Shown in pieces: positions 1 through 64,000 of a stretch of 64,000 nt of DNA. This stretch comes from Holophagae bacterium (GTDB taxonomy: Bacteria; Acidobacteriota; Thermoanaerobaculia; Thermoanaerobaculales; Thermoanaerobaculaceae): positions 1 through 64,000 of the forward strand of contig JAAYVZ010000287.1 of NCBI GenBank assembly GCA_012516935.1, written 5' to 3'. A program made the translations under genes and the position numbers. Under the pieces are notes generated by a model. It had not been told where the DNA came from, ran no database searches, and saw only the letters and a list, made by a program, of their open reading frames with translations. Positions within the stretch are counted from its first letter, which is position 1. Every line of letters begins with the position of its first letter.

Positions 1-570
1 ATCGAGTACCTGCGGCAACAGCACCGTCGTCGGGACAGCGCCGGTATGCCCACCGCCTTCGCCGCCCGCTATGCCAACGAGACAGAAGCTACCGCCCGCT
101 TCGCCCGCCGCTCGGCGCTGATGCTCTGGAAGACCACCACCGAGCTGGCTGCGGCCGACGGCGTGCGCGACTGCGGCAGCTACATGTACTACGCGTGGGA
201 CGAGGACGAGCACGTGCTGACGCGGGACGTGGACTGCCCGACCTCGCCGTGCGGCGACGCCGACGTCGATCCCAACCTCTTCCCGTTCCGCACCCAGCTC
301 GTGTCGTTCGATGCCGCCAACTTCGACCTCCCGGGGCGGTCGGGGTGGATTCTCCTGCTGCTGCCGCCGTCGTACCGTGGGTTCGTCGAGGACCCCTCGC
401 CCGGCCCGGCAACACCCACGACGATCCAGGGTGTCGCCGCCGTCCACCACGAGGTGACGCTCCCCGGGGGCACGGGCACCGCCTGGTCCGAGGCCGCGGT
501 GATGGGAAACGCCCACTGCGAACCGGCCCGCCCGCCCACCGCCCCGCGCCGCCGGCTCGGCAGCCGGTGA
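1..570 (+). CDS. Hypothetical protein, 5'-truncated
   Basis: The reading frame is open from the first base of the window to a TGA at 568-570, so only the C-terminal 189 residues or fewer are seen. An internal ATG at 46 is possible, but the upstream residues are equally plausible coding sequence. The visible part has several cysteines (CGSYMYY, CPTSPCGD), acidic stretches and a basic, proline-rich tail (about the last 20 residues). No family was recognised. It ends 11 bases before a candidate promoter for the hydrogenase-like operon, so it is probably not part of that operon. Confidence 0.45.
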   Translation: MEYLRQQHRRRDSAGMPTAFAARYANETEATARFARRSALMLWKTTTELAAADGVRDCGSYMYYAWDEDEHVLTRDVDCPTSPCGDADVDPNLFPFRTQLVSFDAANFDLPGRSGWILLLLPPSYRGFVEDPSPGPATPTTIQGVAAVHHEVTLPGGTGTAWSEAAVMGNAHCEPARPPTAPRRRLGSR

Positions 571-580
571 GCCCACTCGC

Positions 581-610
581 TTGACGGGGAGCCGCCCACC
601 GGGCTAGCGT
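581..610 (+). promoter_or_regulatory. Sigma-70-like promoter of the Ehr operon
   Basis: TTGACG (581-586) and TAGCGT (605-610) are separated by 18 bases. Transcription would start near 617, which places the GTG at 609 upstream of the transcript and favours the TTG at 642 as start of the first gene. Confidence 0.5.
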
Positions 611-641
611 GCGGCGCCCCCTGTGGGCGTGGGATACGCGA

Positions 642-1310
642 TTGGAGCTGACGGTCAAGGACGTGGCGCGGGCGCTGGCGATCGGTGAGGACGCCGTCTT
701 CGAGCTGGTGGACAGGCAGGGGCTGCCCGCCCAGCAGGTGGACGGTGGGCTGCGCGTCCACCGGGCCGAGCTGCTCGCCTGGGCGAACGCGCAGGGGCTG
801 GCGGTGGCGACGGAGCTGTTCGCGCCACCGGCGGCGGCGTTGCCGACGCTTTCAGCCGCGCTGGCGGCGGGTGGGGTCGTGCACGACCTGCCGGGGGACG
901 ACACCGCCTCGGTGCTGCACCACCTCGTGGCGGCAATGCCGCTGCCGGCACAGGCGGATCGCCAGCTCCTGTACTCGGTGCTGCTCGCCCGCGAGGCGTT
1001 GGGCTCGACCGGGATCGGCGACGGGATCGCCATCCCCCATCCGCGGAACCCGATCGTGCTGCACGTCGACCACCCGCTGGTGACGCTCTGCTTCCTGCGC
1101 CGGCCGGTAGATTTCAGCGCCCTGGACGGCAAGCCCGTGGTGGCCCTGTTCTCGCTCATCAGCTCGACGCCGAAGATGCACCTGCACCTGCTCTCGCGCC
1201 TGGCCTACGTGCTGCGCGACCCGGGATGCAAGGCGGCGATCGCCCGGCGGGCTGACGCGGCGGCGATCCTCGACGAGGTCCGGCGGGTCGAATCGGGGTT
1301 GGGAACGTGA
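642..1310 (+). CDS. Excisionase-type HTH plus PTS EIIA (fructose/PtsN-like) regulator
   Basis: A 222-residue two-domain protein. Residues 1-55 resemble a MerR/excisionase helix-turn-helix (ELTVKDVARAL, then GLPAQ and an arginine-rich wing). Residues about 80-215 resemble a PTS EIIA domain of the fructose/nitrogen type, with GIAIPHPRNP carrying the histidine that is phosphorylated in this family. The start is uncertain: TTG 642 begins exactly at the HTH domain, while GTG 609 would add 11 residues but lies inside the proposed -10 element. It is the first gene of the hydrogenase-4-like operon. I infer a regulator that reads PTS phosphorylation (energy state) and controls the membrane complex; no PTS partner is visible here. 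Confidence 0.75.
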   Translation: MELTVKDVARALAIGEDAVFELVDRQGLPAQQVDGGLRVHRAELLAWANAQGLAVATELFAPPAAALPTLSAALAAGGVVHDLPGDDTASVLHHLVAAMPLPAQADRQLLYSVLLAREALGSTGIGDGIAIPHPRNPIVLHVDHPLVTLCFLRRPVDFSALDGKPVVALFSLISSTPKMHLHLLSRLAYVLRDPGCKAAIARRADAAAILDEVRRVESGLGT

Positions 1311-1329
1311 GCGTCGGGAAAGGCGGCCG

Positions 1330-3309
1330 ATGACCCTGGTCCTGCTCGCGATCGGAGTGCTCGTGGCAACCGGGGTAGCTGCCCTGCCGGTGCGCTGCGG
1401 CACTCGAGCCGGCACGGTCACCGCAGCCGGTGCGGTCGGCGCGGCGACGCTGGTCGTGGGGCCGGCACTGCGGGCGATGCTGGGTGCGTCTCTACCTGGG
1501 ATCAAGCGCGTCTGGTCGGTGCCGCTGGGCACGTTCTCGCTCGGCATCGACGCGCTCACGGGTGTTTTCCTCCTGATCATCGTCACGATCGGCGCGCTGG
1601 GGGCCGTGTACGGGGTGCCCTATCTGACCCGAACCGCGCCGGGGCGGAGGTTGGGCGTGCCCTGGTGCATGTACAACCTGCTGCTGGCCAGCATGCTCGT
1701 GGTGGTCACCGCGCGCGATGGGGTGCTGTTCCTCGTGGCCTGGGAGGTGATGTCGCTGGCCTCGTTCTTTCTCGTGACCTTCGACGACCGCACGGAGGAG
1801 GTGCGCGAGGCGGGGTGGACGTACCTGCTGGCGACACATATCGGGACCGCCTTTTTGCTCGCGATGTTCCTGCTGATAGCTGAAGGCGGGCCGCTGAGCC
1901 TGGAGGCCCAGGTTGTCCGGCCGACACCACTCGCCAGCGTCGCGTTCGTGCTGGCGCTGGTCGGCTTCGGGACCAAGGCCGGGTTCTGGCCGCTGCACGT
2001 GTGGCTGCCGCAAGCCCATCCGGCGGCGCCGTCACACGTCTCGGCGGTGATGTCGGGGGTGATGCTGAAGATGGGCGTCTATGGGCTGCTGCGGGTGCTG
2101 CCGCTGCTCGGGCCGCCAGCGGTCTGGTGGGGATGGGTGCTGGTGGGCGTCGGCGCCGTCTCGGGTGTCGGCGGCGTGCTGTTCGCCCTCGCACAGCACG
2201 ACCTCAAGCGGTTGCTCGCCTACCACAGCGTGGAAAACCTGGGCCTCATCGCGCTCGGTCTCGGCCTGGGTACGCTGGGCCTGGCGAGCAACCTCCCGGT
2301 GATGGCAGCCCTGGGGTTCGCCGGCGCCCTCCTGCACGTGGTCAACCACGCTATCTTCAAGAGCCTGCTGTTCTTCGGAGCGGGTGCCGTGGTCGCGGCG
2401 ACGGGCACGAGGGACCTCGACCAGCTCGCCGGGTTGGGACGGCGGATGCCCGTCACCGCCCGGACGTTCCTGGTCGGGTCGGCGGCCATCTCGGGTCTCC
2501 CGCCGCTGAACGGATTCGTCTCCGAGCTGCTGATCTTCCTGGCGGCGCTGGCCGGTATCAGCGAGCGCACCGCGGGGGTGGTCGCTCCCGCCGCCGCCGT
2601 GCTCGCAGCGCTGGGCTTGATCGGCGGGCTGGCAGCGGCGTGCTTTGCCAAGGCCTACGGGGTGAGCTTCCTGGGTGAGCCGCGGCAACCGCTGGCAGCC
2701 CACGATCCGGCGCCGCCGATGCGCAGGGTGATGGTGCTGCTGGCGGCGCTGTGCGCGCTCATCGGCCTGGGAGGCGCCTGGGTGGTACCGGGCCTCACCG
2801 CCGCTGTGGCGACGCTGGTGAGGGTGCCATTTCTGGAGCTACAGCCCGTACTCGGCGGCGATGTCGGGCGGATCCTGGCCGCTGTCGGCGCGCTGGGTGC
2901 CTTTTTCTGGGTGTTGGTGCTGGTGCTGCTCCGGCTGCGCAAGGCGGTGCTGGGGGAACGGGAGGTGGGCGCGTCCCCGACCTGGGACTGCGGCTACGCC
3001 GCGCCCTCCCCGCGCATGCAGTACACCGCCTCCTCGTTCGCCCAGCCACTGGTCGAGCTGTTTCGCGGCGTGCTGCACACCCACCACGACGTCGCGCCGC
3101 CACATGGCATCTTCCCTCGCACGGCCCGGCTCGCCACCGAAACCCCGGAGGTCGTCGAGGTCGGGTTCTTGCGGCCACTTTTTGCCGCCATCGCTCGTCT
3201 CGCACAGCGTCTTCACGTCCTTCAGCACGGTCGCGTGCAGCTTTACGTGCTGTACCTCGCACTCGCCCTGCTGGCGCTGCTGGTATGGCAGCTCGGGGGG
3301 GGATGGTGA
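1330..3309 (+). CDS. hyfB: HyfB/NuoL-like antiporter subunit
   Basis: A 659-residue polytopic membrane protein of the Mrp/NuoL/HyfB family, the proton- or sodium-translocating subunit of group-4 hydrogenase-like complexes. The family core is clear: FLVAWEVMSLASFFL, GFGTKAGFWPLHVWLPQAHPAAP and HDLKRLLAYHSVENLG hold the charged residues of the ion channel. The C-terminus (about 540-659) is soluble-looking and contains WDCGYAAPSPRMQYTASSF, typical of HyfB. The stop overlaps the next start. A run of eight G (3295-3302) lies across the junction. Confidence 0.92.
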   Translation: MTLVLLAIGVLVATGVAALPVRCGTRAGTVTAAGAVGAATLVVGPALRAMLGASLPGIKRVWSVPLGTFSLGIDALTGVFLLIIVTIGALGAVYGVPYLTRTAPGRRLGVPWCMYNLLLASMLVVVTARDGVLFLVAWEVMSLASFFLVTFDDRTEEVREAGWTYLLATHIGTAFLLAMFLLIAEGGPLSLEAQVVRPTPLASVAFVLALVGFGTKAGFWPLHVWLPQAHPAAPSHVSAVMSGVMLKMGVYGLLRVLPLLGPPAVWWGWVLVGVGAVSGVGGVLFALAQHDLKRLLAYHSVENLGLIALGLGLGTLGLASNLPVMAALGFAGALLHVVNHAIFKSLLFFGAGAVVAATGTRDLDQLAGLGRRMPVTARTFLVGSAAISGLPPLNGFVSELLIFLAALAGISERTAGVVAPAAAVLAALGLIGGLAAACFAKAYGVSFLGEPRQPLAAHDPAPPMRRVMVLLAALCALIGLGGAWVVPGLTAAVATLVRVPFLELQPVLGGDVGRILAAVGALGAFFWVLVLVLLRLRKAVLGEREVGASPTWDCGYAAPSPRMQYTASSFAQPLVELFRGVLHTHHDVAPPHGIFPRTARLATETPEVVEVGFLRPLFAAIARLAQRLHVLQHGRVQLYVLYLALALLALLVWQLGGGW

Positions 3310-4211
3310 GCGCCTCGATCGTGGGTGTGCTCGCCGGCCTGATCCTGGCCCCGCTGCTCGGGGGGATCATCAACCGCGTCAAGGCGTTGTTCGCCGGCCG
3401 CAGCGGTCAACCGCTCCTGCAACCGTATCGCGATATCGCCAAGCTGCTGCGTAAGGGTGCGGTTTTTTCGACCACGACTGGCGAGATGTTCGGGGTCGGG
3501 CCGGCTATCGGCGTGGCCGCAGGGGTCGTTGGCCTCACGCTGCTGCCGCTGGGCGGGAGCCGGGCACCGGTGGCGTTCTCGGGCGACTTCCTGTTGCTTC
3601 TCGGCCTGCTGGCGCTGGCGCGTTTCTGCATCGTGTTGGCGGCACTCGATACCGGGTCGGCGTTCGAGGGCATGGGGGCGAGCCGCGAGGTCGCCTTCTC
3701 CGCCCTCGCCGAGCCAGCGATGCTGCTGGCGGTGGGAGCGCTCGTGCGGGCCACCGACGCGCAGTCGCTTTCGGCCGCCGTCGGTGCGGTATGGAAACAG
3801 GTGTGGCAGCCGTCGATGCCGGCGGCGGTGCTGGTGGCGGCAGCGCTGGCGGTGGTGCTGCTGTGCGAGAACGCTCGCATCCCGTTCGACGACCCCAACA
3901 CCCACCTCGAGCTGACGATGATCCACGAGGTGATGGTCCTCGACCATTCGGGCCCGGACTTCGGGCTCGTCCTCTACGGTGGAGCGCTCAAGCTGTGGAT
4001 CTTCTCGGCCCTGCTCGCCGGCGTGCTGGTGCCGGTGCGGTGTGGCTCACCGTGGCTCGATGCCGTTGCCACGGTGATCGGTACGTTCTGCGTTGCGGCG
4101 GGGGGGGGGGCGGTCGAGTCGACGATGGCCCGGCTGCGCCTCGTGCGGGTTCCGCAACTGCTGGTGGGGGCCGCGGTCATGGCGGCCCTGGCGGTGCTGC
4201 TGGTGAGGTGA
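3303..4211 (+). CDS. hyfC: HyfC/NuoH-like membrane subunit
   Basis: A 302-residue membrane protein of the NuoH/HycD/HyfC family, which anchors the hydrophilic arm to the ion-pumping arm. The N-terminal KALFAGRSGQPLLQPYRDIAKLLRKG and the loop CENARIPFDDPNTHLELTMI are diagnostic. ATG 3303 overlaps the hyfB stop (3307-3309) and is preceded by a G-run that can pair with 16S rRNA; GTG 3306 is the alternative. The coding sequence contains an 11-G homopolymer at 4100-4110, but the downstream frame (ESTMARLRLVRVPQLL) matches the family, so the assembled length is in frame. Confidence 0.92.
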   Translation: MVSASIVGVLAGLILAPLLGGIINRVKALFAGRSGQPLLQPYRDIAKLLRKGAVFSTTTGEMFGVGPAIGVAAGVVGLTLLPLGGSRAPVAFSGDFLLLLGLLALARFCIVLAALDTGSAFEGMGASREVAFSALAEPAMLLAVGALVRATDAQSLSAAVGAVWKQVWQPSMPAAVLVAAALAVVLLCENARIPFDDPNTHLELTMIHEVMVLDHSGPDFGLVLYGGALKLWIFSALLAGVLVPVRCGSPWLDAVATVIGTFCVAAGGGAVESTMARLRLVRVPQLLVGAAVMAALAVLLVR

Positions 4212-4858
4212 GCGTGGGCTGGGAGATCGACCCGATCTTGGTGACGCTGGTGCTCGTCAACCTCTTGCTGCTGGGGGGCAGCCGGCTGGTCACCTGCATC
4301 CGTCTGGTGGCGGTGCAGGGTGTGCTGCTGGGCATACTGGCGCTGCTGGTCCAGGTCGGGTGGTCGCCGACACGCGCGGTGCTGCTCGCCGGAGGGAGCG
4401 TGCTGCTCAAGGGCGTGGTGTTCCCACGCCTGCTATCGAGAGCGTTGCGGGGCGCCGAGATCCGCCGCGAGATGGAGCCCTACGTTGGCTACACGCCATC
4501 GGTGCTGCTCGGGCTTGCCATGCTGGCGCTCACGGTGTGGGTATCGTCACGCCTCACCCTGCCACTACCGGCCGCGTCGCATCTGCTGGTGCCGGTGGCG
4601 CTGTTCACGACCCTCACGGGGCTGTTTCTCATCGTCGCGCGGCGTAAGGCAATCACCCAGGTCTTGGGGTATCTCGTGCTCGAGAACGGCATCGTGACGT
4701 TCGGTATCGCCCTCTCGCACGAGGCCCCGTTGTCGGTCGAGCTGGGGGTGCTGCTCGACGTCTTCGTGGCCATCCTGGTGATGGGGATCATCGTCCACAA
4801 CATCCGCGAGGACTTCGACCACATCGACACCGACCGGCTGGCGAGCTTGAAGGACTGA
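4208..4858 (+). CDS. hyfE: HyfE-like membrane subunit
   Basis: A 216-residue protein with about six to seven hydrophobic helices, matching HyfE in length. The family relates to NuoK/MrpC with extra helices. The segment EMEPYVGYTPSVL and the C-terminal NIREDFDHIDTDRLASLKD agree with HyfE. The start GTG 4208 overlaps the hyfC stop (GTGA), with GTG 4214 as alternative. It lies between hyfC and hyfF in the usual hyf order. Confidence 0.9.
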   Translation: MSVGWEIDPILVTLVLVNLLLLGGSRLVTCIRLVAVQGVLLGILALLVQVGWSPTRAVLLAGGSVLLKGVVFPRLLSRALRGAEIRREMEPYVGYTPSVLLGLAMLALTVWVSSRLTLPLPAASHLLVPVALFTTLTGLFLIVARRKAITQVLGYLVLENGIVTFGIALSHEAPLSVELGVLLDVFVAILVMGIIVHNIREDFDHIDTDRLASLKD

Positions 4859-4860
4859 TC

Positions 4861-6348
4861 GTGCTCATCCTCCTCGCCCTCGCGCTCCCCACCCTGGCCG
4901 GTCTCGCGGCGTTCGTGGTGCGCGGCGACCGACTACGACGCTGGGTTCTCGTGGGGACGGCATGCGGGCACCTCGCGCTGGTGGCGGCGATGTGGGTTCG
5001 GCGGCCCCGCCCCTTGTGGGGCGACTGGCTGGTCATCGATGCTTTGGGGCTTTTGTTGCTGTCGATCACCAGCGTTCTTTTTGCGGTCGCGAGCGCTTAC
5101 GCCCTGGGCTACCTCGACCGCGAGGGCCACCAACCGCACCGCGACTTCGAAGAAGGCAAGCTGTTCTCGGACGCGCCCGAGGCGCGGTTCGTGGGCTGCC
5201 TGCTGCTCTTCCTCGCCTGCATGACGCTCGTCGCTTCGACTCAGCACATGGGGCTTTTGTGGGTCGCGATCGAGGCGACGACGCTGGCCTCCGCACCGTT
5301 GATCGCTTTCCACCGTCACCACCGTTCGCTCGAGGCGACGTGGAAGTACATCCTCATCTGTTCGGTCGGGATCGCTCTCGCGCTTTTGGGCACGTTCTTC
5401 GTCGCGGTCTCGGCGGCGCGGCCGGGTGGCGAGAGTTCGAGCATGCTGCTCGCCGACCTGATGAGCGAGGCGACCCGTCTGAACCGCGGGTGGCTCGAGG
5501 CCGGGTTCATTCTGCTGCTCGTAGGGTACGGTACCAAGATGGGGTTGGCGCCGCTGCACACCTGGCTGCCGGATGCCCACGCCGAGGCACCTTCGGTGGC
5601 CTCGGCGCTGCTTTCCGGGGCGCTGCTCAACTGCGCATTGCTGGGTATCCTGCGCAGCCAACAGCTTCTCACCGCCGCTGGCCTGGCACCGTTCGGGCAA
5701 CGCCTGCTGGTGGTCCTGGGGCTGGTGTCGATGGCCTGGGCCGCGGTGTTCGTCATTCGGCAGACCGACTTCAAGCGGCTCCTGGCCTACTCCTCGGTCG
5801 AGCACATGGGGATCGTGGCGCTGGGCGTGGGCCTCGGCGGTGCCGCCACCTTCGGCGCCTTGCTACAGGCTGTGAACCACTCGTTGGTCAAGGGGATGCT
5901 GTTCCTCGTCTCGGGCAACCTCCTGGCCGCCTATCGCAGCAAGTCGACGCGGGCGGTGCGGGGAGCGGTGCGCGCCCTGCCGGTGTCGGGCGTGCTTTGG
6001 GTGGCCGGCCTGTTCGCCATCACCGGCTCGCCACCGTTCGGGACGTTCTTGTCGGAGCTGGCAGTGCTCAAGGGCGCTATCGACGGCGGCCGCTGGTGGG
6101 TGGCCGCCGCCTACCTCGGGCTGCTGGCAGCGGTGTTCGCTGGGATGGGACGGATCATGCTGCGCATGGCCCAGGGCGAGCCGGGTGAAGGCGTCGTGCC
6201 GGCGCGGCGGGAGGCGTGGTCGGCGGTGCTGCCGCCTTTGATCCTGCTCGGGTTGGCCCTGATGCTCGGCGTGTGGGTGCCGCGCTGGCTCGCCGAGCTG
6301 ATCGCGTCCGCCGGGCAGGTGGTGGGAGGTGGACCGTGGCGGGTGTGA
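4861..6348 (+). CDS. hyfF: HyfF/NuoN-like antiporter subunit
   Basis: A 495-residue second antiporter-like subunit. Conserved features include GLLWVAIEATTLASAPLI, GYGTKMGLAPLHTWLPDAHAEAP and TDFKRLLAYSSVEHMG, the lysine- and histidine-containing helices of ion-translocating subunits. GTG 4861 follows the hyfE stop by two bases. With HyfB it gives the complex two pump modules. The end overlaps the start of hyfG by 13 bases, implying coupled translation. Confidence 0.92.
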   Translation: MLILLALALPTLAGLAAFVVRGDRLRRWVLVGTACGHLALVAAMWVRRPRPLWGDWLVIDALGLLLLSITSVLFAVASAYALGYLDREGHQPHRDFEEGKLFSDAPEARFVGCLLLFLACMTLVASTQHMGLLWVAIEATTLASAPLIAFHRHHRSLEATWKYILICSVGIALALLGTFFVAVSAARPGGESSSMLLADLMSEATRLNRGWLEAGFILLLVGYGTKMGLAPLHTWLPDAHAEAPSVASALLSGALLNCALLGILRSQQLLTAAGLAPFGQRLLVVLGLVSMAWAAVFVIRQTDFKRLLAYSSVEHMGIVALGVGLGGAATFGALLQAVNHSLVKGMLFLVSGNLLAAYRSKSTRAVRGAVRALPVSGVLWVAGLFAITGSPPFGTFLSELAVLKGAIDGGRWWVAAAYLGLLAAVFAGMGRIMLRMAQGEPGEGVVPARREAWSAVLPPLILLGLALMLGVWVPRWLAELIASAGQVVGGGPWRV

Positions 6349-7856
6349 GCTTGGCCGAGCTCCACAACGGCTTCTCCCTGCCGTCGTCCGAGGTGCCTCG
6401 CTGCGGGTGGGACGAGCTGTGCACCGAGATCTGCACGCACATCGGCAGTGGGGCCAGGCTCGCCGCCCTCGCCGGCCGGCCGGTCAACGACCGCCTCGAG
6501 GTGCTGGTGGTGCTGGTCCGTCCCGAGCACGGCACCCTCGCGCTCGGCCGCGCCGAGGTCGGGGCGCGCTTCGCGTCCCTCACACCTGCGTGCCCGGCGG
6601 CGCACATGTTCGAGCGGGAGCTGGCCGAGCAGTGGGGGGTGGTGCCGGATGGCCACCCCTGGCTCAAGCCCGTCCGCTTCCACCGCTCGTACCGGCCCGG
6701 CCACGATGCCTGGAGCCGGGCCGTCGACGATTCGATCCTTCCTTGCGTCACCGACTTCTTCCGCGTCGATGGGGAGGAGGTCCACGAGGTGGCTGTGGGG
6801 CCGGTGCACGCCGGTGTGATCGAGCCCGGGCACTTCCGCTTCCAGTGCCACGGCGAGCACGTCCTGCACCTCGAGATCGCCCTTGGCTACCAGCACCGAG
6901 GGGTCGAGCGGGCGCTGCTCGCCGCTGACCCCCGGCGCGCGATTCACCTCGCCGAGACGCTGGCTGGGGACTCGACGGTGGCGCACACCACGGCGCACTG
7001 CGTGGCGCTCGAGGCGCTCGGGGCCGGGCAGGCTCCACCTCGTGCCGAGGCGATTCGGGCGATCGCGCTCGAGCTCGAGCGGCTGGCCAACCATGTCGGC
7101 GACCTCGGCGCCTTGGCCGGTGACGTAGGGTTTCTACCGACGCAGTCGTTTTGCGGCCGCCTGCGCGGGGACCTCCTCAACCTGACCGCCTTGGTGTGCG
7201 GGAACCGCTTCGGCCGCAACCTCGTGCGCCCCGGGGGCGTGGCTTTCGACCTCGAGCCCGAGCGAGCGAGCGAGCTCGGAGCCCGGTTGCAGGAAATCCT
7301 CCAGGATGTGCGTGGGGCGCTGGAGCTGCTGTTCGAGTCCTCCTCGGTCCTGGTGCGCTTCGAGGGTACCGGCTCGGTGTCCAGCTCCCTCGCCACCGAG
7401 CTCGGTCTGGTGGGCGTGGCGGCACGGGCCTCGGGGCTGGAGCGCGATGTCCGCGCCGAGTTACCGGTCGGGATGTACCGTTTCGCCCAGGTGCCGGTAT
7501 CGACCTGGCACACCGGCGACGTCTTCGCCCGCGCCTGGGTGCGCTGGCTCGAGGTGCAGCGCTCCGCGGTGCTCGTGAGCGACCTCCTGGCAGCGCTCCC
7601 TACGGGAGGGCTGGCGACACGGTGCCCGGCGCCGAGAGGGGATCGGATCGCGGTCGCCATGGTCGAGGGGTGGCGTGGCGAGGTCTGTCACCTGGTCCAA
7701 ACCGACCCCGGTGGCCGCATCGCCACCTACAAGGTCGTGGATCCCTCGTTCCACAACTGGATGGGTCTGGCGATGGCGCTACGCAACCAGCAGATCTCGG
7801 ACTTCCCACTGTGCAACAAGAGCTTCAACCTCTCGTACTGTGGACACGACCTATGA
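6336..7856 (+). CDS. hyfG: HyfG/HycE-like large subunit lacking the Ni-Fe ligands
   Basis: A 506-residue fusion of a NuoC-like domain (about 1-150) and a NuoD/hydrogenase-large-subunit domain (about 165-506). The start GTG 6336 has GGAGG six bases upstream. YQHRGVER and ELERLANHVGDLG are typical of the large subunit. In true group-4 hydrogenases the first metal motif is C-G-I-C; here the aligned stretch (about 209-217) reads LAGDSTVAH, with Ala and Ser replacing both cysteines. The C-terminus ends NKSFNLSYCGHDL, without the distal C-x-x-C. It therefore cannot hold a Ni-Fe centre and matches the Ehr class. Its electron donor is unknown. Confidence 0.9.
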   Translation: MAGVSLAELHNGFSLPSSEVPRCGWDELCTEICTHIGSGARLAALAGRPVNDRLEVLVVLVRPEHGTLALGRAEVGARFASLTPACPAAHMFERELAEQWGVVPDGHPWLKPVRFHRSYRPGHDAWSRAVDDSILPCVTDFFRVDGEEVHEVAVGPVHAGVIEPGHFRFQCHGEHVLHLEIALGYQHRGVERALLAADPRRAIHLAETLAGDSTVAHTTAHCVALEALGAGQAPPRAEAIRAIALELERLANHVGDLGALAGDVGFLPTQSFCGRLRGDLLNLTALVCGNRFGRNLVRPGGVAFDLEPERASELGARLQEILQDVRGALELLFESSSVLVRFEGTGSVSSSLATELGLVGVAARASGLERDVRAELPVGMYRFAQVPVSTWHTGDVFARAWVRWLEVQRSAVLVSDLLAALPTGGLATRCPAPRGDRIAVAMVEGWRGEVCHLVQTDPGGRIATYKVVDPSFHNWMGLAMALRNQQISDFPLCNKSFNLSYCGHDL

Positions 7857-7950
7857 CGAAGGACGCGCAAGGGCAGACGCCGAGAGCCGAGCGCCGGCCG
7901 GACAGGTGCGGGGCCTTCGACCGTCGACGCTGGAGCGGTGGAGGTAGCCG

Positions 7951-8718
7951 ATGATCCGGGCGATCAGGGAGCGCTGGCGGCAGGGATACCGCACGATGCC
8001 CTACCCCGAGCAGCCGCCGGTCCTGCCCGACCGCGTCCTCGGGCGGCCGCATCTCGACCCCTCCCGCTGCCCGGCCGACTGCCACGCCTGTGGCGAGGTC
8101 TGTCCAACCGCGGCTGTGACCCGAAACGGCGGGCTCGCGCTCGATCTCGGACGATGCCTATTCTGCGCCGCCTGCTCGCGGGCCTGCCCGACCGGGGCGA
8201 TCGTCTGGAGCGGCGACTGGCGGATGGCCACCCGGACCCGGAAGGCAACGGTTGTACGAGGACGCGAGATCGAGCTGGCTGAAGCTCTCGACACCCGGCT
8301 GCGGCGGCTGCTCGGACGCTCGTTCAAGATTCGTCAGGTTTCCGCCGGTGGGTGCAACGCCTGCGAGGCCGATGTCAACGTGCTCTCGACCATTGGCTGG
8401 GACCTCGGACGGTTCGGCATTCAGCTCGTCGCCTCGCCCCGCCACGCCGACGCCCTGCTGGTGACCGGGCCAGTCCCGCGGAACATGCAGCTGGCATTGC
8501 AGAAGACGTACGACGCCACCCCGGCGCCCAAGCTCGTCATCGCCGTCGGCGCCTGCGCCATCGCCGGCGGGCCGTTCGCGGGCCACGAGGAGATCACCGG
8601 CGGCGCCGCGGCGACGCTGCCGGTGGACCTTTTCATCCCCGGCTGTCCACCCCACCCGGCCACCATTCTCGACGGCCTGCTGCGTCTGCTGGACCGGCTG
8701 CCGGCAGCCACTCGATGA
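7951..8718 (+). CDS. hyfI: Fused ferredoxin / NuoB-like subunit (HyfH-HyfI)
   Basis: A 255-residue iron-sulfur protein. Residues about 36-80 form a two-[4Fe-4S] ferredoxin domain (CPADCHACGEVCP and CLFCAACSRACP). Residues about 120-250 form a NuoB/HycG-like domain with four cysteines for the terminal [4Fe-4S] cluster: C135 and C138 (GGCNACE), C202 (GACAIAGGPF) and C232 (PGCPPHP). In E. coli these are two proteins, HyfH and HyfI. The cluster ligands are intact although the partner HyfG lost its metal site, so electron transfer is probably retained. GGAGG at about 7940 precedes the ATG. It is the last gene of the complex. Confidence 0.9.
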   Translation: MIRAIRERWRQGYRTMPYPEQPPVLPDRVLGRPHLDPSRCPADCHACGEVCPTAAVTRNGGLALDLGRCLFCAACSRACPTGAIVWSGDWRMATRTRKATVVRGREIELAEALDTRLRRLLGRSFKIRQVSAGGCNACEADVNVLSTIGWDLGRFGIQLVASPRHADALLVTGPVPRNMQLALQKTYDATPAPKLVIAVGACAIAGGPFAGHEEITGGAAATLPVDLFIPGCPPHPATILDGLLRLLDRLPAATR

Positions 8719-8748
8719 CGAAGCCCCAGTCCAGCCGTCCCGAAAGTC

Positions 8749-8777
8749 TTGCGGCCTTCGTGGTAAGCTGATACGAA
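8749..8777 (+). promoter_or_regulatory. Putative promoter of the DivIVA-type gene
   Basis: TTGCGG (8749-8754), 17 bases, then TACGAA (8772-8777), followed by GGAGGT just before ATG 8791. Confidence 0.4.
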
Positions 8778-8790
8778 GTGGAGGTCTGAC

Positions 8791-9315
8791 ATGAACCGCA
8801 TGACCCCTCTGGAGATCCAACGCGCATCGTTTCCCTTGCGTTGGAAGGGAATGGATTCCGATGCCGTGCGCGCATTGTTGTCGCAACTGGCCGAGCAGGT
8901 CGAAGAGGAAGCTCGCGTTCGCGGCGAGCTCAAGGCCCAGGTAGCCCGCCTGTCGGGCGAGGTCGAGGAGTACCGCCAGCGCACCAACGCCCTCAACGAG
9001 ACGCTGGTGGCCGCTCAACACACCGCCGAGGCAATCATCGGGCGGGCGGAGGCAGAGGCCCAGCGGATCGTCTCCGAGGCGCAGGCACTGGCGGACCGGG
9101 TCATCGACGACGCCATCCACCGGGCGGAGAACCTCGAGCTCATCATCGGCCAGCTCCGCTCCCGGCGGCGTGCGGCGCGGGCCGAGGTCAAGAAAGTCAT
9201 CGAGCTGCTGCAGGGGTTCATACGCGATGACGAGGCAGCCGAGGAGCGGGAGGTGCAGGTCCCATCGGTGGCGCTCATGCGTCCGCGGGTGCGCGAGGGG
9301 CAGGCCTCCTCGTGA
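8791..9315 (+). CDS. DivIVA-domain coiled-coil protein
   Basis: A 174-residue protein. The N-terminus (TPLEIQRASFPLRWKGMDSDAV) matches the DivIVA membrane-binding motif, where hydrophobic and basic residues insert into curved membrane. Residues about 30-140 are a predicted coiled coil rich in Glu, Ala and Arg. DivIVA proteins mark poles or septa and recruit division or polarity factors. GGAGGT lies a few bases before ATG 8791. The 3' end overlaps the hutI start by four bases, an odd pairing with no obvious functional link. Specific partners are unknown. Confidence 0.75.
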   Translation: MNRMTPLEIQRASFPLRWKGMDSDAVRALLSQLAEQVEEEARVRGELKAQVARLSGEVEEYRQRTNALNETLVAAQHTAEAIIGRAEAEAQRIVSEAQALADRVIDDAIHRAENLELIIGQLRSRRRAARAEVKKVIELLQGFIRDDEAAEEREVQVPSVALMRPRVREGQASS

Positions 9316-10589
9316 GCCTGCTCGTCGTCAACGCCGCCCAGGTGGTGACGCCGCAGGGCCGAGCGGCACGGTCCGGCTCCCGGCAAGGCGAGGTAGCACG
9401 GCATCCACGTGCGGTGGTGCGCGCCGAGGGCCCGACCGTTGTGTTCGTCGGTGAGCGAGCCGAGCACGACCGGAGATTCGGCCCCGCCAATACGGTCGTG
9501 GATGCGGAAGGTGGCTGTGTCATCCCGGCGTTCGTGGACCCCCACACCCACCTGCCGTTCGCCGGCTACCGCGAGGCCGAGTTCGACCGCCGCCTGCGAG
9601 GCGAAACCTACGCGCAGATTGCCGCCTCCGGCGGCGGGATCGTCGCAACGGTGGCGGCGACGCGGGCCGCCAGCGAGGACGAGCTGGCCGCAGCCACCAG
9701 CGAGCGGCTGGACCGCCAGCTCCTGTGGGGTACCGCAACCACCGAGGCCAAGTCAGGCTACGGCCTCAACCTCCAAGATGAGCTCAAGCAGCTGTCCGCC
9801 CTCGCACGCGCCGCGGCGCAGCACTGCGTGGAGGTCGTCTCCACGGCGATGCCGGCCCACGAGGTTCCGCCGGAGTGGCGCCACGATCACGAGGGCTACG
9901 TGCGTCTGGTGGTGGAGACGATCCACCCGGCGATCGCCGCCTCGGGCCTCGCCGAGGGCGTCGACGTCTTCTGCGAGCAGGGAGTGTTCTCCCCTGACCA
10001 GACGCGTCGCCTGCTCGCCGATGCGCCGCGCCACGGGTGGCGCATCCACCTGCACGCTGACGAGCTCTCGAACCTCGGCGGAGCCGAGCTCGCGGCCGAG
10101 CTCGGGGCGGCCTCGGCCTCGCACCTGCTGCACGTCTCGCAGGCCGGGATCGCTGCCCTCGCAGCCGCCGGCACCGTGGCCGTGGTGCTGCCCGGCGTCT
10201 CGTTCTTTCTGCGCGACCGCTTCGCTCCGGCGCGCACGCTCGTCGCGGCCGGCGTCCCGGTGGCGCTCGCCACCGATTGCAACCCAGGCTCCTCGCACAC
10301 CGAGTCGATGCCGGCGATCATGGCGCTCGCCTGCCTCGGGGCCGGGCTGTACGCCGAGGAGGCGCTGGTGGCGGCGACGCTCAACGCCGCCGCCGCGCTC
10401 GGGCGAGCCGACCGGCTCGGCTCGGTCGAGGTCGGCAAGCAGGCCGACCTCGTGGTGCTCGAAGCCACCGACCCCAAGCACCTCGTGTACCACTTCGGGG
10501 TCAACCTCGTTCGCCACGTCATCAAGGCCGGTCGGGTCGTGGTCCGCGACGGCCGACTGGTGCGGTCGTCAGCTCCCGGTATCGCTTGA
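9312..10589 (+). CDS. hutI: Imidazolonepropionase
   Basis: A 425-residue amidohydrolase, the third step of histidine degradation (imidazolone propanoate to formiminoglutamate). Metal and substrate residues are visible: DPHTHLPFAGYREAEF near residue 77, KSGYGLN, PAHEVPPEW, HLHADELSN and TDCNPGSSHTESM. GTG 9312 overlaps the previous stop. No other hut gene is in the window. The 3' end overlaps the convergent antiporter gene by 21 bases. Confidence 0.93.
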   Translation: MSLLVVNAAQVVTPQGRAARSGSRQGEVARHPRAVVRAEGPTVVFVGERAEHDRRFGPANTVVDAEGGCVIPAFVDPHTHLPFAGYREAEFDRRLRGETYAQIAASGGGIVATVAATRAASEDELAAATSERLDRQLLWGTATTEAKSGYGLNLQDELKQLSALARAAAQHCVEVVSTAMPAHEVPPEWRHDHEGYVRLVVETIHPAIAASGLAEGVDVFCEQGVFSPDQTRRLLADAPRHGWRIHLHADELSNLGGAELAAELGAASASHLLHVSQAGIAALAAAGTVAVVLPGVSFFLRDRFAPARTLVAAGVPVALATDCNPGSSHTESMPAIMALACLGAGLYAEEALVAATLNAAAALGRADRLGSVEVGKQADLVVLEATDPKHLVYHFGVNLVRHVIKAGRVVVRDGRLVRSSAPGIA

Positions 10590-11810
10590 CGCTTGCTGAC
10601 GCCGGTTGCGGACACCGACCATCAGCAGGATATTCGTCGCCAGGATGAGCAGCGAGGCCAAGCCGAGGAACGTGCCGTCGGCGTCGAGCCCGAGGTGGGC
10701 CGCCTCGATGGCCAGCACGGCACTCACCAAACCCCGCGGTTGGACCAGGAGCAACGTCCGCCGGGCATCGGCATCGATCGTTCGGAGGACCCCCGACCCC
10801 AGCAACTTGAGGGCTAGCCGGCGGGCGAGCAGGAAGCCCCCGAGTATTAGGACGGCCTGAGCGTACTGCGCGATCGGCAGGCGAGCGAACCGCACCACCA
10901 CGCCGAGGAAGACGAAGAAGAACGCCCGCACCAGGAACGTCAGCTCACCGATGAACCCGTGCAGTCTCTGGACCGCTTGGCGGACGACGCCGGCCGTGGG
11001 TTCGTCGACGAGGCGGAGCAGGTGGAGCAACCTCCGCTCGTTGGCCAAGGTAAGGCCGAAAACGAGGACGGCAAGGGCACCGGAGGCTCCCGGAAGCTCC
11101 ACGACACCGTACAAGACCAGCGCCAAGCCGAAGGTGAGGACGTCCAGGAACCGCCGGTCACCGAGGCGGCACAGCACCCGTGGCCAGATGAGGCCGAGCA
11201 CCACCGCGAGCAGAACAGAAAACAGCGCTGCCAGCAGCGAGCCGAGCGCGAGCAAGCCGGCAAAGCCGCCACCGGTCACGAGCTGGCCGGCGAGAACGAC
11301 GCCGAGCACACCGAGCACGTCCGCGAGCGCCGCCTCGAGCACCATCAGGGTGCGCACCTCCTCGTGCAGACCGAGCTTGCCCGCGAGAGGGATGACGATG
11401 GCCCCGGAGATCGGTGCCAGCACGATCCCAAGGACCAGCGCCCGGGCCACCGACAGCCCGAAACAGACAGCTACGAGGGCGACGGTGACGAGGGCGAGGG
11501 TGAAGCTCACCACGGCCAGCAGCAGCCCGGCTCTCCAGCGGCCCAGGACCTGCTGCAGCTCGAGCTCGAGCCCGCCCTCGAAGAGGATGAGAAGGAACGC
11601 CAGGGCGCCGAAATGCGGCGCCACCTCCGAAAAGCGCTCGGCCGGCAGGAGCTGCAGTCCCGGGCCGAGCACCAGCCCGCAGCCGATGAGCACCAGCACG
11701 GGCGGCAGCCGCAGCCGAACGAACGTCTCTTCGGCGAGAAACGCCAGCACGAGCAGGCCACCGAGCAGGATGAGAAAGGTATCGCTCTCCACGGACGTCC
11801 GTTCCCCCAT
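10569..11810 (-). CDS. Cation:proton antiporter (CPA family)
   Basis: A 413-residue protein with about twelve hydrophobic helices and no C-terminal NAD-binding domain. LILFEGGLELE and a helix containing EAALADVLGVLGVVLAG resemble the NhaP/CPA1 core, where acidic residues bind Na+ or K+ in exchange for H+. ATG 11810 is used here, but GTG 11792 is possible because TACCAT sits only three bases upstream of the ATG. It is divergent from the osmolyte operon, which fits a role in ion or osmotic homeostasis. Confidence 0.85.
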   Translation of the reverse strand: MGERTSVESDTFLILLGGLLVLAFLAEETFVRLRLPPVLVLIGCGLVLGPGLQLLPAERFSEVAPHFGALAFLLILFEGGLELELQQVLGRWRAGLLLAVVSFTLALVTVALVAVCFGLSVARALVLGIVLAPISGAIVIPLAGKLGLHEEVRTLMVLEAALADVLGVLGVVLAGQLVTGGGFAGLLALGSLLAALFSVLLAVVLGLIWPRVLCRLGDRRFLDVLTFGLALVLYGVVELPGASGALAVLVFGLTLANERRLLHLLRLVDEPTAGVVRQAVQRLHGFIGELTFLVRAFFFVFLGVVVRFARLPIAQYAQAVLILGGFLLARRLALKLLGSGVLRTIDADARRTLLLVQPRGLVSAVLAIEAAHLGLDADGTFLGLASLLILATNILLMVGVRNRRQQASSDTGS

Positions 11811-11860
11811 GGTATGGTACCTGGGGGAGCTACCCCAACAACAGACAGGGGAGACGGGGC

Positions 11861-13081
11861 ATGAGCGACTTCAAGCAGAGCGGCACCATCGTCACTTTCC
11901 CCCGCCTGCGACCCCGCGACGAAGCTCAGCGCGAGAAGGAGCTGGTCACGCACGCCCGGCGCACCCCCCTCGCGCTGATCATTCCGTGCCTGGTCTCGGA
12001 GCTCGAGCAGCCGGCCCTGGCCGGGATGGTGGCGAGGCTCGCTGGCACGCCGTATCTCGACACGGCGGTGATCTCGCTCGACCGCGCCGATGCGGCCGGG
12101 TACGCGCGGGCGCTCGAGTACTTCCGCGCTTTGCGCCTGCGCACGATGGTGGTGTGGAACGACGCTGAGCCGGTGGCGGCGATCATCCGTGAGATCGAGA
12201 TGGCAGTGCTGAACCTCGGGCCCCGCGGCAAAGGGCGAGCCGTGTGGGTCGCCCTGGGAGCCGTGATCGCCGAGGAGCGGGCCGAAGCGGTGGCGTTTCT
12301 GGACGCCGACGTGGTCACGTTCGAGCGCTCGCTGCTGACCAACCTCGTCTACCCGATCCTCCACCCTGCGCTCGACTTCGACTATGCCAAGGGCTACTAC
12401 GCCCGGTACTCCGACCGCCTGCACGGGCGGGTGACGCGGCTCATGGTCCGCCCGCTCCTCCAGGCGCTGCTCAATACCGTGGGCCACCATCCCTACCTCG
12501 AGTACGTCGACTCGTTCCGCTACCCGCTCTCGGGGGAGTTCGCGGTCCACGCGACGCTGCTGCGGCGGCTGCGCATCCCCTCCGACTGGGGGCTCGAGGT
12601 AGGGCTGCTGTTCGAGGTGCTCCGCCACCGCTCGCCACGCCGGATCTGCCAGGTGGACGTGGCCGACCGCTTCGACCACAAGCACCAGGCGCTTTCCCCC
12701 GACAACCCGGGCAGCAGCCTGCACCGCATGGCGATCGACATCACCAAGCACCTCTTGCGCACGCTTGCCGCCGCCGGTGTGATCGTTCCGTCCGGCAGCT
12801 TCAAGGCGCTGCAGGTGGCGTTCCAGCGCTATGCCGAGGATGCCGTGGCCGACTCGTTCGCGGTCGCGGTGTTCAACGGGCTTGCCTTCGACCGCCACGC
12901 CGAGGAGGAAGCCGTCGATGTCTTCACGCACGCGTTCGCCGAAGGGTGCGAGCAGTTCGTCCAGGACCCCCTGGGCACCCCCGCCATGCCCAACTGGGCG
13001 CGCGTCCTCTCAGCGATGCCGGGTATCGGCGACCGCCTCTTGGCGGCGGTGCGCGAGCTCGGAGGAGTGCTCGAGCCGTGA
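11861..13081 (+). CDS. gpgS: Glucosyl-3-phosphoglycerate synthase (GT81-like)
   Basis: A 406-residue GT-A glycosyltransferase. The metal-binding motif is D148-A-D150 (AFLDADVVT). FDYAKGYYAR, LEYVDSFRYPLSGEFAV (about 216-230) and DRFDHKHQ match GpgS of the longer bacterial/archaeal type. GpgS joins NDP-glucose to 3-phosphoglycerate as the first step to glucosylglycerate, a compatible solute or polysaccharide primer. GGGGAG lies before ATG 11861. The stop overlaps the phosphatase start by four bases. Mannosyl-3-phosphoglycerate synthase is a less likely alternative. Confidence 0.8.
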   Translation: MSDFKQSGTIVTFPRLRPRDEAQREKELVTHARRTPLALIIPCLVSELEQPALAGMVARLAGTPYLDTAVISLDRADAAGYARALEYFRALRLRTMVVWNDAEPVAAIIREIEMAVLNLGPRGKGRAVWVALGAVIAEERAEAVAFLDADVVTFERSLLTNLVYPILHPALDFDYAKGYYARYSDRLHGRVTRLMVRPLLQALLNTVGHHPYLEYVDSFRYPLSGEFAVHATLLRRLRIPSDWGLEVGLLFEVLRHRSPRRICQVDVADRFDHKHQALSPDNPGSSLHRMAIDITKHLLRTLAAAGVIVPSGSFKALQVAFQRYAEDAVADSFAVAVFNGLAFDRHAEEEAVDVFTHAFAEGCEQFVQDPLGTPAMPNWARVLSAMPGIGDRLLAAVRELGGVLEP

Positions 13082-13848
13082 GGGTCCGCGCCATCCTCAC
13101 CGATCTCGATGGGACGTTGCTCGAGCCCGATGGCCGTCTGGACGTCGAGGCCCGGGTAGCGCTCGACACGCTCGCTGCGGCCGGCGTGTCGGTGGTGCCG
13201 GTGACCTCCAAGACCGCGGCCGAGGTCGGCTGGTTGCTCGCCCAGCTCGGGCTTTTCGGTCCAGCCGGGTTCGAGAACGGAGCCGGTGTGCTCGGCCGCG
13301 ACGGCCTCGCGCGGCTGTCGCACGCCGCGGTGCCGATCGCCGTCCTGCGCCGGGTTGCCGACCAGCTCCGAGCAGCGACCGGAGCACCGGTCCGTACGTT
13401 CGAGGAGCTCGGCGATACCGAGCTCACGGCGATCACGGGTCTGGCTGGGCCAAAGCTCGGGCGGGCGCGTTGTCGCCAGGCGACGTTGCCGCTCGCGGTC
13501 GACAGCAGGTGGGATGAGGCGCTGCGAGCCGCCGCACCGCCCGAGGTCGCCCTGGTTCGCGGCAACCGCTTTCTGCACCTGCAGGGACGGCATGCCAAAG
13601 CCGACGTCGTGCCGGCGCTTCTGGCCGCGGTGCCGGGTGCGGGAACCGTGGTCGCGTGCGGCGATGCACCCAATGACGTGGAGCTGCTCAGCACCGCCGA
13701 CGTGGCCGTGATCATCCCCTCGGCGCACGGTGTGCACGCCGGGCTGGGCGCTGCCCTGCCAGGAGCGCGGGTGGCGCCCGCGCCGCACGGACGCGGCTGG
13801 GCGCTGGCGGTGCTGGCGCTGCTCGCCGAGGCTGGGAGGCCGCGGTGA
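13078..13848 (+). CDS. Glucosyl-/mannosyl-3-phosphoglycerate phosphatase (HAD)
   Basis: A 256-residue HAD-IIB phosphatase of the MpgP/GpgP family. Motif I is D9-L-D11-G-T, motif II lies in PVTSKTAAE, and motif IV is CGDAPNDVELL. GNRFLHLQGRHAKAD is typical of the sugar-phosphoglycerate phosphatases. It removes phosphate from the product of the upstream synthase to give glucosyl- or mannosylglycerate. GTG 13078 overlaps the gpgS stop (GTGA), and its own stop overlaps the next gene the same way. The exact sugar cannot be told from sequence. Confidence 0.85.
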   Translation: MRVRAILTDLDGTLLEPDGRLDVEARVALDTLAAAGVSVVPVTSKTAAEVGWLLAQLGLFGPAGFENGAGVLGRDGLARLSHAAVPIAVLRRVADQLRAATGAPVRTFEELGDTELTAITGLAGPKLGRARCRQATLPLAVDSRWDEALRAAAPPEVALVRGNRFLHLQGRHAKADVVPALLAAVPGAGTVVACGDAPNDVELLSTADVAVIIPSAHGVHAGLGAALPGARVAPAPHGRGWALAVLALLAEAGRPR

Positions 13849-15125
13849 TCGACCTGTCGTTTCTCCCCGAGAGTCTTCGCCGACAGCTCGCCGACGTGGG
13901 CCAGGTGGACGTGCTGGTGGGGATCCCGAGCTACAACAACGCGCGCACCATCGGGCACGTGGTGCGGGCGGTGCAGGGAGGGCTTGCCAGGCACTTTCCC
14001 GAGCAGCGCGCGTTGCTCGTCAACTCAGACGGCGGCTCGACGGACGGCACGCCGGACGTGGTGCGGCAGGCGTCGATCGCTTCGTTCGAGACGATCCTCG
14101 CTGCCCACCCGCTGCGCGCCGTCCACCGCATCGTCACCCCCTACCACGGCATCCCCGGCAAGGGCAGCGCCCTGCGCACGGTGTTCGCCGCGGCTGCCGT
14201 GACGGGGGCGAAAGCCTGCGCGGTGGTGGACTCCGACCTGCGGTCGATCACGCCGGAGTGGATCGAGCTGCTCCTCGAGCCCGTGCTCGTGCAGGGGCTC
14301 GACTTCATCGCGCCGCTGTACCACCGGCACAAGTACGACGGGACCATCACCAACTCGATCGTCTACCCGCTCACGCGGGCGCTGTACGGCGCCCGGGTAC
14401 GACAGCCGATCGGTGGCGATTTCGGGTTTTCGGGGCGGCTAGCCGAACACTACCTCACCCACGACGTGTGGTCGTCCGACGTCGCACGCTACGGCATCGA
14501 CATCTGGATGACGACCACCGCCATCACCGGCGGCTACAAGATCGGGCAGTCGTTTTTGGGGGCCAAGATCCACGACGCCAAGGACCCGTCCGTTGACCTC
14601 TCGGCCATGCTCATGCAGGTAACCGGCGCAGTGCTGTCGCTGATGGGAGTTCATGCGGCACGGTGGCGCGAGGTGCGGGCATCGCACCCGGTGCCGGTGT
14701 TCGGGTTCGAGTACGCGGTCGGGCTCGAGCCGGTGCCGGTCAACCTCGCGCGCATGCTCGAGCGCTTTCGGACCGGCGCTCGGGAGCTGGGGGAGATCTG
14801 GCAACACACGCTGCATCCCGCGACAGCGCGCGAGATCGCCGCGGTCGCCGCAGCCTCGGACGAGGAGTTCGCGTTTCCGCCGGCGTTGTGGGTGAGGACG
14901 ATGTACGACTTCGCAGTGGCCCACCAGCACGGGCGGCTCAACCGCGAGCACCTGCTCCGCTCGCTCACCCCGCTCTACCTCGGTCGCACCGCCGCCTTCG
15001 TCGTGCAGACTCGGGAGTCGGGGGCCGAGGAGGTGGAGCAGATCCTCGAGGAGCTGTGTCTGCAGTTCGAGCGGGAGAAGCCGTACCTGCTCGAGCGGTG
15101 GGACGAGACGGGAGGTGGACGATGA
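13845..15125 (+). CDS. GT2-like glycosyltransferase of the osmolyte operon
   Basis: A 426-residue GT-A enzyme. The nucleotide-sugar site is suggested by VGIPSYNNARTIG (about 26-38), VNSDGGSTDGT and the metal motif D129-S-D131 (VVDSDLRS). IGGDFGFSG and YGIDIWMTTTAI resemble acceptor-loop motifs of mannosylglycerate-type synthases. A C-terminal helical region of about 150 residues follows. GTG 13845 overlaps the phosphatase stop. Position suggests it extends or rebuilds a glyceryl glycoside, for example to mannosylglucosylglycerate, but the acceptor and donor are inference. Confidence 0.7.
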   Translation: MIDLSFLPESLRRQLADVGQVDVLVGIPSYNNARTIGHVVRAVQGGLARHFPEQRALLVNSDGGSTDGTPDVVRQASIASFETILAAHPLRAVHRIVTPYHGIPGKGSALRTVFAAAAVTGAKACAVVDSDLRSITPEWIELLLEPVLVQGLDFIAPLYHRHKYDGTITNSIVYPLTRALYGARVRQPIGGDFGFSGRLAEHYLTHDVWSSDVARYGIDIWMTTTAITGGYKIGQSFLGAKIHDAKDPSVDLSAMLMQVTGAVLSLMGVHAARWREVRASHPVPVFGFEYAVGLEPVPVNLARMLERFRTGARELGEIWQHTLHPATAREIAAVAAASDEEFAFPPALWVRTMYDFAVAHQHGRLNREHLLRSLTPLYLGRTAAFVVQTRESGAEEVEQILEELCLQFEREKPYLLERWDETGGGR

Positions 15126-15826
15126 CAGCAACCTTCACCGAGCGGCTGATCGGCTCGCTCAACGCTTTCTTCGAGACGGTGCTGCACTTCCTGCCCGGGT
15201 TGCTGGCAGCCATACTGATCTTGCTGCTGGGGCTGCTCGTCGGCTGGGTGCTCAAGACCCTCGTCTCACGCCTTCTGCGCGTGGCTCGGTTCGACCGGGC
15301 TTGCGACAGCAACGGCATTACCCAGGTGCTCGATCGCGCCGACATTCGCACCCCGCCCTCGACGCTCGTGGGAAAAGGGCTGTTCTGGCTGGTATTCGCG
15401 AGCTTCGCCATGGCCGGCTTGTCGGCCTTGCACGTGGGCTTCGTCAACCAGCTCATCGCTGAGTTCTTCTTCTACCTTCCCCGAGTCCTCTCCGCGTTGC
15501 TGGTGTTGCTCGTCGGCTTCCTGCTCGCCAACTTCCTCTCTCGTGCTGCGCTCCTGAGTGCCGTCAACGCCGGCTTGCCCTCGCCGCGCCTCATAGCCCT
15601 CGTGGTCAAGCTGCTCATCCTCGTGCTCTCGTTCGCGATGGCGCTGGAGCAGCTTCGGATCGCCACCTCGATCGTCCTGGCGGCGTTCATTATCGCCTTC
15701 GGAGCCGTGATGTTCGGCCTGGCCCTGGCCTTCGGTCTCGGCGGGCGGGAGGTCGCGAAGCGTGCACTCGAGCGGCAGCTCGACACCCGCAACGACGAGG
15801 CGGCAGACGGCTTTTCACACCTTTGA
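15122..15826 (+). CDS. Mechanosensitive-channel-like membrane protein
   Basis: A 234-residue protein with four to five hydrophobic helices. The repeat-like motifs LPGLLAAILILLLGLLVGW and LPRVLSALLVLLVGFLLAN are the conserved TM-helix repeats of MscS-related proteins such as CmpX. The C-terminal FGLALAFGLGGREVAKR resembles the MscS pore-lining helix and its exit. The large cytosolic MscS domain is absent. ATG 15122 overlaps the glycosyltransferase stop (ATGA). In an operon for compatible solute synthesis it likely releases solute on osmotic downshock (inference). Confidence 0.8.
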   Translation: MTATFTERLIGSLNAFFETVLHFLPGLLAAILILLLGLLVGWVLKTLVSRLLRVARFDRACDSNGITQVLDRADIRTPPSTLVGKGLFWLVFASFAMAGLSALHVGFVNQLIAEFFFYLPRVLSALLVLLVGFLLANFLSRAALLSAVNAGLPSPRLIALVVKLLILVLSFAMALEQLRIATSIVLAAFIIAFGAVMFGLALAFGLGGREVAKRALERQLDTRNDEAADGFSHL

Positions 15827-15827
15827 C

Positions 15828-15862
15828 CACCTCCTGCAGCCGGTTGCTGAGCCCAGGAGGTG
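15828..15862. terminator. Hairpin at a convergent junction
   Basis: CACCTCCTG (15828-15836) and CAGGAGGTG (15854-15862) form a perfect 9-bp stem with a 17-base loop, two bases after the channel stop and facing the glycerate kinase stop. No U tract is present, so termination is probable but not certain. Confidence 0.5.
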
Positions 15863-15916
15863 ACCGGGCGAGCACCGTCGAGGCCGCATCTGCCCCCGAC
15901 GGCCTGGCGGTGGCGC

Positions 15917-17302
15917 TTAGGCCCGGGCGGTTGCAGCCTCCGGCCCCCAGGCAAACGCGCAGTAAAGATCGCAGACGTTGGTGCCGGTCGGACCGGTGAT
16001 GAGGTGGTCCCCAAGCGCCGCGAAGAACGGGAAGCTGTCATTGCGGTCGAGATGTGTCGCCGCATCGAGCCCCAGGCGGCGGGCACGGGCGACGGTCGTC
16101 CCGTCCACGGCGGCGCCGGCGGCCGGTGTCGGGCCGTCCCCACCGTCGGTGCCGAGGCAGGCGACGGCGACACCCGGCACGCCGTCAAGGGCGATTGCAG
16201 CGGCGAGCGCCACCTCTTGGTTGCGGCCTCCGCGCCCGGGGCCGCGCACCGTGACCGTGGTCTCACCACCCAGCACCACGCAGGCCGGCAGCGGAAGCGG
16301 CCCGCGGCCCGCGGCGAGGTCGAGGGCGAGGCGCGCGAGCTGCGCACCCACCTGCCGCGCCTCGCCCTGCACGCCAGTGGTGAGCACCGCTCCCGACAGC
16401 CCGAGCTCGCGCACCCGCTGGGCCATCGCCTCGGCCGCCAGCCGTTTGCCCCCGACGATCACGTAGTGGGTGCGCGCAAGCGCCGCATCACCTGGCTTGA
16501 GCGTGTCCAAAACCCCGCCACGGGCACCTCGCCGCAGGAGGTCGGCGACCGGCGCGGGGACGACCGACCACAGGCCGTAGCGGGCGACGACCTCGCACGC
16601 GTCGGTGAAGGTCGTGGGATCGGCAACCGTGGGACCCGACGCGATCACCGCAGGGTCATCGCCGACCACATCGGAGAGGGCGAGCGTGAGCACGGGAACC
16701 GGGCCGACCAGGCGGACGAGCCCCCCGCCCTTGACCCGATCGAGATGCCGGCGCACGACGTTGAGCTCGTGGATCGAAGCTCCCGAGCGCAGGAGCACGT
16801 CGGTCGTGGCCTGCAGGTCAGCCAGGGTCAGCCCCTCGGCCGGCCAGGTCAGGAGCGCCGAGCCACCGCCAGAAAGCACGACCAGGAGCAGATCGTCGCT
16901 GTCGGTTCGGCGAGCGAGGTCGACGAGGCGCCGCGTCGCCTCGACGCCCCGCCCGTCGGGCACGGGATGCGAGGCTTCGCAGAGCTCGACGACCCGCGTC
17001 GGCACGCGATGGCCGTCCTTGACGATCACGATCCCCTCGTGGACAGAAGCCCCGACCCGATCCTCTACGGCTGAGGCCATGGCGCCGCCGGCTTTGCCGG
17101 CCCCCACCACGACCACGCGGCGCGGCGCCGCCGACCAGCCATCGACGGCGAGCCTGCCGTCGGCACACCGCAGAAAAGCGTGGACCGCGGTCGCTGGGTC
17201 GGCCGCCTCGAGCCCGGCGGAGAGGCTTTCGAGGATGCTGCGCCGCACCTGCTCAGGGATCCCATGGCCGGCGAGTGCGCGACTCTCACCCAAGGTTCGC
17301 AT
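15917..17302 (-). CDS. Glycerate kinase (MOFRL/GckA family)
   Basis: A 461-residue enzyme that phosphorylates D-glycerate, usually to 2-phosphoglycerate in this family. RRVVVVGAGKAGGAMA (about 60-75), LSGGGSALL, HLDRVKGG and the C-terminal MOFRL motifs GRNQEVAL and GTDGGDGPT with HLDRNDSFPFF are clear. ATG 17302 overlaps the end of the upstream CLC gene by 17 bases; a longer frame upstream would run into that gene. Facing the glyceryl-glycoside operon, it may recover glycerate released from the osmolyte. Confidence 0.9.
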   Translation of the reverse strand: MRTLGESRALAGHGIPEQVRRSILESLSAGLEAADPATAVHAFLRCADGRLAVDGWSAAPRRVVVVGAGKAGGAMASAVEDRVGASVHEGIVIVKDGHRVPTRVVELCEASHPVPDGRGVEATRRLVDLARRTDSDDLLLVVLSGGGSALLTWPAEGLTLADLQATTDVLLRSGASIHELNVVRRHLDRVKGGGLVRLVGPVPVLTLALSDVVGDDPAVIASGPTVADPTTFTDACEVVARYGLWSVVPAPVADLLRRGARGGVLDTLKPGDAALARTHYVIVGGKRLAAEAMAQRVRELGLSGAVLTTGVQGEARQVGAQLARLALDLAAGRGPLPLPACVVLGGETTVTVRGPGRGGRNQEVALAAAIALDGVPGVAVACLGTDGGDGPTPAAGAAVDGTTVARARRLGLDAATHLDRNDSFPFFAALGDHLITGPTGTNVCDLYCAFAWGPEAATARA

Positions 17303-19103
17303 CGCTGTCCGCTCCGAGCTCGGAGGGTGGTGAGCATCGGCGGATGGTGGCGCGCAGCACATCTCGGCGGGCCACGAGGCCACACGGCCACCGATCGGCC
17401 TCCGATGCCACGACCACCAACTCGTCCCACCCCCCAACCAGATGCTCCGCGGCCTCTCGGACCGGAGTCGAGGGTGTCACCAGTGGGCATTCGACCCCCA
17501 GGTCGGCGGCGACCACAGGTAGACCGCGCTCGGTCCCGGCCAGTATCGCCCGCAGGTCCGCAAGCCGGAGCACGCTCCCGCACTCACCGTTCACGCCGAC
17601 CACCGGCACCACGTGCTGGCCGGTCTCCGCCATCGCGGTGAGAGCTTCGGACAACGAAGCCCGCTCGTCGAGCGTAACCTCCACGGGCCGCATCAGGGCT
17701 CGCACCGCAACCTCCTCGAGCCCGTCGCCGGGCCGTGCGTCGTCCACCGGCCCGCCCAGCGCCCGCAGTTGGTGGTGGTACAGACCCAGCACGTCGAAGC
17801 GGCGAGCGACGAAGGTGGCGGTGGCGACGCACACCATGATCGGCAAGATGACCTGGTAGGAAGACGTCATCTCGAACAGCAGCAGCACGGCCGTGGCCGG
17901 GCACCGCACGACCGCGGCGAGCACACCGCCCATCCCGACCATGGCGTAGGCGCCCGCTCCGGCCATGGCGTGACCGAGCACCGCCTCGAGCCCCCGGCCG
18001 TAGGCTCCACCCAGCATCGCACCCACGAACAGTGTCGGGGCGAAGTCACCACCCCAACCACCGGACCCCAGGGTGAGCGCCGTGGCGATGATCTTGCCCG
18101 CAGCCAGTGCGAGCAGGAGCTGCTGCGGCAGCTCCCCCAGGCAGGCCGCGGCCGTCGTCTCCTGGCCGTTGCCGAGGATGCCGGGGAGCAGGAGCCCCAG
18201 GATTCCCACGCCGAGGCCTCCCAGACTAGCTCTCCACCACCCCTGCCACGGAAGGGAATTGAAGAAGCGCTCGGCCAGCTCCGTGCTACGCCGGAACAGC
18301 ACGCCGCCGAGCCCGGCAACGACGCCCAGGCCAACGTAGAGGCCGACCTCCCACCAGGCGACGAGCTCGTACGCAGGGACCCGAAAGTGACCAGCGCTCA
18401 CGTTGCCTTCGGCCGCCTGGCAAACGACGGTTCCCGCCACAGCAGCCAGCATGACCGGAGATAGGGTGGCTGCCGACCACTCACCGAGCACCACCTCGAG
18501 GGCGAAGAACACCCCGGCGAGCGGAGCATTGAAGGCCGCAGCAATCGCTGCCGCCGCCCCGCAGCCGACGAGCAGCCGGCGCTGATTGGGCGAGGCCCGG
18601 AGCCATCTCGCCACCCACGCACCCAAGCCGCCACCTATGGCGACCACGGGTGCCTCCCGGCCAGCCGAGCCACCGCTGCCGATCGTCAGGACGCTGTTGA
18701 CGAACGTCGCCGGCACGTAGCGGAAGGGGATTTGCCCCCATTGCTGTCGAGCGTCCAACATCACCGATGCCACACCCAACCGTGCCGGAGTCCGAAAGAC
18801 GTACATGGCGGCCAAAGCCGCCAGGCCCGCACCCAGCGCCGGAAGAAACACACGCCACTGCAGCCCAGCGGGCATCGGCAATGCTCGATCGAGGCCGCTG
18901 GCCAGGTAGTAGTTGAGGGCTGCATCGAGGGCGGCAATGGCGTTCCAAAACGCCACCGACAACAGCCCGGCGGCCGCTCCGAGCGCGGTGGCGAGAGTCA
19001 GCACCGCGGCGAACCCCCGCCCCGCCAATCGGCGCCGTACCGCCACGAGCCAGGCGATCGAGGCTGGGCGGCCAGCAGTAACCTCATGATCGCGCATCGT
19101 CAT
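17286..19103 (-). CDS. CLC chloride channel/antiporter with CBS pair
   Basis: A 605-residue protein. Residues about 1-440 form the CLC membrane domain, with GSGGSAGREAP (carrying the gating glutamate) and GGDFAPTLFVGAM (the GxFxP motif). The C-terminal 130 residues form two CBS domains, which bind adenine nucleotides in relatives. ATG 19103 is chosen over an upstream ATG because residues before it look non-coding. Translationally coupled to glycerate kinase. Likely exchanges chloride for protons in pH or osmotic homeostasis. Confidence 0.9.
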   Translation of the reverse strand: MTMRDHEVTAGRPASIAWLVAVRRRLAGRGFAAVLTLATALGAAAGLLSVAFWNAIAALDAALNYYLASGLDRALPMPAGLQWRVFLPALGAGLAALAAMYVFRTPARLGVASVMLDARQQWGQIPFRYVPATFVNSVLTIGSGGSAGREAPVVAIGGGLGAWVARWLRASPNQRRLLVGCGAAAAIAAAFNAPLAGVFFALEVVLGEWSAATLSPVMLAAVAGTVVCQAAEGNVSAGHFRVPAYELVAWWEVGLYVGLGVVAGLGGVLFRRSTELAERFFNSLPWQGWWRASLGGLGVGILGLLLPGILGNGQETTAAACLGELPQQLLLALAAGKIIATALTLGSGGWGGDFAPTLFVGAMLGGAYGRGLEAVLGHAMAGAGAYAMVGMGGVLAAVVRCPATAVLLLFEMTSSYQVILPIMVCVATATFVARRFDVLGLYHHQLRALGGPVDDARPGDGLEEVAVRALMRPVEVTLDERASLSEALTAMAETGQHVVPVVGVNGECGSVLRLADLRAILAGTERGLPVVAADLGVECPLVTPSTPVREAAEHLVGGWDELVVVASEADRWPCGLVARRDVLRATIRRCSPPSELGADSDANLG

Positions 19104-19227
19104 CGGCCCCAGACTACCGAGAGCGCACCTCCCCGAGCAACCCCGGTGGAGCCATCCGCCCGCCGAGTCCGGCTCCCGCCGCACTCCAGGACCGATTTCG
19201 ACTGCCGAGCGGCCTCCGCCACGCGCT

Positions 19228-21441
19228 TCACACCGGCTGTAGGTTTGCGAGTGCGGGGATCAGGGTCTTACGACCGAAGCGGTCGAAGTAGACCACCAGT
19301 CGCGTCTGGGCACCACCACCTTGGACCTGAAGAACCACACCGGTGCCGAAAGTGGGATGGCGAACCTTGAGGCCAGGCCGCCAGGCGCTAGCCGAGCCCG
19401 GTCTCGGGGGTCCGGGTTGCGAGCTCCGGCTATCTCCCTCACGCCCGGAAGAGAGGGGAGATGGGAGAGGGGAGCGTGGCTCGCTACGGCCACGATAGGC
19501 GCGGCGCCGGCTGCTAGCGGGCTCAGCATCGGGTGAACGACGGAGGGGGGAGCTGCGGTCGTCGAGGGCCTCGGGCGGTACCTCGAAGAGGAACGGAGAG
19601 GGGCGCCCTCCCAGAAGCTGGCCGTTGACTCGGCGTTGACGGGCACACGTGAGGTGCAACCGCCGGCGGGCGCGCGTCATCCCCACGTACGCCAGGCGCC
19701 GCTCTTCCTCCTCGTCATCGGCGTCCGAGCCCTCCCGTCGCAGCGGCAGTAAGCCATCGTCCATACCGACGAGGAAGACGGTGTCGAACTCGAGACCCTT
19801 GGCGGCGTGCAACGTCGAGAGCTGTACGGCGTCGGGGGAGACCCGGGCGTCGGCGTCGGTGAGCAAGGCCACCTCGTCCAGAAAACCGCTCAGGTCGAGC
19901 CCTCGCTCCGCGGCTTCAGCGGCGGCGGCCACGAGCTGGTCCTGGTTGTCGCGCCGCACGCGGTCCTCCTCGTCGGACGAGACGTACTGCGCAGCCAGGC
20001 CCGAGCGCTCGAGCAGCTCGCGCACGACCTTCTCCGGGGTGGCCTGGGTCGCGATCAACACGAGCTCATCGAGGAGCGCGAAGAAGCCCTGGAACGACAG
20101 CCGGGCGCGCGACGTGAGCGTCGGCGGCAGCGTTCGAGCGGCGGCCGGGAGCGACAGCCCGCTCGCGAGCGCCGCCTCCTCGACGTGCTCCAGGGCGACC
20201 GCACCGATTCCCCGCGAGGGCACCCCGACGGCGCGCCGGAAGGCGAGGGCATCGTGAGGGTTGGCGAGCAGGCGAAGGTAGGCCAAGGCGTCCTTGACCT
20301 CGGCCCTTTCCCAGAATCGGGCTCCGCCGACCACGCGGTACGGGACAGCGCGCCGAACCAGCTCCGCCTCGAACGGCCGCGACTGGGCGTTGGTGCGGTA
20401 CAGCACCGCGATACCGGCGGCGCCGTCGCGGCGCGCCTGTTCGATGCCCTCGGCCACGAACCGTGCCTCGTCGATCTCGTCGGCGGCCTGGAAGACGATG
20501 ACGAGGTCGCCGGGACCGGCGTGCGAGGTCAGGTGCTTGGCGCGCCGCCGGCGGTTGCATCCGATCCCCCCGGCCGCTGCCGCGAGGATCGGCTCGACCG
20601 ATCGGTAGTTGCGACCGAGAATCACCTCGCTGGCGTCCGGGTAGGTGTGCCTGAAGTCGAGGATGTTGGCGACGTCGGCGCCGCGCCACCTGTAGATCGA
20701 TTGGTCCTCGTCGCCGACGGCCGTGAGGTTCGGGTGCCGACCTCCGAGCAGCCAGAGAAGCTGGGCCTGGGCCGCGTTGGTGTCCTGGTACTCGTCCACC
20801 AGCATCCAGGAGAACCGGCTGGCGAGCGCTTTGCGGATGTCCTCGTGCTGCTCGAGAAGCCGGACCGACAGCAGCAGCATGTCGTCGAAGTCGACGGCGC
20901 CGGCTGCCCGCAGCGCCTCCTCGTAGGCGGCATACAGGTCGGCGAGCAACGGAATACCTGGCCACGCCCCGGGAGCCTGAAGCGCGTTCTTGGCCGCTGA
21001 GATCCGGCTGCGTGCCTGGCGTACGGGCAGCCTCTCGGTCGACAGCGAGAGGCGTTTGTACACGCTCTCGAGGAGCTTGCGTTGCTCGTCCTCGTCGGCG
21101 ATCGAGAAGCGCTCCGGCAGGCCGGCCTCACGTGGGTGCCGGCGGAGGAGCTGGAGTGCGAAGCGGTGGAAGGTCCCGACGAACCCACCGCAAAGAGGCT
21201 GCCCGAGCAGCGCCTCAACCCGCTCCCTCATCTCGTGGGCTGCTTTGTTGGTGAACGTCACAGCCATGATCTGGTGGGACCTCACCCGTCCAGCGGCGAG
21301 CAGCCAGGCGATCCGATAGGTCAGGACCCGCGTCTTGCCCGAGCCCGCTCCAGCGACGACGAGCAGCGGCCCTTCGCCGTGGGTCACGGCTCTCCGCTGA
21401 TCTTCGTCGAGCCTGGAAAGCAAGCTCCCGATGCGATCCAC
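19228..21441 (-). CDS. pcrA: ATP-dependent DNA helicase PcrA/UvrD
   Basis: A 737-residue superfamily 1 helicase. Motifs in order: DEDQRRAV (Q motif), GAGSGKTRVL (Walker A, about 30), AVTFTNKAAHEM (Ia), VDEYQDTN (II), VGDEDQSIYRWRGA (III), YRTNAQSR (IV), STLHAAKGLEFD (V) and YVGMTRARRRL (VI). The C-terminal 45 residues (VRHPTFGTGVV) are the Tudor-like domain of PcrA that binds RNA polymerase. GTG 21441 has GGAGG upstream and gives the family's usual length; a longer upstream frame is not conserved. Acts in repair and transcription-coupled unwinding. Confidence 0.93.
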   Translation of the reverse strand: MDRIGSLLSRLDEDQRRAVTHGEGPLLVVAGAGSGKTRVLTYRIAWLLAAGRVRSHQIMAVTFTNKAAHEMRERVEALLGQPLCGGFVGTFHRFALQLLRRHPREAGLPERFSIADEDEQRKLLESVYKRLSLSTERLPVRQARSRISAAKNALQAPGAWPGIPLLADLYAAYEEALRAAGAVDFDDMLLLSVRLLEQHEDIRKALASRFSWMLVDEYQDTNAAQAQLLWLLGGRHPNLTAVGDEDQSIYRWRGADVANILDFRHTYPDASEVILGRNYRSVEPILAAAAGGIGCNRRRRAKHLTSHAGPGDLVIVFQAADEIDEARFVAEGIEQARRDGAAGIAVLYRTNAQSRPFEAELVRRAVPYRVVGGARFWERAEVKDALAYLRLLANPHDALAFRRAVGVPSRGIGAVALEHVEEAALASGLSLPAAARTLPPTLTSRARLSFQGFFALLDELVLIATQATPEKVVRELLERSGLAAQYVSSDEEDRVRRDNQDQLVAAAAEAAERGLDLSGFLDEVALLTDADARVSPDAVQLSTLHAAKGLEFDTVFLVGMDDGLLPLRREGSDADDEEEERRLAYVGMTRARRRLHLTCARQRRVNGQLLGGRPSPFLFEVPPEALDDRSSPLRRSPDAEPASSRRRAYRGRSEPRSPLPSPLSSGREGDSRSSQPGPPRPGSASAWRPGLKVRHPTFGTGVVLQVQGGGAQTRLVVYFDRFGRKTLIPALANLQPV

Positions 21442-21483
21442 GCGACCTCCAGACGCGTCCGACCCGGACGGCGCGAAGGATGG

Positions 21484-21526
21484 ATTGTACCCCGGCCGAC
21501 GGGCTCGGCCGGAGACCCTGTAGGAT
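21484..21526. promoter_or_regulatory. Divergent promoters with shared palindrome
   Basis: On the minus strand TACAAT (complement of 21484-21489) is a -10 for pcrA. On the plus strand TAGGAT (21521-21526) is a -10 for the gene at 21566. Between them an 8-bp inverted repeat, CCGGCCGA (21492-21499) and TCGGCCGG (21505-21512), overlaps both -35 positions and could be an operator. Confidence 0.5.
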
Positions 21527-21565
21527 GGCAGGAGGTCCACCCATCGGCCGTCCCGGGAGGTCACC

Positions 21566-21961
21566 GTGAAGAAGCTCCTGATCCTGGTCGTCGTCGTCGT
21601 TGTCGCAGTGCTCGCCGTCCGCAAGTTCGGCCAGTGGTTCTCCGTCGACCGGCCCACCGAGGACGCCGTGCAGAGGGTCCAGAAGATGATCGGCGCCATG
21701 GAGGGCACCCCACGCGACGAGCAGACCGCCCTCTGCCTGTGGGCGCTCAACCGTCAGGCGCTGGATGCCGACACGATCCGCGCCTACGCGAATCAGTGGG
21801 AGGAGTTCTGGCGCCGGTCCGGGCTCGGCGCAGCGCGCGGGTGGACGGTCTCGGTCGTTGAGCCGGCCAAGGCCGGCATGACGACGGTGATGGCACGAAG
21901 TGGTGATCTGGAGGTCCGGATGTACGTTCCCGAGCGGGCACAGATCAGCCTGACGCCGTAG
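21566..21961 (+). CDS. Membrane-anchored hypothetical protein
   Basis: A 131-residue protein with an N-terminal hydrophobic helix (residues 4-20, rich in valine, after KK) and a soluble remainder with no recognised domain. Start GTG 21566 has GGGAGG six to seven bases upstream. The end ([18 protein letters not shown]) looks like a small beta-rich tail. It is divergent from pcrA and five bases... precedes the ZIP transporter by 44 bases with a separate promoter. Function unknown. Confidence 0.6.
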
Positions 21962-21989
21962 ACCGCGTGCACCGCTCGGGTCCCCGTTG

Positions 21990-21995
21990 TATCCT
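21990..21995 (+). promoter_or_regulatory. -10 element of the ZIP transporter gene
   Basis: TATCCT lies 10 bases before ATG 22006, and no Shine-Dalgarno sequence fits, so the transcript may be leaderless or nearly so. Confidence 0.4.
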
Positions 21996-22005
21996 CCTCG
22001 ACAGG

Positions 22006-22839
22006 ATGGAGAGCGCCTCCTCGTCGGCCGTCGCGCTGGCCTTCGGCGTGACGCTTTTCGCCGGGCTCGCCACCGGTATCGGCAGTGCCCTCGCCTACTT
22101 CGCCCGCCGCACCAATCTCTCCTTCCTCGCCATCTCGCTCGGCTTTTCCGGCGGCGTCATGGTCTACGTGTCGTTCACCGAGATCCTGCGCAAGGGCGAA
22201 TCCCTGCTGGTGACGCTGCACGGGCCCACGACCGGCGCCTGGATGACGGCAGGCGGCTTTTTCGCCGGGCTGGTGACGATGGCGATCATCGACTGGCTGG
22301 TCCCCGACACGAGCAACCCTCACGAGTTCACGCCCCGCGAGGAGCTCATCGACTACCAGACCCACCACGACGCCACGGTGCCCCAAGCCAAGCTGCTCCG
22401 CATGGGCTTGTTCTCGGCCCTGGCGATCGCCATCCACAACTTCCCGGAAGGCCTCGCCACCTTTCTCGCCGCCCTCGAAGACCCCCATCTCGGTGTGGCG
22501 ATCGGCATCGCCATCGCCATTCACAACATCCCGGAGGGAATTTCGGTCTCGGTGCCGATCTTCTACGCCACCGGTAACCGCCGCCGCGCGTTTGGGTTGT
22601 CGTTCCTTTCGGGGCTCTCGGAGCCGGTCGGCGCCGTGGTCGGGTACCTCATCCTGCGGACGTTCCTCACCCCGGGAGTGCTCGGGATCACCTTCGCCCT
22701 GGTGGCCGGAGTGATGGTCTACATCTCGCTCGACGAGCTGCTGCCCACCGCCCGGGAGTATGGTGCCGGCCACCAGGTGCTCGGCGGACTGCTGGCCGGC
22801 ATGGCCGTCATGGCGCTGTCGCTCCTGCTATTGAAGTAG
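22006..22839 (+). CDS. ZIP-family divalent metal transporter (ZupT-like)
   Basis: A 277-residue protein with eight predicted helices. The two metal-binding helices are clear: [10 protein letters not shown] (about 145) and [10 protein letters not shown] (about 177). A histidine- and acid-containing loop (residues about 105-130) precedes them. ZupT-like proteins import Zn2+ and other divalent metals. ATG 22006 is preferred over an upstream GTG at 21967 because it begins at the family start and lies 10 bases after a -10 hexamer. Confidence 0.88.
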
Positions 22840-22853
22840 CGGCCGGCGGCCGC
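22839..22853. terminator. Short GC hairpin between convergent genes
   Basis: GCGGCC (22839-22844) and GGCCGC (22848-22853) form a 6-bp stem with a 3-base loop in the 21-base spacer between the ZIP gene and glmS. There is no U tract. Confidence 0.35.
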
Positions 22854-22860
22854 TGGGTCG

Positions 22861-24681
22861 CTACTCGACGGTGACGCTTTTGGCCAGATTGCGAGGCTGG
22901 TCGACGTCGCAGCCGCGGCGCACCGCCACCTCGTACGCCAGGAGCTGGAGCGGGACCGCTGCCACGATCGGCTGCAAGGGCCACGGCAAGGACGGGCTCG
23001 GGATGACCTGACGCGCCAGTGACACGAGCTGCGCGTTTTCGGCATCACCGAGCACGTATACCGGAGCCCGGCGGGCGCGCACCTCCTCGATGTTGGAACG
23101 CAGCTTCTGTTCGAGCTCGCCTGGCGGGCACAGCGCGATCACCGGGAAGCTCTCGTCGAGCAGCGCGATCGGCCCGTGCTTCATCTCCCCCGCCGGGTAC
23201 CCCTCGGCATGGAGATACGAGATCTCCTTGAGCTTAAGAGCCCCCTCGAGAGCGAGGGGATAGAGCACCCCGCGGCCGAGGTACAACGCGTTTGAGGCGT
23301 GCTCGAGCTCTGCCGCCACCGCCGCCACCTGGGGCGCCAGCTGCAGCGCCGCCTCGAGATCGTACGGCAGCCCCCCTGCACGGTCCGCGAGCCCGTCAAC
23401 GCCGAACGTCGTCCGCTGCCGCGCCGCGCGCCAGGCCAGGGCCAGGGCGAGCAGTGCCACGAGCTGGGTGGTGAACGCCTTGGTCGAGGCCACACCGATC
23501 TCGGGCCCCGCGTGGGTAGAAAGCCGGAAGTCGGCCAGCCGTTCAGCGTGGGCGCCGCGCACGTTACAGATGGTTGCCAGCTTGCATCCTGCAGTGTGGG
23601 CGAGCTGCATCGCCGCGAGGGTATCCGCGGTCTCGCCCGACTGGGTGATCCCGATGACGAGGGCTTGAGGCTCGAGCAGCGGCTCTCGGTAGCGGAACTC
23701 CGACGCGTAGTCCACCTCGCAGCGCACCTGCGCCAACCGCTCGAGATAAAACTTACCGACCAGCGCCGCGTGCCACGAGGTGCCACAGGCAACCAACCGC
23801 ACCTCGTGGAAGCGCTGCAGCGTCTCGGCGCCCAAACCGAGATGCTGTAGCGATGGCGCCGCCGGGTTCGGCAGGAGCGCATGCAGGGTCTCGGCCACGG
23901 CCGTGGGCTGCTCGTGGATTTCCTTGAGCATGAAGTGGCGGAAGCCACCCCGCTCGACCTCACCGGGCTCCCAGTCCAGGTGTGACACGGGTCGCGCCAC
24001 CCGCCGTCCCGCTGCATCGAGGACGCGGACGGAACCGGCCGTGACCACAGCCATATCACCGTCCTCGAGGTGGATGCAGTGCCGGGTCAGGGCCACCACC
24101 GCAGCAGGATCCGAAGCAACGAGGTTCTCGGCCTCGCCCATGCCGATAACCAGGGGCGGCCCGTTACGAAACGCGACGATCGTGTGCGGGTCGCTCCGGC
24201 TGATGGCAGCGACGGCGTACTGCCCGCGCAGCCGGGGCCGCAGCGCCAGAACTGCGGACTCGAGATCAGCCCCGTGCGTCGCCAGCATGTGGGCGATGAC
24301 CTCGGAGTCCGTGTCGGACGAGAACCGCACCCCGGTGGTCTCGAGCTCCTGCCGCAGCTCGCGGAAGTTTTCGATGATCCCGTTATGGACGACGGCAACC
24401 CGGTTATCGCCGTCAGTGTGCGGATGGGCGTTGCGCTCGGTCGGGGCGCCGTGGGTCGCCCACCGGGTATGGCCGAGGGCGAGGTGCGTTTGGAAACCAG
24501 CAGCGTACGCTTTCTCGACCAGGTTGATGAGCTTGCCGGGCGCCCGCAGGACCTCGAGAGCGGATGCCTGATGGACCGCGAGCCCCGCCGAGTCATAGCC
24601 GCGGTACTCCAGATATCTCAGCGCTTCGAGCACGACCGGCACGGCCTGCCGCGGCCCGACGTAGCCGACGATTCCGCACAT
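22861..24681 (-). CDS. glmS: Glutamine--fructose-6-phosphate aminotransferase
   Basis: A 606-residue enzyme that makes glucosamine-6-phosphate from fructose-6-phosphate and glutamine, the first step to UDP-GlcNAc. Residues 1-220 are the class II glutaminase domain with the N-terminal nucleophile Cys2 (MCGIVGYVG) and GHTRWATHG. Two SIS isomerase domains follow (ACGTSWHAALVGK, TQSGETADTL, LGRGVLYPLALEGALKLKE), ending in the usual NLAKSVTVE. GGGG lies seven bases before the ATG. No glmS ribozyme was recognised upstream. The next gene upstream is glmR. Confidence 0.97.
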   Translation of the reverse strand: MCGIVGYVGPRQAVPVVLEALRYLEYRGYDSAGLAVHQASALEVLRAPGKLINLVEKAYAAGFQTHLALGHTRWATHGAPTERNAHPHTDGDNRVAVVHNGIIENFRELRQELETTGVRFSSDTDSEVIAHMLATHGADLESAVLALRPRLRGQYAVAAISRSDPHTIVAFRNGPPLVIGMGEAENLVASDPAAVVALTRHCIHLEDGDMAVVTAGSVRVLDAAGRRVARPVSHLDWEPGEVERGGFRHFMLKEIHEQPTAVAETLHALLPNPAAPSLQHLGLGAETLQRFHEVRLVACGTSWHAALVGKFYLERLAQVRCEVDYASEFRYREPLLEPQALVIGITQSGETADTLAAMQLAHTAGCKLATICNVRGAHAERLADFRLSTHAGPEIGVASTKAFTTQLVALLALALAWRAARQRTTFGVDGLADRAGGLPYDLEAALQLAPQVAAVAAELEHASNALYLGRGVLYPLALEGALKLKEISYLHAEGYPAGEMKHGPIALLDESFPVIALCPPGELEQKLRSNIEEVRARRAPVYVLGDAENAQLVSLARQVIPSPSLPWPLQPIVAAVPLQLLAYEVAVRRGCDVDQPRNLAKSVTVE

Positions 24682-24753
24682 CTCATGCCCCTTTCGCGGC
24701 AGCGGGATCCGAGGTCTTGTAACTGCGAAGCCCGTCGATGCACACGGTCCCGA

Positions 24754-24759
24754 ATTCTA
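24754..24759 (-). promoter_or_regulatory. Possible -10 element of glmS
   Basis: TAGAAT (minus strand) about 70 bases before the glmS start. No good -35 was found, so this is tentative. Confidence 0.3.
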
Positions 24760-24826
24760 CCCTCGGTTCCTTCCCGAGCCACGGTGGTGCCCGAAAACCT
24801 CCGAGCCGGCCAGAGCTCGCTGCGGC

Positions 24827-25792
24827 TCAGCGCCTCCGACCCAGCACCTCACCCAGCGCTCCGGCCAGGAGATCGACGTTGTGGCGCACCGTACCCTCTG
24901 CGGTCACACCCAGTAGGTGCCGTTGCAGGAGCACACCGGGACCGTGCCAGGTACCGCTCGTGCGGACGAGCTCGGCGCCGGTCGCGGCATACAGGGGAGC
25001 CACCTCGGCAGGCAGCGGGCTCGTGTTGAGCAACACCACATCCGGGTCCAGCCCCGGTGCATAGCGAACAAGCTCTGCAAGGTGCTGCTCAAGGGCGTAG
25101 CCATCCGTCTCGCCGGGCTGCGTCACCAGGTTGGCAACATAGATCTTGCGAGCTGGCGCGCGCACCACAGCCTCCCGTAGCCCCGGGACGAGCAGGTTCG
25201 GAACCAGGCTGGTGTAGAGCGAGCCGGGGCCGATGATGATGACCTCTGCGGCGGCGATCGCGGCAAGCGCCTCGGGCAGTGCTCGCGGTGTTGCCGGCTC
25301 CAGCCAGACCCGGCGAGGCGGCCCCCCGTGGGTGATTGCCGTCTCGCCCACCAACACCCGACCGCTGGCACTCTCGCCGATGAGCGTCACTTTGTCACCG
25401 GTGGCCGGCAGCACCGCACCGCGCACCCTGAGGACCTCGGCCGCGAGGCGAACGGCGCGTGGGAAGTCTCCCGTGAGGTGGTGAAGGGCGGTCATGAAGA
25501 GGTTCCCCAGCGGATGCCCGCCGGTCGGGCCCTCGCCCGGGAGCCTGAAGGCGAACAAGCGAGTCAGCAGCTCGTCATCCTCGGCGAGCGCCACCAGACA
25601 GTTCCGCACATCGCCGGGGGGCGGCATGTCGAACTCTTGGCGCAGGCGACCCGAGGAGCCTCCGTCGTCAGATACGGTGACGATGGCCGACAGCGAACCC
25701 AGCGGTAGGCGCTTGACCGCACGCAGCAGCGTCGCCAGACCGGTGCCGCCGCCGAGGGCCACCAGCCGGGGTGGTGAGCCGCTGTCGTCCAT
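24827..25792 (-). CDS. yvcK: GlmR/YvcK-family protein
   Basis: A 321-residue CofD/YvcK-family protein. LVALGGGTGLATLLR (about 10-24), VTVSDDGGSSGRLR, PPGDVRNCLVALA, HPLGNLFMTAL and GPGSLYTSLVPNLLVPG are hallmark motifs that bind UDP-GlcNAc in studied relatives. In Bacillus subtilis the protein (renamed GlmR) stimulates GlmS and is needed for wall synthesis on gluconeogenic carbon. Here it starts three bases after mglA and lies directly upstream of glmS, so the known functional link is mirrored in gene order. Confidence 0.92.
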   Translation of the reverse strand: MDDSGSPPRLVALGGGTGLATLLRAVKRLPLGSLSAIVTVSDDGGSSGRLRQEFDMPPPGDVRNCLVALAEDDELLTRLFAFRLPGEGPTGGHPLGNLFMTALHHLTGDFPRAVRLAAEVLRVRGAVLPATGDKVTLIGESASGRVLVGETAITHGGPPRRVWLEPATPRALPEALAAIAAAEVIIIGPGSLYTSLVPNLLVPGLREAVVRAPARKIYVANLVTQPGETDGYALEQHLAELVRYAPGLDPDVVLLNTSPLPAEVAPLYAATGAELVRTSGTWHGPGVLLQRHLLGVTAEGTVRHNVDLLAGALGEVLGRRR

Positions 25793-25795
25793 GGG

Positions 25796-26380
25796 CTACT
25801 TCTTGGAGAGCTCGTGCAAGACCTGCTTGGCCACCGCCTTGAGCGTCTCGAACACGCCTTGGCCCTTGGTCGCCACCGCCTCGAACGTCGGTTCTCCCTT
25901 GATGTTGAGCTCGCGGAACATGAGGTCGTAGGGCATCGCGGTGGGCATGTCGCGCTTGTTGAGCTGCAGCGCATAGGGTACGGTCGCGAGATCGAAGCCG
26001 TTTTCCCGCAGGTTGATGCGCAAGTTGTCGAGCGACTCGAGGTTGGCGTCCTGGCGGGCCTCCTGCGAGTCAGCGACGAAGATAACCCCGTCCACGCCCT
26101 TGAGAATGAGCTTGCGGGACGCGTCGTAGAAAACCTGGCCGGGGACCGTGTAGAGGTGGAAGCGGGTACGAAACCCGCGCACTGTCCCGAGGTCGAGCGG
26201 CAGGAAGTCGAAGAACAGCGTCCGGTCGGTCTCGGTGGCAAGTGAGATGAGCTGGCCTTTGTTCTGGGGGTTGGTCTTCTCGTAGATGAACTGCAAATTG
26301 GTGGTCTTGCCGCACAGACCGGGCCCGTAATAGACGATCTTGCAGTTGATCTCACGCGAGGCGTAGTTGATGAAGCTCAT
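25796..26380 (-). CDS. mglA: MglA-type Ras-like GTPase
   Basis: A 194-residue small GTPase. The P-loop [10 protein letters not shown] (about 19-28), switch region [13 protein letters not shown] and LNKRDMP (guanine specificity) match MglA. In Myxococcus and Thermus MglA-GTP marks the leading pole and drives motility or pilus function; MglB is its GTPase-activating protein. ATG 26380 overlaps the mglB stop (ATGA). A PilZ protein, a pilin-like gene and a DivIVA protein occur elsewhere in the window. Confidence 0.95.
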
Positions 26381-26871
26381 TCGGAGAAGAGAGCGTCGAT
26401 GTCTTCGTCGGTAATCTCGGCGAACGGCGACGCCTGGGCCTGCCCCTCTTGCGCCGCTTTGGTGGCCATCTGGCTGAGCACCTCCTCGAGCTCAGCCGCG
26501 CTCTTGCGGACCCGCAGGCGTACCAGCCCGAGAGATGAGCGCTCGTCGAAAATCACGACCAGGATCAATCGCTGCGCGACGATGGAGATGTGGATGTTGT
26601 CCTTCTCGCCCTCGTGGAAGAGGATCGAGAACTCCTTCTCGCCGATCAGGCGGGCCAGACCGTCGGTAGCTGCAACGTTCCCAGCCGTCAGGGAGGCGAG
26701 GGAGGTGGCATCGACCCTTTCGAGATCACCTTTGGCGGCGATTTGCTGGCCATTCTTGTCGACGAGAAAGACGATCTTCGCGTTCGCGTCGACCCACAGA
26801 CGACCGAGGATCGAGTTGATACGATCGAACTCCTCCTCGTACATCACAAGGTTCGATCCCATCAATGCCAT
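26377..26871 (-). CDS. mglB: MglB-type Roadblock/LC7 protein
   Basis: A 164-residue protein. Residues about 8-125 form a Roadblock/LC7 domain ([41 protein letters not shown]) as in MglB. The C-terminal 35 residues are acidic and helical ([12 protein letters not shown]). MglB is the GTPase-activating partner of MglA and sits at the lagging pole. It heads the mglB-mglA-glmR operon, with TATACT about 30 bases and GGAGG about 10 bases upstream of the ATG. Confidence 0.93.
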
Positions 26872-26900
26872 GCTTTACGGCCTCCGCCCATCCGTTCGCG

Positions 26901-26906
26901 AGTATA
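26901..26906 (-). promoter_or_regulatory. -10 element of mglBA
   Basis: TATACT (minus strand) lies 29 bases before the mglB start, in the 50-base spacer after recR. The -35 is not clear. Confidence 0.5.
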
Positions 26907-26921
26907 GCGCCCTCAGCAGGA

Positions 26922-27521
26922 TCAATCCATCCCCCGTCTTCCGGCCAAGGAACGCGTCAACGTCACCTGGTCGGCGTACGAGATCTCGCCACCCGCCGGC
27001 AGGCCGAAAGCAATTCGGGTGAGGCGAACCCCGGTCGGCCGGAGCACCCGAGCCAGATAGTGGGCGGTTGCTTCTCCTTCGACCGTCGGGTTCGTAGCGA
27101 GGATCACTTCGCCAACGACGTTTCGCTTCACCCTCTCGACCAGCGCCGAGACCGTGAGCTCGTCGGGCCCGACGCCATGCAGAGGGTCGAGTGTACCCCC
27201 AAGGACATGATAAAGCCCGCTGTACTCGCCCGTGGCCTCGACCGCCCAGGCGTTGAGCGGGTCCTCGACGACACAGATGACCTCACGGTCTCGAGCCGGA
27301 TCCTGGCAGAGTCGGCAGCGCTCCTCCTCGGCCAGCAGGAAGCACTCGCGACAGTGACGCACGATCTGGGCCGCGCCGGCCACCGCCGCGGCGAGTCGGC
27401 GTGCGCCGCTGGGATGCCGCAGCAGGTGCTGAACGAGACGAGTCGCCGTCCGCGGGCCGACGCCGGGGAGCTGCTCGAGCTCTTCGAGCAGCGCCCGCAC
27501 CGAAGGAGGGCGCAGATCCAT
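26922..27521 (-). CDS. recR: Recombination protein RecR
   Basis: A 199-residue recombination mediator that works with RecF and RecO to load RecA on gaps. LEQLPGVGPRTATRLVQHLL is the helix-hairpin-helix. Cysteines in CRECFLLAEEERCRLC make the zinc finger (about 57-72). VVEDPLNAWAVE and ATNPTVEGEATAHYL are Toprim motifs. The ATG overlaps the ybaB stop by one base (TGATG). Order dnaX-ybaB-recR is widely conserved. Confidence 0.96.
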   Translation of the reverse strand: MDLRPPSVRALLEELEQLPGVGPRTATRLVQHLLRHPSGARRLAAAVAGAAQIVRHCRECFLLAEEERCRLCQDPARDREVICVVEDPLNAWAVEATGEYSGLYHVLGGTLDPLHGVGPDELTVSALVERVKRNVVGEVILATNPTVEGEATAHYLARVLRPTGVRLTRIAFGLPAGGEISYADQVTLTRSLAGRRGMD

Positions 27522-27826
27522 CAGAACAGGCCGACCAGGCTCGAGGGCATGCCCATCTTGCCGAGGACCTCGCGCTGCTTGACCTCGAGCTTGGCAACGG
27601 CGTCCTCCCAGGCCGCCATGACAAGGTCAGCCACCAGCCCGACCTCCTCACCGGCCAGGGCCTGGGAGTCGATATGGACGCCCCGGAGGTCTTTCAGCCC
27701 GTTGAGACGCACCTTCACCAGGCCGCCGCCGGACGAGCCCTCGACCTCCAGCTCGCCCATGGTCTTCTGCATGTCGGCATGAGCCTTCTGAGCTTCTTGC
27801 ATGAGCTTCGCGATGTTCATCAGCAC
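27521..27826 (-). CDS. ybaB: YbaB/EbfC nucleoid-associated protein
   Basis: A 101-residue small DNA-binding protein. MNIAKLMQEAQKAHADMQKTM is the typical N-terminal helix, and the middle VEGSSGGGLVKVRLNG is the conserved beta region. It forms dimers that bind DNA loosely. The start overlaps the dnaX stop by seven bases, and the stop overlaps recR. Confidence 0.93.
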   Translation of the reverse strand: MLMNIAKLMQEAQKAHADMQKTMGELEVEGSSGGGLVKVRLNGLKDLRGVHIDSQALAGEEVGLVADLVMAAWEDAVAKLEVKQREVLGKMGMPSSLVGLF

Positions 27827-29370
27827 TCCTCGACCGACTCGATGCGGCCGCCGAAAACGTGGATGGCGCGGCGGGCCCCCTCGTCGGCTTCAACCTTCTG
27901 GCGGAGAGAACCGGGGGCATGGATGGGTGCCGCGTCGTCCTCGACCTCGATACGGGTCGGCAGTCCGGCCCGCTCGGCCGCCGCCCGCAACTGCCCCATG
28001 GACTCACGAAGCGACTTGATGGTCGCCGGGAACGCCCCCTGGAAAAGGAGGCGCAAGACACCGTCCTCGACGACCACGCTCTTGGCGCCGGCTACGCGCC
28101 CCGCGACAGCACTCGAGCCCTCCGCCTCGAGCGCGGCCTGCAGCCGAGCACGTGCCGAGGTCGGGGGAGACTCGCATCGACCCGATACCGGCCCGTGCTC
28201 GGAGGGGGAGGAGCTCGGCGCCACCGCCGGAGATGAGCCGCCGAGCGCCACCTGGCCGGCCAGCAGTGCCTCCACCCGGACCAACCGCGGCCACAGCGCC
28301 ATTCGACCGAGCGCCACCGCTACCGCCAGTCCCGAGCTGTCTACGCCCAACAGCAGGCCTCTCTGCTCCACAGCGTGCCCGAGCAGGCGCAGGAGCAGCG
28401 GTGCGCCGAGACGTGCCGCATCGGTTCGCAACGCCTCGAGGTGCGACATCGGCAGGGCACCCGTGGCCTTCGGATCGCAGGCGAGGAGCACCAGAGAGTG
28501 AAGAAGCTGGACGAGCTGCTCGAAAAGCACTTGAGTGTCGCGACCGGCCTGCCTTTCCCGCTCGACTACGGCCAACGTACCGGCCACGTCTCCCGCCACC
28601 AGATAGCGCCAAAGCTCATGTAGAACCTCGAAGGGAGGCAGCCCGAGGATGGTCGCGACGGCGTCCTCATCGACGTCGCCGCCGGCGAATGCTCGCACGC
28701 GATCGAGCAGGGAGAGCGCGTCGCGGAGGCTCCCTTCTCCGGCACGGGCGAGGAGATGAGCGGCAGCCTCGGTGAGTGCGAAGCTCTCGCCGGACGCGAC
28801 CGCCCGCAGCCGGGCCGCAACCACCTCGACCGGGATCGGACGGAAATCGACCTGCAGGCAGCGCGAGAGGATCGTTGCCGGGAACTTCTGCTTGTCGGTC
28901 GAGGCGAGAATGAACACGACGTGGGCCGGGGGCTCCTCGAGTAACTTGAGGAGAGCGTTGAAGGCGTCGTGGGTGATCTGGTGCGCCTCGTCGAGAATCA
29001 GGACGCGGTAGAGGTCGCGCAGCGGCAGCACGCGGGCGACCTCGCGCAGCTCGCGGACGTCGTCGATGCGGCGGTTGGAGGCGGCGTCCAGCTCCAGCAC
29101 ATCCATCGACGAGCCGTTGGTGATGTCCTGGCAGGCGATGCACGCCCCACACGGCTCGGGCGTTGGGCCCTGCTTGCAGTTGAGAGCTTTGGCAAAAAGC
29201 CGAGCCACGGTTGTCTTGCCGACCCCTCGTGGCCCCGAGAACAGATAGGCGTGGCCGATCTGGCGGGAGCTCAAAGCGTTGCGCAGCGTGCGCACCACCA
29301 CGTCCTGGCCTACCAGCTCCTCGAACCGCTGGGGGCGCCAGCGTCGGGCCAGCACCTGATAGCCTGCCAT
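27820..29370 (-). CDS. dnaX: DNA polymerase III subunit gamma/tau
   Basis: A 516-residue clamp-loader ATPase. Conserved parts are RRWRPQRFEELVGQ, GPRGVGKTTVARLFAKALNC (P-loop about 45-52), the zinc cysteines in PCGACIACQ, LDEAHQITHDAFNALLKLLEEP (Walker B), and ASTDKQKFPATILSRC (sensor 1). The tau-specific tail after residue 370 is short and variable. ATG 29370 has GGGGAG five bases upstream; an upstream ATG at 29418 is rejected as it would extend past the family start toward the SRP RNA gene. Confidence 0.96.
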   Translation of the reverse strand: MAGYQVLARRWRPQRFEELVGQDVVVRTLRNALSSRQIGHAYLFSGPRGVGKTTVARLFAKALNCKQGPTPEPCGACIACQDITNGSSMDVLELDAASNRRIDDVRELREVARVLPLRDLYRVLILDEAHQITHDAFNALLKLLEEPPAHVVFILASTDKQKFPATILSRCLQVDFRPIPVEVVAARLRAVASGESFALTEAAAHLLARAGEGSLRDALSLLDRVRAFAGGDVDEDAVATILGLPPFEVLHELWRYLVAGDVAGTLAVVERERQAGRDTQVLFEQLVQLLHSLVLLACDPKATGALPMSHLEALRTDAARLGAPLLLRLLGHAVEQRGLLLGVDSSGLAVAVALGRMALWPRLVRVEALLAGQVALGGSSPAVAPSSSPSEHGPVSGRCESPPTSARARLQAALEAEGSSAVAGRVAGAKSVVVEDGVLRLLFQGAFPATIKSLRESMGQLRAAAERAGLPTRIEVEDDAAPIHAPGSLRQKVEADEGARRAIHVFGGRIESVEEC

Positions 29371-29400
29371 CGTCACTCCCCATCGTGCAGCGTGGCGAAC

Positions 29401-29507
29401 CAAGGAGCCCGGGGACACCGCGGCACCCGACGCAACCCCCTAATGGCTGCTCCCTTCCGGGCCTGACCAGGTTCGGGGACGCCGTCGCGCGGGACCCGGG
29501 CTCCTTG
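29401..29507 (-). ncRNA. ffs: Small bacterial SRP RNA (4.5S)
   Basis: The minus strand carries the SRP Alu-less hairpin core: CTGGTCAGGCCCGGAAGG followed by GAGCAGC, the universally conserved tetraloop and symmetric loop. The ends pair over 13 bases: CAAGGAGCCCGGG (29401-29413) with CCCGGGCTCCTTG (29495-29507). TATCGT (29514-29519) is placed to start transcription at about 29507, matching the folded 5' end. It lies 30 bases upstream of dnaX on the same strand. Confidence 0.93.
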
Positions 29508-29513
29508 CTTCCC

Positions 29514-29519
29514 ACGATA
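29514..29519 (-). promoter_or_regulatory. -10 element of the SRP RNA gene
   Basis: TATCGT on the minus strand ends six bases before the folded 5' end of the SRP RNA. Confidence 0.5.
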
Positions 29520-29566
29520 CACGCCTCCGCCACGCCTACCGTGAGCGCGAGCCAACGCCAATTATC

Positions 29567-29656
<90 letters not shown>

Positions 29657-29905
29657 GCTCACCTCAAAGATCGGTTTCGGGCTCGGTGAGGCGACGAGTA
29701 GCTTCGTTCTCCGCCACCGTCGCAGCACCCCGGTTCGCCCACCCCCACATCACTGTCAACGGTGGGAGGACGCTTTCGTCTCCCGCCCCGCCAGTGTGCG
29801 CGATCACACGCACCGCCCTACCTTGCCGCAGCCCCAGTGTGCCGGTCCGAGACCACGGTCACCACTGCGAGACACCTGGTCGTGGGTCCCAGGCATCGCA
29901 AATAC

Positions 29906-29995
<90 letters not shown>

Positions 29996-30009
29996 GAGCC
30001 GGGCCGCCA

Positions 30010-30038
30010 AGTGTACCTTCCGTCCTTTCGGCGCGCAA
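30010..30038 (-). promoter_or_regulatory. Promoter of tRNA-Ser(CGA)
   Basis: On the minus strand TTGCGC (complement of 30033-30038), 17 bases, then TACACT (complement of 30010-30015). This ends 14 bases before the mature tRNA 5' end. Confidence 0.65.
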
Positions 30039-30210
30039 CCAACCCGCGACCCCGCCCCTCCGATCGCCGAACTCCTCAGATGCGTGCTGCCCTGGCGTCC
30101 CCCGGGTTCGACCGCCCACCGGCACGCTGGCGCGGCAGCGGCGGCACCTTACCGAACGACACGAGGCCCGGCACACGCCGGGCCTCAGGAGAAACGCACC
30201 GCGAGGAGAA

Positions 30211-30678
30211 TCAGGTACCGGTCTGCACGCCCTCCGGCCACTGCACGAACGAGCCCACCGCGTAGACGATGTCGTCGTTGAAGTCGGTCCGGGGTCCGCC
30301 GCCCTGCCAGGCGAAGGCTGTGTTGCGATCACGACCGCCCGACCAGATCGTGTAGGAGTTGCCGGCTGCGGTATCGCCGATCCAGCCGATAGGCGTGTTC
30401 CACCCGTCGTTCGGTGGAATCCGACGGATGTAGGTCGGCTCGAGATAATGCCTGAGGTCACCACTCACGACACCGGTAGTAAGCCTCGGATAGAAGTTGT
30501 TGTCCACCGTGTACGCTTCGACGGCCGTCGCAATGGAGCGAATATCGGCCATGGTCCTCTTTTGCCGCCCGCGGTTGATCGCGTTCAGCAGGTTGGGGAT
30601 GGCGATTGCAGCGATGATGCCGATGATCGCCACCACGATGAGCAGCTCGATGAGCGTGAAGCCCTTTTGCCTTCTCAT
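30211..30678 (-). CDS. Type IV pilin / GspG-like pseudopilin
   Basis: A 155-residue prepilin. The leader MRRQKG precedes the cleavage site, then FTLIELLIVVAIIGIIAAIA with Glu5 of the mature protein, typical of type IV pilins and pseudopilins. TMADIRSIATAVEAYTVDNNFYP is closest to GspG-type major pseudopilins. AAGGAGG lies five bases before ATG 30678, and a sigma-54-type promoter lies further upstream. No other pilus or secretion genes are nearby, so pilus subunit versus pseudopilin is open. Confidence 0.9.
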   Translation of the reverse strand: MRRQKGFTLIELLIVVAIIGIIAAIAIPNLLNAINRGRQKRTMADIRSIATAVEAYTVDNNFYPRLTTGVVSGDLRHYLEPTYIRRIPPNDGWNTPIGWIGDTAAGNSYTIWSGGRDRNTAFAWQGGGPRTDFNDDIVYAVGSFVQWPEGVQTGT

Positions 30679-30703
30679 GAGGCCTCCTTCCGTGGTCCAA
30701 TTT

Positions 30704-30719
30704 AGCAAATCAAATGCCA
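30704..30719 (-). promoter_or_regulatory. Sigma-54-type promoter of the pilin-like gene
   Basis: On the minus strand TGGCAT, five bases, TTGCT, with the GG and GC dinucleotides 12 bases apart as in -24/-12 promoters. It ends 25 bases before the pilin start. Pilin genes are often sigma-54 controlled. Confidence 0.6.
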
Positions 30720-30822
30720 GCACCGCTCCGCCATCGTGAGCACGACGATGACGTCGAGCGTCACTCGACCGCGTGCTGGGTGCCGCAAGATGGCATCGCA
30801 CCGACGGGACAGCAGCCTGGAC

Positions 30823-30828
30823 TACACT
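30823..30828 (+). promoter_or_regulatory. -10 element, leaderless start
   Basis: TACACT ends six bases before GTG 30835, placing the transcription start at the start codon. Confidence 0.5.
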
Positions 30829-30834
30829 CGCCAG

Positions 30835-33165
30835 GTGAGGCTACTGCGCCGCAGCACCCTGGCCATCGGGCTACTCGCCTGGGTGGGGCTGTATGCACCG
30901 CTCGTGGTGCGGGGATCGACGCTCGCCTCCCGGGATCTGGGCGCGACGGCTGCTCCGTGGCGCACGGCCTGGGCCGCGCAGGTTGGTTCGCTCTCGCTTC
31001 CGCTGTGGGATCCTTTCTCCAGTGGGGGCCGCTTGTTGCTGGCCAACCCCAACGCCATGGCGGCCTACCCGGGCACCGTCCTGTTCCTCCTGCTGCCGCC
31101 CGAGCGAGCCGTGGTGTTACACCTTGCCGTGCACCACCTACTCCTCGGCCTCGGGCTGTACCGCCTGGCGCGCACCACCGGCTCTGGCCGAGCGGCGAGC
31201 GAGATGGCCGCCACCGTGGGGGCGTCGCTCGGCCTGGCGTGGTCGAGCCTCTCGTTCCTCAACCTCCAGGCGAGCCTCGCGTGGGCACCGTGGGTTCTCT
31301 CGGCAGTGGCACGCCGTCCCCACCGCCATGACCAAGCGCGGGACCGAGCGTGCCGGGCGGGTTTGTGGTGGGGGCTCTGCATTCTCGGAGGCGAGCCGGT
31401 GACGGCGTTGATCGTCGGGGCCATGGCGTGGTTCGTAGCCTGTCTCGAGTGGCAGCGGCTCTCGCCGTGGGTGATCCTCGGCATTCCGGGGGTCGGGATG
31501 GGGGTCGCTGCACCGCTGCTCGCTCCGTTCCTCACCACCATGCACGAGACTGCTCGGGTCGTGCTGGGTGCCACCCCTGGCGCTCTGGCTGCAGATGCCA
31601 TGGCGCCGCGGCGGTGGGTCGAAGTGGTGCTTCCCACCCTCCTGGGGCCACCGTTTGCCGACGGTACCGCGGGGTTTTGGGCCGCCGCCTCTTTCCCGTG
31701 GCAGCGCTACTTCCCCCTCGTCTTCGTGGGCTCGCTGCCGATCCTTCTGCTCTTCTTCGCGCTCCGACAACACGCTCGGGTACGAACCTGGCTGGTGGTC
31801 GGAGCGAGCGGCTGCATCCTCGCCCTGGTGATCGGCGTGCCCAGGGTCGGTGAGTTGCTCGAGGTGCTGCCGGGTTTCCGTTCGGTGCGCTACGCCATCA
31901 AGCTCCTGGTGGTGCCGTTCCTCTGCCTCCCGGCTGTCCTCGCGGTCGGCTGGGATGAGCTGGTCCGCGGCTGGCAGGCCCAGTTCAGGCGCAACCTCAC
32001 GATCGCTGCGGTACTGACGGCAATCACCCTCGGTGTGCTCGGCGCTGTCCCCAGCGGACAGAAGGCGCTCCGCTCGATACTCGGCCGCGCCTACCCGGCG
32101 TCGCGATCCGACCTCGAGGCCGTACCTGCGCCGACGCTCGGGAAAGCAATCGCCCGGGACGCCGTGGCCCTGGTCCTACCTTTGGGGACGGTGGTGGCAG
32201 TGGGACCGAGCGCCACCGTCGTCGCAGCGGCTGCCCTGGCAGCCAACGCGCTCAACGGCTTGCCTGGGTGGCTGCCCACCCCGTCCGCCGAGTGGGCAAC
32301 CCCGCCACCGGTGCTCGCGACCCTGCCACCTACGCCGGTGATCGCTGTCTTCGCCCGGCGCGGCGCACCGCGGGCTCAACTTTCCGAGCTCCAGCTCCAG
32401 CGGTTCTGGGAGGCCCGCGCCGCCCTTTACCCGGAGTACGGTGTCCGCTGGGGCGTGCGCTATGTCCTGACCCGCGGACCCGATGGCCTCGAGCCCGCCC
32501 GCTCCGAGCTCCTCGCCCGTGTCGCGTCGACGCTCCCTCTCGAGGTGAGGGCCAGACTCGCCGCCGCTCTCGGGGCGAACGCCGTGATCGCACCGCAGCC
32601 GATCCCCGCCTGGCCCTGCGTCGAGGTGGAGGGGGTCTGGTCGTGCACCGTACCCCACCATGCGCCCGAGGCCTACCTCGCCAGCCGCGCGCTGTCGGCG
32701 ACCGGTCCGGAGGCTGCAGCATGGACCATGGGCAGCAGCGGGTTCCGCCCGGGTCACGATGTCGTGGTGGAGGGTCCGGCGCCCGACCTCGCCCCGGGAG
32801 AGGTCATCGAGCGGGCGGGCGTACCGCATCACCGACGCTTCCGCGTGCGGACGGACGGACACTCCATCTTGGTCGTCCAGCAAAGCTTCATGGAGTGCTG
32901 GAAAGCTCGTGTCGACGGCCGCCGAGCTCGGTCCATCCCCGTCAACGGCTCGCAGCTGGGGGTACCCGTTCCCCCCGGAGAGCACGCCATCGAGCTGGCG
33001 ATCGACCCACTGCCCTATTGTCTGGGGGCACTCGGACCGCTGGTCGCCAGCGTGCTCATACTTCTCGCTGGTCGCGGCTCGGCCGCACGAGGTCGGGGCC
33101 GTTCGGCTCCCAGTCGTGAGCCGGAGCGTAGCACCCCGGCCACGGCACCGCCGTCGCGACGGTGA
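30835..33165 (+). CDS. YfhO-like large membrane protein
   Basis: A 776-residue protein with about a dozen N-terminal hydrophobic helices and a periplasmic beta-rich C-terminal part (about 500-740), ending in one more helix (LGALGPLVASVLILLAG). SRDLGATAAPWRTAW and PLWDPFSSGGRLLLANPNAM resemble YfhO/GT-C proteins that modify cell-wall polymers or lipids. GTG 30835 is preferred because TACACT is six bases upstream; ATG 30790 and GTG 30736 are alternatives. The last 110 bases overlap the convergent wzt gene. Neighbours are polysaccharide exporters. Confidence 0.7.
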   Translation: MRLLRRSTLAIGLLAWVGLYAPLVVRGSTLASRDLGATAAPWRTAWAAQVGSLSLPLWDPFSSGGRLLLANPNAMAAYPGTVLFLLLPPERAVVLHLAVHHLLLGLGLYRLARTTGSGRAASEMAATVGASLGLAWSSLSFLNLQASLAWAPWVLSAVARRPHRHDQARDRACRAGLWWGLCILGGEPVTALIVGAMAWFVACLEWQRLSPWVILGIPGVGMGVAAPLLAPFLTTMHETARVVLGATPGALAADAMAPRRWVEVVLPTLLGPPFADGTAGFWAAASFPWQRYFPLVFVGSLPILLLFFALRQHARVRTWLVVGASGCILALVIGVPRVGELLEVLPGFRSVRYAIKLLVVPFLCLPAVLAVGWDELVRGWQAQFRRNLTIAAVLTAITLGVLGAVPSGQKALRSILGRAYPASRSDLEAVPAPTLGKAIARDAVALVLPLGTVVAVGPSATVVAAAALAANALNGLPGWLPTPSAEWATPPPVLATLPPTPVIAVFARRGAPRAQLSELQLQRFWEARAALYPEYGVRWGVRYVLTRGPDGLEPARSELLARVASTLPLEVRARLAAALGANAVIAPQPIPAWPCVEVEGVWSCTVPHHAPEAYLASRALSATGPEAAAWTMGSSGFRPGHDVVVEGPAPDLAPGEVIERAGVPHHRRFRVRTDGHSILVVQQSFMECWKARVDGRRARSIPVNGSQLGVPVPPGEHAIELAIDPLPYCLGALGPLVASVLILLAGRGSAARGRGRSAPSREPERSTPATAPPSRR

Positions 33166-34309
33166 ACGACAGCACCTCACAGGCATAGTCGAACGCGAGC
33201 CCCGCCCTGGTGTGCACGGCAGCATCCACGAGGTACCGTCCGGCCGCCAGCTCGAGCCTCGGGAAACGGACCCGGATCTCGCCCGTGCCGGCGAGCCGCC
33301 GTGGCTGCCAACCATCCAGGTCGGTGTTGGTCCCCCACACCTGAGTACCCCCTTCGCGGTGGAGGGCAACCCCAAAGACGAAGTCCTCCTGCGGCTGGTG
33401 GGCGGTGTAGAGCAGCCGCAAGCTCGCCGCTTCGCCGCCTCGCAGCACTCGCACCGGCCGCTCGTGGCTGTCGAGAAGCTCGACGCTGTCGAGAGATACG
33501 GCGCCGTTGCCCCAACGTCGGTCGCTCCCCGCCGCGGCGACGATGGCGCTCTCTGTCGCCGCAACGTCCGATCGGTAGCGAGCCACGGCGGCACCCGCCG
33601 GGCCGCAGAGCACCGCCGTGCCCTCCCGGAGGTAGAGGGCACGGTGCGCGAGCTGCTCGACCAACCCGAGATCGTGGCTCACCAGGACGATGGCTGTGCC
33701 CTGTCGCTGCAGACGGGCGATCCGTTCCAGGCAGCGGTGGGCGAACACCTCGTCACCGACCGCCAGGATCTCATCGACGATGAGCACGTCGGGGTCAACG
33801 GCCACGGCCACGGCGAAGCCGAGACGGACGTACATGCCGGAGGAGTAGCTCTTGACCGGCTGATCGATGAATTGCCCGAGCTCGGCGAACTCGATGATGC
33901 CCGGCAAGCGATCCAGGACCTCGGCTCGCGAGAGCCCGAGCATCATTCCGTTGACGAGGGCGTTCTCGCGGCCCGAGATCTCGGGATGGAACCCGGCACC
34001 GAGCTCGATCAGCGCCGTGACCCGCCCATCGACCTCGACCTGGCCCTCCGTCGGCTGCAGGATCCCGGCGATGAGCTTGAGAAGCGTCGACTTGCCCGAG
34101 CCGTTGGGGCCGATGATGCCCATCGTCTCGCCCCGAGCTATTTCGAAACTCACGCCCGAAAGCGCCTGAAATCCCTCCTTCTCGCGCTCCTGCCGCCACA
34201 GCTCGCCATGCAGCAGGGCGCCCTTGAACGAGTGCAGGCGGCCCCGGCGCGAAACCAGCGGGTAGCGCTTCGAGACCTCCCGCACCCGCACCGCAGGCTG
34301 GCCACTCAC
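33056..34309 (-). CDS. wzt: Polysaccharide ABC exporter ATPase with Wzt C-domain
   Basis: A 417-residue protein. Residues about 1-240 form an ABC ATPase: GPNGSGKSTLLKLIAGIL (Walker A about 63), YSSGMYVRLGFAVAVAV (signature) and VLIVDEILAVGDEVF (Walker B). The C-terminal 160 residues form a Wzt-type beta-sandwich that binds the terminus of the exported glycan in O9a-type systems. GTG 34309 overlaps the permease stop (GTGA). The final 37 codons lie antisense to the end of the YfhO-like gene. Confidence 0.9.
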   Translation of the reverse strand: MSGQPAVRVREVSKRYPLVSRRGRLHSFKGALLHGELWRQEREKEGFQALSGVSFEIARGETMGIIGPNGSGKSTLLKLIAGILQPTEGQVEVDGRVTALIELGAGFHPEISGRENALVNGMMLGLSRAEVLDRLPGIIEFAELGQFIDQPVKSYSSGMYVRLGFAVAVAVDPDVLIVDEILAVGDEVFAHRCLERIARLQRQGTAIVLVSHDLGLVEQLAHRALYLREGTAVLCGPAGAAVARYRSDVAATESAIVAAAGSDRRWGNGAVSLDSVELLDSHERPVRVLRGGEAASLRLLYTAHQPQEDFVFGVALHREGGTQVWGTNTDLDGWQPRRLAGTGEIRVRFPRLELAAGRYLVDAAVHTRAGLAFDYACEVLSFTVATAVPWPGCYAPAHDWEPNGPDLVRPSRDQREV

Positions 34310-35121
34310 GCGGCCTCCGCCAGCGTCTCCCGCAGGCGCGAGAAGACGAAGGTGCCGAGTAGTGCCGAACCCAACGCCACACCGGTTCCGGCCAGCCATA
34401 ACGACGGGCCCGGCTCCCGCCCCAGCAGCACGACGTCGCGGTACAAGGTGACAAGCGGTGTCAGCGGGCTCCACTCGATAACCCGGCGCAGGGCTGGCAC
34501 GGGGATCATCTCCGGGGTGTAGATGATGGGGGTGAGGAAGAAGACGAGGTTGAGGACGTTGTGCAGCAGGTCCTTGAGATCGCGGAAGTGCACTGCCAGG
34601 GCCGAAACCGCAAGCACCGCTCCGCCCACCGCCAGCACCCAGAGCCCCACCGCCAGCGGCAACAGCAGCAGGGTCCAGGAGAACGACATCAGGCCCAGGA
34701 CCGCAGCCACGGCCATGCCGGCGAGGAGGATGGGAAGAGCCAGCAGGTGATGGACGAGGTGGGACAGGAGCGTGACGGTAGGGAAGACCTCCGGCGGACA
34801 CACGACTTTCTTGAGCAGCGGGCCGTTGTCCGGAAGCACGACCGCGGCGTCGAGCAGGGCGCCCGAAGCGAACAGCCAGGGCAGCAGCCCGGCAAAAAGG
34901 AACAGTGGGAACGGCACCACCACCTGCCGAGGAGCCGGGATCACCCAAGTGAACACGACCGTGTAGACGGCAAGCAGCATGAGCGGGTTCAACAGCGACC
35001 ACAGGAACCCAAAGAAGGTGCCGCGGTAGCGTGCCTTGAGGTCCCGCCCCACCAACACCGCGATCAGCCCTCGCTGCCGATACAGCGACGCCACCATTAT
35101 CGGCAGTGACTGCCGCCTCAA
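34306..35121 (-). CDS. wzm: Polysaccharide ABC exporter permease
   Basis: A 271-residue ABC-2 permease with six helices. GRDLKARYRGTFFGFLWSLLNPL and the C-terminal LTPLVTLYRDVVL are typical of Wzm. With Wzt it exports a lipid-linked polysaccharide across the inner membrane. The TTG at 35121 overlaps the stop of the upstream gene; ATG 35097 is an equally possible start. The downstream wzt overlaps by four bases. Confidence 0.9.
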   Translation of the reverse strand: MRRQSLPIMVASLYRQRGLIAVLVGRDLKARYRGTFFGFLWSLLNPLMLLAVYTVVFTWVIPAPRQVVVPFPLFLFAGLLPWLFASGALLDAAVVLPDNGPLLKKVVCPPEVFPTVTLLSHLVHHLLALPILLAGMAVAAVLGLMSFSWTLLLLPLAVGLWVLAVGGAVLAVSALAVHFRDLKDLLHNVLNLVFFLTPIIYTPEMIPVPALRRVIEWSPLTPLVTLYRDVVLLGREPGPSLWLAGTGVALGSALLGTFVFSRLRETLAEAA

Positions 35122-36239
35122 CGGCGAGCTCCGTCAGGCATAGGTGCCTGAGCAGCGGCAGCGACCTCCACCCTACCGGCCCGGATCCAGTGCATCCGGA
35201 GGGTGCGCTGGATGTTCCCATTGCGATCGAACTCGAGCGGTCCCATAACGCCCCTCACGCCATGCAAGGTACGCAGCGCAGCGGCGAGCCTGTCCGGCTC
35301 GGGATGAGGCTCCAGGGAAAGGGCACTCAGGGCAGCGAGCGCCGCATCGTAGCCGTACGATGCGTAGACATCGGGCTGGAGGTTATAGGTCTGCTGGTAG
35401 GTGGCGATGAAGCGACGGGCGGGCTCACCGTCCCCTGAGAGGTCAGTGGTGGCGAGGGGAAAGAACAGGCCCTCGGCCTCGTCGCCGAGCCTCGAGAGAA
35501 GGGCGGTCGCGTGGATCGCCGAGGTGGTACAGACTGTCTTTCGAAAACCAGCCGCGCGCAGCACCACCAGGCTCCGCGAGATCGCCTCGCCGTAGCCGCA
35601 CACGTAGGCACCCGCCGGAGCCTGGCGTGCGAGTGCAAGCCGGACCCGTCGTTCCCAACCTTCGTCTCCCAACGTCTCGGGCCCCACCACCTGCGCCCCC
35701 AGAGCCTGCAGCCTGGCCACGAACACGGGCAGCAGCCCGCGGGCATAATCGTTGCTCTCGCTGAGAATGAGTACCGAGCGCGCGCTGGCTTGCCCGACCA
35801 GGAACTCCGCCGCCCGTGCTCCCTCCAGCTCATCGGACGGATAGACACGGAAAAAGCACTGGGAACGCCCGCTCAGGTCCGGCGCCGAGGCTGAGGGGGA
35901 GAGGAGCACCCGCCCGATGCGGTCAGCCACATCGATCATGGCCTTGGCCTCGGCCGAGGTGGCCCCGCCGATCACCAGCGCCGCACCCTGTTCGAACAGT
36001 GCTTCACAGGCGCTGGCGGCTCTCGCCGGGTCCGAGCCCGAGTCGCGATACCACACCTCGATGGACCGGCCACCGGTTTTCCTGTGCCCAGCCAGAGCCA
36101 GGTCGATCCCGGTCTTCACCGAAGCCCCGTAGACGGCGGCGCTGCCGGTTTCCGGCAGGACCACACCGAGACGCAGCTCGGGCTGGCACGCCATCGTGCC
36201 CACGGTCACGAGCAACGGTACCACGAGCGGGATCCTCAT
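35118..36239 (-). CDS. Type 1 periplasmic binding lipoprotein (LIV-like)
   Basis: A 373-residue lipoprotein. The signal MRIPLVVPLLVTVGTMAC ends in a lipobox with Cys18. The mature part is a two-lobed receptor of the leucine/branched-chain family (LGVVLPETGSAAVYGAS, VIGGATSAEAKAM, SESNDYARGLLPVF, YASYGYDAALAALSAL). Such proteins normally deliver amino acids to ABC importers, but no importer is here; the gene overlaps the wzm start. It could sense a ligand or act in envelope assembly. ATG 36239 is the start; longer upstream frames lack a signal. Confidence 0.85.
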   Translation of the reverse strand: MRIPLVVPLLVTVGTMACQPELRLGVVLPETGSAAVYGASVKTGIDLALAGHRKTGGRSIEVWYRDSGSDPARAASACEALFEQGAALVIGGATSAEAKAMIDVADRIGRVLLSPSASAPDLSGRSQCFFRVYPSDELEGARAAEFLVGQASARSVLILSESNDYARGLLPVFVARLQALGAQVVGPETLGDEGWERRVRLALARQAPAGAYVCGYGEAISRSLVVLRAAGFRKTVCTTSAIHATALLSRLGDEAEGLFFPLATTDLSGDGEPARRFIATYQQTYNLQPDVYASYGYDAALAALSALSLEPHPEPDRLAAALRTLHGVRGVMGPLEFDRNGNIQRTLRMHWIRAGRVEVAAAAQAPMPDGARR

Positions 36240-36310
36240 CGCGTGCGGACGCAGCCCAGCGTCATGGCGGCCGTTGTACCACACGGGGCTGGGCGGCGAA
36301 AGCGCGCCGG

Positions 36311-36339
36311 TTGCCGCCGCTTGTGCGGCGCAGTAGGAT
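36311..36339 (+). promoter_or_regulatory. Promoter of the small lipoprotein gene
   Basis: TTGCCG (36311-36316), 17 bases, TAGGAT (36334-36339), nine bases before ATG 36349. The GGAG in the gap may also serve as a ribosome site. Confidence 0.6.
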
Positions 36340-36348
36340 GCCGGAGCT

Positions 36349-36651
36349 ATGCGACGAAGCTCGTGGGGGCTCGTGTTGCTCGTGGCGTTCGTGGCTGGTG
36401 GCTGCAGCCAGGACCTGCTCGACGGCGAGAGCGACCTCGTGTTCCTCAACGACAGCCGCTGCGACCTCACCCTGTGGGTCGACGGCCGCGAGGCCTTCTC
36501 CGTCAAGGCCGGAGCCGAGCGCGTTCTGGACGGCATCGGTCCCGGCCGACACGTCCTCGAGGCCATCGACGCCCACGGCAGGGTGGTGGAGCGCCGCTCC
36601 ATCGAGCTGAGCCAGGGCGAGGACTACTACTGGACCCTTCCTTCCTGCTGA
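36349..36651 (+). CDS. Small secreted lipoprotein
   Basis: A 100-residue protein with lipoprotein signal SWGLVLLVAFVAGGC (Cys19). The mature part is a small beta-rich domain (FLNDSRCDLTLWVDGREAFSV, GIGPGRHVLEAIDAHGRVVERRSIEL) that resembles a single Ig-like/PEGA-type fold. Function unknown. Its stop lies inside a hairpin shared with the convergent manC gene. Confidence 0.7.
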   Translation: MRRSSWGLVLLVAFVAGGCSQDLLDGESDLVFLNDSRCDLTLWVDGREAFSVKAGAERVLDGIGPGRHVLEAIDAHGRVVERRSIELSQGEDYYWTLPSC

Positions 36652-36668
36652 CCTCCCATCACAGCAGG
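36644..36668. terminator. Hairpin over two convergent stop codons
   Basis: CCTGCTG (36644-36650) and CAGCAGG (36662-36668) form a 7-bp stem with an 11-base loop. The arms contain or touch the stop codons of the lipoprotein gene and manC. Confidence 0.45.
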
Positions 36669-37744
36669 TCGTTGCGCCCGTCCGCCGCGAGCCGCTCCAC
36701 CACCTCCTTGACCCGCTGCGCCTCGCTACGGGGCAGTACCAGCACCGCATCGGAAGTCGCGACGACGACCATGTCGCTCACTCGCACGGCCGCCAGGAGC
36801 GGGCCCTCGGACACCAGCACAGAGCGCTCGCACTCGAGCGCCACAACGTCGCCGACGACGGCTCCCGCCGCGTGCACGGGAAGCACTGCAGCCAGCCCCG
36901 ACCAGGACCCCACATCGGACCAGGCGAAGCTGACCGGAACGGCCCATACCGAGCGCGCCTTCTCCATCACCCCGAAGTCGATGGAAGTGCGCGGTAGACC
37001 CGGGTAGTGCACTGCCAGAGCGGCGGCCTCGCCCACCGATGCGGCATCGGCCACGAGACGGTCGAGCGCCACCGCGAGCTCCGGGAGGTGCTCCCGGATG
37101 GCAGCCACAATGGTGCGGACCCTCCACGCGAACATCCCCGAGTTCCAGCGCCACCGACCGGTGGCCAGCAGCTGGGCTGCCCGTACCCGGTCGGGCTTTT
37201 CGACGAAGCGGCGTACCGGGTGGGCGGTGAGCTCTCCTACCGCCTCGCCACCCTCGCCCAGCTCGAGGTATCCGAAGCCCGGCTCGGGGCCGGTTGGCGC
37301 CAGCCCGAGCGTGACCAGGGCGTCGTACCTGCAGGCCACGTCGGCAGCAGCGGCGAGGGCCTGCCGCAAGGCAATGCCGTCGGGGATCACGTGGTCGGCA
37401 GGCACCACCAGCATGACGGCGTTCGGTAACGACGCCGCCAGGCGCCAGGCGACCCAGCCGATACACGCCGCCGTGTCACGGCCGGTCGGCTCCGCCAAGA
37501 CGTTCTGCGGTGGTATCAGTGGCAAGTCGGTGCGGACCGCCTCGGCGAGGCCAGCACCGGTGACGACCACGACCTGGGAGGGGGGAACCAGGGGCAACAG
37601 GCGCTCGACGGCTGCCGACAGCAGCGACCGACCCTCAGCAAAGGGCAGGAGCTGCTTGGGGCGCCGGCGCCGCGAGAGCGGCCAGAAGCGTGTTCCCGCA
37701 CCTCCCGCCATGACCACGGCCACCAGCTCAGGCGACGAAGCCAT
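36659..37744 (-). CDS. manC: Mannose-1-phosphate guanylyltransferase
   Basis: A 361-residue nucleotidyltransferase. VAVVMAGGAGTRFWPLSRRRRPKQ (nucleotide-binding loop), EPTGRDTAACIGW, VPADHVI, FVEKPDR, WNSGMFAWR and SFAWSDVGSWSGL are signature motifs. It makes GDP-mannose for surface polysaccharide or, possibly, for a mannosylated osmolyte from the operon at 11861-15826. ATG 37744 overlaps the upstream HAD gene by 17 bases. There is no C-terminal isomerase domain. Confidence 0.93.
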   Translation of the reverse strand: MASSPELVAVVMAGGAGTRFWPLSRRRRPKQLLPFAEGRSLLSAAVERLLPLVPPSQVVVVTGAGLAEAVRTDLPLIPPQNVLAEPTGRDTAACIGWVAWRLAASLPNAVMLVVPADHVIPDGIALRQALAAAADVACRYDALVTLGLAPTGPEPGFGYLELGEGGEAVGELTAHPVRRFVEKPDRVRAAQLLATGRWRWNSGMFAWRVRTIVAAIREHLPELAVALDRLVADAASVGEAAALAVHYPGLPRTSIDFGVMEKARSVWAVPVSFAWSDVGSWSGLAAVLPVHAAGAVVGDVVALECERSVLVSEGPLLAAVRVSDMVVVATSDAVLVLPRSEAQRVKEVVERLAADGRNDLL

Positions 37745-38438
37745 AAATCCCCCGCAAATCGACAATCCGCCGGTAGCCGTCGGAGAACAGGCCATGACGG
37801 TCGAGCAACAGGGCACCGATCCCCGCGCTTTCGGCACCCCGGTAGTCGTCGAGCGGTGAGTCGCCGACGTGCAGGCATTCGGCCGGCGTCAGCGCCAACC
37901 GCTCGACTGCTCGGTGGAAGATCACGGGCGACGGTTTCTCAACGCCCTCCAACGCCGACACCAGCACGACCTCGAAGTGGCGGTCGAGCCCGAGCCCGTT
38001 GAGCACACCCGGCAACCGCGAGTCCCAGTTGGACACCGCCGCGAGCTGCAGCCCGCGCCGGCGCAGCTCCTCGAGCACCTCGACCACCTCCGGGTAGACT
38101 CGCCACAGCACTGGGTCCGCAAACGCCGTGAACAGCTCCTCGAGCACCTCGTGCCACGGCGCGGGGTGCTGCAGCCGGTCGACGACCCGGCGCACGAACT
38201 CGCCCCACCACGCTCGTTCACCCCCTTTGAGCAGGTGGTAGCGGTCAAGACCCGGCGGATGGAGCTCGCCGAGCTCGGCCCAGGTGGCCCGAAACGCAGG
38301 CGCCACCTCGCTTGCAGCGACCTCGGGCCCCCACCGGCTCAGCACCCGGGCGTAGACTTCGGGCGGCGAGGGGTCGGAGTCGATGAGCGTTCCACCGACG
38401 TCGAGTAGCACGGCTCTGAGCGGGAGGGTGGTCGACAT
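37728..38438 (-). CDS. HAD-superfamily hydrolase (HDHD3/YjjG-like)
   Basis: A 236-residue HAD phosphatase. Motif I LLDVGGTLID, motif II VSNWDSRLPG, Lys in GVEKPSPVIF, and motif IV VGDSPLDDYRGAE are all present, with a helical cap between I and II. The substrate is not predictable; coupling to manC hints at a sugar phosphate. In the first motif the second aspartate is replaced by glycine (D-V-G-G-T), as in HDHD3/haloacid dehalogenase-like members. Confidence 0.85.
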   Translation of the reverse strand: MSTTLPLRAVLLDVGGTLIDSDPSPPEVYARVLSRWGPEVAASEVAPAFRATWAELGELHPPGLDRYHLLKGGERAWWGEFVRRVVDRLQHPAPWHEVLEELFTAFADPVLWRVYPEVVEVLEELRRRGLQLAAVSNWDSRLPGVLNGLGLDRHFEVVLVSALEGVEKPSPVIFHRAVERLALTPAECLHVGDSPLDDYRGAESAGIGALLLDRHGLFSDGYRRIVDLRGIYGFVA

Positions 38439-38467
38439 GATCGCGATCCGGCGTCCGGCCGACAGGC

Positions 38468-38473
38468 ATTGTA
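38468..38473 (-). promoter_or_regulatory. -10 element of the HAD-manC operon
   Basis: TACAAT on the minus strand, 29 bases before ATG 38438. No clear -35. Confidence 0.4.
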
Positions 38474-38571
38474 CCCGCGGCCGGACATCGTGCCGCCGTT
38501 TCTGCGCACACCGCCGTCGGTGCCGGCGCGGCGCGGGAGGACACCGCGTCAGCCAACGGCCTCGGCTCGGC

Positions 38572-38577
38572 TACACT
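38572..38577 (+). promoter_or_regulatory. -10 element, leaderless start
   Basis: TACACT ends six bases before GTG 38584, with no Shine-Dalgarno sequence. Confidence 0.5.
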
Positions 38578-38583
38578 GCTCGC

Positions 38584-39102
38584 GTGAACGCCTCGCCGGT
38601 GCCCCTGTTCTCGCCTCGTCTATCGTTCATCCTTTCTCAGCTCGTGATGCACTGGGGCAATCGAGACACCCCGCGGCCGTCACCGCGCGCCGACGTTCTC
38701 GCCGCGGCTTTCGCTCTCTCGGGTGGCGACACCTCGACCCCGGATACCGGTCGCCTCCACCTCGCCGCCTGCTCCCCTTACGCCGCTCGGCTCGTCGCCG
38801 CCACCTACGAATGGGACGCCCCCACCTCCGCCCTGGGCTGGCCCGGGCTCGTGACCGCCGCGACGCATGAGGCAAACCTGCGCCTGCTCAGGCAGGGTAG
38901 TGCGCTGGCCTCGATCCTGCTCACCGGGGGTGATATCGGCATGTCGGTCAGCCTCGAGGGGGGAGCGCAGGTCCGTTGGATGGACCCGACGACGTGTCGC
39001 CTGCACCCCTGGCCGTTCGAGGGCCGTCGGCTGACGGTCCGCATCTGGGACCCCCGCACCGTGGCCTACCGGCGTTGGACGCTGCTGCCCCGCGGCGGCT
39101 GA
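38584..39102 (+). CDS. Hypothetical protein
   Basis: A 172-residue soluble-looking protein of unknown function. LVMHWGNRDTPRPSP, ACSPYAARLVAATYEWDAP and MSVSLEGGAQVRWMDPTTCRL are prominent but not assigned to a family. The start GTG 38584 is supported by a TACACT hexamer six bases upstream. It stands alone between the HAD gene (divergent) and tRNA-Asn. Confidence 0.6.
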   Translation: MNASPVPLFSPRLSFILSQLVMHWGNRDTPRPSPRADVLAAAFALSGGDTSTPDTGRLHLAACSPYAARLVAATYEWDAPTSALGWPGLVTAATHEANLRLLRQGSALASILLTGGDIGMSVSLEGGAQVRWMDPTTCRLHPWPFEGRRLTVRIWDPRTVAYRRWTLLPRGG

Positions 39103-39172
39103 GCCCTCGACACGGTCCACTCCAGCACCGACCCGGGGGCGTGAAAGAGCGAGCGGTGAAAGCAGAGGATGC

Positions 39173-39247
39173 TGGCTCCGCAGGAGGGACTCGAACCCCC
39201 AACCCTTCGGTTAACAGCCGAATGCTCTACCATTGAGCTACTGCGGA
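39173..39247 (-). tRNA. tRNA-Asn (GTT anticodon)
   Basis: The acceptor stem TCCGCAG pairs with CTGCGGA, the D arm is GCTCAATGGTAGAGC, and the anticodon stem TTCGG/CCGAA closes CTGTTAA, giving GTT. GGTTCGAGTCC is the T loop. CCA is encoded (39175-39173). It is divergent from gatE. Confidence 0.96.
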
Positions 39248-39310
39248 GCATTCACCACCCCTCACGGGGAACGTCCTTTTACACCCTCGGGGCAGGTGCT
39301 GTCAATCGCG

Positions 39311-39337
39311 CCGGTCCCGGACCGGCGGTGCTATGCT
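39311..39337 (+). promoter_or_regulatory. gatE promoter with palindrome
   Basis: An extended -10, TGC-TATGCT (39329-39337), sits 41 bases before ATG 39379. A perfect 7-bp inverted repeat around one base, CCGGTCC-C-GGACCGG (39311-39325), lies just upstream in the spacer and could be an operator. Confidence 0.45.
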
Positions 39338-39378
39338 CCGCCCGCTTCCGCCTCGGTGCGGAGGCTGGAGGCCCCTGC

Positions 39379-41343
39379 ATGGAGCCACGTCTTGATTACG
39401 CCGAGGCCGGGCTCATCGTCGGCCTCGAGGTACACCAGCAACTGCTCACCGCCCACAAGATGTTCTGCCGTTGCCCGGCGCGGCGCTACACCACGACCCA
39501 CGACGGCGAGGTGCTGCGCCATATGCGGCCGACCCTCTCCGAGCTCGGCGAGTACGACGGCACCGCGCTCATGGAGTTCAAGACCAAGAAGAACATCATC
39601 TACCTGCTCAACGAGTCGAACGTCTGCACCTACGAGATGGATGACACGCCGCCGTTTCTCGTCAACCAAGAGGCGGTCGACATCGCCATCGAGCAGTGCC
39701 TGATGCTGGGGTGCGACATCGTCGACGAGGTCCATATCGCCCGCAAGCAGTACCTCGACGGCTCGATCCCCACCGGCTTCCAGCGCACGGCCATCGTCGG
39801 GGTCAACGGCCGCCTACCATTCGCTGGCCGCACCCTGTCGATCATCCAAGTGAGCGTGGAGGAGGACTCGTGTCGCGAAGTCTCGGATGAGGGCCACCTC
39901 ATCGTCTGGCGTACCGATCGGTTGGGGATGCCGCTCATCGAGACCGTCACCGGTCCCGACCTGCACACCCCCGACGAGGTAGCCGCAGCGATCCTCCTGA
40001 TCGGTCGCGTTTGCCGCTCCACCGGCCACGTGCGGGTCGGAATCGGCGCCAGCCGTCAAGACGTCAACGTGTCGGTGCGCGGTGGGCACCGGGTCGAGAT
40101 CAAGGGAGTACCCAAGGCGGGGTGGGCGCCTGGTCTCGTTCACGGCGAGGCGTGGCGGCAGCTCAACCTCCTCAAGCTGCGCGCGGAGCTCCACCGCCGG
40201 GGGTTCACCGAGCCCGGGTCGATCGCCGTGAGCCACACCGACGTGACCGATCTCTTCGTCGCCTCGGAGCAGCCGTTCGTACGCCGGGAAGGCTGGGAGC
40301 GTTTTGTGGCCGAAGGCAAGCGACGCCCGGGCTTGGAGCTGGGGAACGGGCCGTTTAGGGTGTGGGCGGCGCGGCTGCACCGGCTGGCAGGAACGCTCTC
40401 GTGGCCGACCCAGCCCGACCATTTTTTCGCCTCCGAGCTGGCCGGACGCATCCGAGTCATCGCCGGGCTCGATCAACGGCCGATCCTCCTCCACTCCGAG
40501 AAGTGGCCGGACCACCGCGGCGCCCTCGCCGAGCTGCGCAAGGTCCGACAACGCCTGGGGTGCGAGGCCGACGACGCGGTCGTGGTCGTGTGGGGGCCCG
40601 AAGACGACGTCAACACCGCCGTCAACGAGGTGCAGCTCCGCTACGAGGACGCGGTCAGGGGCGTTCCGGCCGAGACCCGGCAGCCGTTTCCCGATGGCTC
40701 CACTGACTTCGAGCGCATCCTGCCCGGCCCTGACCGCATGTACCCGGACACCGACTCCCCGCCGACCCGCGTGACGCGCGACCGCGTCGAGCGCTTGCTG
40801 GCTGGCCTCGCCGAGCCGCCGTGGGTGCGCGAGGCGCGCTACGCCGCCGCCGGTGTCCCTGGTGCTGTCAGCCACTACTTGATTCGGCGGGGTGGCGCGA
40901 ATCTCGTCGATCGTCTGGTGGCCGAGACCGGGGCCGACCTGCGCTTCACGTGCTTTTTCGTCGGCGAGAAGCTCAAGTACCTGCGCCGCTGCTCGGTGGC
41001 GGTGGAGACGATCAGCTACGAGCACTGGCGCGAGCTGTTTCAGCTCTTTACGACCAACCCCGTGCTGGCCGAGGCGTGGGCGCAGATCGTCAGGCTCATG
41101 GCGGCCTCACCACTGGCTTCCGTGGCCTCACTGCTCGCCGAGGAAGGCCTCGGGGCCGCACCGCCGGCCTGGACCGAGCGGATCGAGCCGCTCGTCGAGG
41201 CGCTGGGTGCCGGTGGCTACTCCACCGAGCACGGAGCCAAGGTACGCCTGGCTATGGGGGGGCTCATGGCCGAGCTGCGGGGGCGCGTTCCAGCGGGCGA
41301 GGTGCGAGCCGCCATCGAGGCGGCGCTGGGAGGTGCTCGATGA
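39379..41343 (+). CDS. gatE: Archaeal-type Glu-tRNA(Gln) amidotransferase subunit E
   Basis: A 654-residue protein. IVGLEVHQQLLTAHKMFCRCP (N-terminal), LNESNVCTYEMDDTPP, ARKQYLDGSIPTGFQRTAI and GASRQDVNVSVRGG match GatE more than bacterial GatB, in motif wording and length. A GAD insert appears near residues 440-520 (PGPDRMYPDTDSPP), and a helical YqeY-like tail ends the protein. GatE binds Glu-tRNA(Gln), phosphorylates the glutamyl group and transfers ammonia. ATG 39379 has GGAGG upstream. It overlaps gatD by four bases. GatDE is described as archaeal, so this pair is unusual in a bacterium. Confidence 0.92.
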   Translation: MEPRLDYAEAGLIVGLEVHQQLLTAHKMFCRCPARRYTTTHDGEVLRHMRPTLSELGEYDGTALMEFKTKKNIIYLLNESNVCTYEMDDTPPFLVNQEAVDIAIEQCLMLGCDIVDEVHIARKQYLDGSIPTGFQRTAIVGVNGRLPFAGRTLSIIQVSVEEDSCREVSDEGHLIVWRTDRLGMPLIETVTGPDLHTPDEVAAAILLIGRVCRSTGHVRVGIGASRQDVNVSVRGGHRVEIKGVPKAGWAPGLVHGEAWRQLNLLKLRAELHRRGFTEPGSIAVSHTDVTDLFVASEQPFVRREGWERFVAEGKRRPGLELGNGPFRVWAARLHRLAGTLSWPTQPDHFFASELAGRIRVIAGLDQRPILLHSEKWPDHRGALAELRKVRQRLGCEADDAVVVVWGPEDDVNTAVNEVQLRYEDAVRGVPAETRQPFPDGSTDFERILPGPDRMYPDTDSPPTRVTRDRVERLLAGLAEPPWVREARYAAAGVPGAVSHYLIRRGGANLVDRLVAETGADLRFTCFFVGEKLKYLRRCSVAVETISYEHWRELFQLFTTNPVLAEAWAQIVRLMAASPLASVASLLAEEGLGAAPPAWTERIEPLVEALGAGGYSTEHGAKVRLAMGGLMAELRGRVPAGEVRAAIEAALGGAR

Positions 41344-42734
41344 GCGCCACCGGCGACGAACTCAAGGGGTACAGAGGCCGGGCTCGTGCGCGGCTGGCGG
41401 AGCTCGGAGTGCGCGTATGGAGCCGGGTCAAGCTCACGAACGACGCCGGCTCGGTTTTCGAGGGGGTGATCTTGCCGCGCTCGGAGACCTTCGACGACCT
41501 CCACATCGTCATCAAGATGGTCAACGGCTACAACGTCGGGGTTCATGTCGACCGCGTCACCGAGGTGGAGGAGCTGGGGTGGAAGGAAGCGGTCTACAAG
41601 ATCCCCGAGAAGGAGTTCCCGGTCCGACCGAACCTGCCGAAGGTCACGCTCCTGGGGACCGGCGGGACCATCGCCTCGCGTCTGGACTACCGCACCGGTG
41701 CGGTGATCCCGGCGTTCACTCCCGGTGAGCTGTACGGTGCGGTGCCGGAGCTCGCCGACATCTGCAACCTCACGACCCGCAAGCTGTTCGGTGTGTTCTC
41801 GGAGAACATGGCCCGGGACAACTACATCGCCCTCGCGCTGGCGATCGGCGAGGAGATCGCCGCCGGCGTGGACGGCATCGTCATCGGCCACGGCACCGAC
41901 ACCATGGGGCACACCGCCGCCGTCCTTTCATTCATGGTCCAGGACTCACCGGTGCCGATCGTGCTCGTGGGTTCGCAACGCTCCTCCGACCGGCCCTCGT
42001 CCGACGCCGCGCTCAACCTCATCCACGCCGTACGCACCGCGGCCTACGGCGACATCGCCGAGGTCATGATCGCCATGTTCGGCCCGACTTCGGACCGCTA
42101 CGGGCTACTGCACCGCGGCACCCGCTGCCGCAAGATGCACTCCTCGTACCGCTCCACCTTCCGCACCGTCGGCGACATCCCACTCGCCACCGTCAGCCGC
42201 GACAGCTTCACGTACCTGTCGAAGGACTACCGCCGACGCGACAAGTCCCGCCAGGTGAGGGTTGACCCCGTTTACGACGAGCGCACGACGATCCTGTACT
42301 ACTACCCCGGGATGCACCCCGACCTGGTCGACGCACTGGTCGAGAAGGGCTACCACGGCATCGTTATCGCCGGCACCGGCCTCGGCCACGTCAACAAGCC
42401 GCTCTACCCGGCGCTCAAGCGCGCCATCGAGCAGGGTGTCCACGTCGTGATGGCGGTGCAGACGCTGTGGGGCTACGCCCAAATGTACGTCTACGACACC
42501 GGGCGAGACCTCCTGGACATCGGCATCGTGCCACTCGACAACATGCTGCCGGAGACGGCGCTCATGAAGCTCTCTTGGGTGTTGGCCCACACCCGCGACC
42601 ACGCCGAGGTGGCACGCATGATGACCACCCCGATCGCCCACGAGATCACCCCGCGCGAGCCTCACAACGGCTACCTCATCATGCAAGGCGGACTGCCCGA
42701 GATCGAGGAGTGGATCAAGACCCACTGGAAGTGA
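41340..42734 (+). CDS. gatD: Archaeal-type Glu-tRNA(Gln) amidotransferase subunit D
   Basis: A 464-residue protein with an N-terminal small beta domain (about 1-95, GVILPRSETFDDLHIVIKM) and an asparaginase-type domain. GTGGTIAS (about 106-113) and GHGTDTM (T186, D187) carry the catalytic threonines and aspartate. GTGLGHVN and QTLWGYAQMYVYDTGR are GatD-type C-terminal motifs. GatD releases ammonia from glutamine or asparagine and passes it to GatE. ATG 41340 overlaps the gatE stop. The extra N-terminal domain separates it from plain asparaginase. Confidence 0.93.
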   Translation: MSATGDELKGYRGRARARLAELGVRVWSRVKLTNDAGSVFEGVILPRSETFDDLHIVIKMVNGYNVGVHVDRVTEVEELGWKEAVYKIPEKEFPVRPNLPKVTLLGTGGTIASRLDYRTGAVIPAFTPGELYGAVPELADICNLTTRKLFGVFSENMARDNYIALALAIGEEIAAGVDGIVIGHGTDTMGHTAAVLSFMVQDSPVPIVLVGSQRSSDRPSSDAALNLIHAVRTAAYGDIAEVMIAMFGPTSDRYGLLHRGTRCRKMHSSYRSTFRTVGDIPLATVSRDSFTYLSKDYRRRDKSRQVRVDPVYDERTTILYYYPGMHPDLVDALVEKGYHGIVIAGTGLGHVNKPLYPALKRAIEQGVHVVMAVQTLWGYAQMYVYDTGRDLLDIGIVPLDNMLPETALMKLSWVLAHTRDHAEVARMMTTPIAHEITPREPHNGYLIMQGGLPEIEEWIKTHWK

Positions 42735-42751
42735 CGCCGCGCCGGGGCGGA

Positions 42752-42823
42752 GGTTCACGGTTCGCAGTTCGCTGTTTCGCGGTACCAAGGGCAAGGTGAA
42801 CCGCGAACTGGAAACCGTGAACC
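42752..42823. terminator. Long imperfect inverted repeat at a convergent junction
   Basis: Arms 42752-42772 and 42803-42823 (21 bases each) are complementary at 19 positions, with a 30-base loop. It fills the spacer between gatD and nupC and could terminate both. Confidence 0.55.
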
Positions 42824-42828
42824 ACTTC

Positions 42829-44079
42829 TCAGAGCAGCAGGCCGGCGATGCAGGCGTTGACGAAGTTGGTGAGCGCTCCGGCCACCAAAGCGCGCACCCC
42901 GAGCCTCGCGAGGTCGGAGCTGCGACCGTTGGTGAGCGGGCCGGTACCGCCGATCTGGATGCCGATCGAGCCGATGTTGGCGAACCCGCACAGGGCATAC
43001 GTCGAGAGCACGACGGCCCGCTCGGAGAGCACCGGCAGCGAGCCATCAGCGGCGGTTCCCGCAGCCACCGCCTTGGCGTTGTCGAGGAAGACCTTCATGT
43101 CGGTGTAGGCGATGAACTCGTTGAGAATGGTTTTCTTGCCGAGAAGCACGCCAACCTTGCCGGCCTCCGCCCAGTCGATCCCCAAAAGCCACGCCACCGG
43201 CGCCAGCAGGCGGGCGAACAGCCACTCGAGCGAGAGGTCCGGCATCCCAACCAGCCCGCCGGCCCAGCTCAGCACACCGTTGACCAGCGCCAGCAACGCC
43301 AGAAAGCCAATGAGCATCGCCGCCACGTTGATCGCCAGCTTGACACCGTCCGCGGCCCCGGAGGCGGCCGCGTCCACGGGGTTCACCCACGGCCGTGCCA
43401 CTTGCGCCCGAACGCTGCCGCCGGTCGCGGGCTCCCCGTCCTCGGGATAGAGAAGCTTGGAGATCACCAGCGCCCCTGGAGCCGCCATCACCGAGGCGGC
43501 GATGAGGTGCACCGCCGGCACCCCGAAATCGATGTAGACGGCCATGACCCCAGCGGCGATGGTGGCGAACCCCCCGGTCATCAGCGACAGCATCTCGGAC
43601 TGGGTGAGGGTCGGGATGTACGGACGGATGAACAGCGGTGCCTCGGTCTGCCCAACGAAGATGTTGGCAGCGCCGCACAACGACTCGGCGCCCGAGGTGC
43701 GCATCGTCTTCATCATCACCCAGGCGAGCCCCTCCACCACCCGTTGGAGGATCCCGTAGTAGTACAGCAGAGTCATGATCGTCGAGACGAAGATGATGGT
43801 GGGCAGCACCTTGAAGGCGAAGAAGTGCTGGCGGAAGTCGGCCCCGAACACGAACTCCGCGCCGGCGTCGGAGAACGACAGGAACTTCTTGGCCAGCTCG
43901 CCGACCAACGAGAACGCCGAGAACCCCCATGGAGTCTTGATGATCAGGATCCCGAGGGCGAGCTGCAGGCCGAGCCCCCACAGCACCGTCCGCCAGCGCA
44001 CCGCCTTGCGATTGGCCGAGAGCCCGAACGCCACACCCAGGAAGATCACGAGACCCAGCAGCGAGATCAGACGCTCCAT
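42829..44079 (-). CDS. nupC: Concentrative nucleoside transporter
   Basis: A 416-residue CNT-family protein with about eight to ten helices. GQTEAPLFIRPYIPTLTQSEM, the conserved substrate-binding helix, is clear, as are NEFIAYTDM and CGFANIGSIGIQIGG. CNT proteins import nucleosides with Na+ or H+. ATG 44079 has GGAGGG close upstream. Its -10 overlaps that of the divergent zincin gene. Confidence 0.95.
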   Translation of the reverse strand: MERLISLLGLVIFLGVAFGLSANRKAVRWRTVLWGLGLQLALGILIIKTPWGFSAFSLVGELAKKFLSFSDAGAEFVFGADFRQHFFAFKVLPTIIFVSTIMTLLYYYGILQRVVEGLAWVMMKTMRTSGAESLCGAANIFVGQTEAPLFIRPYIPTLTQSEMLSLMTGGFATIAAGVMAVYIDFGVPAVHLIAASVMAAPGALVISKLLYPEDGEPATGGSVRAQVARPWVNPVDAAASGAADGVKLAINVAAMLIGFLALLALVNGVLSWAGGLVGMPDLSLEWLFARLLAPVAWLLGIDWAEAGKVGVLLGKKTILNEFIAYTDMKVFLDNAKAVAAGTAADGSLPVLSERAVVLSTYALCGFANIGSIGIQIGGTGPLTNGRSSDLARLGVRALVAGALTNFVNACIAGLLL

Positions 44080-44105
44080 ACACCCTCCGACGGTACGACC
44101 GCGCG

Positions 44106-44112
44106 TATCATA
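44106..44112. promoter_or_regulatory. Overlapping divergent -10 elements
   Basis: The plus strand reads TATCAT (44106-44111) eight bases before ATG 44120. The minus strand reads TATGAT (44107-44112), 27 bases before nupC. One symmetric site may fire both ways. Confidence 0.5.
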
Positions 44113-44119
44113 GCCCGCG

Positions 44120-44488
44120 ATGCTGCGGATGAGCCGCGAGGAGTTCGAGCGGGTCGTCGCCAGGGCGTTGGATCGGCTGCCGGAGCGCCTTGCCACGCTG
44201 CTCGAGAACGTTGCCGTGGTGGTCGAGGACGAGCCCACCGACGAGGACATCCTGGACGTCGGTCTCGACCCCGAGACCGACACGCTGTTCGGGCTCTACC
44301 AGGGGGTCTCGCTCGAGGAGCGCGGCCTTGGCAGCTACGGTGGGGCGCTGCCCGACCGCATCGTGATCTACCGGCTGCCGCTGCTCGCCGCGTGCGAGGA
44401 CCGGGCCGAGCTGGTGAGGGAGATCCACGACACCGTCGTGCACGAGGTCGGGCATTACTTCGGCCTCGGCGAAGACGCCCTGCCGTAG
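44120..44488 (+). CDS. Small zincin-like metallopeptidase
   Basis: A 122-residue protein of the PF06262/DUF1025 family. HEVGHYFGL (about residues 110-118) holds the H-E-x-x-H zinc site. LFGLYQGVSLEERG and IVIYRLPLL are family motifs. The start is ATG 44120 just after a -10. The cellular substrate is unknown. Confidence 0.88.
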   Translation: MLRMSREEFERVVARALDRLPERLATLLENVAVVVEDEPTDEDILDVGLDPETDTLFGLYQGVSLEERGLGSYGGALPDRIVIYRLPLLAACEDRAELVREIHDTVVHEVGHYFGLGEDALP

Positions 44489-44490
44489 GC

Positions 44491-44560
44491 GGTGACCGGC
44501 GAGCAGCGGTCGGCGATCCCTGGCCCTACATCACCCATTGATCACCGCCCACCGGTCACC
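44491..44560. terminator. Inverted repeat at a convergent junction
   Basis: GGTGACCGG (44491-44499) and CCGGTCACC (44552-44560) pair perfectly. GGCGGTGA/TCACCGCC (44488-44495, 44542-44549) is an alternative pairing. The spacer has several near copies of GGTGATC. Confidence 0.45.
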
Positions 44561-44562
44561 GA

Positions 44563-45000
44563 TCACCCACGGGGAGACACGGCTTTGACCTCGAACACCT
44601 CGGCGTCGACGACGTCGCCCTGTCTGAGCTCCCAGTCGCGAAACGCCTGGAGGTCGCGGCGGACACGCGACAGCACCCATCCGAGGACCGCCGCGTCGTC
44701 GAGCAACCCCACGCCCAGGATGGCATCCGGAATCGCATCGAGAGGGTTCGCGAAGTAAATGAGCGCAGCCAGGACAGCGACGAGTGCCCGAGTCGGCAGC
44801 TGTCGGTACCGACCCGCCAGCGTCTCGCGCACCATGCGGACCGCGGTCGCCACCTCGCCCAAGATGCGGCGCAGCGCCAACGGCGTCCGCTCGAGCTGGT
44901 GGTCGGCGGCCTTCAGGACCCTATCCGCCGGGCCCCCGGCCGTCACGATCCGGCGAGCGGCCGCGACTGCACGGCGGAAGGAACGAGCCAACCCACCCAT
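44563..45000 (-). CDS. DUF1232 (YkvA-like) membrane-associated protein
   Basis: A 145-residue protein. ALIYFANPLDAIPDAILGVGLLDDAAVL (about 82-110) is the DUF1232 motif, a short hydrophobic hairpin. The N-terminus is basic. Function unknown. ATG 45000 is chosen because TACACT ends seven bases upstream, indicating a leaderless message; the family domain lies well inside. Confidence 0.75.
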   Translation of the reverse strand: MGGLARSFRRAVAAARRIVTAGGPADRVLKAADHQLERTPLALRRILGEVATAVRMVRETLAGRYRQLPTRALVAVLAALIYFANPLDAIPDAILGVGLLDDAAVLGWVLSRVRRDLQAFRDWELRQGDVVDAEVFEVKAVSPRG

Positions 45001-45007
45001 CGCCACG

Positions 45008-45034
45008 AGTGTACCTCGCGAGCTGGGGTAGGAT
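45008..45034. promoter_or_regulatory. Divergent promoters
   Basis: Minus-strand TACACT (45008-45013) serves the DUF1232 gene with a seven-base gap. Plus-strand TAGGAT (45029-45034) precedes the phosphatase gene, whose own ribosome site GGAGGG lies before ATG 45076. Confidence 0.45.
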
Positions 45035-45075
45035 TGCTGAGCACCGTCGTGTGCAGGGAGGGCGGTGGTGGCTCC

Positions 45076-45477
45076 ATGGACTGGGTGATTCCCGGGCAAC
45101 TGGCACGCAGCCCGCGGCCGGGCCGCTCAGCCGCTGGGGACGTGCAGGCGGATCCGGTGGCTGTGGACACCTGGCTCGTACGCGCTCGCGCCCATGGCAT
45201 CCGCTCCGTCATCTGCCTGCTGAGCCAGGAGCAGCTCGCGCTTTACGGTTGCCTCCCGCAGGGGCTACTGACCCGGTATCGCGAGGAGGGCTTCGAGGTC
45301 GTCCATATCGACGTCGAGGATGCGCAGTGGCCGCCGCTGCAGCCGGCTCACGTGGAACAGGTGTGGCGGGCGTTCGTGTCTCTGCCCAAACCGGTGCTCG
45401 TGCACTGCTCCGCCGGTCTATGGCGGACCGGCCACGCCATCGAGGTGATCCTGGGCCGCCTCGAGCAGGGGGGTTGA
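45076..45477 (+). CDS. Dual-specificity/tyrosine phosphatase-like protein
   Basis: A 133-residue small phosphatase. VHCSAGLWRTG (about 112-122) is the C-x5-R active site loop, and DVEDAQWPPL corresponds to the general-acid loop region. GIRSVICLLSQEQL is the usual preceding strand. The substrate, protein or small molecule, is unknown. GGAGGGCGG lies before ATG 45076. A tiny gene follows by one base. Confidence 0.8.
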   Translation: MDWVIPGQLARSPRPGRSAAGDVQADPVAVDTWLVRARAHGIRSVICLLSQEQLALYGCLPQGLLTRYREEGFEVVHIDVEDAQWPPLQPAHVEQVWRAFVSLPKPVLVHCSAGLWRTGHAIEVILGRLEQGG

Positions 45478-45478
45478 C

Positions 45479-45718
45479 GTGCCGCTGTTTCCGTTCACCG
45501 GCGCCTCCGGGCGGCATCCGAGCACAGCGCCCTCCGAGGTCGTGGCCGGCGTCGTGGTCGAGGACCGCGGCGTATGGAACCTCGCACAGGCGCTCGTGGA
45601 CGCCGAGGGGCGCTACCGGGTGGTGCGCGACATCGGTGACAACCCGAGCTTCGTGGTCTGGGGGTTCGCCGTCGTCCCCGACCTGCGCCTGCGCGCCGAC
45701 CACGAGGTCGAGGGATAA
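45479..45718 (+). CDS. Small hypothetical protein coupled to the phosphatase
   Basis: A 79-residue protein from GTG 45479, with GGGGGG just upstream, starting right after the phosphatase stop. VVAGVVVEDRGVWNLAQALVD and FVVWGFAVVPDLRLR show alternating beta strands. No family recognised. Close spacing suggests a joint role with the phosphatase. Confidence 0.5.
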   Translation: MPLFPFTGASGRHPSTAPSEVVAGVVVEDRGVWNLAQALVDAEGRYRVVRDIGDNPSFVVWGFAVVPDLRLRADHEVEG

Positions 45719-45805
45719 GAAAAAGGCAATGCAGCGCCCGGCGCCACGAAGCCTCCACCCGCCAGTGTGGGCCGTTTTCCGACACCGCACAAGGGGTCGC
45801 CCGTG

Positions 45806-46726
45806 ATGGTGGCCGCCTGGTGCCGCGGGCTCGTGAAGCGCTACGAAGACGTCGTGGCCGTGGCCGGAATCGACCTCGAGGTGCGGCGCGGCGAGTGCTT
45901 CGGCCTGCTCGGGCCCAACGGCGCCGGCAAGACCACCACCGTCGAGATGCTGGAAGGGCTCACGACGCCGGACGGAGGCGAGATCGAGGTCCTGGGCGAG
46001 CGTTGGCACAAAACCCGGAACGACCGGTTGCGCCAGCGCCTCGGGGTGCAGCTCCAGGAGACCCAGCTCCCGGAAAAGCTGACGGTCGAGGAGGTCGTGC
46101 GGCTGTTCGCCAGCTTCTACCGCCGCAGCCGACCGACCGACGAGGTTATCGCCATGGTCGAGCTCGGCGAGAAAAGACGCGCTCGCGTCGGCAAGCTCTC
46201 GGGCGGCCAGCGGCAGCGCCTGGCGTTGGCGTGTGCTTTGGTGTCGGATCCGGAGATTTTGTTTCTCGACGAGCCGACGACCGGCCTCGACCCTCAGGCC
46301 AGGCTCAAGGTCTGGGAGCTGGTGGAGTCGTTCCGCGCCAGGGGTGGCACGGTGCTCCTCACCACCCACTACATGGAGGAAGCCGCGAGGCTATGCGACC
46401 GCGTCGCGGTCATGGACTACGGGCGGATCATCGCCCTCGGCTCGACGGCCGAGCTGGTGGCGGCGCTACACGCCGAGCAGATCGTCGAGCTAGAGCTCGA
46501 CCACGCCCTCGAGGCTCCCGCGCTGGCGAGCCTTCCGGGCGTGAGCGGCGCTGTCGGCCGTGATGGCGGCCTCCAGCTCTCGGTGCACGACATCGGGCAG
46601 GCGCTGCCCGCGATGCTCTCGGCGCTGGCGGCCCGGGGTGTCGGGCTCCGCCGGCTGACCACGCACCAGGCCACGCTCGAAGACGTCTTCGTCCACCTCA
46701 CCGGACGGGCGCTCCGCGATGAGTAA
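45806..46726 (+). CDS. ABC exporter ATPase (DrrA/CcmA-like)
   Basis: A 306-residue ATPase. GPNGAGKTTTVEMLEGL (about 39), LSGGQRQRLALACAL (signature) and ILFLDEPTTGLDP (Walker B) are clear. A C-terminal ~80-residue domain matches the DUF4162-type tail of drug/antibiotic exporters. ATG 45806 or GTG 45803 is the start. It overlaps the permease gene by eight bases. Substrate unknown. Confidence 0.9.
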   Translation: MVAAWCRGLVKRYEDVVAVAGIDLEVRRGECFGLLGPNGAGKTTTVEMLEGLTTPDGGEIEVLGERWHKTRNDRLRQRLGVQLQETQLPEKLTVEEVVRLFASFYRRSRPTDEVIAMVELGEKRRARVGKLSGGQRQRLALACALVSDPEILFLDEPTTGLDPQARLKVWELVESFRARGGTVLLTTHYMEEAARLCDRVAVMDYGRIIALGSTAELVAALHAEQIVELELDHALEAPALASLPGVSGAVGRDGGLQLSVHDIGQALPAMLSALAARGVGLRRLTTHQATLEDVFVHLTGRALRDE

Positions 46727-47768
46727 GCTCCACCCGCTCGTCGAGCTGACCCGCGCCCGCCTGCTCGAGTTCCTGCGCGAGCCGGAGGCGGTGTTCTGGG
46801 TGTTCGTGTTCCCGGTCCTGCTCGCGGTCGCCCTCGGAATCGCCTTCCGCAGCCAGAGCCCGAGGGTCGTTCCGGTCGGCGTGGCGGGGACGACGGGCAG
46901 GGCCGGCGAGGTGGTCGGGCTGCTCGACGGGGACAACACGCTCGGTGTGCGGCAGCTCGCAGCCCACGACGGAGAAACGGAGCTCGCATCTGGCACGCTC
47001 GACGTGCTGGTGTTGGTACCGGACGATCCCGGTCAGACGCTCACCTACCGGTTCGACCCCATGCGGCCGGAAAGCCGCGTCGCGCGGGACCTCGTGGACG
47101 ACGCGCTCCAACGAAAGCGGGGACGGCAGGACGTCGTAGCGGTGCGGGACGAGCACGTTGCGGCGGTCGGATCGCGGTACATCGACTTCCTCATCCCTGG
47201 GCTGGTCGGGCTCAACCTCATGGGCAGCGGGATGTGGGGGCTCGGATTCGCCGTCGTCCAGGCTCGTGTCCGCAAGCTCCTCAAGCGCTTTGCCGCCACG
47301 CCGATGCGCCGAAGCCACTTCCTGCTTTCGTTCATGCTTTCCCGGCTGGGCCTGCTCGCGGGCGAAGTTGGCGCCGTGCTGGGCGCTGGTTGGGCGCTGT
47401 TCGGGGTGACGGTGCGCGGAGGTATCCTCGACCTGGCGGTCGTGTCGCTGCTCGGGGCGTTCACCTTTGCCGGGCTCGGGCTGCTGGTGGCTGCGCGCTC
47501 CCGCACCATCGAGGGCGTTTCCGGCTGGATGAACCTGGTTCAGCTCCCGATGTGGCTGCTCTCGGGCTCGTTTTTCTCGTACGCGCGCTTCCCCGAGGCG
47601 GTGCAGCCCGCGATCCGTCTCCTGCCGCTGACCGCGCTCAACGATGCGCTGCGCGCCATCGCGAACCGCGGCGCCTCGCTCACCGAGACCTGGCCGGAGC
47701 TCGCGGTGCTGGCCGTCTGGGGTGGGGTGTCGTTCGTCCTCGCCCTACGCTTGTTTCGCTGGCAGTGA
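46719..47768 (+). CDS. ABC-2 type exporter permease
   Basis: A 349-residue permease of the ABC-2 family. One N-terminal helix (WVFVFPVLLAVALGIAF) is followed by a long extracellular region and then five helices, with IDFLIPGLVGLNLMGSGMWG and WMNLVQLPMWLLSGSFF as family motifs. It works with the upstream ATPase to export a lipid or small molecule. The 3' spacer contains GGTGATC-like degenerate repeats. Confidence 0.9.
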   Translation: MSKLHPLVELTRARLLEFLREPEAVFWVFVFPVLLAVALGIAFRSQSPRVVPVGVAGTTGRAGEVVGLLDGDNTLGVRQLAAHDGETELASGTLDVLVLVPDDPGQTLTYRFDPMRPESRVARDLVDDALQRKRGRQDVVAVRDEHVAAVGSRYIDFLIPGLVGLNLMGSGMWGLGFAVVQARVRKLLKRFAATPMRRSHFLLSFMLSRLGLLAGEVGAVLGAGWALFGVTVRGGILDLAVVSLLGAFTFAGLGLLVAARSRTIEGVSGWMNLVQLPMWLLSGSFFSYARFPEAVQPAIRLLPLTALNDALRAIANRGASLTETWPELAVLAVWGGVSFVLALRLFRWQ

Positions 47769-47840
47769 GCGTTCGGGATCGGCGGTCGGCAGGAGGTGGG
47801 CCGAAGACGTCAGTTTCAGTCACCGAGCACCGCGAACCGA

Positions 47841-48935
47841 TCACCGCCCCTGCAGGCCGCGGCCGGTCACCAGGTAAACGGCGAAGCTGCCGAGCCAGTG
47901 GCCGCCCTCATAGTGCTCGCCGGTCACGGCAGAAAGCCCGGCCAAGCGATGGAGCGCCGCCGTGGCCCGCAGGGAGGGCAGCCGTGGATCGCCGCTCGGA
48001 AGGCCGGAGGCAATTCCCTCGAGCATCCAGGCCCGGGAGAGGTTGAGGCCGTCGAGGTGCGCGAGCTTGCCGTCGGCACGGTCGCTCACCACGGCGATCG
48101 GAAGCCATGTCGTGGACCCGTCGAGAGGAATCAGCGGCAGCAACCCGCCGAGCCAGGCCGCGAGCTCGGCTGGGGTCAAGAACCGACGCATGAGGTCGGC
48201 CTCGGCCAGGCACGGCGAGAGAAAGTCCTGCCCCGAGGGCTCGAAGCCCAGGGGGCAGCCGCGGTCCGCCAGGTGGTGGGCACGAGCCGTGGTCTCCAGC
48301 AGCTCGAGCATCTCGCCATCGCCGGCTGCCCGCGCCCAGTCCGTCACCAAGCCGAGGGCGAACGCGGACTGGCTGTGCTCGCCGGTCCGGATGGGAGAGG
48401 TGAGCTTGGGAAGCCAGGCCCTGAGTCGAGCTGCCGCGGCCCGTTCGAGCGGCTCGAGTGCCTGGCTCCACGCCCGCACCTGCGGGTCGTCCCACTCACG
48501 GAGCTCGGCTGCCAGTTGCAGCAGCCACGCTAGGCCGTACGGCCGCTCGAACTCCGGGCGGCTCGCGGCACCCAGGTATGCGGCTTCGGCCGCCAGGTTG
48601 GACGGCGTAAGCGAGCGGGCCAGCGCCGCGCGGGCGGGGGCGGCGAACGGCGCTTCGGGAAAGAGGCGGGCGAGGCGGGCCAACAGCCAGTGACCGTGCA
48701 CCGAGGAGTGCCAGTCGAAGCACCCGAAAAACGCCGGCGTGAGCTGGCGCGGCGGCTTGACATCGGCATCGCTCGACAGCACGTGCGCGATCTTGTTGGG
48801 GTACTCCCGGTGCACGCACCCGAGCGCGAGGTCTGCGAAACGTTGTGCGGCCGCGGCGTCGAACGAGGGGGGCTGTGCCCACACCGAGGTGGTGACGGCA
48901 GCCAACGCGAACCCGATGACCACTGCTGATCTCAT
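47841..48935 (-). CDS. DUF2891 secreted protein
   Basis: A 364-residue protein with a signal peptide (VVIGFALAAVTTSVWAQ). The body is mostly helical and matches DUF2891 (CVHREYPNKIAHVLSSDAD, GCFDWHSSVHGHWLLARL, RTGEHSQSAFALGL, GHWLGSFAVYLVTGRG). Members have an alpha-toroid look suggesting a glycoside-active or binding enzyme, but activity is unproven. The start ATG 48935 is preceded by TAGCAT and a six-base gap. Confidence 0.85.
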   Translation of the reverse strand: MRSAVVIGFALAAVTTSVWAQPPSFDAAAAQRFADLALGCVHREYPNKIAHVLSSDADVKPPRQLTPAFFGCFDWHSSVHGHWLLARLARLFPEAPFAAPARAALARSLTPSNLAAEAAYLGAASRPEFERPYGLAWLLQLAAELREWDDPQVRAWSQALEPLERAAAARLRAWLPKLTSPIRTGEHSQSAFALGLVTDWARAAGDGEMLELLETTARAHHLADRGCPLGFEPSGQDFLSPCLAEADLMRRFLTPAELAAWLGGLLPLIPLDGSTTWLPIAVVSDRADGKLAHLDGLNLSRAWMLEGIASGLPSGDPRLPSLRATAALHRLAGLSAVTGEHYEGGHWLGSFAVYLVTGRGLQGR

Positions 48936-48941
48936 GACCGG

Positions 48942-48947
48942 ATGCTA
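48942..48947 (-). promoter_or_regulatory. -10 element, leaderless start of DUF2891 gene
   Basis: TAGCAT on the minus strand, six bases before ATG 48935; no Shine-Dalgarno sequence. Confidence 0.45.
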
Positions 48948-49087
48948 CCACCCCACGGCGTTCGTCGCCCGGGCCGCCGTCGCCCACCACCCCCATCCAC
49001 CCCATTCCGGCCGTGAGCCCGCTTGCGGAGCCTGGGCCGATCGCATTGTCGCCGACAGCCTACCCGCTGGCGGAAAGGGTGGGGCAA

Positions 49088-49579
49088 TCAAGGCATCAGC
49101 TTCGGCGACGTGAGCCAGAACAGCCCCGAGCGCCCGACCGGGGATCCGCTGTCCGGCAGCTCGAGGCCGATAACCCCCGCCGGCTTCAGCACCAGCCGCC
49201 CGCACGGCTGGCCCCACACCAGCTCCTCTGCCCAGTCGGCGAGCGCCGGCAGGTGGCCGACGAAGGCGGCGCGTACGACCTCCTGCTCGCGCAGGCCACC
49301 GAGCCTGGGGAGAATCGCCGCCAGCTCCGGGCCGGTGGCCAGAGCATCCCAACTCTCAGGCTCGGGGCCCGCGCCTCCCTGCCAGAGCAGCCCGGCGGTT
49401 TCGCGGGCACGCCGGATCGGGCTGGTGAGCAGCACATCGCACACCAGCCCTAGCTCGACCAGCCGCACGGCGAGCCGCTCGGCCTGCTGTCGACCCTCCG
49501 AAGCCAAAGGACGGGCCGCGTCCGAGGGCCACGAGCTGGCCTCCTCGGCCTTGCCATGACGAATCAGAAAGAGCCGCAT
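49088..49579 (-). CDS. sixA: Phosphohistidine phosphatase SixA-like
   Basis: A 163-residue histidine phosphatase. MRLFLIRHGKAEE carries the catalytic RHG, DVLLTSPIRRARETA the second arginine, and FVGHLPALADWAEEL the second histidine. SixA removes phosphate from histidine in signalling proteins such as HPt domains or PTS NPr. The window also has a PTS-IIA-like regulator. TAAAAT lies six bases before the ATG. Confidence 0.9.
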   Translation of the reverse strand: MRLFLIRHGKAEEASSWPSDAARPLASEGRQQAERLAVRLVELGLVCDVLLTSPIRRARETAGLLWQGGAGPEPESWDALATGPELAAILPRLGGLREQEVVRAAFVGHLPALADWAEELVWGQPCGRLVLKPAGVIGLELPDSGSPVGRSGLFWLTSPKLMP

Positions 49580-49585
49580 GACTCC

Positions 49586-49604
49586 ATTTTACCGATGGTA
49601 AACT
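49586..49604. promoter_or_regulatory. Divergent -10 elements over a palindrome
   Basis: Minus-strand TAAAAT (complement of 49586-49591) serves sixA. Plus-strand TAAACT (49599-49604) may serve the gene at 49676. TTTACC (49588-49593), GAT, GGTAAA (49597-49602) form a symmetric site over both. Confidence 0.45.
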
Positions 49605-49675
49605 CGGTTGCCGCCCACCGCCATGCTCGGGTGCCGGGCCGGCCTCGGAACGCACAGGTTCCGCGGGGTGAGACG

Positions 49676-50125
49676 ATGACGACGACCAAGAAGCTCGGTG
49701 AGCTGCTACTGGAGGCCGAGGCACTCACGCCCGAGAACCTCGCGCAGGCGCTCGAGATCCAGTCGGCCTCCGGGGAGCGGCTCGGGAGCCTCCTGCTGCG
49801 CCTGCAGATGGTGGACGCTCGCGTGCTTCGGGCGGCGCTGGCCCACCAGAAGGGAGTCGAGGCCGTCGACCTCGCGGTCGAGACCCCCGAACCGCGGGCC
49901 CTGGCGATGGTGTCGAGAGAGCAGGCGCACCGGCTCGGCTGTGTGCCGCTGCGCCTGGTGGGAGAGGAGCTCGAGGTGGTGTTCATCGACCCGCTGGATG
50001 GACGAGTCGTCGCCGAGGTCGAACGGGCGGTCGGGCGGCCGGTCCGGCGACTCGTCGCACCTCAGACCTCGGTATTCACGGCGATCATGCGCCACTACCC
50101 GCCAGAGGGCTGGCGTCAGCGGTAA
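49676..50125 (+). CDS. Stand-alone GspE/PilB N-terminal (MshEN) domain protein
   Basis: A 149-residue protein consisting of a GspE-N domain (KKLGELLLEAEALTPENLAQALEIQ, then GCVPLRLVGEELEVVFIDPLD). MshEN domains bind cyclic di-GMP in several ATPases of pilus and secretion systems, but here the ATPase is missing. It may act as a free c-di-GMP sensor. ATG 49676 is used; the gene lies 32 bases before the next. A PilZ protein is close by. Confidence 0.75.
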   Translation: MTTTKKLGELLLEAEALTPENLAQALEIQSASGERLGSLLLRLQMVDARVLRAALAHQKGVEAVDLAVETPEPRALAMVSREQAHRLGCVPLRLVGEELEVVFIDPLDGRVVAEVERAVGRPVRRLVAPQTSVFTAIMRHYPPEGWRQR

Positions 50126-50157
50126 CGGCTACGAGCTCGGCTGACGAGGAGGGTGAG

Positions 50158-51303
50158 ATGCGAGTCACGGTCCTGGGGTGTGGGCTCGTGGGCCACGCGA
50201 TCGCCGCCGACCTCGCGACACGGGGTCGCTTCATGGTCACGGCCGTCGACCGGGAAGTCGGGCGACTGGCCCGTGTCGCTGGGCTCGAAAGGGTGCGGAC
50301 CGAGGTCGCGAACCTGGCCAACGCCGGGGAGCTCGCACGGGTCGTGGCCGACGCCGACCTCGTGGTGGGCGCGGTGCCGGGTTTCATGGGTTGGGCCACC
50401 GTGCAGCGGGCACTCGAGCTCGGCAAGCCGGTGGTCGACATCTCGTTCTTCCCGGAAGACCCATTTTCTCTCGACGAGCTGGCCCGCAGCCGGGGTCTGC
50501 CAGCGTTCGTCGACTGCGGCGTGGCCCCAGGATGCAGCAACCTCCTCGCCGGTTGGGCTACCCGCCGGCTCGACACGGTGGAACGCTTCGTGTGCTACGT
50601 GGGCGGGCTGCCAGTGGTGCGCACCTGGCCTTGGGAGTACAAGGCGCCGTTTTCTCCAGCCGATGTGCTCGAGGAGTACACACGGCCCGCCCGCTTCGTC
50701 GAGCGGGGCACGCTCGTCACCAAGCCGGCGCTCACCGACCCCGAGCTGGTGGAGTTCGAGGGTGTCGGCTCGCTCGAAGCGTTCAACACCGACGGCCTGC
50801 GCAGCCTCCTGCGCACCCTCGCCGTGCCCGACATGGTCGAGAAGACGCTGCGCTATCCCGGCTACCTCGAGAAGGTTCTGGTGCTGCGGGAGAGCGGGTT
50901 CCTCTCCACCGAGCCCCTGCGCTTCGGCGACACCGAGGTGACCCCGCTGGCACTCACCTCCAGGCTCCTGCTCCCGCTCTGGCACCTCGGCCCCGACGAC
51001 GAGGACGTCACGCTCATGCGGGTGGTCGCCGAGGGACGCCGGGGTGAGGCCAGAGTGCGGTTGCGGTGGGAGCTTTTCGATCGCTATGACCGCGCCAGCC
51101 GCACCGCGTCGATGGCGCGCACGACCGGCTACACCTGTACGGCGGTGGTCCGCCTGTGGGCGAGCGGGCGGCTGCCCCAAACCGGCGTCGTGCCGCTCGA
51201 GCTGCTGGGTCAGCAGGAGGGTATCGCCGCCTGGATCCTTGCTGACCTCGCGGAACGCAACGTGCGCTTCGAGGAGCGCGAGGAGCTCCTGGAGGGGACG
51301 TAA
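50158..51303 (+). CDS. Saccharopine/lysine dehydrogenase-like oxidoreductase
   Basis: A 381-residue protein. VTVLGCGLVGHAIAADLA is the Rossmann fold, and the middle (VVDISFFPEDPFSLDELA, VDCGVAPGCSNLLAG) matches the LYS9/saccharopine reductase family. Length suits L-lysine dehydrogenase-like members. Reaction cannot be assigned further. It reaches within seven bases of the convergent PilZ gene. Confidence 0.85.
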   Translation: MRVTVLGCGLVGHAIAADLATRGRFMVTAVDREVGRLARVAGLERVRTEVANLANAGELARVVADADLVVGAVPGFMGWATVQRALELGKPVVDISFFPEDPFSLDELARSRGLPAFVDCGVAPGCSNLLAGWATRRLDTVERFVCYVGGLPVVRTWPWEYKAPFSPADVLEEYTRPARFVERGTLVTKPALTDPELVEFEGVGSLEAFNTDGLRSLLRTLAVPDMVEKTLRYPGYLEKVLVLRESGFLSTEPLRFGDTEVTPLALTSRLLLPLWHLGPDDEDVTLMRVVAEGRRGEARVRLRWELFDRYDRASRTASMARTTGYTCTAVVRLWASGRLPQTGVVPLELLGQQEGIAAWILADLAERNVRFEEREELLEGT

Positions 51304-51310
51304 CCGCTGG

Positions 51311-51664
51311 TCAGTCCGCGCGGCGGCCGGCGAACAGCGCCTCGAGGGTCTGGCGATCGCGATCGGAGATGAACAGGAACTCGACCCCGACCTCGACGCC
51401 ACCGTCTGGATCCTGCAGCTCGTAGGCGACCCGCGCCGTGGTCTTGATGACCTGACCACGGATCGACATCAGTAGCTCGATGGCGGAGCCTTCGCCCAAG
51501 GGCTCGTCGTTGATGAACATGCAACCGCCGAGCCCGACGATCTTGGTCTTGGCGAGGACCTCCGACTCACCGGGCGCGAGGCGCTTGACGAGCACTGCGT
51601 GCTCGGCCGGAATCCGGGGGAAACGGCGCTGGTTCTTGCCCGAGGTATGCATAGCCGCAGTCAT
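51311..51664 (-). CDS. PilZ domain protein
   Basis: A 117-residue protein. RRFPRIPAEHAVLVK matches the N-terminal RxxxR motif (R13-R14...R17), and VGLGGCMFINDEPLGEGSAIEL the (D/N)xSxxG-like region, though the central Asp and Ser are replaced. Binding of cyclic di-GMP is thus plausible but not certain. Starts at ATG 51664 (an inner ATG lies four codons later). Confidence 0.8.
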   Translation of the reverse strand: MTAAMHTSGKNQRRFPRIPAEHAVLVKRLAPGESEVLAKTKIVGLGGCMFINDEPLGEGSAIELLMSIRGQVIKTTARVAYELQDPDGGVEVGVEFLFISDRDRQTLEALFAGRRAD

Positions 51665-51763
51665 CTTGCCAGAAGCTTAGCGCAAGAGCTGGCGTCTGGC
51701 CAGGGGTAGCTACGGGCGCCAATCACACCCACCGGTGCTGTCCTCGTCACGGCGTTTGCACCC

Positions 51764-51769
51764 TATACT
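51764..51769 (+). promoter_or_regulatory. -10 element of the DUF533-AIM24 pair
   Basis: TATACT with weak -35; GGGGGAGGT follows shortly before GTG 51821. Confidence 0.45.
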
Positions 51770-51820
51770 GGCACTGCACGAACGGCCTGAGGGGCGTCCT
51801 CGGCGCCCGGGGGAGGTACG

Positions 51821-52498
51821 GTGGACCCACAAAGGCTTCTCGGCTCGCTGCTTTCCGGGGTGATGGGACGCCGCAGCCTCCCTCGTCAGACCACCATGGC
51901 GGTCGGCATGGGTGCCCTCGGGCTGGCGATCGCGGCCTGGGAGCACTTCTCGCAGCAGAAGGGGGCCGGGGCTTCACCTCCTCCCCTGCCACCCGGCGAG
52001 GCGCCTCCGTTGCCCACCCGATCTCCGGCCGGCGGACCGCAGCCCGGTCCACCGGCTCCGCTCGGTCCGCCGTCGCCGCCCCCGCTGCCTTCTCCGCCGG
52101 CAGCTTTCACGGAGGTTGCGGCCAGCTCGACGAGCTATGGACGAGGAGCACGCGAAGCGGCGCTTCTGGTGCGGGCGATGGCGGCAGCGGCGTGGGCCGA
52201 CGGCGTGGTGGATGAGGAGGAACGGGCGGCGATCCGTGACCGGCTCGCGACCTCGGGGCTCTCGGAGGAGGAGCAGGCGCACTTCTTGGCCGAGCTCGCG
52301 ACCCCGCCACGTCTTGGGGAGCTCATTCCCAAGGTCGACTCGCCGCAGCTCGCTGAGCAGGTCTATCTCGTGTCGCTGCTCGCGACCCGTGCTGACACCG
52401 CCGCTGAGCGCGAGTACCTGAAGGGGTTGGCGAGTCGGTTGGCCCTCGACCCGGGCACGGTGCAGCGGTTGCACCTGCTGGTCGGGGTGAGAATGTGA
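51821..52498 (+). CDS. DUF533/TerB-like protein
   Basis: A 225-residue protein. The N-terminus has one hydrophobic helix (VGMGALGLAIAAW), a proline-rich linker of about 45 residues, then a helical TerB/DUF533 domain (LLVRAMAAAAWADGVVDEEERAAI), with acidic metal-like sites (ADGVVDEEE). Function unknown; TerB-like proteins are linked to membrane stress. GTG 51821 has a strong GGGGGAGG. It overlaps or abuts the next gene. Confidence 0.75.
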   Translation: MDPQRLLGSLLSGVMGRRSLPRQTTMAVGMGALGLAIAAWEHFSQQKGAGASPPPLPPGEAPPLPTRSPAGGPQPGPPAPLGPPSPPPLPSPPAAFTEVAASSTSYGRGAREAALLVRAMAAAAWADGVVDEEERAAIRDRLATSGLSEEEQAHFLAELATPPRLGELIPKVDSPQLAEQVYLVSLLATRADTAAEREYLKGLASRLALDPGTVQRLHLLVGVRM

Positions 52499-52545
52499 GC
52501 CGAAGCTCAGACAGCCGGTCGCCGAGCCGGAGAAGGAGCACAGCG

Positions 52546-53544
52546 ATGCCGCAGTGGTACTTCGCATATGGCAACCAGCAGTACGGCCCGATGGACGACG
52601 CCCAGGCCCGCTCGTGGGCGGCACAGAACCCCAACGGCCACGCCTGGCGTGAAGGCATGACCGAGTGGATGGCGATCCCGGCCATTCCCGAGCTTGCACC
52701 CTCGGCCGCCGAACCGGGCGTCGCCGGGCCGGCTGCCGCACTGGGCCAAGTACGCGCACACCAAATCGACTTCAAGATCTCCGGCTCGGAGATGCAGTTC
52801 GTCGAGATCGAGCTGGACCCCGGGGAGAGCGCGGTGGCCGAGGCCGGTGCGATGATGTACAAGGACGCCTCGATCCAGCTCGACACCGTGTTCAGCGACG
52901 GCTCGACCTCGGGCGCCGGCGGGTCGTTCATGGACAAGCTCATGGGCGCCGGCAAACGGCTGCTCACCGGCGAGAGCCTATTCATGACCGTGTTCACCAA
53001 CGTCGGGGCCGGGAAGGCGCACGTCGCCTTCGGCGCGCCGTTCCCGGGCACGATTCTGCCGTTGCGTCTGGCGGATCTCGGCGGCCGGCTCATCTGCCAG
53101 AAGGACAGCTATCTGTGCGCCGCGCGCGGGGTCTCGATCGGCATCCACTTCCAGCGCAAGATCCTCACCGGGCTGTTCGGCGGCGAGGGCTTCATCATGC
53201 AGAAGCTGGAGGGAGACGGGCTGGTGTTCGTGCACGCCGGCGGGACGGTGGTCGAGCGGGTGCTCGGCGCGACCGACGTGCTGCACGTGGACACCGGTTG
53301 TGTGGTCGCATTCCAGGACTCGGTCGGCTTCGACGTCGAGCAGGTGGGCGGGATCAAGTCGATGCTGTTCGGCGGTGAGGGCGTGTTCTTCGCCCGGCTC
53401 CAGGGGCCCGGACGGATCTGGTTGCAGTCGCTGCCGTTCTCGCGCCTCGCCGGGCGCATGCTCATAGCCGCCAAAGGCGGCCGCGAGGAGGGCTCAGCCC
53501 TGGGTCCGCTCGGCGGCCTGCTCGACGGCGACAACCGGTTCTAG
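52546..53544 (+). CDS. GYF_2-AIM24 (TIGR00266) fusion protein
   Basis: A 332-residue protein. Residues about 1-45 form a GYF_2 domain (WYFAYGNQQYGPMDDAQARSW) that binds proline-rich peptides; residues about 75-320 form the AIM24/TIGR00266 beta-roll (ILTGLFGGEGFIMQKLEGDGLVFVHAGG). The proline-rich linker of the upstream DUF533 protein could be its ligand (inference). ATG 52546 has GAAGGAG seven bases upstream; an upstream start would overlap the previous gene by four bases. Confidence 0.8.
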   Translation: MPQWYFAYGNQQYGPMDDAQARSWAAQNPNGHAWREGMTEWMAIPAIPELAPSAAEPGVAGPAAALGQVRAHQIDFKISGSEMQFVEIELDPGESAVAEAGAMMYKDASIQLDTVFSDGSTSGAGGSFMDKLMGAGKRLLTGESLFMTVFTNVGAGKAHVAFGAPFPGTILPLRLADLGGRLICQKDSYLCAARGVSIGIHFQRKILTGLFGGEGFIMQKLEGDGLVFVHAGGTVVERVLGATDVLHVDTGCVVAFQDSVGFDVEQVGGIKSMLFGGEGVFFARLQGPGRIWLQSLPFSRLAGRMLIAAKGGREEGSALGPLGGLLDGDNRF

Positions 53545-54443
53545 CTTGCACTCCTCGTCGGGTTCCGGCGGCCCGGGCAACGGTGTCGCGGCCGCGTCGG
53601 CCGCGAAGCTGGTGCGCCGGTCGCCAGCACCATGCCAGCCACGACCAGCCCGCCGCCGCAGAGCAGGGAGACGGTCACTGTGTCCTCGCCCAGCAATAGC
53701 GAGGCAAGGGCAGCGGCTACCGGTTCCCATGCCAGCACTACCGCTGTCTCGCCCGCCGACAGCGAACGCTGCGCAGCGGTGAACGCCCAGAACGCCGCCA
53801 CCGTCGCGAGTAGCGCGGTGACGACGAGCGCCCCACCCAGCCGCAAGCTGGGCACGAATCGCCAGCTCTCGACGCCGGCGAGCGGTGCCGCCAGCATCGC
53901 GACGACCAGGATCTGGACCCCGTTCACAAGCCGTGCCGAGTGCTCCCGCACCGCCCGCTGCACCAGCATCGTGTGACCCGCAAACGCCACGGCACAGCCG
54001 GCCGTCAGCACGTCACCGACGACCACCGCCTGTGCTCCTGGCCGCAGCAACGCCCCCAGCCCGGTCAGAGCCACGAGCGCCCCGACCACCACCCGCGGTG
54101 AGAGCCGCCTCAGCCCCACGACCGGCTCGAGCAGCGGCACCAGCACCGCCGAGAACGCAGTGATGAACGCCGAGCGCGCCGGTGTCGTCGTGACCAACCC
54201 CCACGTCTGCAGGACGTAGCCCGCCAGGAGGCTGACCCCGCACCAGTACGGCCAAGCCGTGCGGGGCAGGTCGACACGCCGGCGCAGGAGATGGACGAGC
54301 AGAACGGCGCCGGCGAGCGAGAAACGCAGCGCCGCGAAGGTGAGTGGGCCAGTGTCGGCGAGGGCCGTCTTCACCACCGGGAAGGTGGCTCCCCAGACGG
54401 TGGTGGCGGCGAGCAGACAGGCCAGGGCGGCGAGGCGTGACAT
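53541..54443 (-). CDS. EamA/DMT-family transporter
   Basis: A 300-residue protein with ten hydrophobic helices in two EamA repeats (LLAATTVWGATFPVVKTAL; GETAVVLAWEPVAAALASLLLGE). DMT transporters export small metabolites. ATG 54443 follows TACAGT by eight bases. Its TAG stop shares CTAG with the TAG of the convergent AIM24 gene. Confidence 0.88.
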   Translation of the reverse strand: MSRLAALACLLAATTVWGATFPVVKTALADTGPLTFAALRFSLAGAVLLVHLLRRRVDLPRTAWPYWCGVSLLAGYVLQTWGLVTTTPARSAFITAFSAVLVPLLEPVVGLRRLSPRVVVGALVALTGLGALLRPGAQAVVVGDVLTAGCAVAFAGHTMLVQRAVREHSARLVNGVQILVVAMLAAPLAGVESWRFVPSLRLGGALVVTALLATVAAFWAFTAAQRSLSAGETAVVLAWEPVAAALASLLLGEDTVTVSLLCGGGLVVAGMVLATGAPASRPTRPRHRCPGRRNPTRSAS

Positions 54444-54451
54444 GACGCACA

Positions 54452-54485
54452 ACTGTAGACGAGGTCGCCCAACCCCCGGTAGGCT
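54452..54485. promoter_or_regulatory. Divergent leaderless promoters
   Basis: Minus-strand TACAGT (54452-54457) is eight bases before the transporter ATG. Plus-strand TAGGCT (54480-54485) is seven bases before ATG 54493. Confidence 0.45.
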
Positions 54486-54492
54486 GGGTATC

Positions 54493-55137
54493 ATGTCGGG
54501 CTGGGAGGCTTCGCGGGTCGTGGTGACGGGTATTGCAGGCGGGACCTGCGCCGGCAAGAGCTGGCTGGCGGATGCCGTGGTCGAAGCACTCCATCCGCTC
54601 AAGGTGGCGCTCCTGCGCCAGGACGACTACTTGTGGCCGCTCCCTCCCGAGGTGCGGGAGCAACCGCTGCTGCATGATTTCGACCGTCCGGAAGCGACGG
54701 ACTGGGAGCGTTTGGAGAGCGATCTCGGGAAGCTCCGGGCCGGCAGCGCGGTGGCAGCGCCCCGATTCGACCCCAACACCCACGATCGGGCAGCCCGACC
54801 GCGGCGGCTGTCCTCAGCGCCCGTGGTGGTGGTGGAAGGGCTGTTGGTGCTGGCCAGACCGGAGATCCGCCGTCTGCTCGACCTCAAAGTGTTCGTCGAC
54901 ACACCCGCCGACGTGCGACTGATCAGACGCGCCCACAGAGATTTGCAGCAAAGGCAGCGAAGCTGGCCGGAGGTGGTGGAGCAGTACCTCCGCTTCGTGC
55001 GTCCGGCCCACACGCAGTGGGTGGAGCCGTCTCGTCAGTGGGCCGACCTCGTGGTCTCGGGCCTGCCGGGCGACCAACCCTGCCTCGACATCGTCGTCAG
55101 CCGGCTTCGCAAGTTGCTACACTTGCCTTCCACATGA
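54493..55137 (+). CDS. udk: Uridine kinase-like P-loop kinase
   Basis: A 214-residue kinase. GIAGGTCAGKSWLADAVVEAL (about 14-34) is the P-loop, LRQDDYLWPLP and FDRPEATDW the nucleoside-binding strand, and VEGLLVLARPEIR is family-typical. Udk phosphorylates uridine or cytidine, completing salvage with the nupC importer elsewhere in the window. The ATG follows TAGGCT by seven bases. It overlaps the next gene by four bases. Confidence 0.85.
   Translation: MSGWEASRVVVTGIAGGTCAGKSWLADAVVEALHPLKVALLRQDDYLWPLPPEVREQPLLHDFDRPEATDWERLESDLGKLRAGSAVAAPRFDPNTHDRAARPRRLSSAPVVVVEGLLVLARPEIRRLLDLKVFVDTPADVRLIRRAHRDLQQRQRSWPEVVEQYLRFVRPAHTQWVEPSRQWADLVVSGLPGDQPCLDIVVSRLRKLLHLPST
55118..55123 (+). promoter_or_regulatory. 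Extended -10 of the ParA-like gene
   Basis: TGC-TACACT lies inside the end of udk, ten bases before ATG 55134, and may give an independent, nearly leaderless message. Confidence 0.4.
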
Positions 55138-56429
55138 TGTTGCGGCGAGTCGTCACCGTTGCTTCGGGCAAGGGAGGGGTCGGCAAGTCGACCTTCGCGG
55201 TCAACTACGCCCTGGCGCTCTCGCGCGTGGCGCCCACCGTGCTCGTCGATCTCGACACCGGTACTTCCTCGGTCCGCAACACCATCGACGCGCCGGTCCA
55301 GCGTGACCTCTACCATTTCCTCCGGCGCGGCGAGCCTCTCGAGCGCTGCCTTACCACTCTCCCCGGGCGCCTGGATCCGCGAGGGCTGTTTTCCAACTTC
55401 GCTTTCGTCGCCGCTCCCCAGCACACCATGGAGGAGCTCATCAACTTCTCCGATGAGCGGCGCGACCGGCTCATCCGGGCGATCAACACACTGCCGGCCA
55501 CCTTCGCGGTCGTCGATCTGCGGGCCGGCCTCGACGCCCAGGTGTTGGACTTTCTTCCCCACTCCAACTCGGGGATCCTGGTCTTCACTCCCCACCACCC
55601 CGCAGCGACCATGGCCGCCGCCGAGATCGTCAAGGCGCTGCTGTTCCGCAAGCTCCGCCTACTTTTCGCCCACGACGGCCCGCTCGCTGCCCGCGCCGTG
55701 GGTCGGCAGCAACTCGGCACCATCAACGCTCTTCTCGACCGGGTCGAGGACAGCTACGACGACGGGATCCCCAACCTCGATGCCTTCCTCGCCGACCTCT
55801 TCCACGCTTTTGGCGATACCGAGGTGGTGCGCGCCCTGGCCGCCAATGTCGCCTCGTTCTGCGTCCACTTCGTGCTCAACCTCTTCGATGGCGTCCACGA
55901 GACGTTCGACGGCGCCGTGGCGCCATTCGTGCGCTCACTGCAACGGCACGTCTCGGCCCACCTCTCGCTGCACAACCTGGGTTGGATCGTGACCTCGCCA
56001 GAAATCCACCGCTCCAACCAGGAACGGCGGCCGATCGTCCTGCAGACTCCGACCGGGCCGGAGGGGGAGATCGATCCTATCCAGAAGCAGCTCGACGCAC
56101 TCGCCAAGCAGGTCGGCATCGAGGTGTTCAAACGTCCGCAGCCGAAGCCGATCAAGGATTTCCTCCTCTCCATCGACCCCGACCGGGCACTGTACGACCA
56201 GCTCGAGGTGCTCAACGCCATGCATCGCGACAAGGCCTCGGTACAGGTGCGCGACAACTTCGCCTACATCGTGCGGCGCGCCGTGCACCTCCTCAACTCG
56301 CTGCCGCCCGACCAGTTCGGACAGCGTCGCCTGCTCACTCCAGATGAGCTCCTGCCCGCCTTGTTGGAGTCGATCGGTAGCTCTACTCCCGCGCCCGCCG
56401 CCGTCGCTGCCGCCGCTCCTCCTCCTTGA
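55134..56429 (+). CDS. MinD/ParA-like ATPase
   Basis: A 431-residue protein. VTVASGKGGVGKSTFAVNYALAL is the deviant Walker A with two lysines, VDLDTGTSSVRN replaces the usual loop, and VVDLRAGLD is the Walker B region. Residues about 270-400 are an added domain (HVSAHLSLHNLGWIVTSPEIHR) with no recognised family, then an alanine/proline-rich end. Such proteins place cell-pole or division components. ATG 55134 overlaps the udk stop; ATG 55137 is possible. The end overlaps the convergent Hfq-like gene by 47 bases. Confidence 0.8.
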   Translation: MMLRRVVTVASGKGGVGKSTFAVNYALALSRVAPTVLVDLDTGTSSVRNTIDAPVQRDLYHFLRRGEPLERCLTTLPGRLDPRGLFSNFAFVAAPQHTMEELINFSDERRDRLIRAINTLPATFAVVDLRAGLDAQVLDFLPHSNSGILVFTPHHPAATMAAAEIVKALLFRKLRLLFAHDGPLAARAVGRQQLGTINALLDRVEDSYDDGIPNLDAFLADLFHAFGDTEVVRALAANVASFCVHFVLNLFDGVHETFDGAVAPFVRSLQRHVSAHLSLHNLGWIVTSPEIHRSNQERRPIVLQTPTGPEGEIDPIQKQLDALAKQVGIEVFKRPQPKPIKDFLLSIDPDRALYDQLEVLNAMHRDKASVQVRDNFAYIVRRAVHLLNSLPPDQFGQRRLLTPDELLPALLESIGSSTPAPAAVAAAAPPP

Positions 56430-56742
56430 ACATATAGCGGATGGAGTGCTTGTAGAGCATGAGGTTCGGCCCCTCGGTGCGGTTGAGCTTGATGCAGTCC
56501 TTGTCGTACCACTCGATCCAGCCGTGCAGCTCCGTTCCGTCCACGAGCATCACGACCATCGGGGTCTTGTTCTGCATCTGCTTGATGAAGTAGTAGCTCT
56601 CAGCGTTGGTCTGTTCCGGCGGGGCCTGCTTGCGGTGCCCACCCGAGCGCAGCGAGGTACGGTCGGCAACCTCTGAGATCGAGGGCCGGATGAGTCTCCG
56701 GCTGGTCAGGGAATCAGTCCCACTGCGGTCGGAATCGTGCAT
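56383..56742 (-). CDS. Hfq-like LSm RNA-binding protein with N-terminal extension
   Basis: A 119-residue protein. Residues about 48-105 form an Sm fold: VVMLVDGTELHGWIEWYDKD (Sm1) and LMLYKHSIRYMF (Sm2, with the Hfq-type YKH motif). N-terminally 45 extra residues are basic and serine-rich; C-terminally a run of glutamate and arginine follows. Hfq proteins pair small RNAs with messages. TGC-TATACT lies about 23 bases upstream of ATG 56742. Confidence 0.8.
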   Translation of the reverse strand: MHDSDRSGTDSLTSRRLIRPSISEVADRTSLRSGGHRKQAPPEQTNAESYYFIKQMQNKTPMVVMLVDGTELHGWIEWYDKDCIKLNRTEGPNLMLYKHSIRYMFKEEERRQRRRRARE

Positions 56743-56764
56743 GGCAACCCCGTCGGCTGCCCAG

Positions 56765-56773
56765 AGTATAGCA
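56765..56773 (-). promoter_or_regulatory. Extended -10 of the Hfq-like gene
   Basis: TGC-TATACT on the minus strand. Transcription would start about 16 bases before ATG 56742. Confidence 0.55.
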
Positions 56774-56818
56774 CCGCCGGTGTCCGCGCTCGTACTACGG
56801 TTGTCTGCCAGGAGCGGT

Positions 56819-57523
56819 TCAGCCCTTGGGCGAGGAGTGTGCCCCTCGGCCGTCGCCGGTCGCCTCGTGCGCCAGGCAACACATCAGGCGTCCGCACATC
56901 CCCGAGATGCGACCCGGGTTGAGCGAGAGCTTCTGCGCCTTGGCCATGCGAATCGTCACCGAGGCGAACCTGGTCATGAAGGAGGCGCAGCACAGTGGGC
57001 GCCCGCACGGGCCCCAGCCTCCGGCTGCCCGCGCCTGGTCGCGGACACCGATCTGCCGCAGCTCGACGCGCCGACGCAGTCGCCGTCCGAGCTCGCGGTG
57101 CAGCTCGCGGGCATCGACCCGCTCCTCGGCGGCGAACGAGATCACCACCACGTCGCGGTCGAGAGGAACGATCGCTGACACCGGGCGGGCCGGAATGCCC
57201 AATTCGTGTGCCCGCTGGCGGAAAAAACGGAGGGCGTCCAGCTCGACCTCAGCCAGCTCCCGGTGCCGGCGGAGGTCGACGTCGCTCGCCAAACGGACCA
57301 CGGTCCCCCCCACCCGCGGCGGTGCCGTCGCCACGACCGGCAGCTCGAAGCGGCACACCGTGGCGACCCGCTCCCCCTCCGGGCACGACACGACACACGG
57401 CTGGCCGGCGCCGACCTCCAGACCCTCGGGTACCGCGCAGACCTGTCCCGACAACCCACGGGAGAAGGCGACTCGGACAAGCCGTCCCTGCACAACACAG
57501 GCGTTCTGGGCCGGCATGTTCAC
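56819..57523 (-). CDS. ricT: PSP1/RicT-like protein
   Basis: A 234-residue protein of the RicT/YaaT (PSP1) family. GWGPCGRPLCCASFMTRFASVTIRMAKAQKLSLNP, with later CGRLMCCLAHE, carries the characteristic cysteines, which in Bacillus Ric proteins ligate iron-sulfur clusters and promote RNase Y action. GTG 57523 overlaps the purE stop (GTGA); ATG 57517 is alternative. In an operon with purD-purE. Confidence 0.9.
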   Translation of the reverse strand: MNMPAQNACVVQGRLVRVAFSRGLSGQVCAVPEGLEVGAGQPCVVSCPEGERVATVCRFELPVVATAPPRVGGTVVRLASDVDLRRHRELAEVELDALRFFRQRAHELGIPARPVSAIVPLDRDVVVISFAAEERVDARELHRELGRRLRRRVELRQIGVRDQARAAGGWGPCGRPLCCASFMTRFASVTIRMAKAQKLSLNPGRISGMCGRLMCCLAHEATGDGRGAHSSPKG

Positions 57524-58026
57524 GCTCCGTCGCCCTCACCGAGAAGCGACCGGTCCGCCGCCGCTACGGCCTCGGCTTGCGCCAGCCGGGCCTGGTGCAG
57601 CCGCGCCGCCAGGGCCTCGTCGCCGAGGGCCAGGATCTCGGCCGCCAGGACAGCGGCGTTGCGCGCTCCGGCTTTGCCGACCGCCAGCGTCGCCACCGGC
57701 ACGCCGCCCGGCATCTGTACCGTGGAGAGAAGCGCGTCGATGCCCCCGCCCACGCCACCAGGCAGCGGCACGCCGATCACGGGACGGATGGTCCGTGCCG
57801 CCACGACACCAGCCAGATGAGCTGCCATGCCAGCACCGCAAATGAACACCTGTACTCCCTCCCGCTCGGCTTTCTCGACCAGAGACAACGTGCGGTCCAG
57901 GGAGCGGTGGGCAGAACAGACATGAGCCTCACACGCAACGCCAAGACGGTCCAGCTCGGCCTTGCTCTCGCGCAGCAGCTCCCAATCGCTGCCAGAACCC
58001 ATCAGGATCATGACTCGCAAACTCAC
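57520..58026 (-). CDS. purE: N5-carboxyaminoimidazole ribonucleotide mutase
   Basis: A 168-residue enzyme of purine synthesis. [59 protein letters not shown] and [19 protein letters not shown] are signature motifs; the HRS histidine is catalytic. GTG 58026 overlaps the purD stop (GTGA). No purK is seen here. Confidence 0.95.
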
Positions 58027-59285
58027 GCGAAATCCTTTCCGATGTCGGTGCGGTACTGCATGCCGTCGATGTGGATGTGGGCGACGGCCTGGTAAGCGGT
58101 CGCCACCGCCTCGGCAATCGATGGCCCGCGCCCGATTACCGACAGCACCCGGCCTCCCGAGGTGACGAGCCGCCCGTCCTCGATCACCGTTCCAGCCTGG
58201 AAGACGAGCGCTCCCTCGAGATTGAGCGCGTCGCCAAGGCCCGTGATGAGGTCGCCGCGGCGAGGCACATTCGGGTAGCCGGCCGCGGCCAGCACCACGC
58301 ACGCCATCGCCTCACGACGCCAGCCGACCCGTAGGCTCCCGAGCTCCCCCCGTACCGCGGCCTGCAACAATGGCAGGAGGTCGCCATCAAGACGCGGGAT
58401 AACAACCTGGGTCTCGGGATCGCCAAGCCGACAGTTGAACTCCAGCAGCTTCGGCCCCTCGGCGGTGGCCATCACCCCGGCGTAGAGCACACCGCGGAAG
58501 AGGCGTCCCTCCTGAGCCAGGCCGTTCACCGCCGGGTAGACGATGTCCCTGAGGATCGTCGCCCCCAGACCCTGGGGGAACGAAGCCGGCGAAACCGCGC
58601 CCATGCCGCCCGTGTTCGGGCCTTGGTCGCCGTCACCGAGGCGCTTGTAGTCGCGAGCCGAAGCCAGCGGCAGCACGGTGCTGCCGTCGGTCAGGGCCAT
58701 GAACGAGACTTCCTGCCCCTCGAGGCACTCCTCCACCAGCACCCGCTCTCCGGCGACACCGAAGGTGCGCTCCTCGAAGAACCGGACCAGCGCCTCCTCC
58801 ACCTGATCGGCGGTACGGCACACGAACACGCCCTTGCCAGCCGCCAGGCCGTCGGCCTTGAACACCACCGGCAGGCCGAAGCTTTTCGCGGCCCGCGCCA
58901 TCTCGTCCCGGTTCCGCGCCACCTCCGCCCGAGCGGTTGGAATGCCGTACCGCTGGCAGAACTCCTTGGCGAAGACCTTGCTCCCCTCGACCTCCGCCGC
59001 CCCCCGGCTCGGCCCCAGCAGCGGCAGGTCGCGACGAGCGAACTCGTCGGCGATGCCGAGGCACAGCGGCAGCTCCGGCCCCACCACCGTGAAGTCCATG
59101 TGCAGCGAAGCGGCGAATTCCGCCAGCTCGACGATGCCATCGGCGCCGATCGGCACACAGTGGGCGAGCGCCGCCATTCCCGGATTGCCCGGGGCTGCGT
59201 ACAGCTCTTCCACGCCCTCGGCGCGCGCCAGCTTCCACGCCAACGCGTGCTCCCGGGCGCCGCTGCCAACGATCAAGACTCTCAC
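58023..59285 (-). CDS. purD: Phosphoribosylamine--glycine ligase
   Basis: A 420-residue ATP-grasp enzyme, second step of purine synthesis. VLIVGSGAREHALAWKL, AAPGNPGM, VFKADGLAAGKGVFV (ATP loop), QGPNTGGMGA and NCRLGDPETQVV are diagnostic. GTG 59285 has GGGAGG six bases upstream; a longer upstream frame lacks homology. Cotranscribed with purE and ricT. Confidence 0.96.
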   Translation of the reverse strand: MRVLIVGSGAREHALAWKLARAEGVEELYAAPGNPGMAALAHCVPIGADGIVELAEFAASLHMDFTVVGPELPLCLGIADEFARRDLPLLGPSRGAAEVEGSKVFAKEFCQRYGIPTARAEVARNRDEMARAAKSFGLPVVFKADGLAAGKGVFVCRTADQVEEALVRFFEERTFGVAGERVLVEECLEGQEVSFMALTDGSTVLPLASARDYKRLGDGDQGPNTGGMGAVSPASFPQGLGATILRDIVYPAVNGLAQEGRLFRGVLYAGVMATAEGPKLLEFNCRLGDPETQVVIPRLDGDLLPLLQAAVRGELGSLRVGWRREAMACVVLAAAGYPNVPRRGDLITGLGDALNLEGALVFQAGTVIEDGRLVTSGGRVLSVIGRGPSIAEAVATAYQAVAHIHIDGMQYRTDIGKDFA

Positions 59286-59420
59286 GGTGTGCCTCCCGAG
59301 CTCACTCCGATGGCCCACTCGAGGCGGCAGAGACATCGCCGTCCACGCGGGTGGTCGCCACGGCTCGTTCTCGTGCTCCTCATCCTCCGCCCTCGACCGG
59401 CACTGCTTCTGCCTGCTCTC

Positions 59421-59450
59421 ATCGTAGCAGATGGCCCACAGATAATTCAA
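59421..59450 (-). promoter_or_regulatory. Promoter of purD-purE-ricT
   Basis: On the minus strand TTGAAT (complement of 59445-59450), 18 bases, TGC-TACGAT (-10 complement of 59421-59426), giving a leader of about 128 bases. No purine riboswitch was recognised in it. Confidence 0.55.
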
Positions 59451-59479
59451 AGACAGCGCTTAGGTTGGAGGAGCATGCC

Positions 59480-60622
59480 TCAGAAAGGGGCCAACCCCCG
59501 CTCGTCGAGAGCCGCCTCCAGGCCGAACACCGGCAGGAAGTTGAGGAGGCGACCACGGGTCACACCCGCCTGAATGGCAAGCGCCAGCGCCGTCCGGTCG
59601 AACTCGAGATGGCGCGGGTGGTGCGCGTCCGAGGCCAAAATGAAGCTGCAGCCGGCCGCAGCAGCGACTGCGGCCAACCCGGCGTCCAGGTCTTGCCGGC
59701 GGGGAAAGCCGTTGATCTCGAGCGCCACGTCGGCTGCCGCTGCCTGGCGGAACACGAGCTCCCAGTTGGCCCGCAAACCACCCCGCCGGGCGAACAGGCG
59801 CCCCCGAGGGTGGGCGAGCGCCCAGACGCCGGGCTCCTCGAGGGCGCGCAACAGCCTGCCCGTCTGGTCCCGTCGGTCCCCCAGCTCGGTGTGCACCGCC
59901 GCCACGACCAGCAGACCCGCTCGGCGCGAGCGGGGCAAGTCCAGCGACCCGTCCTCCAAGATCTCGACCTCCAGCCCTTGCAGCAGCCGCATCTCGTCGC
60001 CGTGCCTGCGGTTCCACGCCCTCACCGCCGCCTGCTGCAGCCTGACACCTTCCTCGTCGAGGCCGTTGACGCAGGCAAGCCCTCGTGAGTGGTCGCACAC
60101 CACGGCCCATGAGGACCCGCGGCGCATGCACGCTCGCGCCATCATCTCGAGCGTTGCTGCCCCATCCGAGGCGCGGGTGTGCCAGTGCACCGCTCCGCGC
60201 AGCTCCTGTGCCCGCAGCCGGGGCTCCAGATCCAACACGGCAGCGACGTCGGCCGCGGTCAGAAACCCTTGGCGGCTCCCCGCATGGCGGGGACGGTGCG
60301 GCCCGGCCAGCCGTTGCACCGCGGCCTGGACGGCATCCACGCTCTGGCACTGGCGGAGCATCGTCACCGTTGGCAGCGCGTCCAGCGGCACCGTCTCGGG
60401 CAGCCGCCGGCTGCCTGTCAGCTCCCGCGGGTGGTCGAACACCGCATACCCAGCCCGTAGCAGCACCAGGCGGTCCTCCCCCGGCGAGAGGCTTTCGGCG
60501 AGCTGGAAGAGCGCCTCGGCGAGCACCGCGTTGCTGACCACGGGCCAAGGGTACACCCCACCTCGCAGGTCGCCGGTGTGCGGGTCGCGGCGATCGGAGG
60601 AAAACGGAGCCCGATCCACCAC
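59480..60622 (-). CDS. PHP-domain nuclease related to PolX C-terminus
   Basis: A 380-residue protein. Residues about 140-370 form a PHP domain with complete metal ligands: AVHWHTRASDG, VVCDHSRGL, GLEVEILEDGS, AAVHTEL, ALAHPRGRL, EINGFPRR and SDAHHPRH. This pattern matches the C-terminal PHP of bacterial PolX, and RAQELRGA precedes it as in PolX. The N-terminal polymerase domain is mostly absent; only a helix-rich segment (about 28-70) remains. The start is one of two adjacent GTG codons at 60622. Divergent from polA. Confidence 0.75.
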   Translation of the reverse strand: MVDRAPFSSDRRDPHTGDLRGGVYPWPVVSNAVLAEALFQLAESLSPGEDRLVLLRAGYAVFDHPRELTGSRRLPETVPLDALPTVTMLRQCQSVDAVQAAVQRLAGPHRPRHAGSRQGFLTAADVAAVLDLEPRLRAQELRGAVHWHTRASDGAATLEMMARACMRRGSSWAVVCDHSRGLACVNGLDEEGVRLQQAAVRAWNRRHGDEMRLLQGLEVEILEDGSLDLPRSRRAGLLVVAAVHTELGDRRDQTGRLLRALEEPGVWALAHPRGRLFARRGGLRANWELVFRQAAAADVALEINGFPRRQDLDAGLAAVAAAAGCSFILASDAHHPRHLEFDRTALALAIQAGVTRGRLLNFLPVFGLEAALDERGLAPF

Positions 60623-60659
60623 CCTTTGCGTGTCGTGCCCCGCTGGCTGCCAGTGGGCG

Positions 60660-60668
60660 TGCTATCGT
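60660..60668 (+). promoter_or_regulatory. Extended -10 of polA
   Basis: TGC-TATCGT (TG at 60660, hexamer 60663-60668) ends six bases before ATG 60675; no Shine-Dalgarno sequence. Confidence 0.5.
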
Positions 60669-60674
60669 GCGGGC

Positions 60675-63194
60675 ATGCCCCGGTTGCTGCTGGTGGACGG
60701 GCACTCCAACCTGTATCGGGCGTTTTTTGCGTTGCGCACGCCGCTTTCGGCTCCGGACGGCACGCCGACCGGCGCCGCCTACGCCTTCCTGCGCATGCTG
60801 CACCGGTTGCTCAAGGAGCTCGATCCCACCCACGTGATGGTCGCCTTCGACGCTGGCCGGGAGACCTTCCGCACCCGTCTGGATGAGCGCTACAAAGCGC
60901 AGCGCCCGCCCATGCCGGATGACCTGCGGGTGCAGGTGCCCCTGGTCGGGGAGGCGCTGCGTGGCCTCAGCATCATGGTGCTCAGTCAAGAAGACGTCGA
61001 GGCGGACGACATCATCGGCACCCTGGCCCGGCGTGGCGCCGAGGCGGGGCTCGAGGTCGTCATCGCTTCGGCCGACAAGGACCTGATGCAGCTCGTGCGT
61101 GACCCCCTCGTGCGGATGTGGCATACCCGCCGCGAGCGACTGCTCGACGAGGCGGGCGTGGCGGAGGTTTTCGGCGTACCGCCGGTCCGCGTGCCGGAGG
61201 TCCTGGCGATCATGGGCGACAGCTCGGACAACGTCCCGGGCTGCCCCGGGATCGGCGAAAAGGGTGCCAAAGCTCTCGTGGGCGAGTGGGGTACGGTGGC
61301 CGCGGTACTGGACCATCTCGAAGACGTGAAGCCGGCGCGGCTCGCCTCCCTGCTCGCGGCACACCGGGACGAGGTCGAGCTCTCTCGGCAGCTCGTTACC
61401 ATCCGCACCGACCTCGAGTTGGATACCAGCTTGGACGCTCTCGCGGTTCGGACACCCGACCGGGACACCCTGGCTGCCCTCTACCGGCGCCTTGGCTTCG
61501 CCTCCTTGCTCGCCGAGCTCGAGCGCGCCCCGGCTGTGGCCGTGACGACCTCGACCTCCGACCGGGTTTGCGAGGTGGACGTCGACAAGCTGGCGGCAGC
61601 GCTCGCTTCCCGCCACACGCTCGGGCTGGCCTGGGTGGAAGGCGAGGTGGCGGTGGCAATCGGAGATGAGGTTCTCATCTGCCGCGCTACGCCCGAACGC
61701 GTGGCCGAGGGGCTCGCGCCGCGTCTGGCCGGGTCGTGGTGCCACGACGCCAAGGCGCTGCTCTCGCGCCTGCGGGACGCCGGTACCGCCCCGTTGGCCC
61801 TGCCGACCGACGTGATGCTCGCGGCCTACCTTTTGGCTCCCGGTGAACCAGTCGACTTGGTCGCCCTCGCCCGGCGGTTCGATCTTCCGGTGCCTGCTGC
61901 CGTGACCGCCGCCGCCACGGCCCGGACCGTGGCGGCGCTAGCCACCCGACTGGCACCAGCACTGGCGCGCGAGGGGCTCGAGCCCGTCCTGAACGAGATC
62001 GAGATGCCGCTCGTACCGGTGCTGGAGGACATGGAGCGACGGGGTATCCAGCTCGAGCCGGAGGTGCTAGCGGACCTTGCGCGACGACTCGAAACCTCCC
62101 TCGCCGACCTCGAGCGCGAGATCCATGCCGAGGCGGGTGGGCCGTTCAACATCAACTCGCCCCAGCAGCTCGCCGAGGTGCTGTTCGCGCGTCGCGGGCT
62201 GCCTGTCCTTCGTCGTACCGTCAAGACCAAGGCGCCGTCGACCGACGCCGAGGTCCTGGCCGAGCTCGCCGCCAAAGGGTACCGCTTGCCGGCGCTCATC
62301 CTGGAGTTCCGTGAGCAGGCGAAGCTCAAGTCCACGTATGTCGATGCCCTGCCTCGTCAGATGGAGGCTGACGGTCGTATCCACACCCGCTTCAACCAGG
62401 CGGTGGCGAGCACCGGCCGGCTCTCGTCCTCCGATCCCAACCTCCAGAACATCCCGGTTCGCAGCGAGCTGGGCCGGGCCGTGCGGAAAGCCTTCGTCGC
62501 TGCTCCTGGCCACCTCCTCGTAGCCGCCGACTACTCACAGATCGAGCTCCGAGTGCTGGCGCACCTGGCCGACGAGCCGACCTTGCTGCGCGCCTTCGCG
62601 GCGGGCGAAGATATCCACACGGCCACCGCGGCGCTCGTCTTCGGAGTTGCGCCCGAGCTCGTCGGCAGCGCGCAGCGGCGGGCCGCCAAGACCATCAACT
62701 TTGGGCTCATCTACGGCATGGGCGCCTTTTCGCTGGGCAAGGATTTGGGCGTTTCCGCGACCGAGGCCCAGCGGTTCATCGACAGCTACTTCGCCCGTTT
62801 GCCGCGGGTGCGAGAGTATCTCGAGGCCACAAAAGCACAGGCCCGTGCCACCGGCCGGGTGTCGACACTGTTCGGGCGGATCCGCCGCATCGATGGGCTC
62901 GACGCCAGCAACCCTCAGCTCCGCCGCAATGCCGAGCGTCAAGCCATCAACGCTCCCGTACAGGGCACCGCCGCCGACCTCGTCAAGCTCGCCATGATCC
63001 GGCTGGCCGCCCGGCTCGACCCGGCGCGTGCGTGGATGGTGCTGCAGGTCCACGATGAGCTCATCGTCGAAACGTCGGAAGCGGAGGCCGTTGCGGTGAC
63101 GGTTCGGGAGGTGATGGAGGGCGTCGCCGAGCTTCGGGTACCGCTGCGGGTAGATATCGCCGTCTCCCGCTCCTGGGGGGAGGTCAAGAGGTAA
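60675..63194 (+). CDS. polA: DNA polymerase I with inactive proofreading domain
   Basis: An 839-residue enzyme. Residues about 1-290 are the 5' nuclease (RLLLVDGHSNLYRAFFAL, AFDAGRETFRT, SADKDLMQLV, PGCPGIGEKGA). Residues about 300-430 are a 3'-5' exonuclease fold without the D-x-E metal site (HTLGLAWVEGEV instead). Residues about 440-839 are the polymerase: DYSQIELRVLAHLADEP (motif A, D619), RRAAKTINFGLIYGMG (B) and VLQVHDELIVE (C, D794). Like Taq it should lack proofreading. Confidence 0.96.
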   Translation: MPRLLLVDGHSNLYRAFFALRTPLSAPDGTPTGAAYAFLRMLHRLLKELDPTHVMVAFDAGRETFRTRLDERYKAQRPPMPDDLRVQVPLVGEALRGLSIMVLSQEDVEADDIIGTLARRGAEAGLEVVIASADKDLMQLVRDPLVRMWHTRRERLLDEAGVAEVFGVPPVRVPEVLAIMGDSSDNVPGCPGIGEKGAKALVGEWGTVAAVLDHLEDVKPARLASLLAAHRDEVELSRQLVTIRTDLELDTSLDALAVRTPDRDTLAALYRRLGFASLLAELERAPAVAVTTSTSDRVCEVDVDKLAAALASRHTLGLAWVEGEVAVAIGDEVLICRATPERVAEGLAPRLAGSWCHDAKALLSRLRDAGTAPLALPTDVMLAAYLLAPGEPVDLVALARRFDLPVPAAVTAAATARTVAALATRLAPALAREGLEPVLNEIEMPLVPVLEDMERRGIQLEPEVLADLARRLETSLADLEREIHAEAGGPFNINSPQQLAEVLFARRGLPVLRRTVKTKAPSTDAEVLAELAAKGYRLPALILEFREQAKLKSTYVDALPRQMEADGRIHTRFNQAVASTGRLSSSDPNLQNIPVRSELGRAVRKAFVAAPGHLLVAADYSQIELRVLAHLADEPTLLRAFAAGEDIHTATAALVFGVAPELVGSAQRRAAKTINFGLIYGMGAFSLGKDLGVSATEAQRFIDSYFARLPRVREYLEATKAQARATGRVSTLFGRIRRIDGLDASNPQLRRNAERQAINAPVQGTAADLVKLAMIRLAARLDPARAWMVLQVHDELIVETSEAEAVAVTVREVMEGVAELRVPLRVDIAVSRSWGEVKR

Positions 63195-63197
63195 CAT
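63192..63197 (+). promoter_or_regulatory. -10 element of the gene at 63204
   Basis: TAACAT at the end of polA, six bases before ATG 63204. Confidence 0.4.
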
Positions 63198-63203
63198 ACC
63201 GCC

Positions 63204-64000
63204 ATGCGGACGACTGCTGCCCTCGCCACCCTCCTCCTGGCTGTGACCGTCTCGGCTGAGAAGCCCTGGGAGACCCGCCTCGACCTCGCGGTCCCGGTAC
63301 CGGTGGAGCTCCCAGCCATCGCCCCCTTCAACCCGTTCGCCACGCCGGCAAGCAGTGGCCCGACGGCTATTGGCATGCCCCTGCGCAAGAAGTTCGTCGG
63401 GACCTTCCCGGTCACCGTTGCGGCGTACGTCGACGGCAACGGCGTGTGCCAACGGCTGGTACTGCTGCGCGGACCGTGGACCGGGCTCGGAGCCGAGCTG
63501 CAGGCCGCGTTCACCACGACCCCGTTCACCCCCGGGCGCTCGTTCGGGGGACCGGTGGCCACTTGGATGCCTGCGATCGTGGATCTGCGAGGGAGGATCG
63601 ACGGGGGGCGAGTGCTGACGATCCAAGTGAGCCTCCCCGATCCCGAGGCCCCATATGCGGTCGACCCGCTCCCCACACCCAGCGCCGAGCCGCACGACCT
63701 GGCTCGCCAGGCCGTGCCCGTCGAGCGTCTTGACCAGCTACCGGTACCCAAGCGCTTTCGGGCCCGGATCAACGCGCGCACCTGGCGCGAGAACGTGCGC
63801 TTCCTGGCCGAGGTGGGAGCTTCCGGTAAGGTTGAACGGGTCGTCTTCCTCGCCTGTCCGGATGGGCTGCGGGGTTGGTTGCTCGCATCGCTGACAGGGT
63901 GGTCGTTTCACCCGGCCGAGGGCGCTTCCGGGCCGGTCAAGGCATGGGGGCTGGTCGAGGCTACCCTCGAGGTAGTCGCCAGCGACCTCGCTGCCGACGC
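63204..64000 (+). CDS. Secreted protein, 3'-truncated
   Basis: An open frame that runs off the window end (265 residues seen). A signal peptide (TTAALATLLLAVTVSA) is followed by two similar segments, about residues 70-145 (VTVAAYVDGNGVCQRLVLLRG) and 205-260 (VRFLAEVGASGKVERVVFLA), which recall TonB C-terminal-like beta-alpha-beta units. Function unknown. TAACAT lies six bases before the ATG. Confidence 0.65.
   Translation, partial: MRTTAALATLLLAVTVSAEKPWETRLDLAVPVPVELPAIAPFNPFATPASSGPTAIGMPLRKKFVGTFPVTVAAYVDGNGVCQRLVLLRGPWTGLGAELQAAFTTTPFTPGRSFGGPVATWMPAIVDLRGRIDGGRVLTIQVSLPDPEAPYAVDPLPTPSAEPHDLARQAVPVERLDQLPVPKRFRARINARTWRENVRFLAEVGASGKVERVVFLACPDGLRGWLLASLTGWSFHPAEGASGPVKAWGLVEATLEVVASDLAAD

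Follow-up and report, generated by a model that had tools for sequence, protein, structure and literature searches.

The window analysed here, the first 64,000 nucleotides of an Acidobacteriota contig (JAAYVZ010000287.1), contains an ehr locus between positions 1330 and 8718 that consists of six hyf genes, all of them complete open reading frames on the plus strand. An earlier note on this DNA had described hyfB, C, E, F, G and a fused hyfHI as intact, which these six reading frames confirm; its interval of 642–8718 holds for the hyf operon but not at its left edge, since hyfB begins at 1330 and the interval also covered most of an HTH-EIIA gene (609–1310) that the note did not name. The features are as follows.

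609–1310, plus strand: HTH_17 plus PTS EIIA_2 (EIIA-Ntr-like) protein, 233 aa (PF12728 5e-7, PF00359 7e-20)
1330–3309, plus strand: hyfB/ehrA, antiporter-like membrane subunit, 659 aa (PF00361 5e-53; NCBIfam hydrogenase 4 subunit B 8e-174, under that model's equivalog cut-off)
3306–4211, plus strand: hyfC/ehrB, NuoH-like subunit, 301 aa (PF00146 3e-30)
4208–4858, plus strand: hyfE/ehrC, NuoK-like subunit, 216 aa (NCBIfam hydrogenase 4 membrane subunit 9e-24; PF00420 match under cut-off)
4861–6348, plus strand: hyfF/ehrD, second antiporter-like subunit, 495 aa (PF00361 1.5e-48; NCBIfam hydrogenase 4 subunit F 5e-113)
6336–7856, plus strand: hyfG/ehrL, NuoC-NuoD/HycE-like large subunit, 506 aa (PF00346 2e-34, PF00329 1e-6); start set at the GTG at 6336, overlapping the hyfF stop
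6960–6986, plus strand: L1 region of HyfG, LAGDSTVAH, residues 209–217, replacing VCGICGFAH
7815–7853, plus strand: C-terminal region of HyfG, NKSFNLSYCGHDL, residues 494–506, replacing GSLDPCYSCTDR
7951–8718, plus strand: hyfHI/ehrS, fused two-[4Fe-4S] ferredoxin domain and NuoB-like domain, 255 aa (PF01058 3e-27 and Fer4)

The solved structure closest to HyfG is HycE (7z0s_E, Z 40.5 over 475 residues), and the E. coli HycE ligands C241, C244, C531 and C534 map onto A210, S213, S500 and G503. HyfG has neither of the two CxxC ligand motifs of the group 4 [NiFe] hydrogenases (FHL/Hyf), and the replacements read in translation, LAGDSTVAHT and NKSFNLSYCGHDL, are those quoted in the earlier note, whose claim that all four NiFe ligands are lost is borne out by the mapping. 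Nor does any other large subunit at this locus supply the motifs. C502 was rejected as a fourth ligand: it sits one residue ahead of the ligand, at a site that is S or A in hydrogenases. Across 81 Ehr sequences the first of the four positions is A or S (C once), the second T or S (A twice), the third S and the fourth G, and the A-G-D-[T/S] ... NKSFNLSYCG signature hardly varies over 80 other loci from many phyla, Geobacter and Geomonas included, so the ligand loss is a maintained family trait and not decay or a sequencing error. HyfG also aligns end to end with 64 other proteins and thus is not a frameshift artefact. A sequencing error, frameshift or pseudogene is a general possibility in a metagenome-assembled genome that no result here supports; full-length reading frames with zero internal stops and identical residues in about 80 independent assemblies speak against it, and we regard it as refuted, with a negligible residual probability, by the family-wide signature together with the ligand mapping.

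Within the HyfG pocket, the proton-delivery residues E163, H158, R447, H253, E406 and R364 are conserved, and so are the proton-path residues that the FHL structure study (PMC9474812) lists. The beta1-beta2 loop resembles that of hydrogenases and carries E163, G211 aligns with the quinone-site Tyr of complex I, and D263 is common to NuoD. Five cysteines (C171, C273, C288, C493 and C502) are newly conserved, three of which (C273, C288 and C502) are missing jointly in four sequences. A replacement metal site made from these cysteines was rejected, as a single predicted helix (267–288) carries both C273 and C288 at a spacing of 15 residues; this corresponds to about 22 Å if the helix is straight, which makes a shared metal site unlikely. 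HypD is present in all 13 adequately complete Ehr-bearing relatives and in the organism's own genome, and so is uninformative on NiFe dependence.

HyfHI retains all 12 Fe-S cysteines, as had been claimed for its [4Fe-4S] clusters, with a first motif (C-x3-C-x2-C-x3-C) that occurs in further Ehr proteins too. Its proximal cluster motif is of the hydrogenase type (C135-x2-C138, C202, C232) and reads GGCNAC, not the tandem CC of complex I NuoB; the quinone-site His/Tyr of NuoD is likewise absent, and the locus falls outside complex I on both counts. The Fe-S cysteines, the proximal cluster and the pocket residues are about 87–100% conserved across many phyla. The pump arm is also retained, as proposed, with conserved ion-path residues in HyfB (E139, K216, K247, E302, H336, K344 and E399) and HyfF (E138, K226, K305, K344 and E399), and with the E-channel residues kept in HyfC, which carries in addition the Ehr-specific D196, H200, H207 and H214 at the pocket-facing loop.

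Several lines of evidence place this complex in the Ehr (energy-converting-hydrogenase-related) family. The locus combines group-4-hydrogenase-like subunits with antiporter-like membrane subunits, and HyfG is 53–54% identical to the Ehr proteins of Geobacter and Geomonas (G. argillaceus L091, Geomonas L111 and L115), with which it groups in the large-subunit tree. All GD-type Ehr form one group there (support 99/96), and the next branch beside them is a ligand-bearing hydrogenase (94/74). The Ehr assignment of the earlier note stands on the missing ligands, the retained fold and subunits, and the nearest named relatives, which include those of Geobacter/Geomonas; alignment with HycE and Geobacter Ehr further indicates that the ligand loss is common to Ehr of the Geobacter type. 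The complex is thus almost certainly an Ehr of the Geobacter type, from a family already known, widespread and poorly understood. The Ehr complex of Geobacter (GSU0739-0745 in G. sulfurreducens; here L091, L111 and L115) has the same hyfB-C-E-F-G-HI subunits and the same ligand replacements, but often has two EhrA (HyfB) subunits, and the ferredoxin-domain cysteines are lost in G. argillaceus (L091). E. coli formate hydrogenlyase and hydrogenase-4 (HycE, HyfG) share subunit homology, fold, proton-path residues and the proximal-cluster motif with Ehr, but Ehr lacks the NiFe ligands, has Asn498 here in place of the canopy Asp529, has HyfH and HyfI fused and lacks HyfD, and no HycI/HycH-type maturation genes lie in this operon. 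Rv0082-Rv0087 of Mycobacterium tuberculosis, described as an Ehr without NiFe function, is comparable by description and lies in a different context, in an operon with the regulator Rv0081 (PMC6728331). The statement that Ehr complexes are known only as sequences does not hold, as a proteomic study of G. sulfurreducens picked up Ehr subunits, at higher abundance on formate (PMC7894505); we found no published measurement of substrate, activity, metal content or pumping for any Ehr.

The gene upstream of hyfB encodes a protein with the EIIA fold and the R/H/H active-site residues of EIIA-Ntr (PtsN), to which an N-terminal HTH_17 domain has been added. It has an EIIA_2 domain complete with the phospho-acceptor histidine, and its AlphaFold model (pLDDT 90.5) gives a Foldseek match to PtsN; its score of 63.8 bits lies below the 138.7 cut-off of the NCBIfam PtsN equivalog. 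H144 aligns with the phospho-acceptor H73 of E. coli PtsN (1a6j), and H144 and H191 are invariant in 30 of 30 sequences, with R128 kept in 28. An orthologue is found in 17 of 18 relatives with Ehr and in 0 of 41 without (Fisher p 6e-14, a value inflated because the relatives are phylogenetically non-independent). Elsewhere the EIIA gene adjoins ehr in 46 of 63 informative loci, including those of Geobacter-type L091, L115, L127 and L130, being divergently oriented in L091 and L130, unlike here; no EIIA gene is nearby in the other 17, and it is therefore not indispensable in cis. The organism's own genome also encodes HPr and an EI-like reading frame. We found no paper that reports the link between ehr and an EIIA gene. 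The HTH-EIIA protein is a candidate regulator of the ehr operon, a role suggested by its domains and neighbourhood; there is a precedent in PtsN, whose unphosphorylated form inhibits the K+/H+ antiporter YcgO (PMC11808508). Apart from the hyf genes and EIIA, no redox partner recurs in at least six loci: three further recurrent clusters in the flank survey were minus-strand or spurious-looking reading frames, no fdh gene recurs beside ehr, and DabA, seen at one locus only and in 1 of 59 relatives, was rejected as a general partner.

What, then, does the vacated pocket do? Ehr could be a complex-I-like ferredoxin:quinone reductase with menaquinone in the former NiFe site, given that the equivalent pocket became a quinone site in complex I, that HyfG shares D263 with NuoD, and that the organism's own genome carries an MqnA-family gene. 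We consider this unlikely in view of G211 at the quinone-site Tyr position, the hydrogenase-like loop with E163 and the proximal cluster without the tandem Cys. Moreover, when menaquinone pathways were searched through MqnA/D and MenD (which replaced UbiA, PF01040, as too broad a marker), 13 of 27 Ehr-bearing genomes had neither above cut-off, among them a Rectinema isolate, three Elusimicrobia and Spirochaetes, all with the active-site signature unchanged; this argues against a quinone as the universal acceptor, although missing genes are only suggestive because most of the genomes are MAGs. A role without redox activity, in which Ehr works as an Mrp-like ion antiporter under EIIA control and its peripheral arm is vestigial, is less probable still. 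It would fit the absent ligands beside intact antiporter subunits, the known control of cation transport by EIIA-Ntr proteins (PMC11808508) and the lost ferredoxin-domain cysteines of some Ehr such as L091, but the conservation of peripheral-arm residues across many phyla is unexpected for a vestige.

Formate has been raised in two settings: the higher abundance of G. sulfurreducens Ehr on formate led its authors to propose H2 production from formate (PMC7894505), and for Margulisbacteria relatives an FDH-Ehr complex has been put forward as a hypothesis (PMC6349859). Ehr as an H2-evolving formate hydrogenlyase linked to a formate dehydrogenase nevertheless seems very improbable, since the absence of all four ligands makes H2 chemistry at the HyfG site very unlikely and no fdh gene recurs beside ehr; formate as donor with a different acceptor is possible. 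Equally hard to sustain is a polysulfide (sulfane) reductase with an open proximal cluster, as in the Pyrococcus MBS/MBX pumps of the complex I superfamily, which are likewise hydrogenase-derived and have lost the NiFe site but keep two of the four cysteines, have a shortened cluster motif and lack the pocket Glu (PMC7684303). Ehr has none of these MBS features: all four ligands are gone, and E163 and the full-length C-x2-C motif are retained.

The best reading of the sequences, in line with the earlier note, is that Ehr probably couples a redox partner to ion pumping. We lean, by a little over even chances, towards an ion pump run by a low-potential donor with a proton-coupled acceptor, under the control of a PTS phosphorelay. 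Such a donor, ferredoxin or a docked dehydrogenase, would pass electrons by way of HyfHI on to the proximal cluster, and electrons and protons would reduce, in the vacated HyfG pocket, an acceptor that is neither protons at NiFe nor, as a general rule, quinone. This reaction may drive ion translocation through HyfC on to HyfB/F, while the EIIA protein would report the phosphoenolpyruvate/PTS state and set Ehr expression (through its HTH) or activity. Ehr would then be a formate-hydrogenlyase-like machine with a permanently rebuilt NiFe site and its own EIIA-type regulator. More tentatively, and with the odds against it, Geobacter-type Ehr may add a third catalytic kind, itself widespread, to the complex I superfamily: a redox ion pump whose rebuilt pocket handles neither H2 nor quinone and which is switched by a dedicated HTH-EIIA phosphorelay protein.

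Ehr complexes stand between the hydrogenases on one side and respiratory complex I on the other. Their family-wide active-site signature offers concrete residues for mutation. That fermenters apparently lacking menaquinone also have Ehr narrows the range of possible acceptors, and the EIIA partner gene provides a genetic handle, predicting that carbon/PEP status would control Ehr through the PTS. These questions can be tested in culturable Geobacter and Geomonas.

The loss of all four NiFe ligands from HyfG, claimed in the earlier note, is borne out by alignment to E. coli HycE, in which C241, C244, C531 and C534 correspond to A210, S213, S500 and G503 of the window protein. The genes concerned are the following.

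609-1310, directly upstream of hyfB: 233-aa protein with HTH_17 and PTS EIIA_2 domains (domain search), here HTH-EIIA
1330-8718, + strand: hyfB, hyfC, hyfE, hyfF, hyfG and fused hyfHI, six complete, mostly overlapping ORFs

The hyf genes are thus intact, as had been read; the interval first assigned, 642-8718, also takes in the HTH-EIIA gene, which was left unnamed. On the 3' side lie genes for a DivIVA-like protein and an imidazolonepropionase, separate from the cluster and retained, among the genomes examined, solely in the same-genus genome. By-eye reading of translations further along finds glycosyltransferase-like genes at 11861-13081 and 13845-15125 with a HAD-phosphatase-like frame between them, a set (11861-15125) that resembles a compatible-solute (glucosyl/mannosylglycerate) cluster.

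Among 81 sequences of energy-converting-hydrogenase-related (Ehr) complexes, cysteine occupies the first ligand position once and the second, third and fourth never. Two stretches, AGD[T/S] in L1 and DFPLCNKSFNLSYCG[H/F]DL at the C-terminus, are almost invariant across 80 loci. These loci, drawn from a scan that yielded at least 561 relatives, belong to Acidobacteriota, Planctomycetota, Verrucomicrobiota, Lentisphaerota, Kiritimatiellota, Myxococcota, Thermodesulfobacteriota (Geobacter, Geomonas, Desulfovibrionaceae), Spirochaetota, Elusimicrobiota, Omnitrophota, Gemmatimonadota and others. This conservation rules out decay as the source of the loss; the ligands have been replaced. In an unrooted large-subunit tree whose bootstrap had not converged, all GD-type Ehr proteins form one group (support 99/96), the next branch is L046 of genome G041 (94/74), and E. 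coli Hyf/Hyc, Mbh and NuoD lie across a 100/100 branch. Unlike window HyfG, L046, a 40% identical relative, has intact CGAC and ELCYAC motifs. A second ligand-less type (L054, L026; TGTS...LSTAEG) branches outside Ehr plus L046, and ligand loss may therefore have been more than one event. These two loci (L054 at 800-8312, and L026) come from another family of the same taxonomic order, and their large subunits read FTGTSAVAH ... FGLSTAEGD, without the GD and NKSF motifs. The window's own genome also encodes, on contig C78, separate from the window locus, a ligand-bearing group-4-type large subunit (CGIC/DPCYSC); its hydrogenase cluster (L056, 1523-10393) includes several antiporter-like genes, and HypD is encoded away from it.

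Much of the rest of the machinery is retained. The AlphaFold model of HyfG (pLDDT 89.6) has HycE as its best structural match (Z 40.5 over 475 residues). HycE E193, H284, R395, E437 and R478, part of the proton route in the formate hydrogenlyase (FHL) structure (PMC9474812), correspond to HyfG E163, H253, R364, E406 and R447, kept in 80-81 of the 81 sequences; H158 (HycE H188) is likewise invariant, whereas the canopy Asp529 of HycE is Asn498. HyfC keeps the E-channel residues R108, E130, E138, E189 and E206 (HycD numbering), HyfB the key residues E135, K239, E294, H328, K336 and E391 (HycC numbering), and HyfF E138, K226, K305, K344 and E399. All 12 Fe-S cysteines are present in HyfHI, in agreement with the earlier note, and the proximal cluster has hydrogenase-type C-x2-C spacing. 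Residues specific to the Ehr type include HyfG D212, D469, K495 and C502 and HyfC D196, H200 and H207; a few such residues also turn up in individual relatives that do not belong to it.

As to chemistry, the absent ligands exclude H2 at a NiFe site. In MBS two of the ligand cysteines persist, the cluster motif is shortened and the pocket Glu is missing (PMC7684303); the window Ehr is opposite in all three features, so that MBS-type sulfane reduction is disfavored on sequence grounds. A quinone acceptor would accord with the MqnA-family gene in the window's own genome. Of 27 Ehr-bearing genomes, however, 11 have MqnA/D, 3 have MenD over the cut-off and 13 have neither, among them Treponema sp. 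UBA12037, the isolate Rectinema subterraneum, one further Spirochaetales genome, three Elusimicrobia and gut Lentisphaeria, all with the same Ehr pocket signature. This suggests that quinone is not the universal acceptor, and only suggests it, because most of the genomes are MAGs whose completeness is not stated and the test covers the MqnA/D and MenD routes to menaquinone. With H2 excluded and sulfane reduction and a universal quinone disfavored, we infer that the window Ehr would be a pump fed by a low-potential donor, with some proton-coupled acceptor taking the electrons and the redox reaction driving pumping.

In Planctomycetaceae OFTM22 (L064, 881-12371; L163, 331-7514) the Ehr genes form two separate groups. 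In one, EIIA-hyfG-hyfHI precedes, on the same strand, genes for DabA, two antiporter-like proteins and a SulP plus P-II transporter of the inorganic carbon uptake type; the other, hyfB-C-E-F-F', lies on a second contig, whose end carries the same 15-bp tandem repeat. A link of Ehr to CO2/bicarbonate uptake is possible from this single case. In another planctomycete a SulP gene (L059, 1-912, - strand; 59% identical to that of L064) stands divergently beside the EIIA-ehr cluster.

When the same 59 genomes were searched with HyfG and HTH-EIIA, a strong EIIA orthologue (E < 1e-30) was found in 17 of 18 Ehr+ and 0 of 41 Ehr- genomes (Fisher p 6e-14, inflated by shared ancestry), the 18 including two with hyfG only decayed (G007) or contig-cut (G011); the lone exception is 74% complete. 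The G007 locus (L043, 9724-12133) has frame-broken remnants of EIIA, HyfG and HyfHI, and hyfBCEF is gone. The EIIA gene is directly upstream of hyfB at split-contig loci too (G006, G011, G012, G004, G041), and of the 80 loci, 63 are informative: it adjoins the ehr cluster in 46, where EIIA gene density would predict about 0.1, and is not beside it in 17, Geothrix and Elusimicrobia among them. Ehr- relatives carry another HTH-EIIA family (24-28% identical) at loci L151, L152, L153 and L154, adjoined in 4/4 by a P-loop ATPase gene; at some of them CLC-like and acyl-carrier/ketosynthase genes lie close by.

H144 of HTH-EIIA aligns with H73 of E. coli PtsN; H144 and H191 are invariant in 30/30 aligned sequences and R128 is present in 28/30, and a few copies in a wider set are without the histidine. 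The window genome has an HPr gene, adjoined by an EI-like 590-aa ORF. HTH-EIIA could act either on the promoter or on the Ehr complex; EIIA-Ntr binds and inhibits the K+/H+ antiporter YcgO (PMC11808508). Given the HTH domain, control of ehr transcription is the simpler guess. Our literature search, mostly outside subscription journals and hence no proof of novelty, found no paper joining hydrogenase-4, PTS and EIIA.

The window complex belongs to the already known Ehr kind. In G. sulfurreducens, Ehr (GSU0739-45) is more abundant on formate than under hydrogen-containing conditions (PMC7894505), and in Geobacter grown on an anode for 17 years mutations concentrate in ehrA-2 and ehrB (PMC13194489); no function was assigned to Ehr of Margulisbacteria relatives (PMC6349859) or M. 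tuberculosis (PMC6728331). What the present analysis adds is a signature shared across the family, the mapping of residues, the quinone test and the association with EIIA.

Follow-up and report, generated by a model that had tools for sequence, protein, structure and literature searches.

The window, a 64,000-nucleotide stretch of DNA from a bacterium of the phylum Acidobacteriota, carries a gatE-gatD gene pair that, judging from its sequence, encodes an intact two-subunit GatDE, neither a GatB nor a plain asparaginase. Its subunits, family, clade, co-occurrence with GlnRS and purifying selection can be read from the sequences. The pair belongs to a second clade of GatDE, here called type II, and we propose that type II GatDE acts as a Glu-tRNAGln amidotransferase beside GlnRS, where it would provide a second or corrective route, probably mainly for the CUG isoacceptor; the probability of this reading is about 0.5. 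The presence of GlnRS in the same cell makes such a role the most likely one.

The gatE-gatD pair and the two clades of GatDE

The gatE gene is a complete ORF of 654 aa at positions 39379..41343 of the forward strand (ATG at 39379, stop codon at 41341-41343) and encodes the kinase/transamidase subunit. The complete gatD ORF of 464 aa occupies positions 41340..42734 of the same strand (ATG at 41340, stop codon ending at 42734), and the two genes overlap by four bases, ATGA. Both are preceded by probable GGAGG-like ribosome binding sites on the forward strand, namely TGGAGGC at 39366..39372 for gatE (sequence CTGGAGGCCCCTGCATGG) and GGGAGGT at 41327..41333, within gatE, for gatD (sequence CTGGGAGGTGCTCGATGAGC). 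The two complete, overlapping subunits and the GatD and GatE motifs reported in the first-pass annotation are real.

GatE passed the cut-offs of two NCBIfam equivalogs, NF003107 (462.7 bits, cut-off 456) and TIGR00134 (388 bits, cut-off 319.6), and GatD those of NF003217 (498 bits, cut-off 310) and TIGR02153 (494 bits, cut-off 324). Pfam searches revealed GatB_N in GatE, and GatD_N with both asparaginase domains in GatD. The solved structures closest by sequence are the archaeal GatDE of Pyrococcus abyssi (1zq1) and Methanothermobacter (2d6f), and GatE modelled with AlphaFold, at a mean pLDDT of 83.7, had 1zq1_C as its first structural match (E 1e-44, TMt 0.80). After GatE and GatB, the model weakly matched bacterial AspRS, a carrier of the GAD domain. 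Pfam GAD had no match in the window GatE even at E 10 and was found at the same place in related proteins (in L083 with 25.4 bits against a cut-off of 23.4), so that a GAD insert in the window protein, which would have diverged beyond recognition by Pfam, is only indirectly supported. GatE retains E17, H19, K123, E161, E162, D163, R181, E188, R226, N230, E240, K242, R260 and Q261, which are common to GatB and both types of GatE (present at ≥90% in GatB, archaeal GatE and bacterial GatE). In GatD, the asparaginase-type site is retained with T110, T186-D187 and K265, residues that hardly vary among 113 GatD sequences.

Like archaeal GatDE, the window enzyme has two subunits with the same catalytic residues, fold and equivalog families: a GatE with the catalytic GatB_N domain, a putative insert at the GAD position and a YqeY-like tail, and a GatD composed of GatD_N and asparaginase domains. 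It differs in its place in a sister clade, in its own type-specific invariant residues, and in having a bacterial host with GlnRS beside it; the first pair of the host tRNAGln is U1-A72, whereas A1-U72 is described as read by archaeal GatDE. With GatB of the GatCAB complex, GatE shares the GatB_N and YqeY-like domains, the universal catalytic residues, Y125 and P131, but the host lacks GatB and a GatA/GatC partner, and GatD rather than GatA would be the ammonia source. GatD resembles type I asparaginases in its catalytic T-T-D-K core, from which it is distinguished by GatD_N, by the gatE partner and by its score (498 bits for the GatD equivalog versus 359 bits).

Phylogenetic relationships of GatE were analyzed in a careful mixture-model tree and in a larger quick tree, both rooted on GatB and with Thermoplasmatota genomes added. 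GatE was separated from GatB with a support of 100 and did not fall inside bacterial GatB, which together with the equivalog scores upholds the assignment to GatDE. Clade I comprised P. abyssi, M. thermautotrophicus and most Thermoplasmatota, and clade II all bacteria and eight Thermoplasmatota (support 100/97 for the split); bacterial GatE formed one branch within type II (100/98). The GatD tree had the same split. The window GatE thus lies outside the P. abyssi/M. thermautotrophicus clade, and its host has GlnRS and tRNAGln with U1-A72 and G73. The earlier designation of the pair as archaeal-type holds insofar as it branches with archaeal GatE, but the clade is the sister of the textbook archaeal GatDE and is shared with only a few GlnRS-containing archaea. 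The simplest reading of the trees would be that bacteria received type II GatDE once, from an archaeal lineage that had it, and that it then spread; its direction is not proven, since archaeal sampling comprised one phylum and two structures.

Eighteen positions separate type I from type II GatE. D457 was found in all type II proteins, while all type I GatE and GatB have Glu there. Y125 and P131 are shared by type II GatE with GatB and not with type I, and D89, T90 and C165 are among the type-II-specific invariant residues. Positions 84-88 and 126-133 fall within loops that are uncertain in the AlphaFold model.

GlnRS in the host genome and the distribution of GatDE among bacteria

The window comes from contig 239 of an Acidobacteriota genome of 3.7 Mb and 98% completeness, the gene inventory of which was made by family searches. 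Two class-Ic synthetases were found: one is a full GlnRS, scoring 705 bits for glnS (cut-off 426), and the other is a GluRS of the bacterial kind. Also found were AspRS, LysRS, AsnRS, an asparagine synthetase B-type gene (AsnB) and two amidases. No GatB was detected in the genome by these searches; only GatE answered the GatB tail family and the GatE model. Genes for tRNAGln are located on contigs C288 (UUG) and C52 (CUG, beside glnS), and both isoacceptors have the features needed by bacterial GlnRS, namely U1-A72, G2-C71, G3-C70 and G73. In the region 19000-28500 of C52 (L153), glnS and gltX are less than 5 kb apart; tRNAGln(CUG) adjoins glnS, and a cluster of tRNA genes (Arg, His, Arg, Pro, Ser) adjoins gltX. 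The direct route to Gln-tRNA, as far as its genes tell, is complete in the host and GatDE is additional; given GlnRS, GatDE is not the only source of Gln-tRNA.

The host AspRS has a leucine as in E. coli and T. thermophilus at a position where P. aeruginosa AspRS has His; we take these residues to mark the discriminating and non-discriminating types, respectively. The host GluRS has Arg at the position of T. thermophilus Arg358, characteristic of the discriminating type, and so does GluRS in 21 of the 21 GatDE-containing bacteria examined, although this residue is not decisive for every bacterium (PMC3927822). The lack of GatB and the intactness of GatDE would fit a reading of the first-pass annotation in which GatDE supplies most or all of the Gln-tRNAGln of this cell, as a transferred replacement of GatCAB or GlnRS. 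This is very improbable in view of the full GlnRS, whose scores are canonical for the glnS family, the GlnRS determinants of both tRNAGln isoacceptors and the discriminating Arg358 of GluRS. What survives of the proposed transferred or ancient alternative route is an old archaeal transfer, which fits the tree; its role as an alternative to GlnRS or GatCAB is not supported, given the GlnRS gene. There is precedent for an amidotransferase beside GlnRS, because GatCAB coexists with GlnRS in some bacteria (PMC3927822, PMC4206432).

One scan of GTDB species genomes yielded at least 575 confirmed relatives, spread over many bacterial phyla, and therefore GatDE is not exceptional in bacteria. The 80 matches listed included Acidobacteriota, Ignavibacteriota, Bacteroidota, Planctomycetota, Myxococcota, Gemmatimonadota, Zixibacteria, KSB1, Aminicenantes and others, and the named nearest relatives were Acidobacteria. 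Apart from gatE and gatD themselves, no conserved neighbours were found among 80 loci. In the sample of the phylum Acidobacteriota, GatE exceeded the cut-off in 20 of 159 genomes, all 20 with GlnRS and 15 without a GatB-like match. GlnRS was found in 45 of the 49 named gatE-containing genomes (41 full, 4 partial); two others had GluRS without GlnRS, and the remaining two had neither, which points to incomplete assemblies.

Reviews describe GatDE as archaeal only, and on that ground the locus might be taken for archaeal contamination of a bacterial bin or for part of a chimeric contig. This possibility is negligible: independently assembled Acidobacteria MAGs carry GatE 76% identical to that of the window, relatives occur in L054 and L075, two bacterial records with the label 'chromosome' (Gemmatimonadota are among such records), and in the complete Ignavibacteria chromosome CP054675, and the type II GatE proteins of bacteria form a single clade. 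As noted at first pass, the rest of the window is bacterial: NupC and other ordinary genes flank the pair, and bacterial-type GluRS, AspRS and LysRS are encoded elsewhere in the genome. An archaeal or chimeric origin of the contig was thus rejected. The search of plasmids for GatE revealed only one piece of an archaeal megaplasmid, in addition to GatB.

A study of 366 genomes sorted the routes to Gln-tRNA by GluRS, GlnRS and gatCAB only (PMC3927822), and GatDE may have been overlooked in bacterial surveys. No description of the bacterial GatDE clade or of its pairing with GlnRS was found in the papers searched. The gatED genes are not new to databases, because existing models for automatic annotation assign the names GatD and GatE to proteins of this kind.

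GlnRS and type II GatDE in Thermoplasmatota

A true GlnRS was found in 11 of 41 Thermoplasmatota genomes (G196, G212, G213, G216, G221, G224, G225, G227, G234, G236 and G243; loci L322-L332), besides an archaeal GluRS, which was not seen in G234. Three of the 11 had no GatE above the family cut-off. These archaeal GlnRS formed one clade apart from bacterial GlnRS (support 99), and in 10 of the 11 genomes the gene had in its vicinity a tRNAGln(CTG) gene whose first pair is A1-U72, as in archaea; therefore, they are not bacterial contaminants. The close kin of the window genome's GlnRS were not resolved in the GlnRS tree. In tRNAGln(CTG) of the GlnRS-containing archaea, G73, a determinant of bacterial GlnRS, was observed in G196, G212, G213, G221 and G234, and A73 was kept in G216, G224, G225, G236 and G243.

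All eight Thermoplasmatota genomes with type II GatE had GlnRS, and none of the 30 GlnRS-less genomes had type II GatE (Fisher p 1.7e-6, the eight cases being not independent because all belong to one GlnRS clade). Two genomes, G227 and G236, had type I and type II GatDE together, along with GlnRS. The D-arm stretch of tRNAGln was 17 nt long in all 33 genes of the GlnRS-less genomes and 15-16 nt in 10 of the 13 genes of the type-II-only genomes; in G227 and G236, the D-arm was canonical in tRNAGln(UUG) and changed in tRNAGln(CUG). Since GatDE is described as reading the D-loop and the first pair of tRNAGln, these differences fit separate tRNA clients for types I and II.

According to reviews (PMC9499178), GatDE is now archaeal only, no archaeon has GlnRS, and it was the co-evolution of GatDE and tRNAGln that prevented archaea from gaining GlnRS. 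The first two statements are contradicted by the sequences analysed here, in which a second GatDE clade extends over many bacterial phyla and one archaeal clade with GlnRS; the third becomes less secure.

The possibility that GatDE is an acquired passenger, selected for a non-translational activity (e.g., as an asparaginase or glutaminase) or already on its way to loss, is suggested by its patchy occurrence in Acidobacteriota and by two sampled genomes of the host's order that have GlnRS without GatDE. We consider it rather improbable, since the bacterial clade has conserved both subunits as well as the kinase site of GatE, for which an asparaginase would have no use, and the pairing with GlnRS in archaea is strict. 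Moreover, comparison of L019 with L020 indicated purifying selection, with dN of 0.042 and dS of 0.338 for gatE and 0.035 and 0.473 for gatD (dN/dS about 0.1).

Proposed role and tRNA genes beside gatED

By analogy with known GatDE biochemistry, the window enzyme would convert Glu-tRNAGln to Gln-tRNAGln. GatD would release ammonia from glutamine or asparagine, GatE would use ATP to activate the side-chain carboxylate of Glu mis-attached to tRNAGln, and the activated Glu would then be amidated by GatE. As a corrector, GatDE would act on Glu-tRNAGln made by mistake, mainly that of the CUG isoacceptor, and convert it to Gln-tRNAGln; the preference for tRNAGln(CUG) and the back-up or correction role are suggested with less confidence than the reaction. 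Counting against this explanation, no enzyme stands out as the producer of Glu-tRNAGln, because GluRS is of the discriminating type by Arg358 throughout the set of bacteria examined. More tentatively, there may be two ancient kinds of GatDE, of which type II would be a dedicated companion of GlnRS in bacteria and archaea, with an altered active site, repairing or supplementing mainly tRNAGln(CUG). If so, bacterial translation would include an amidating fidelity step that has gone unrecognised, and GlnRS would be in use in some archaea. The question raised is why a converter of Glu to Gln on tRNA is kept beside GlnRS.

A tRNAGln(CUG) gene adjoins gatED in the bacterial loci L019 and L020 and in the archaea G196 (L065) and G224 (L198). 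Counted together with the amber tRNA gene described next, such neighbours occur in at least three unrelated lineages versus about 0.06 expected by chance. In Holophagaceae bog_363, a gene for a tRNA with the amber anticodon CUA (L048, positions 4188-4263, forward strand) lies 62 bp upstream of gatE; it is identical to tRNAGln(CUG) of the same genome at 61 of 72 bases (85%) and could decode UAG.

In the window, a tRNA-Asn(GUU) gene with U1-A72 and G73, identified by ARAGORN, is located at 39173..39247 on the reverse strand, 131 bp upstream of gatE and divergent from it. This gene, the amber tRNA of L048 and the type-II invariant residues near catalytic motifs (Y125, P131, D89, T90, C165 and D457) would agree with a shifted or widened substrate use, either GatCAB-like, with both Asp-tRNAAsn and Glu-tRNAGln, or directed to a special tRNA, which would account for the coexistence with GlnRS. 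We regard such a shift as unlikely. The tRNA-Asn gene is absent from this place in the nearest relatives (L009-L018), non-Gln tRNAs occur beside gatED at chance level, and the tRNAs found there in other genomes are mostly tRNAGln; the window tRNA-Asn is probably a neighbour and not part of the GatDE system. AsnRS, AsnB and an AspRS with the leucine of the discriminating type are also present, and Asp-tRNAAsn was set aside as the main substrate.

A Glu-like tRNAGln(CTG) was considered as a marker of GatDE. It was present in 13 of 13 genomes with GatDE and without GatB, and was rejected because the same kind is kept in 8 of 14 close relatives without any amidotransferase; this kind of tRNA therefore does not require GatDE. 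U1-A72 was present in bacterial tRNAGln of all matched genomes, the pair being required by the search pattern, and ARAGORN at relaxed settings gave mostly false tRNAs. Two tRNA-Ser genes (GGA and CGA) are near each other on the reverse strand of the window, at 29567-29656 and 29907-29995. In G003 and G043 (L230, L231), which have both GatDE and GatB, the tRNAGln genes are in tandem and both of the short-variable-loop kind; unlike these, the UUG tRNA of GatB-less genomes is E. coli-like.
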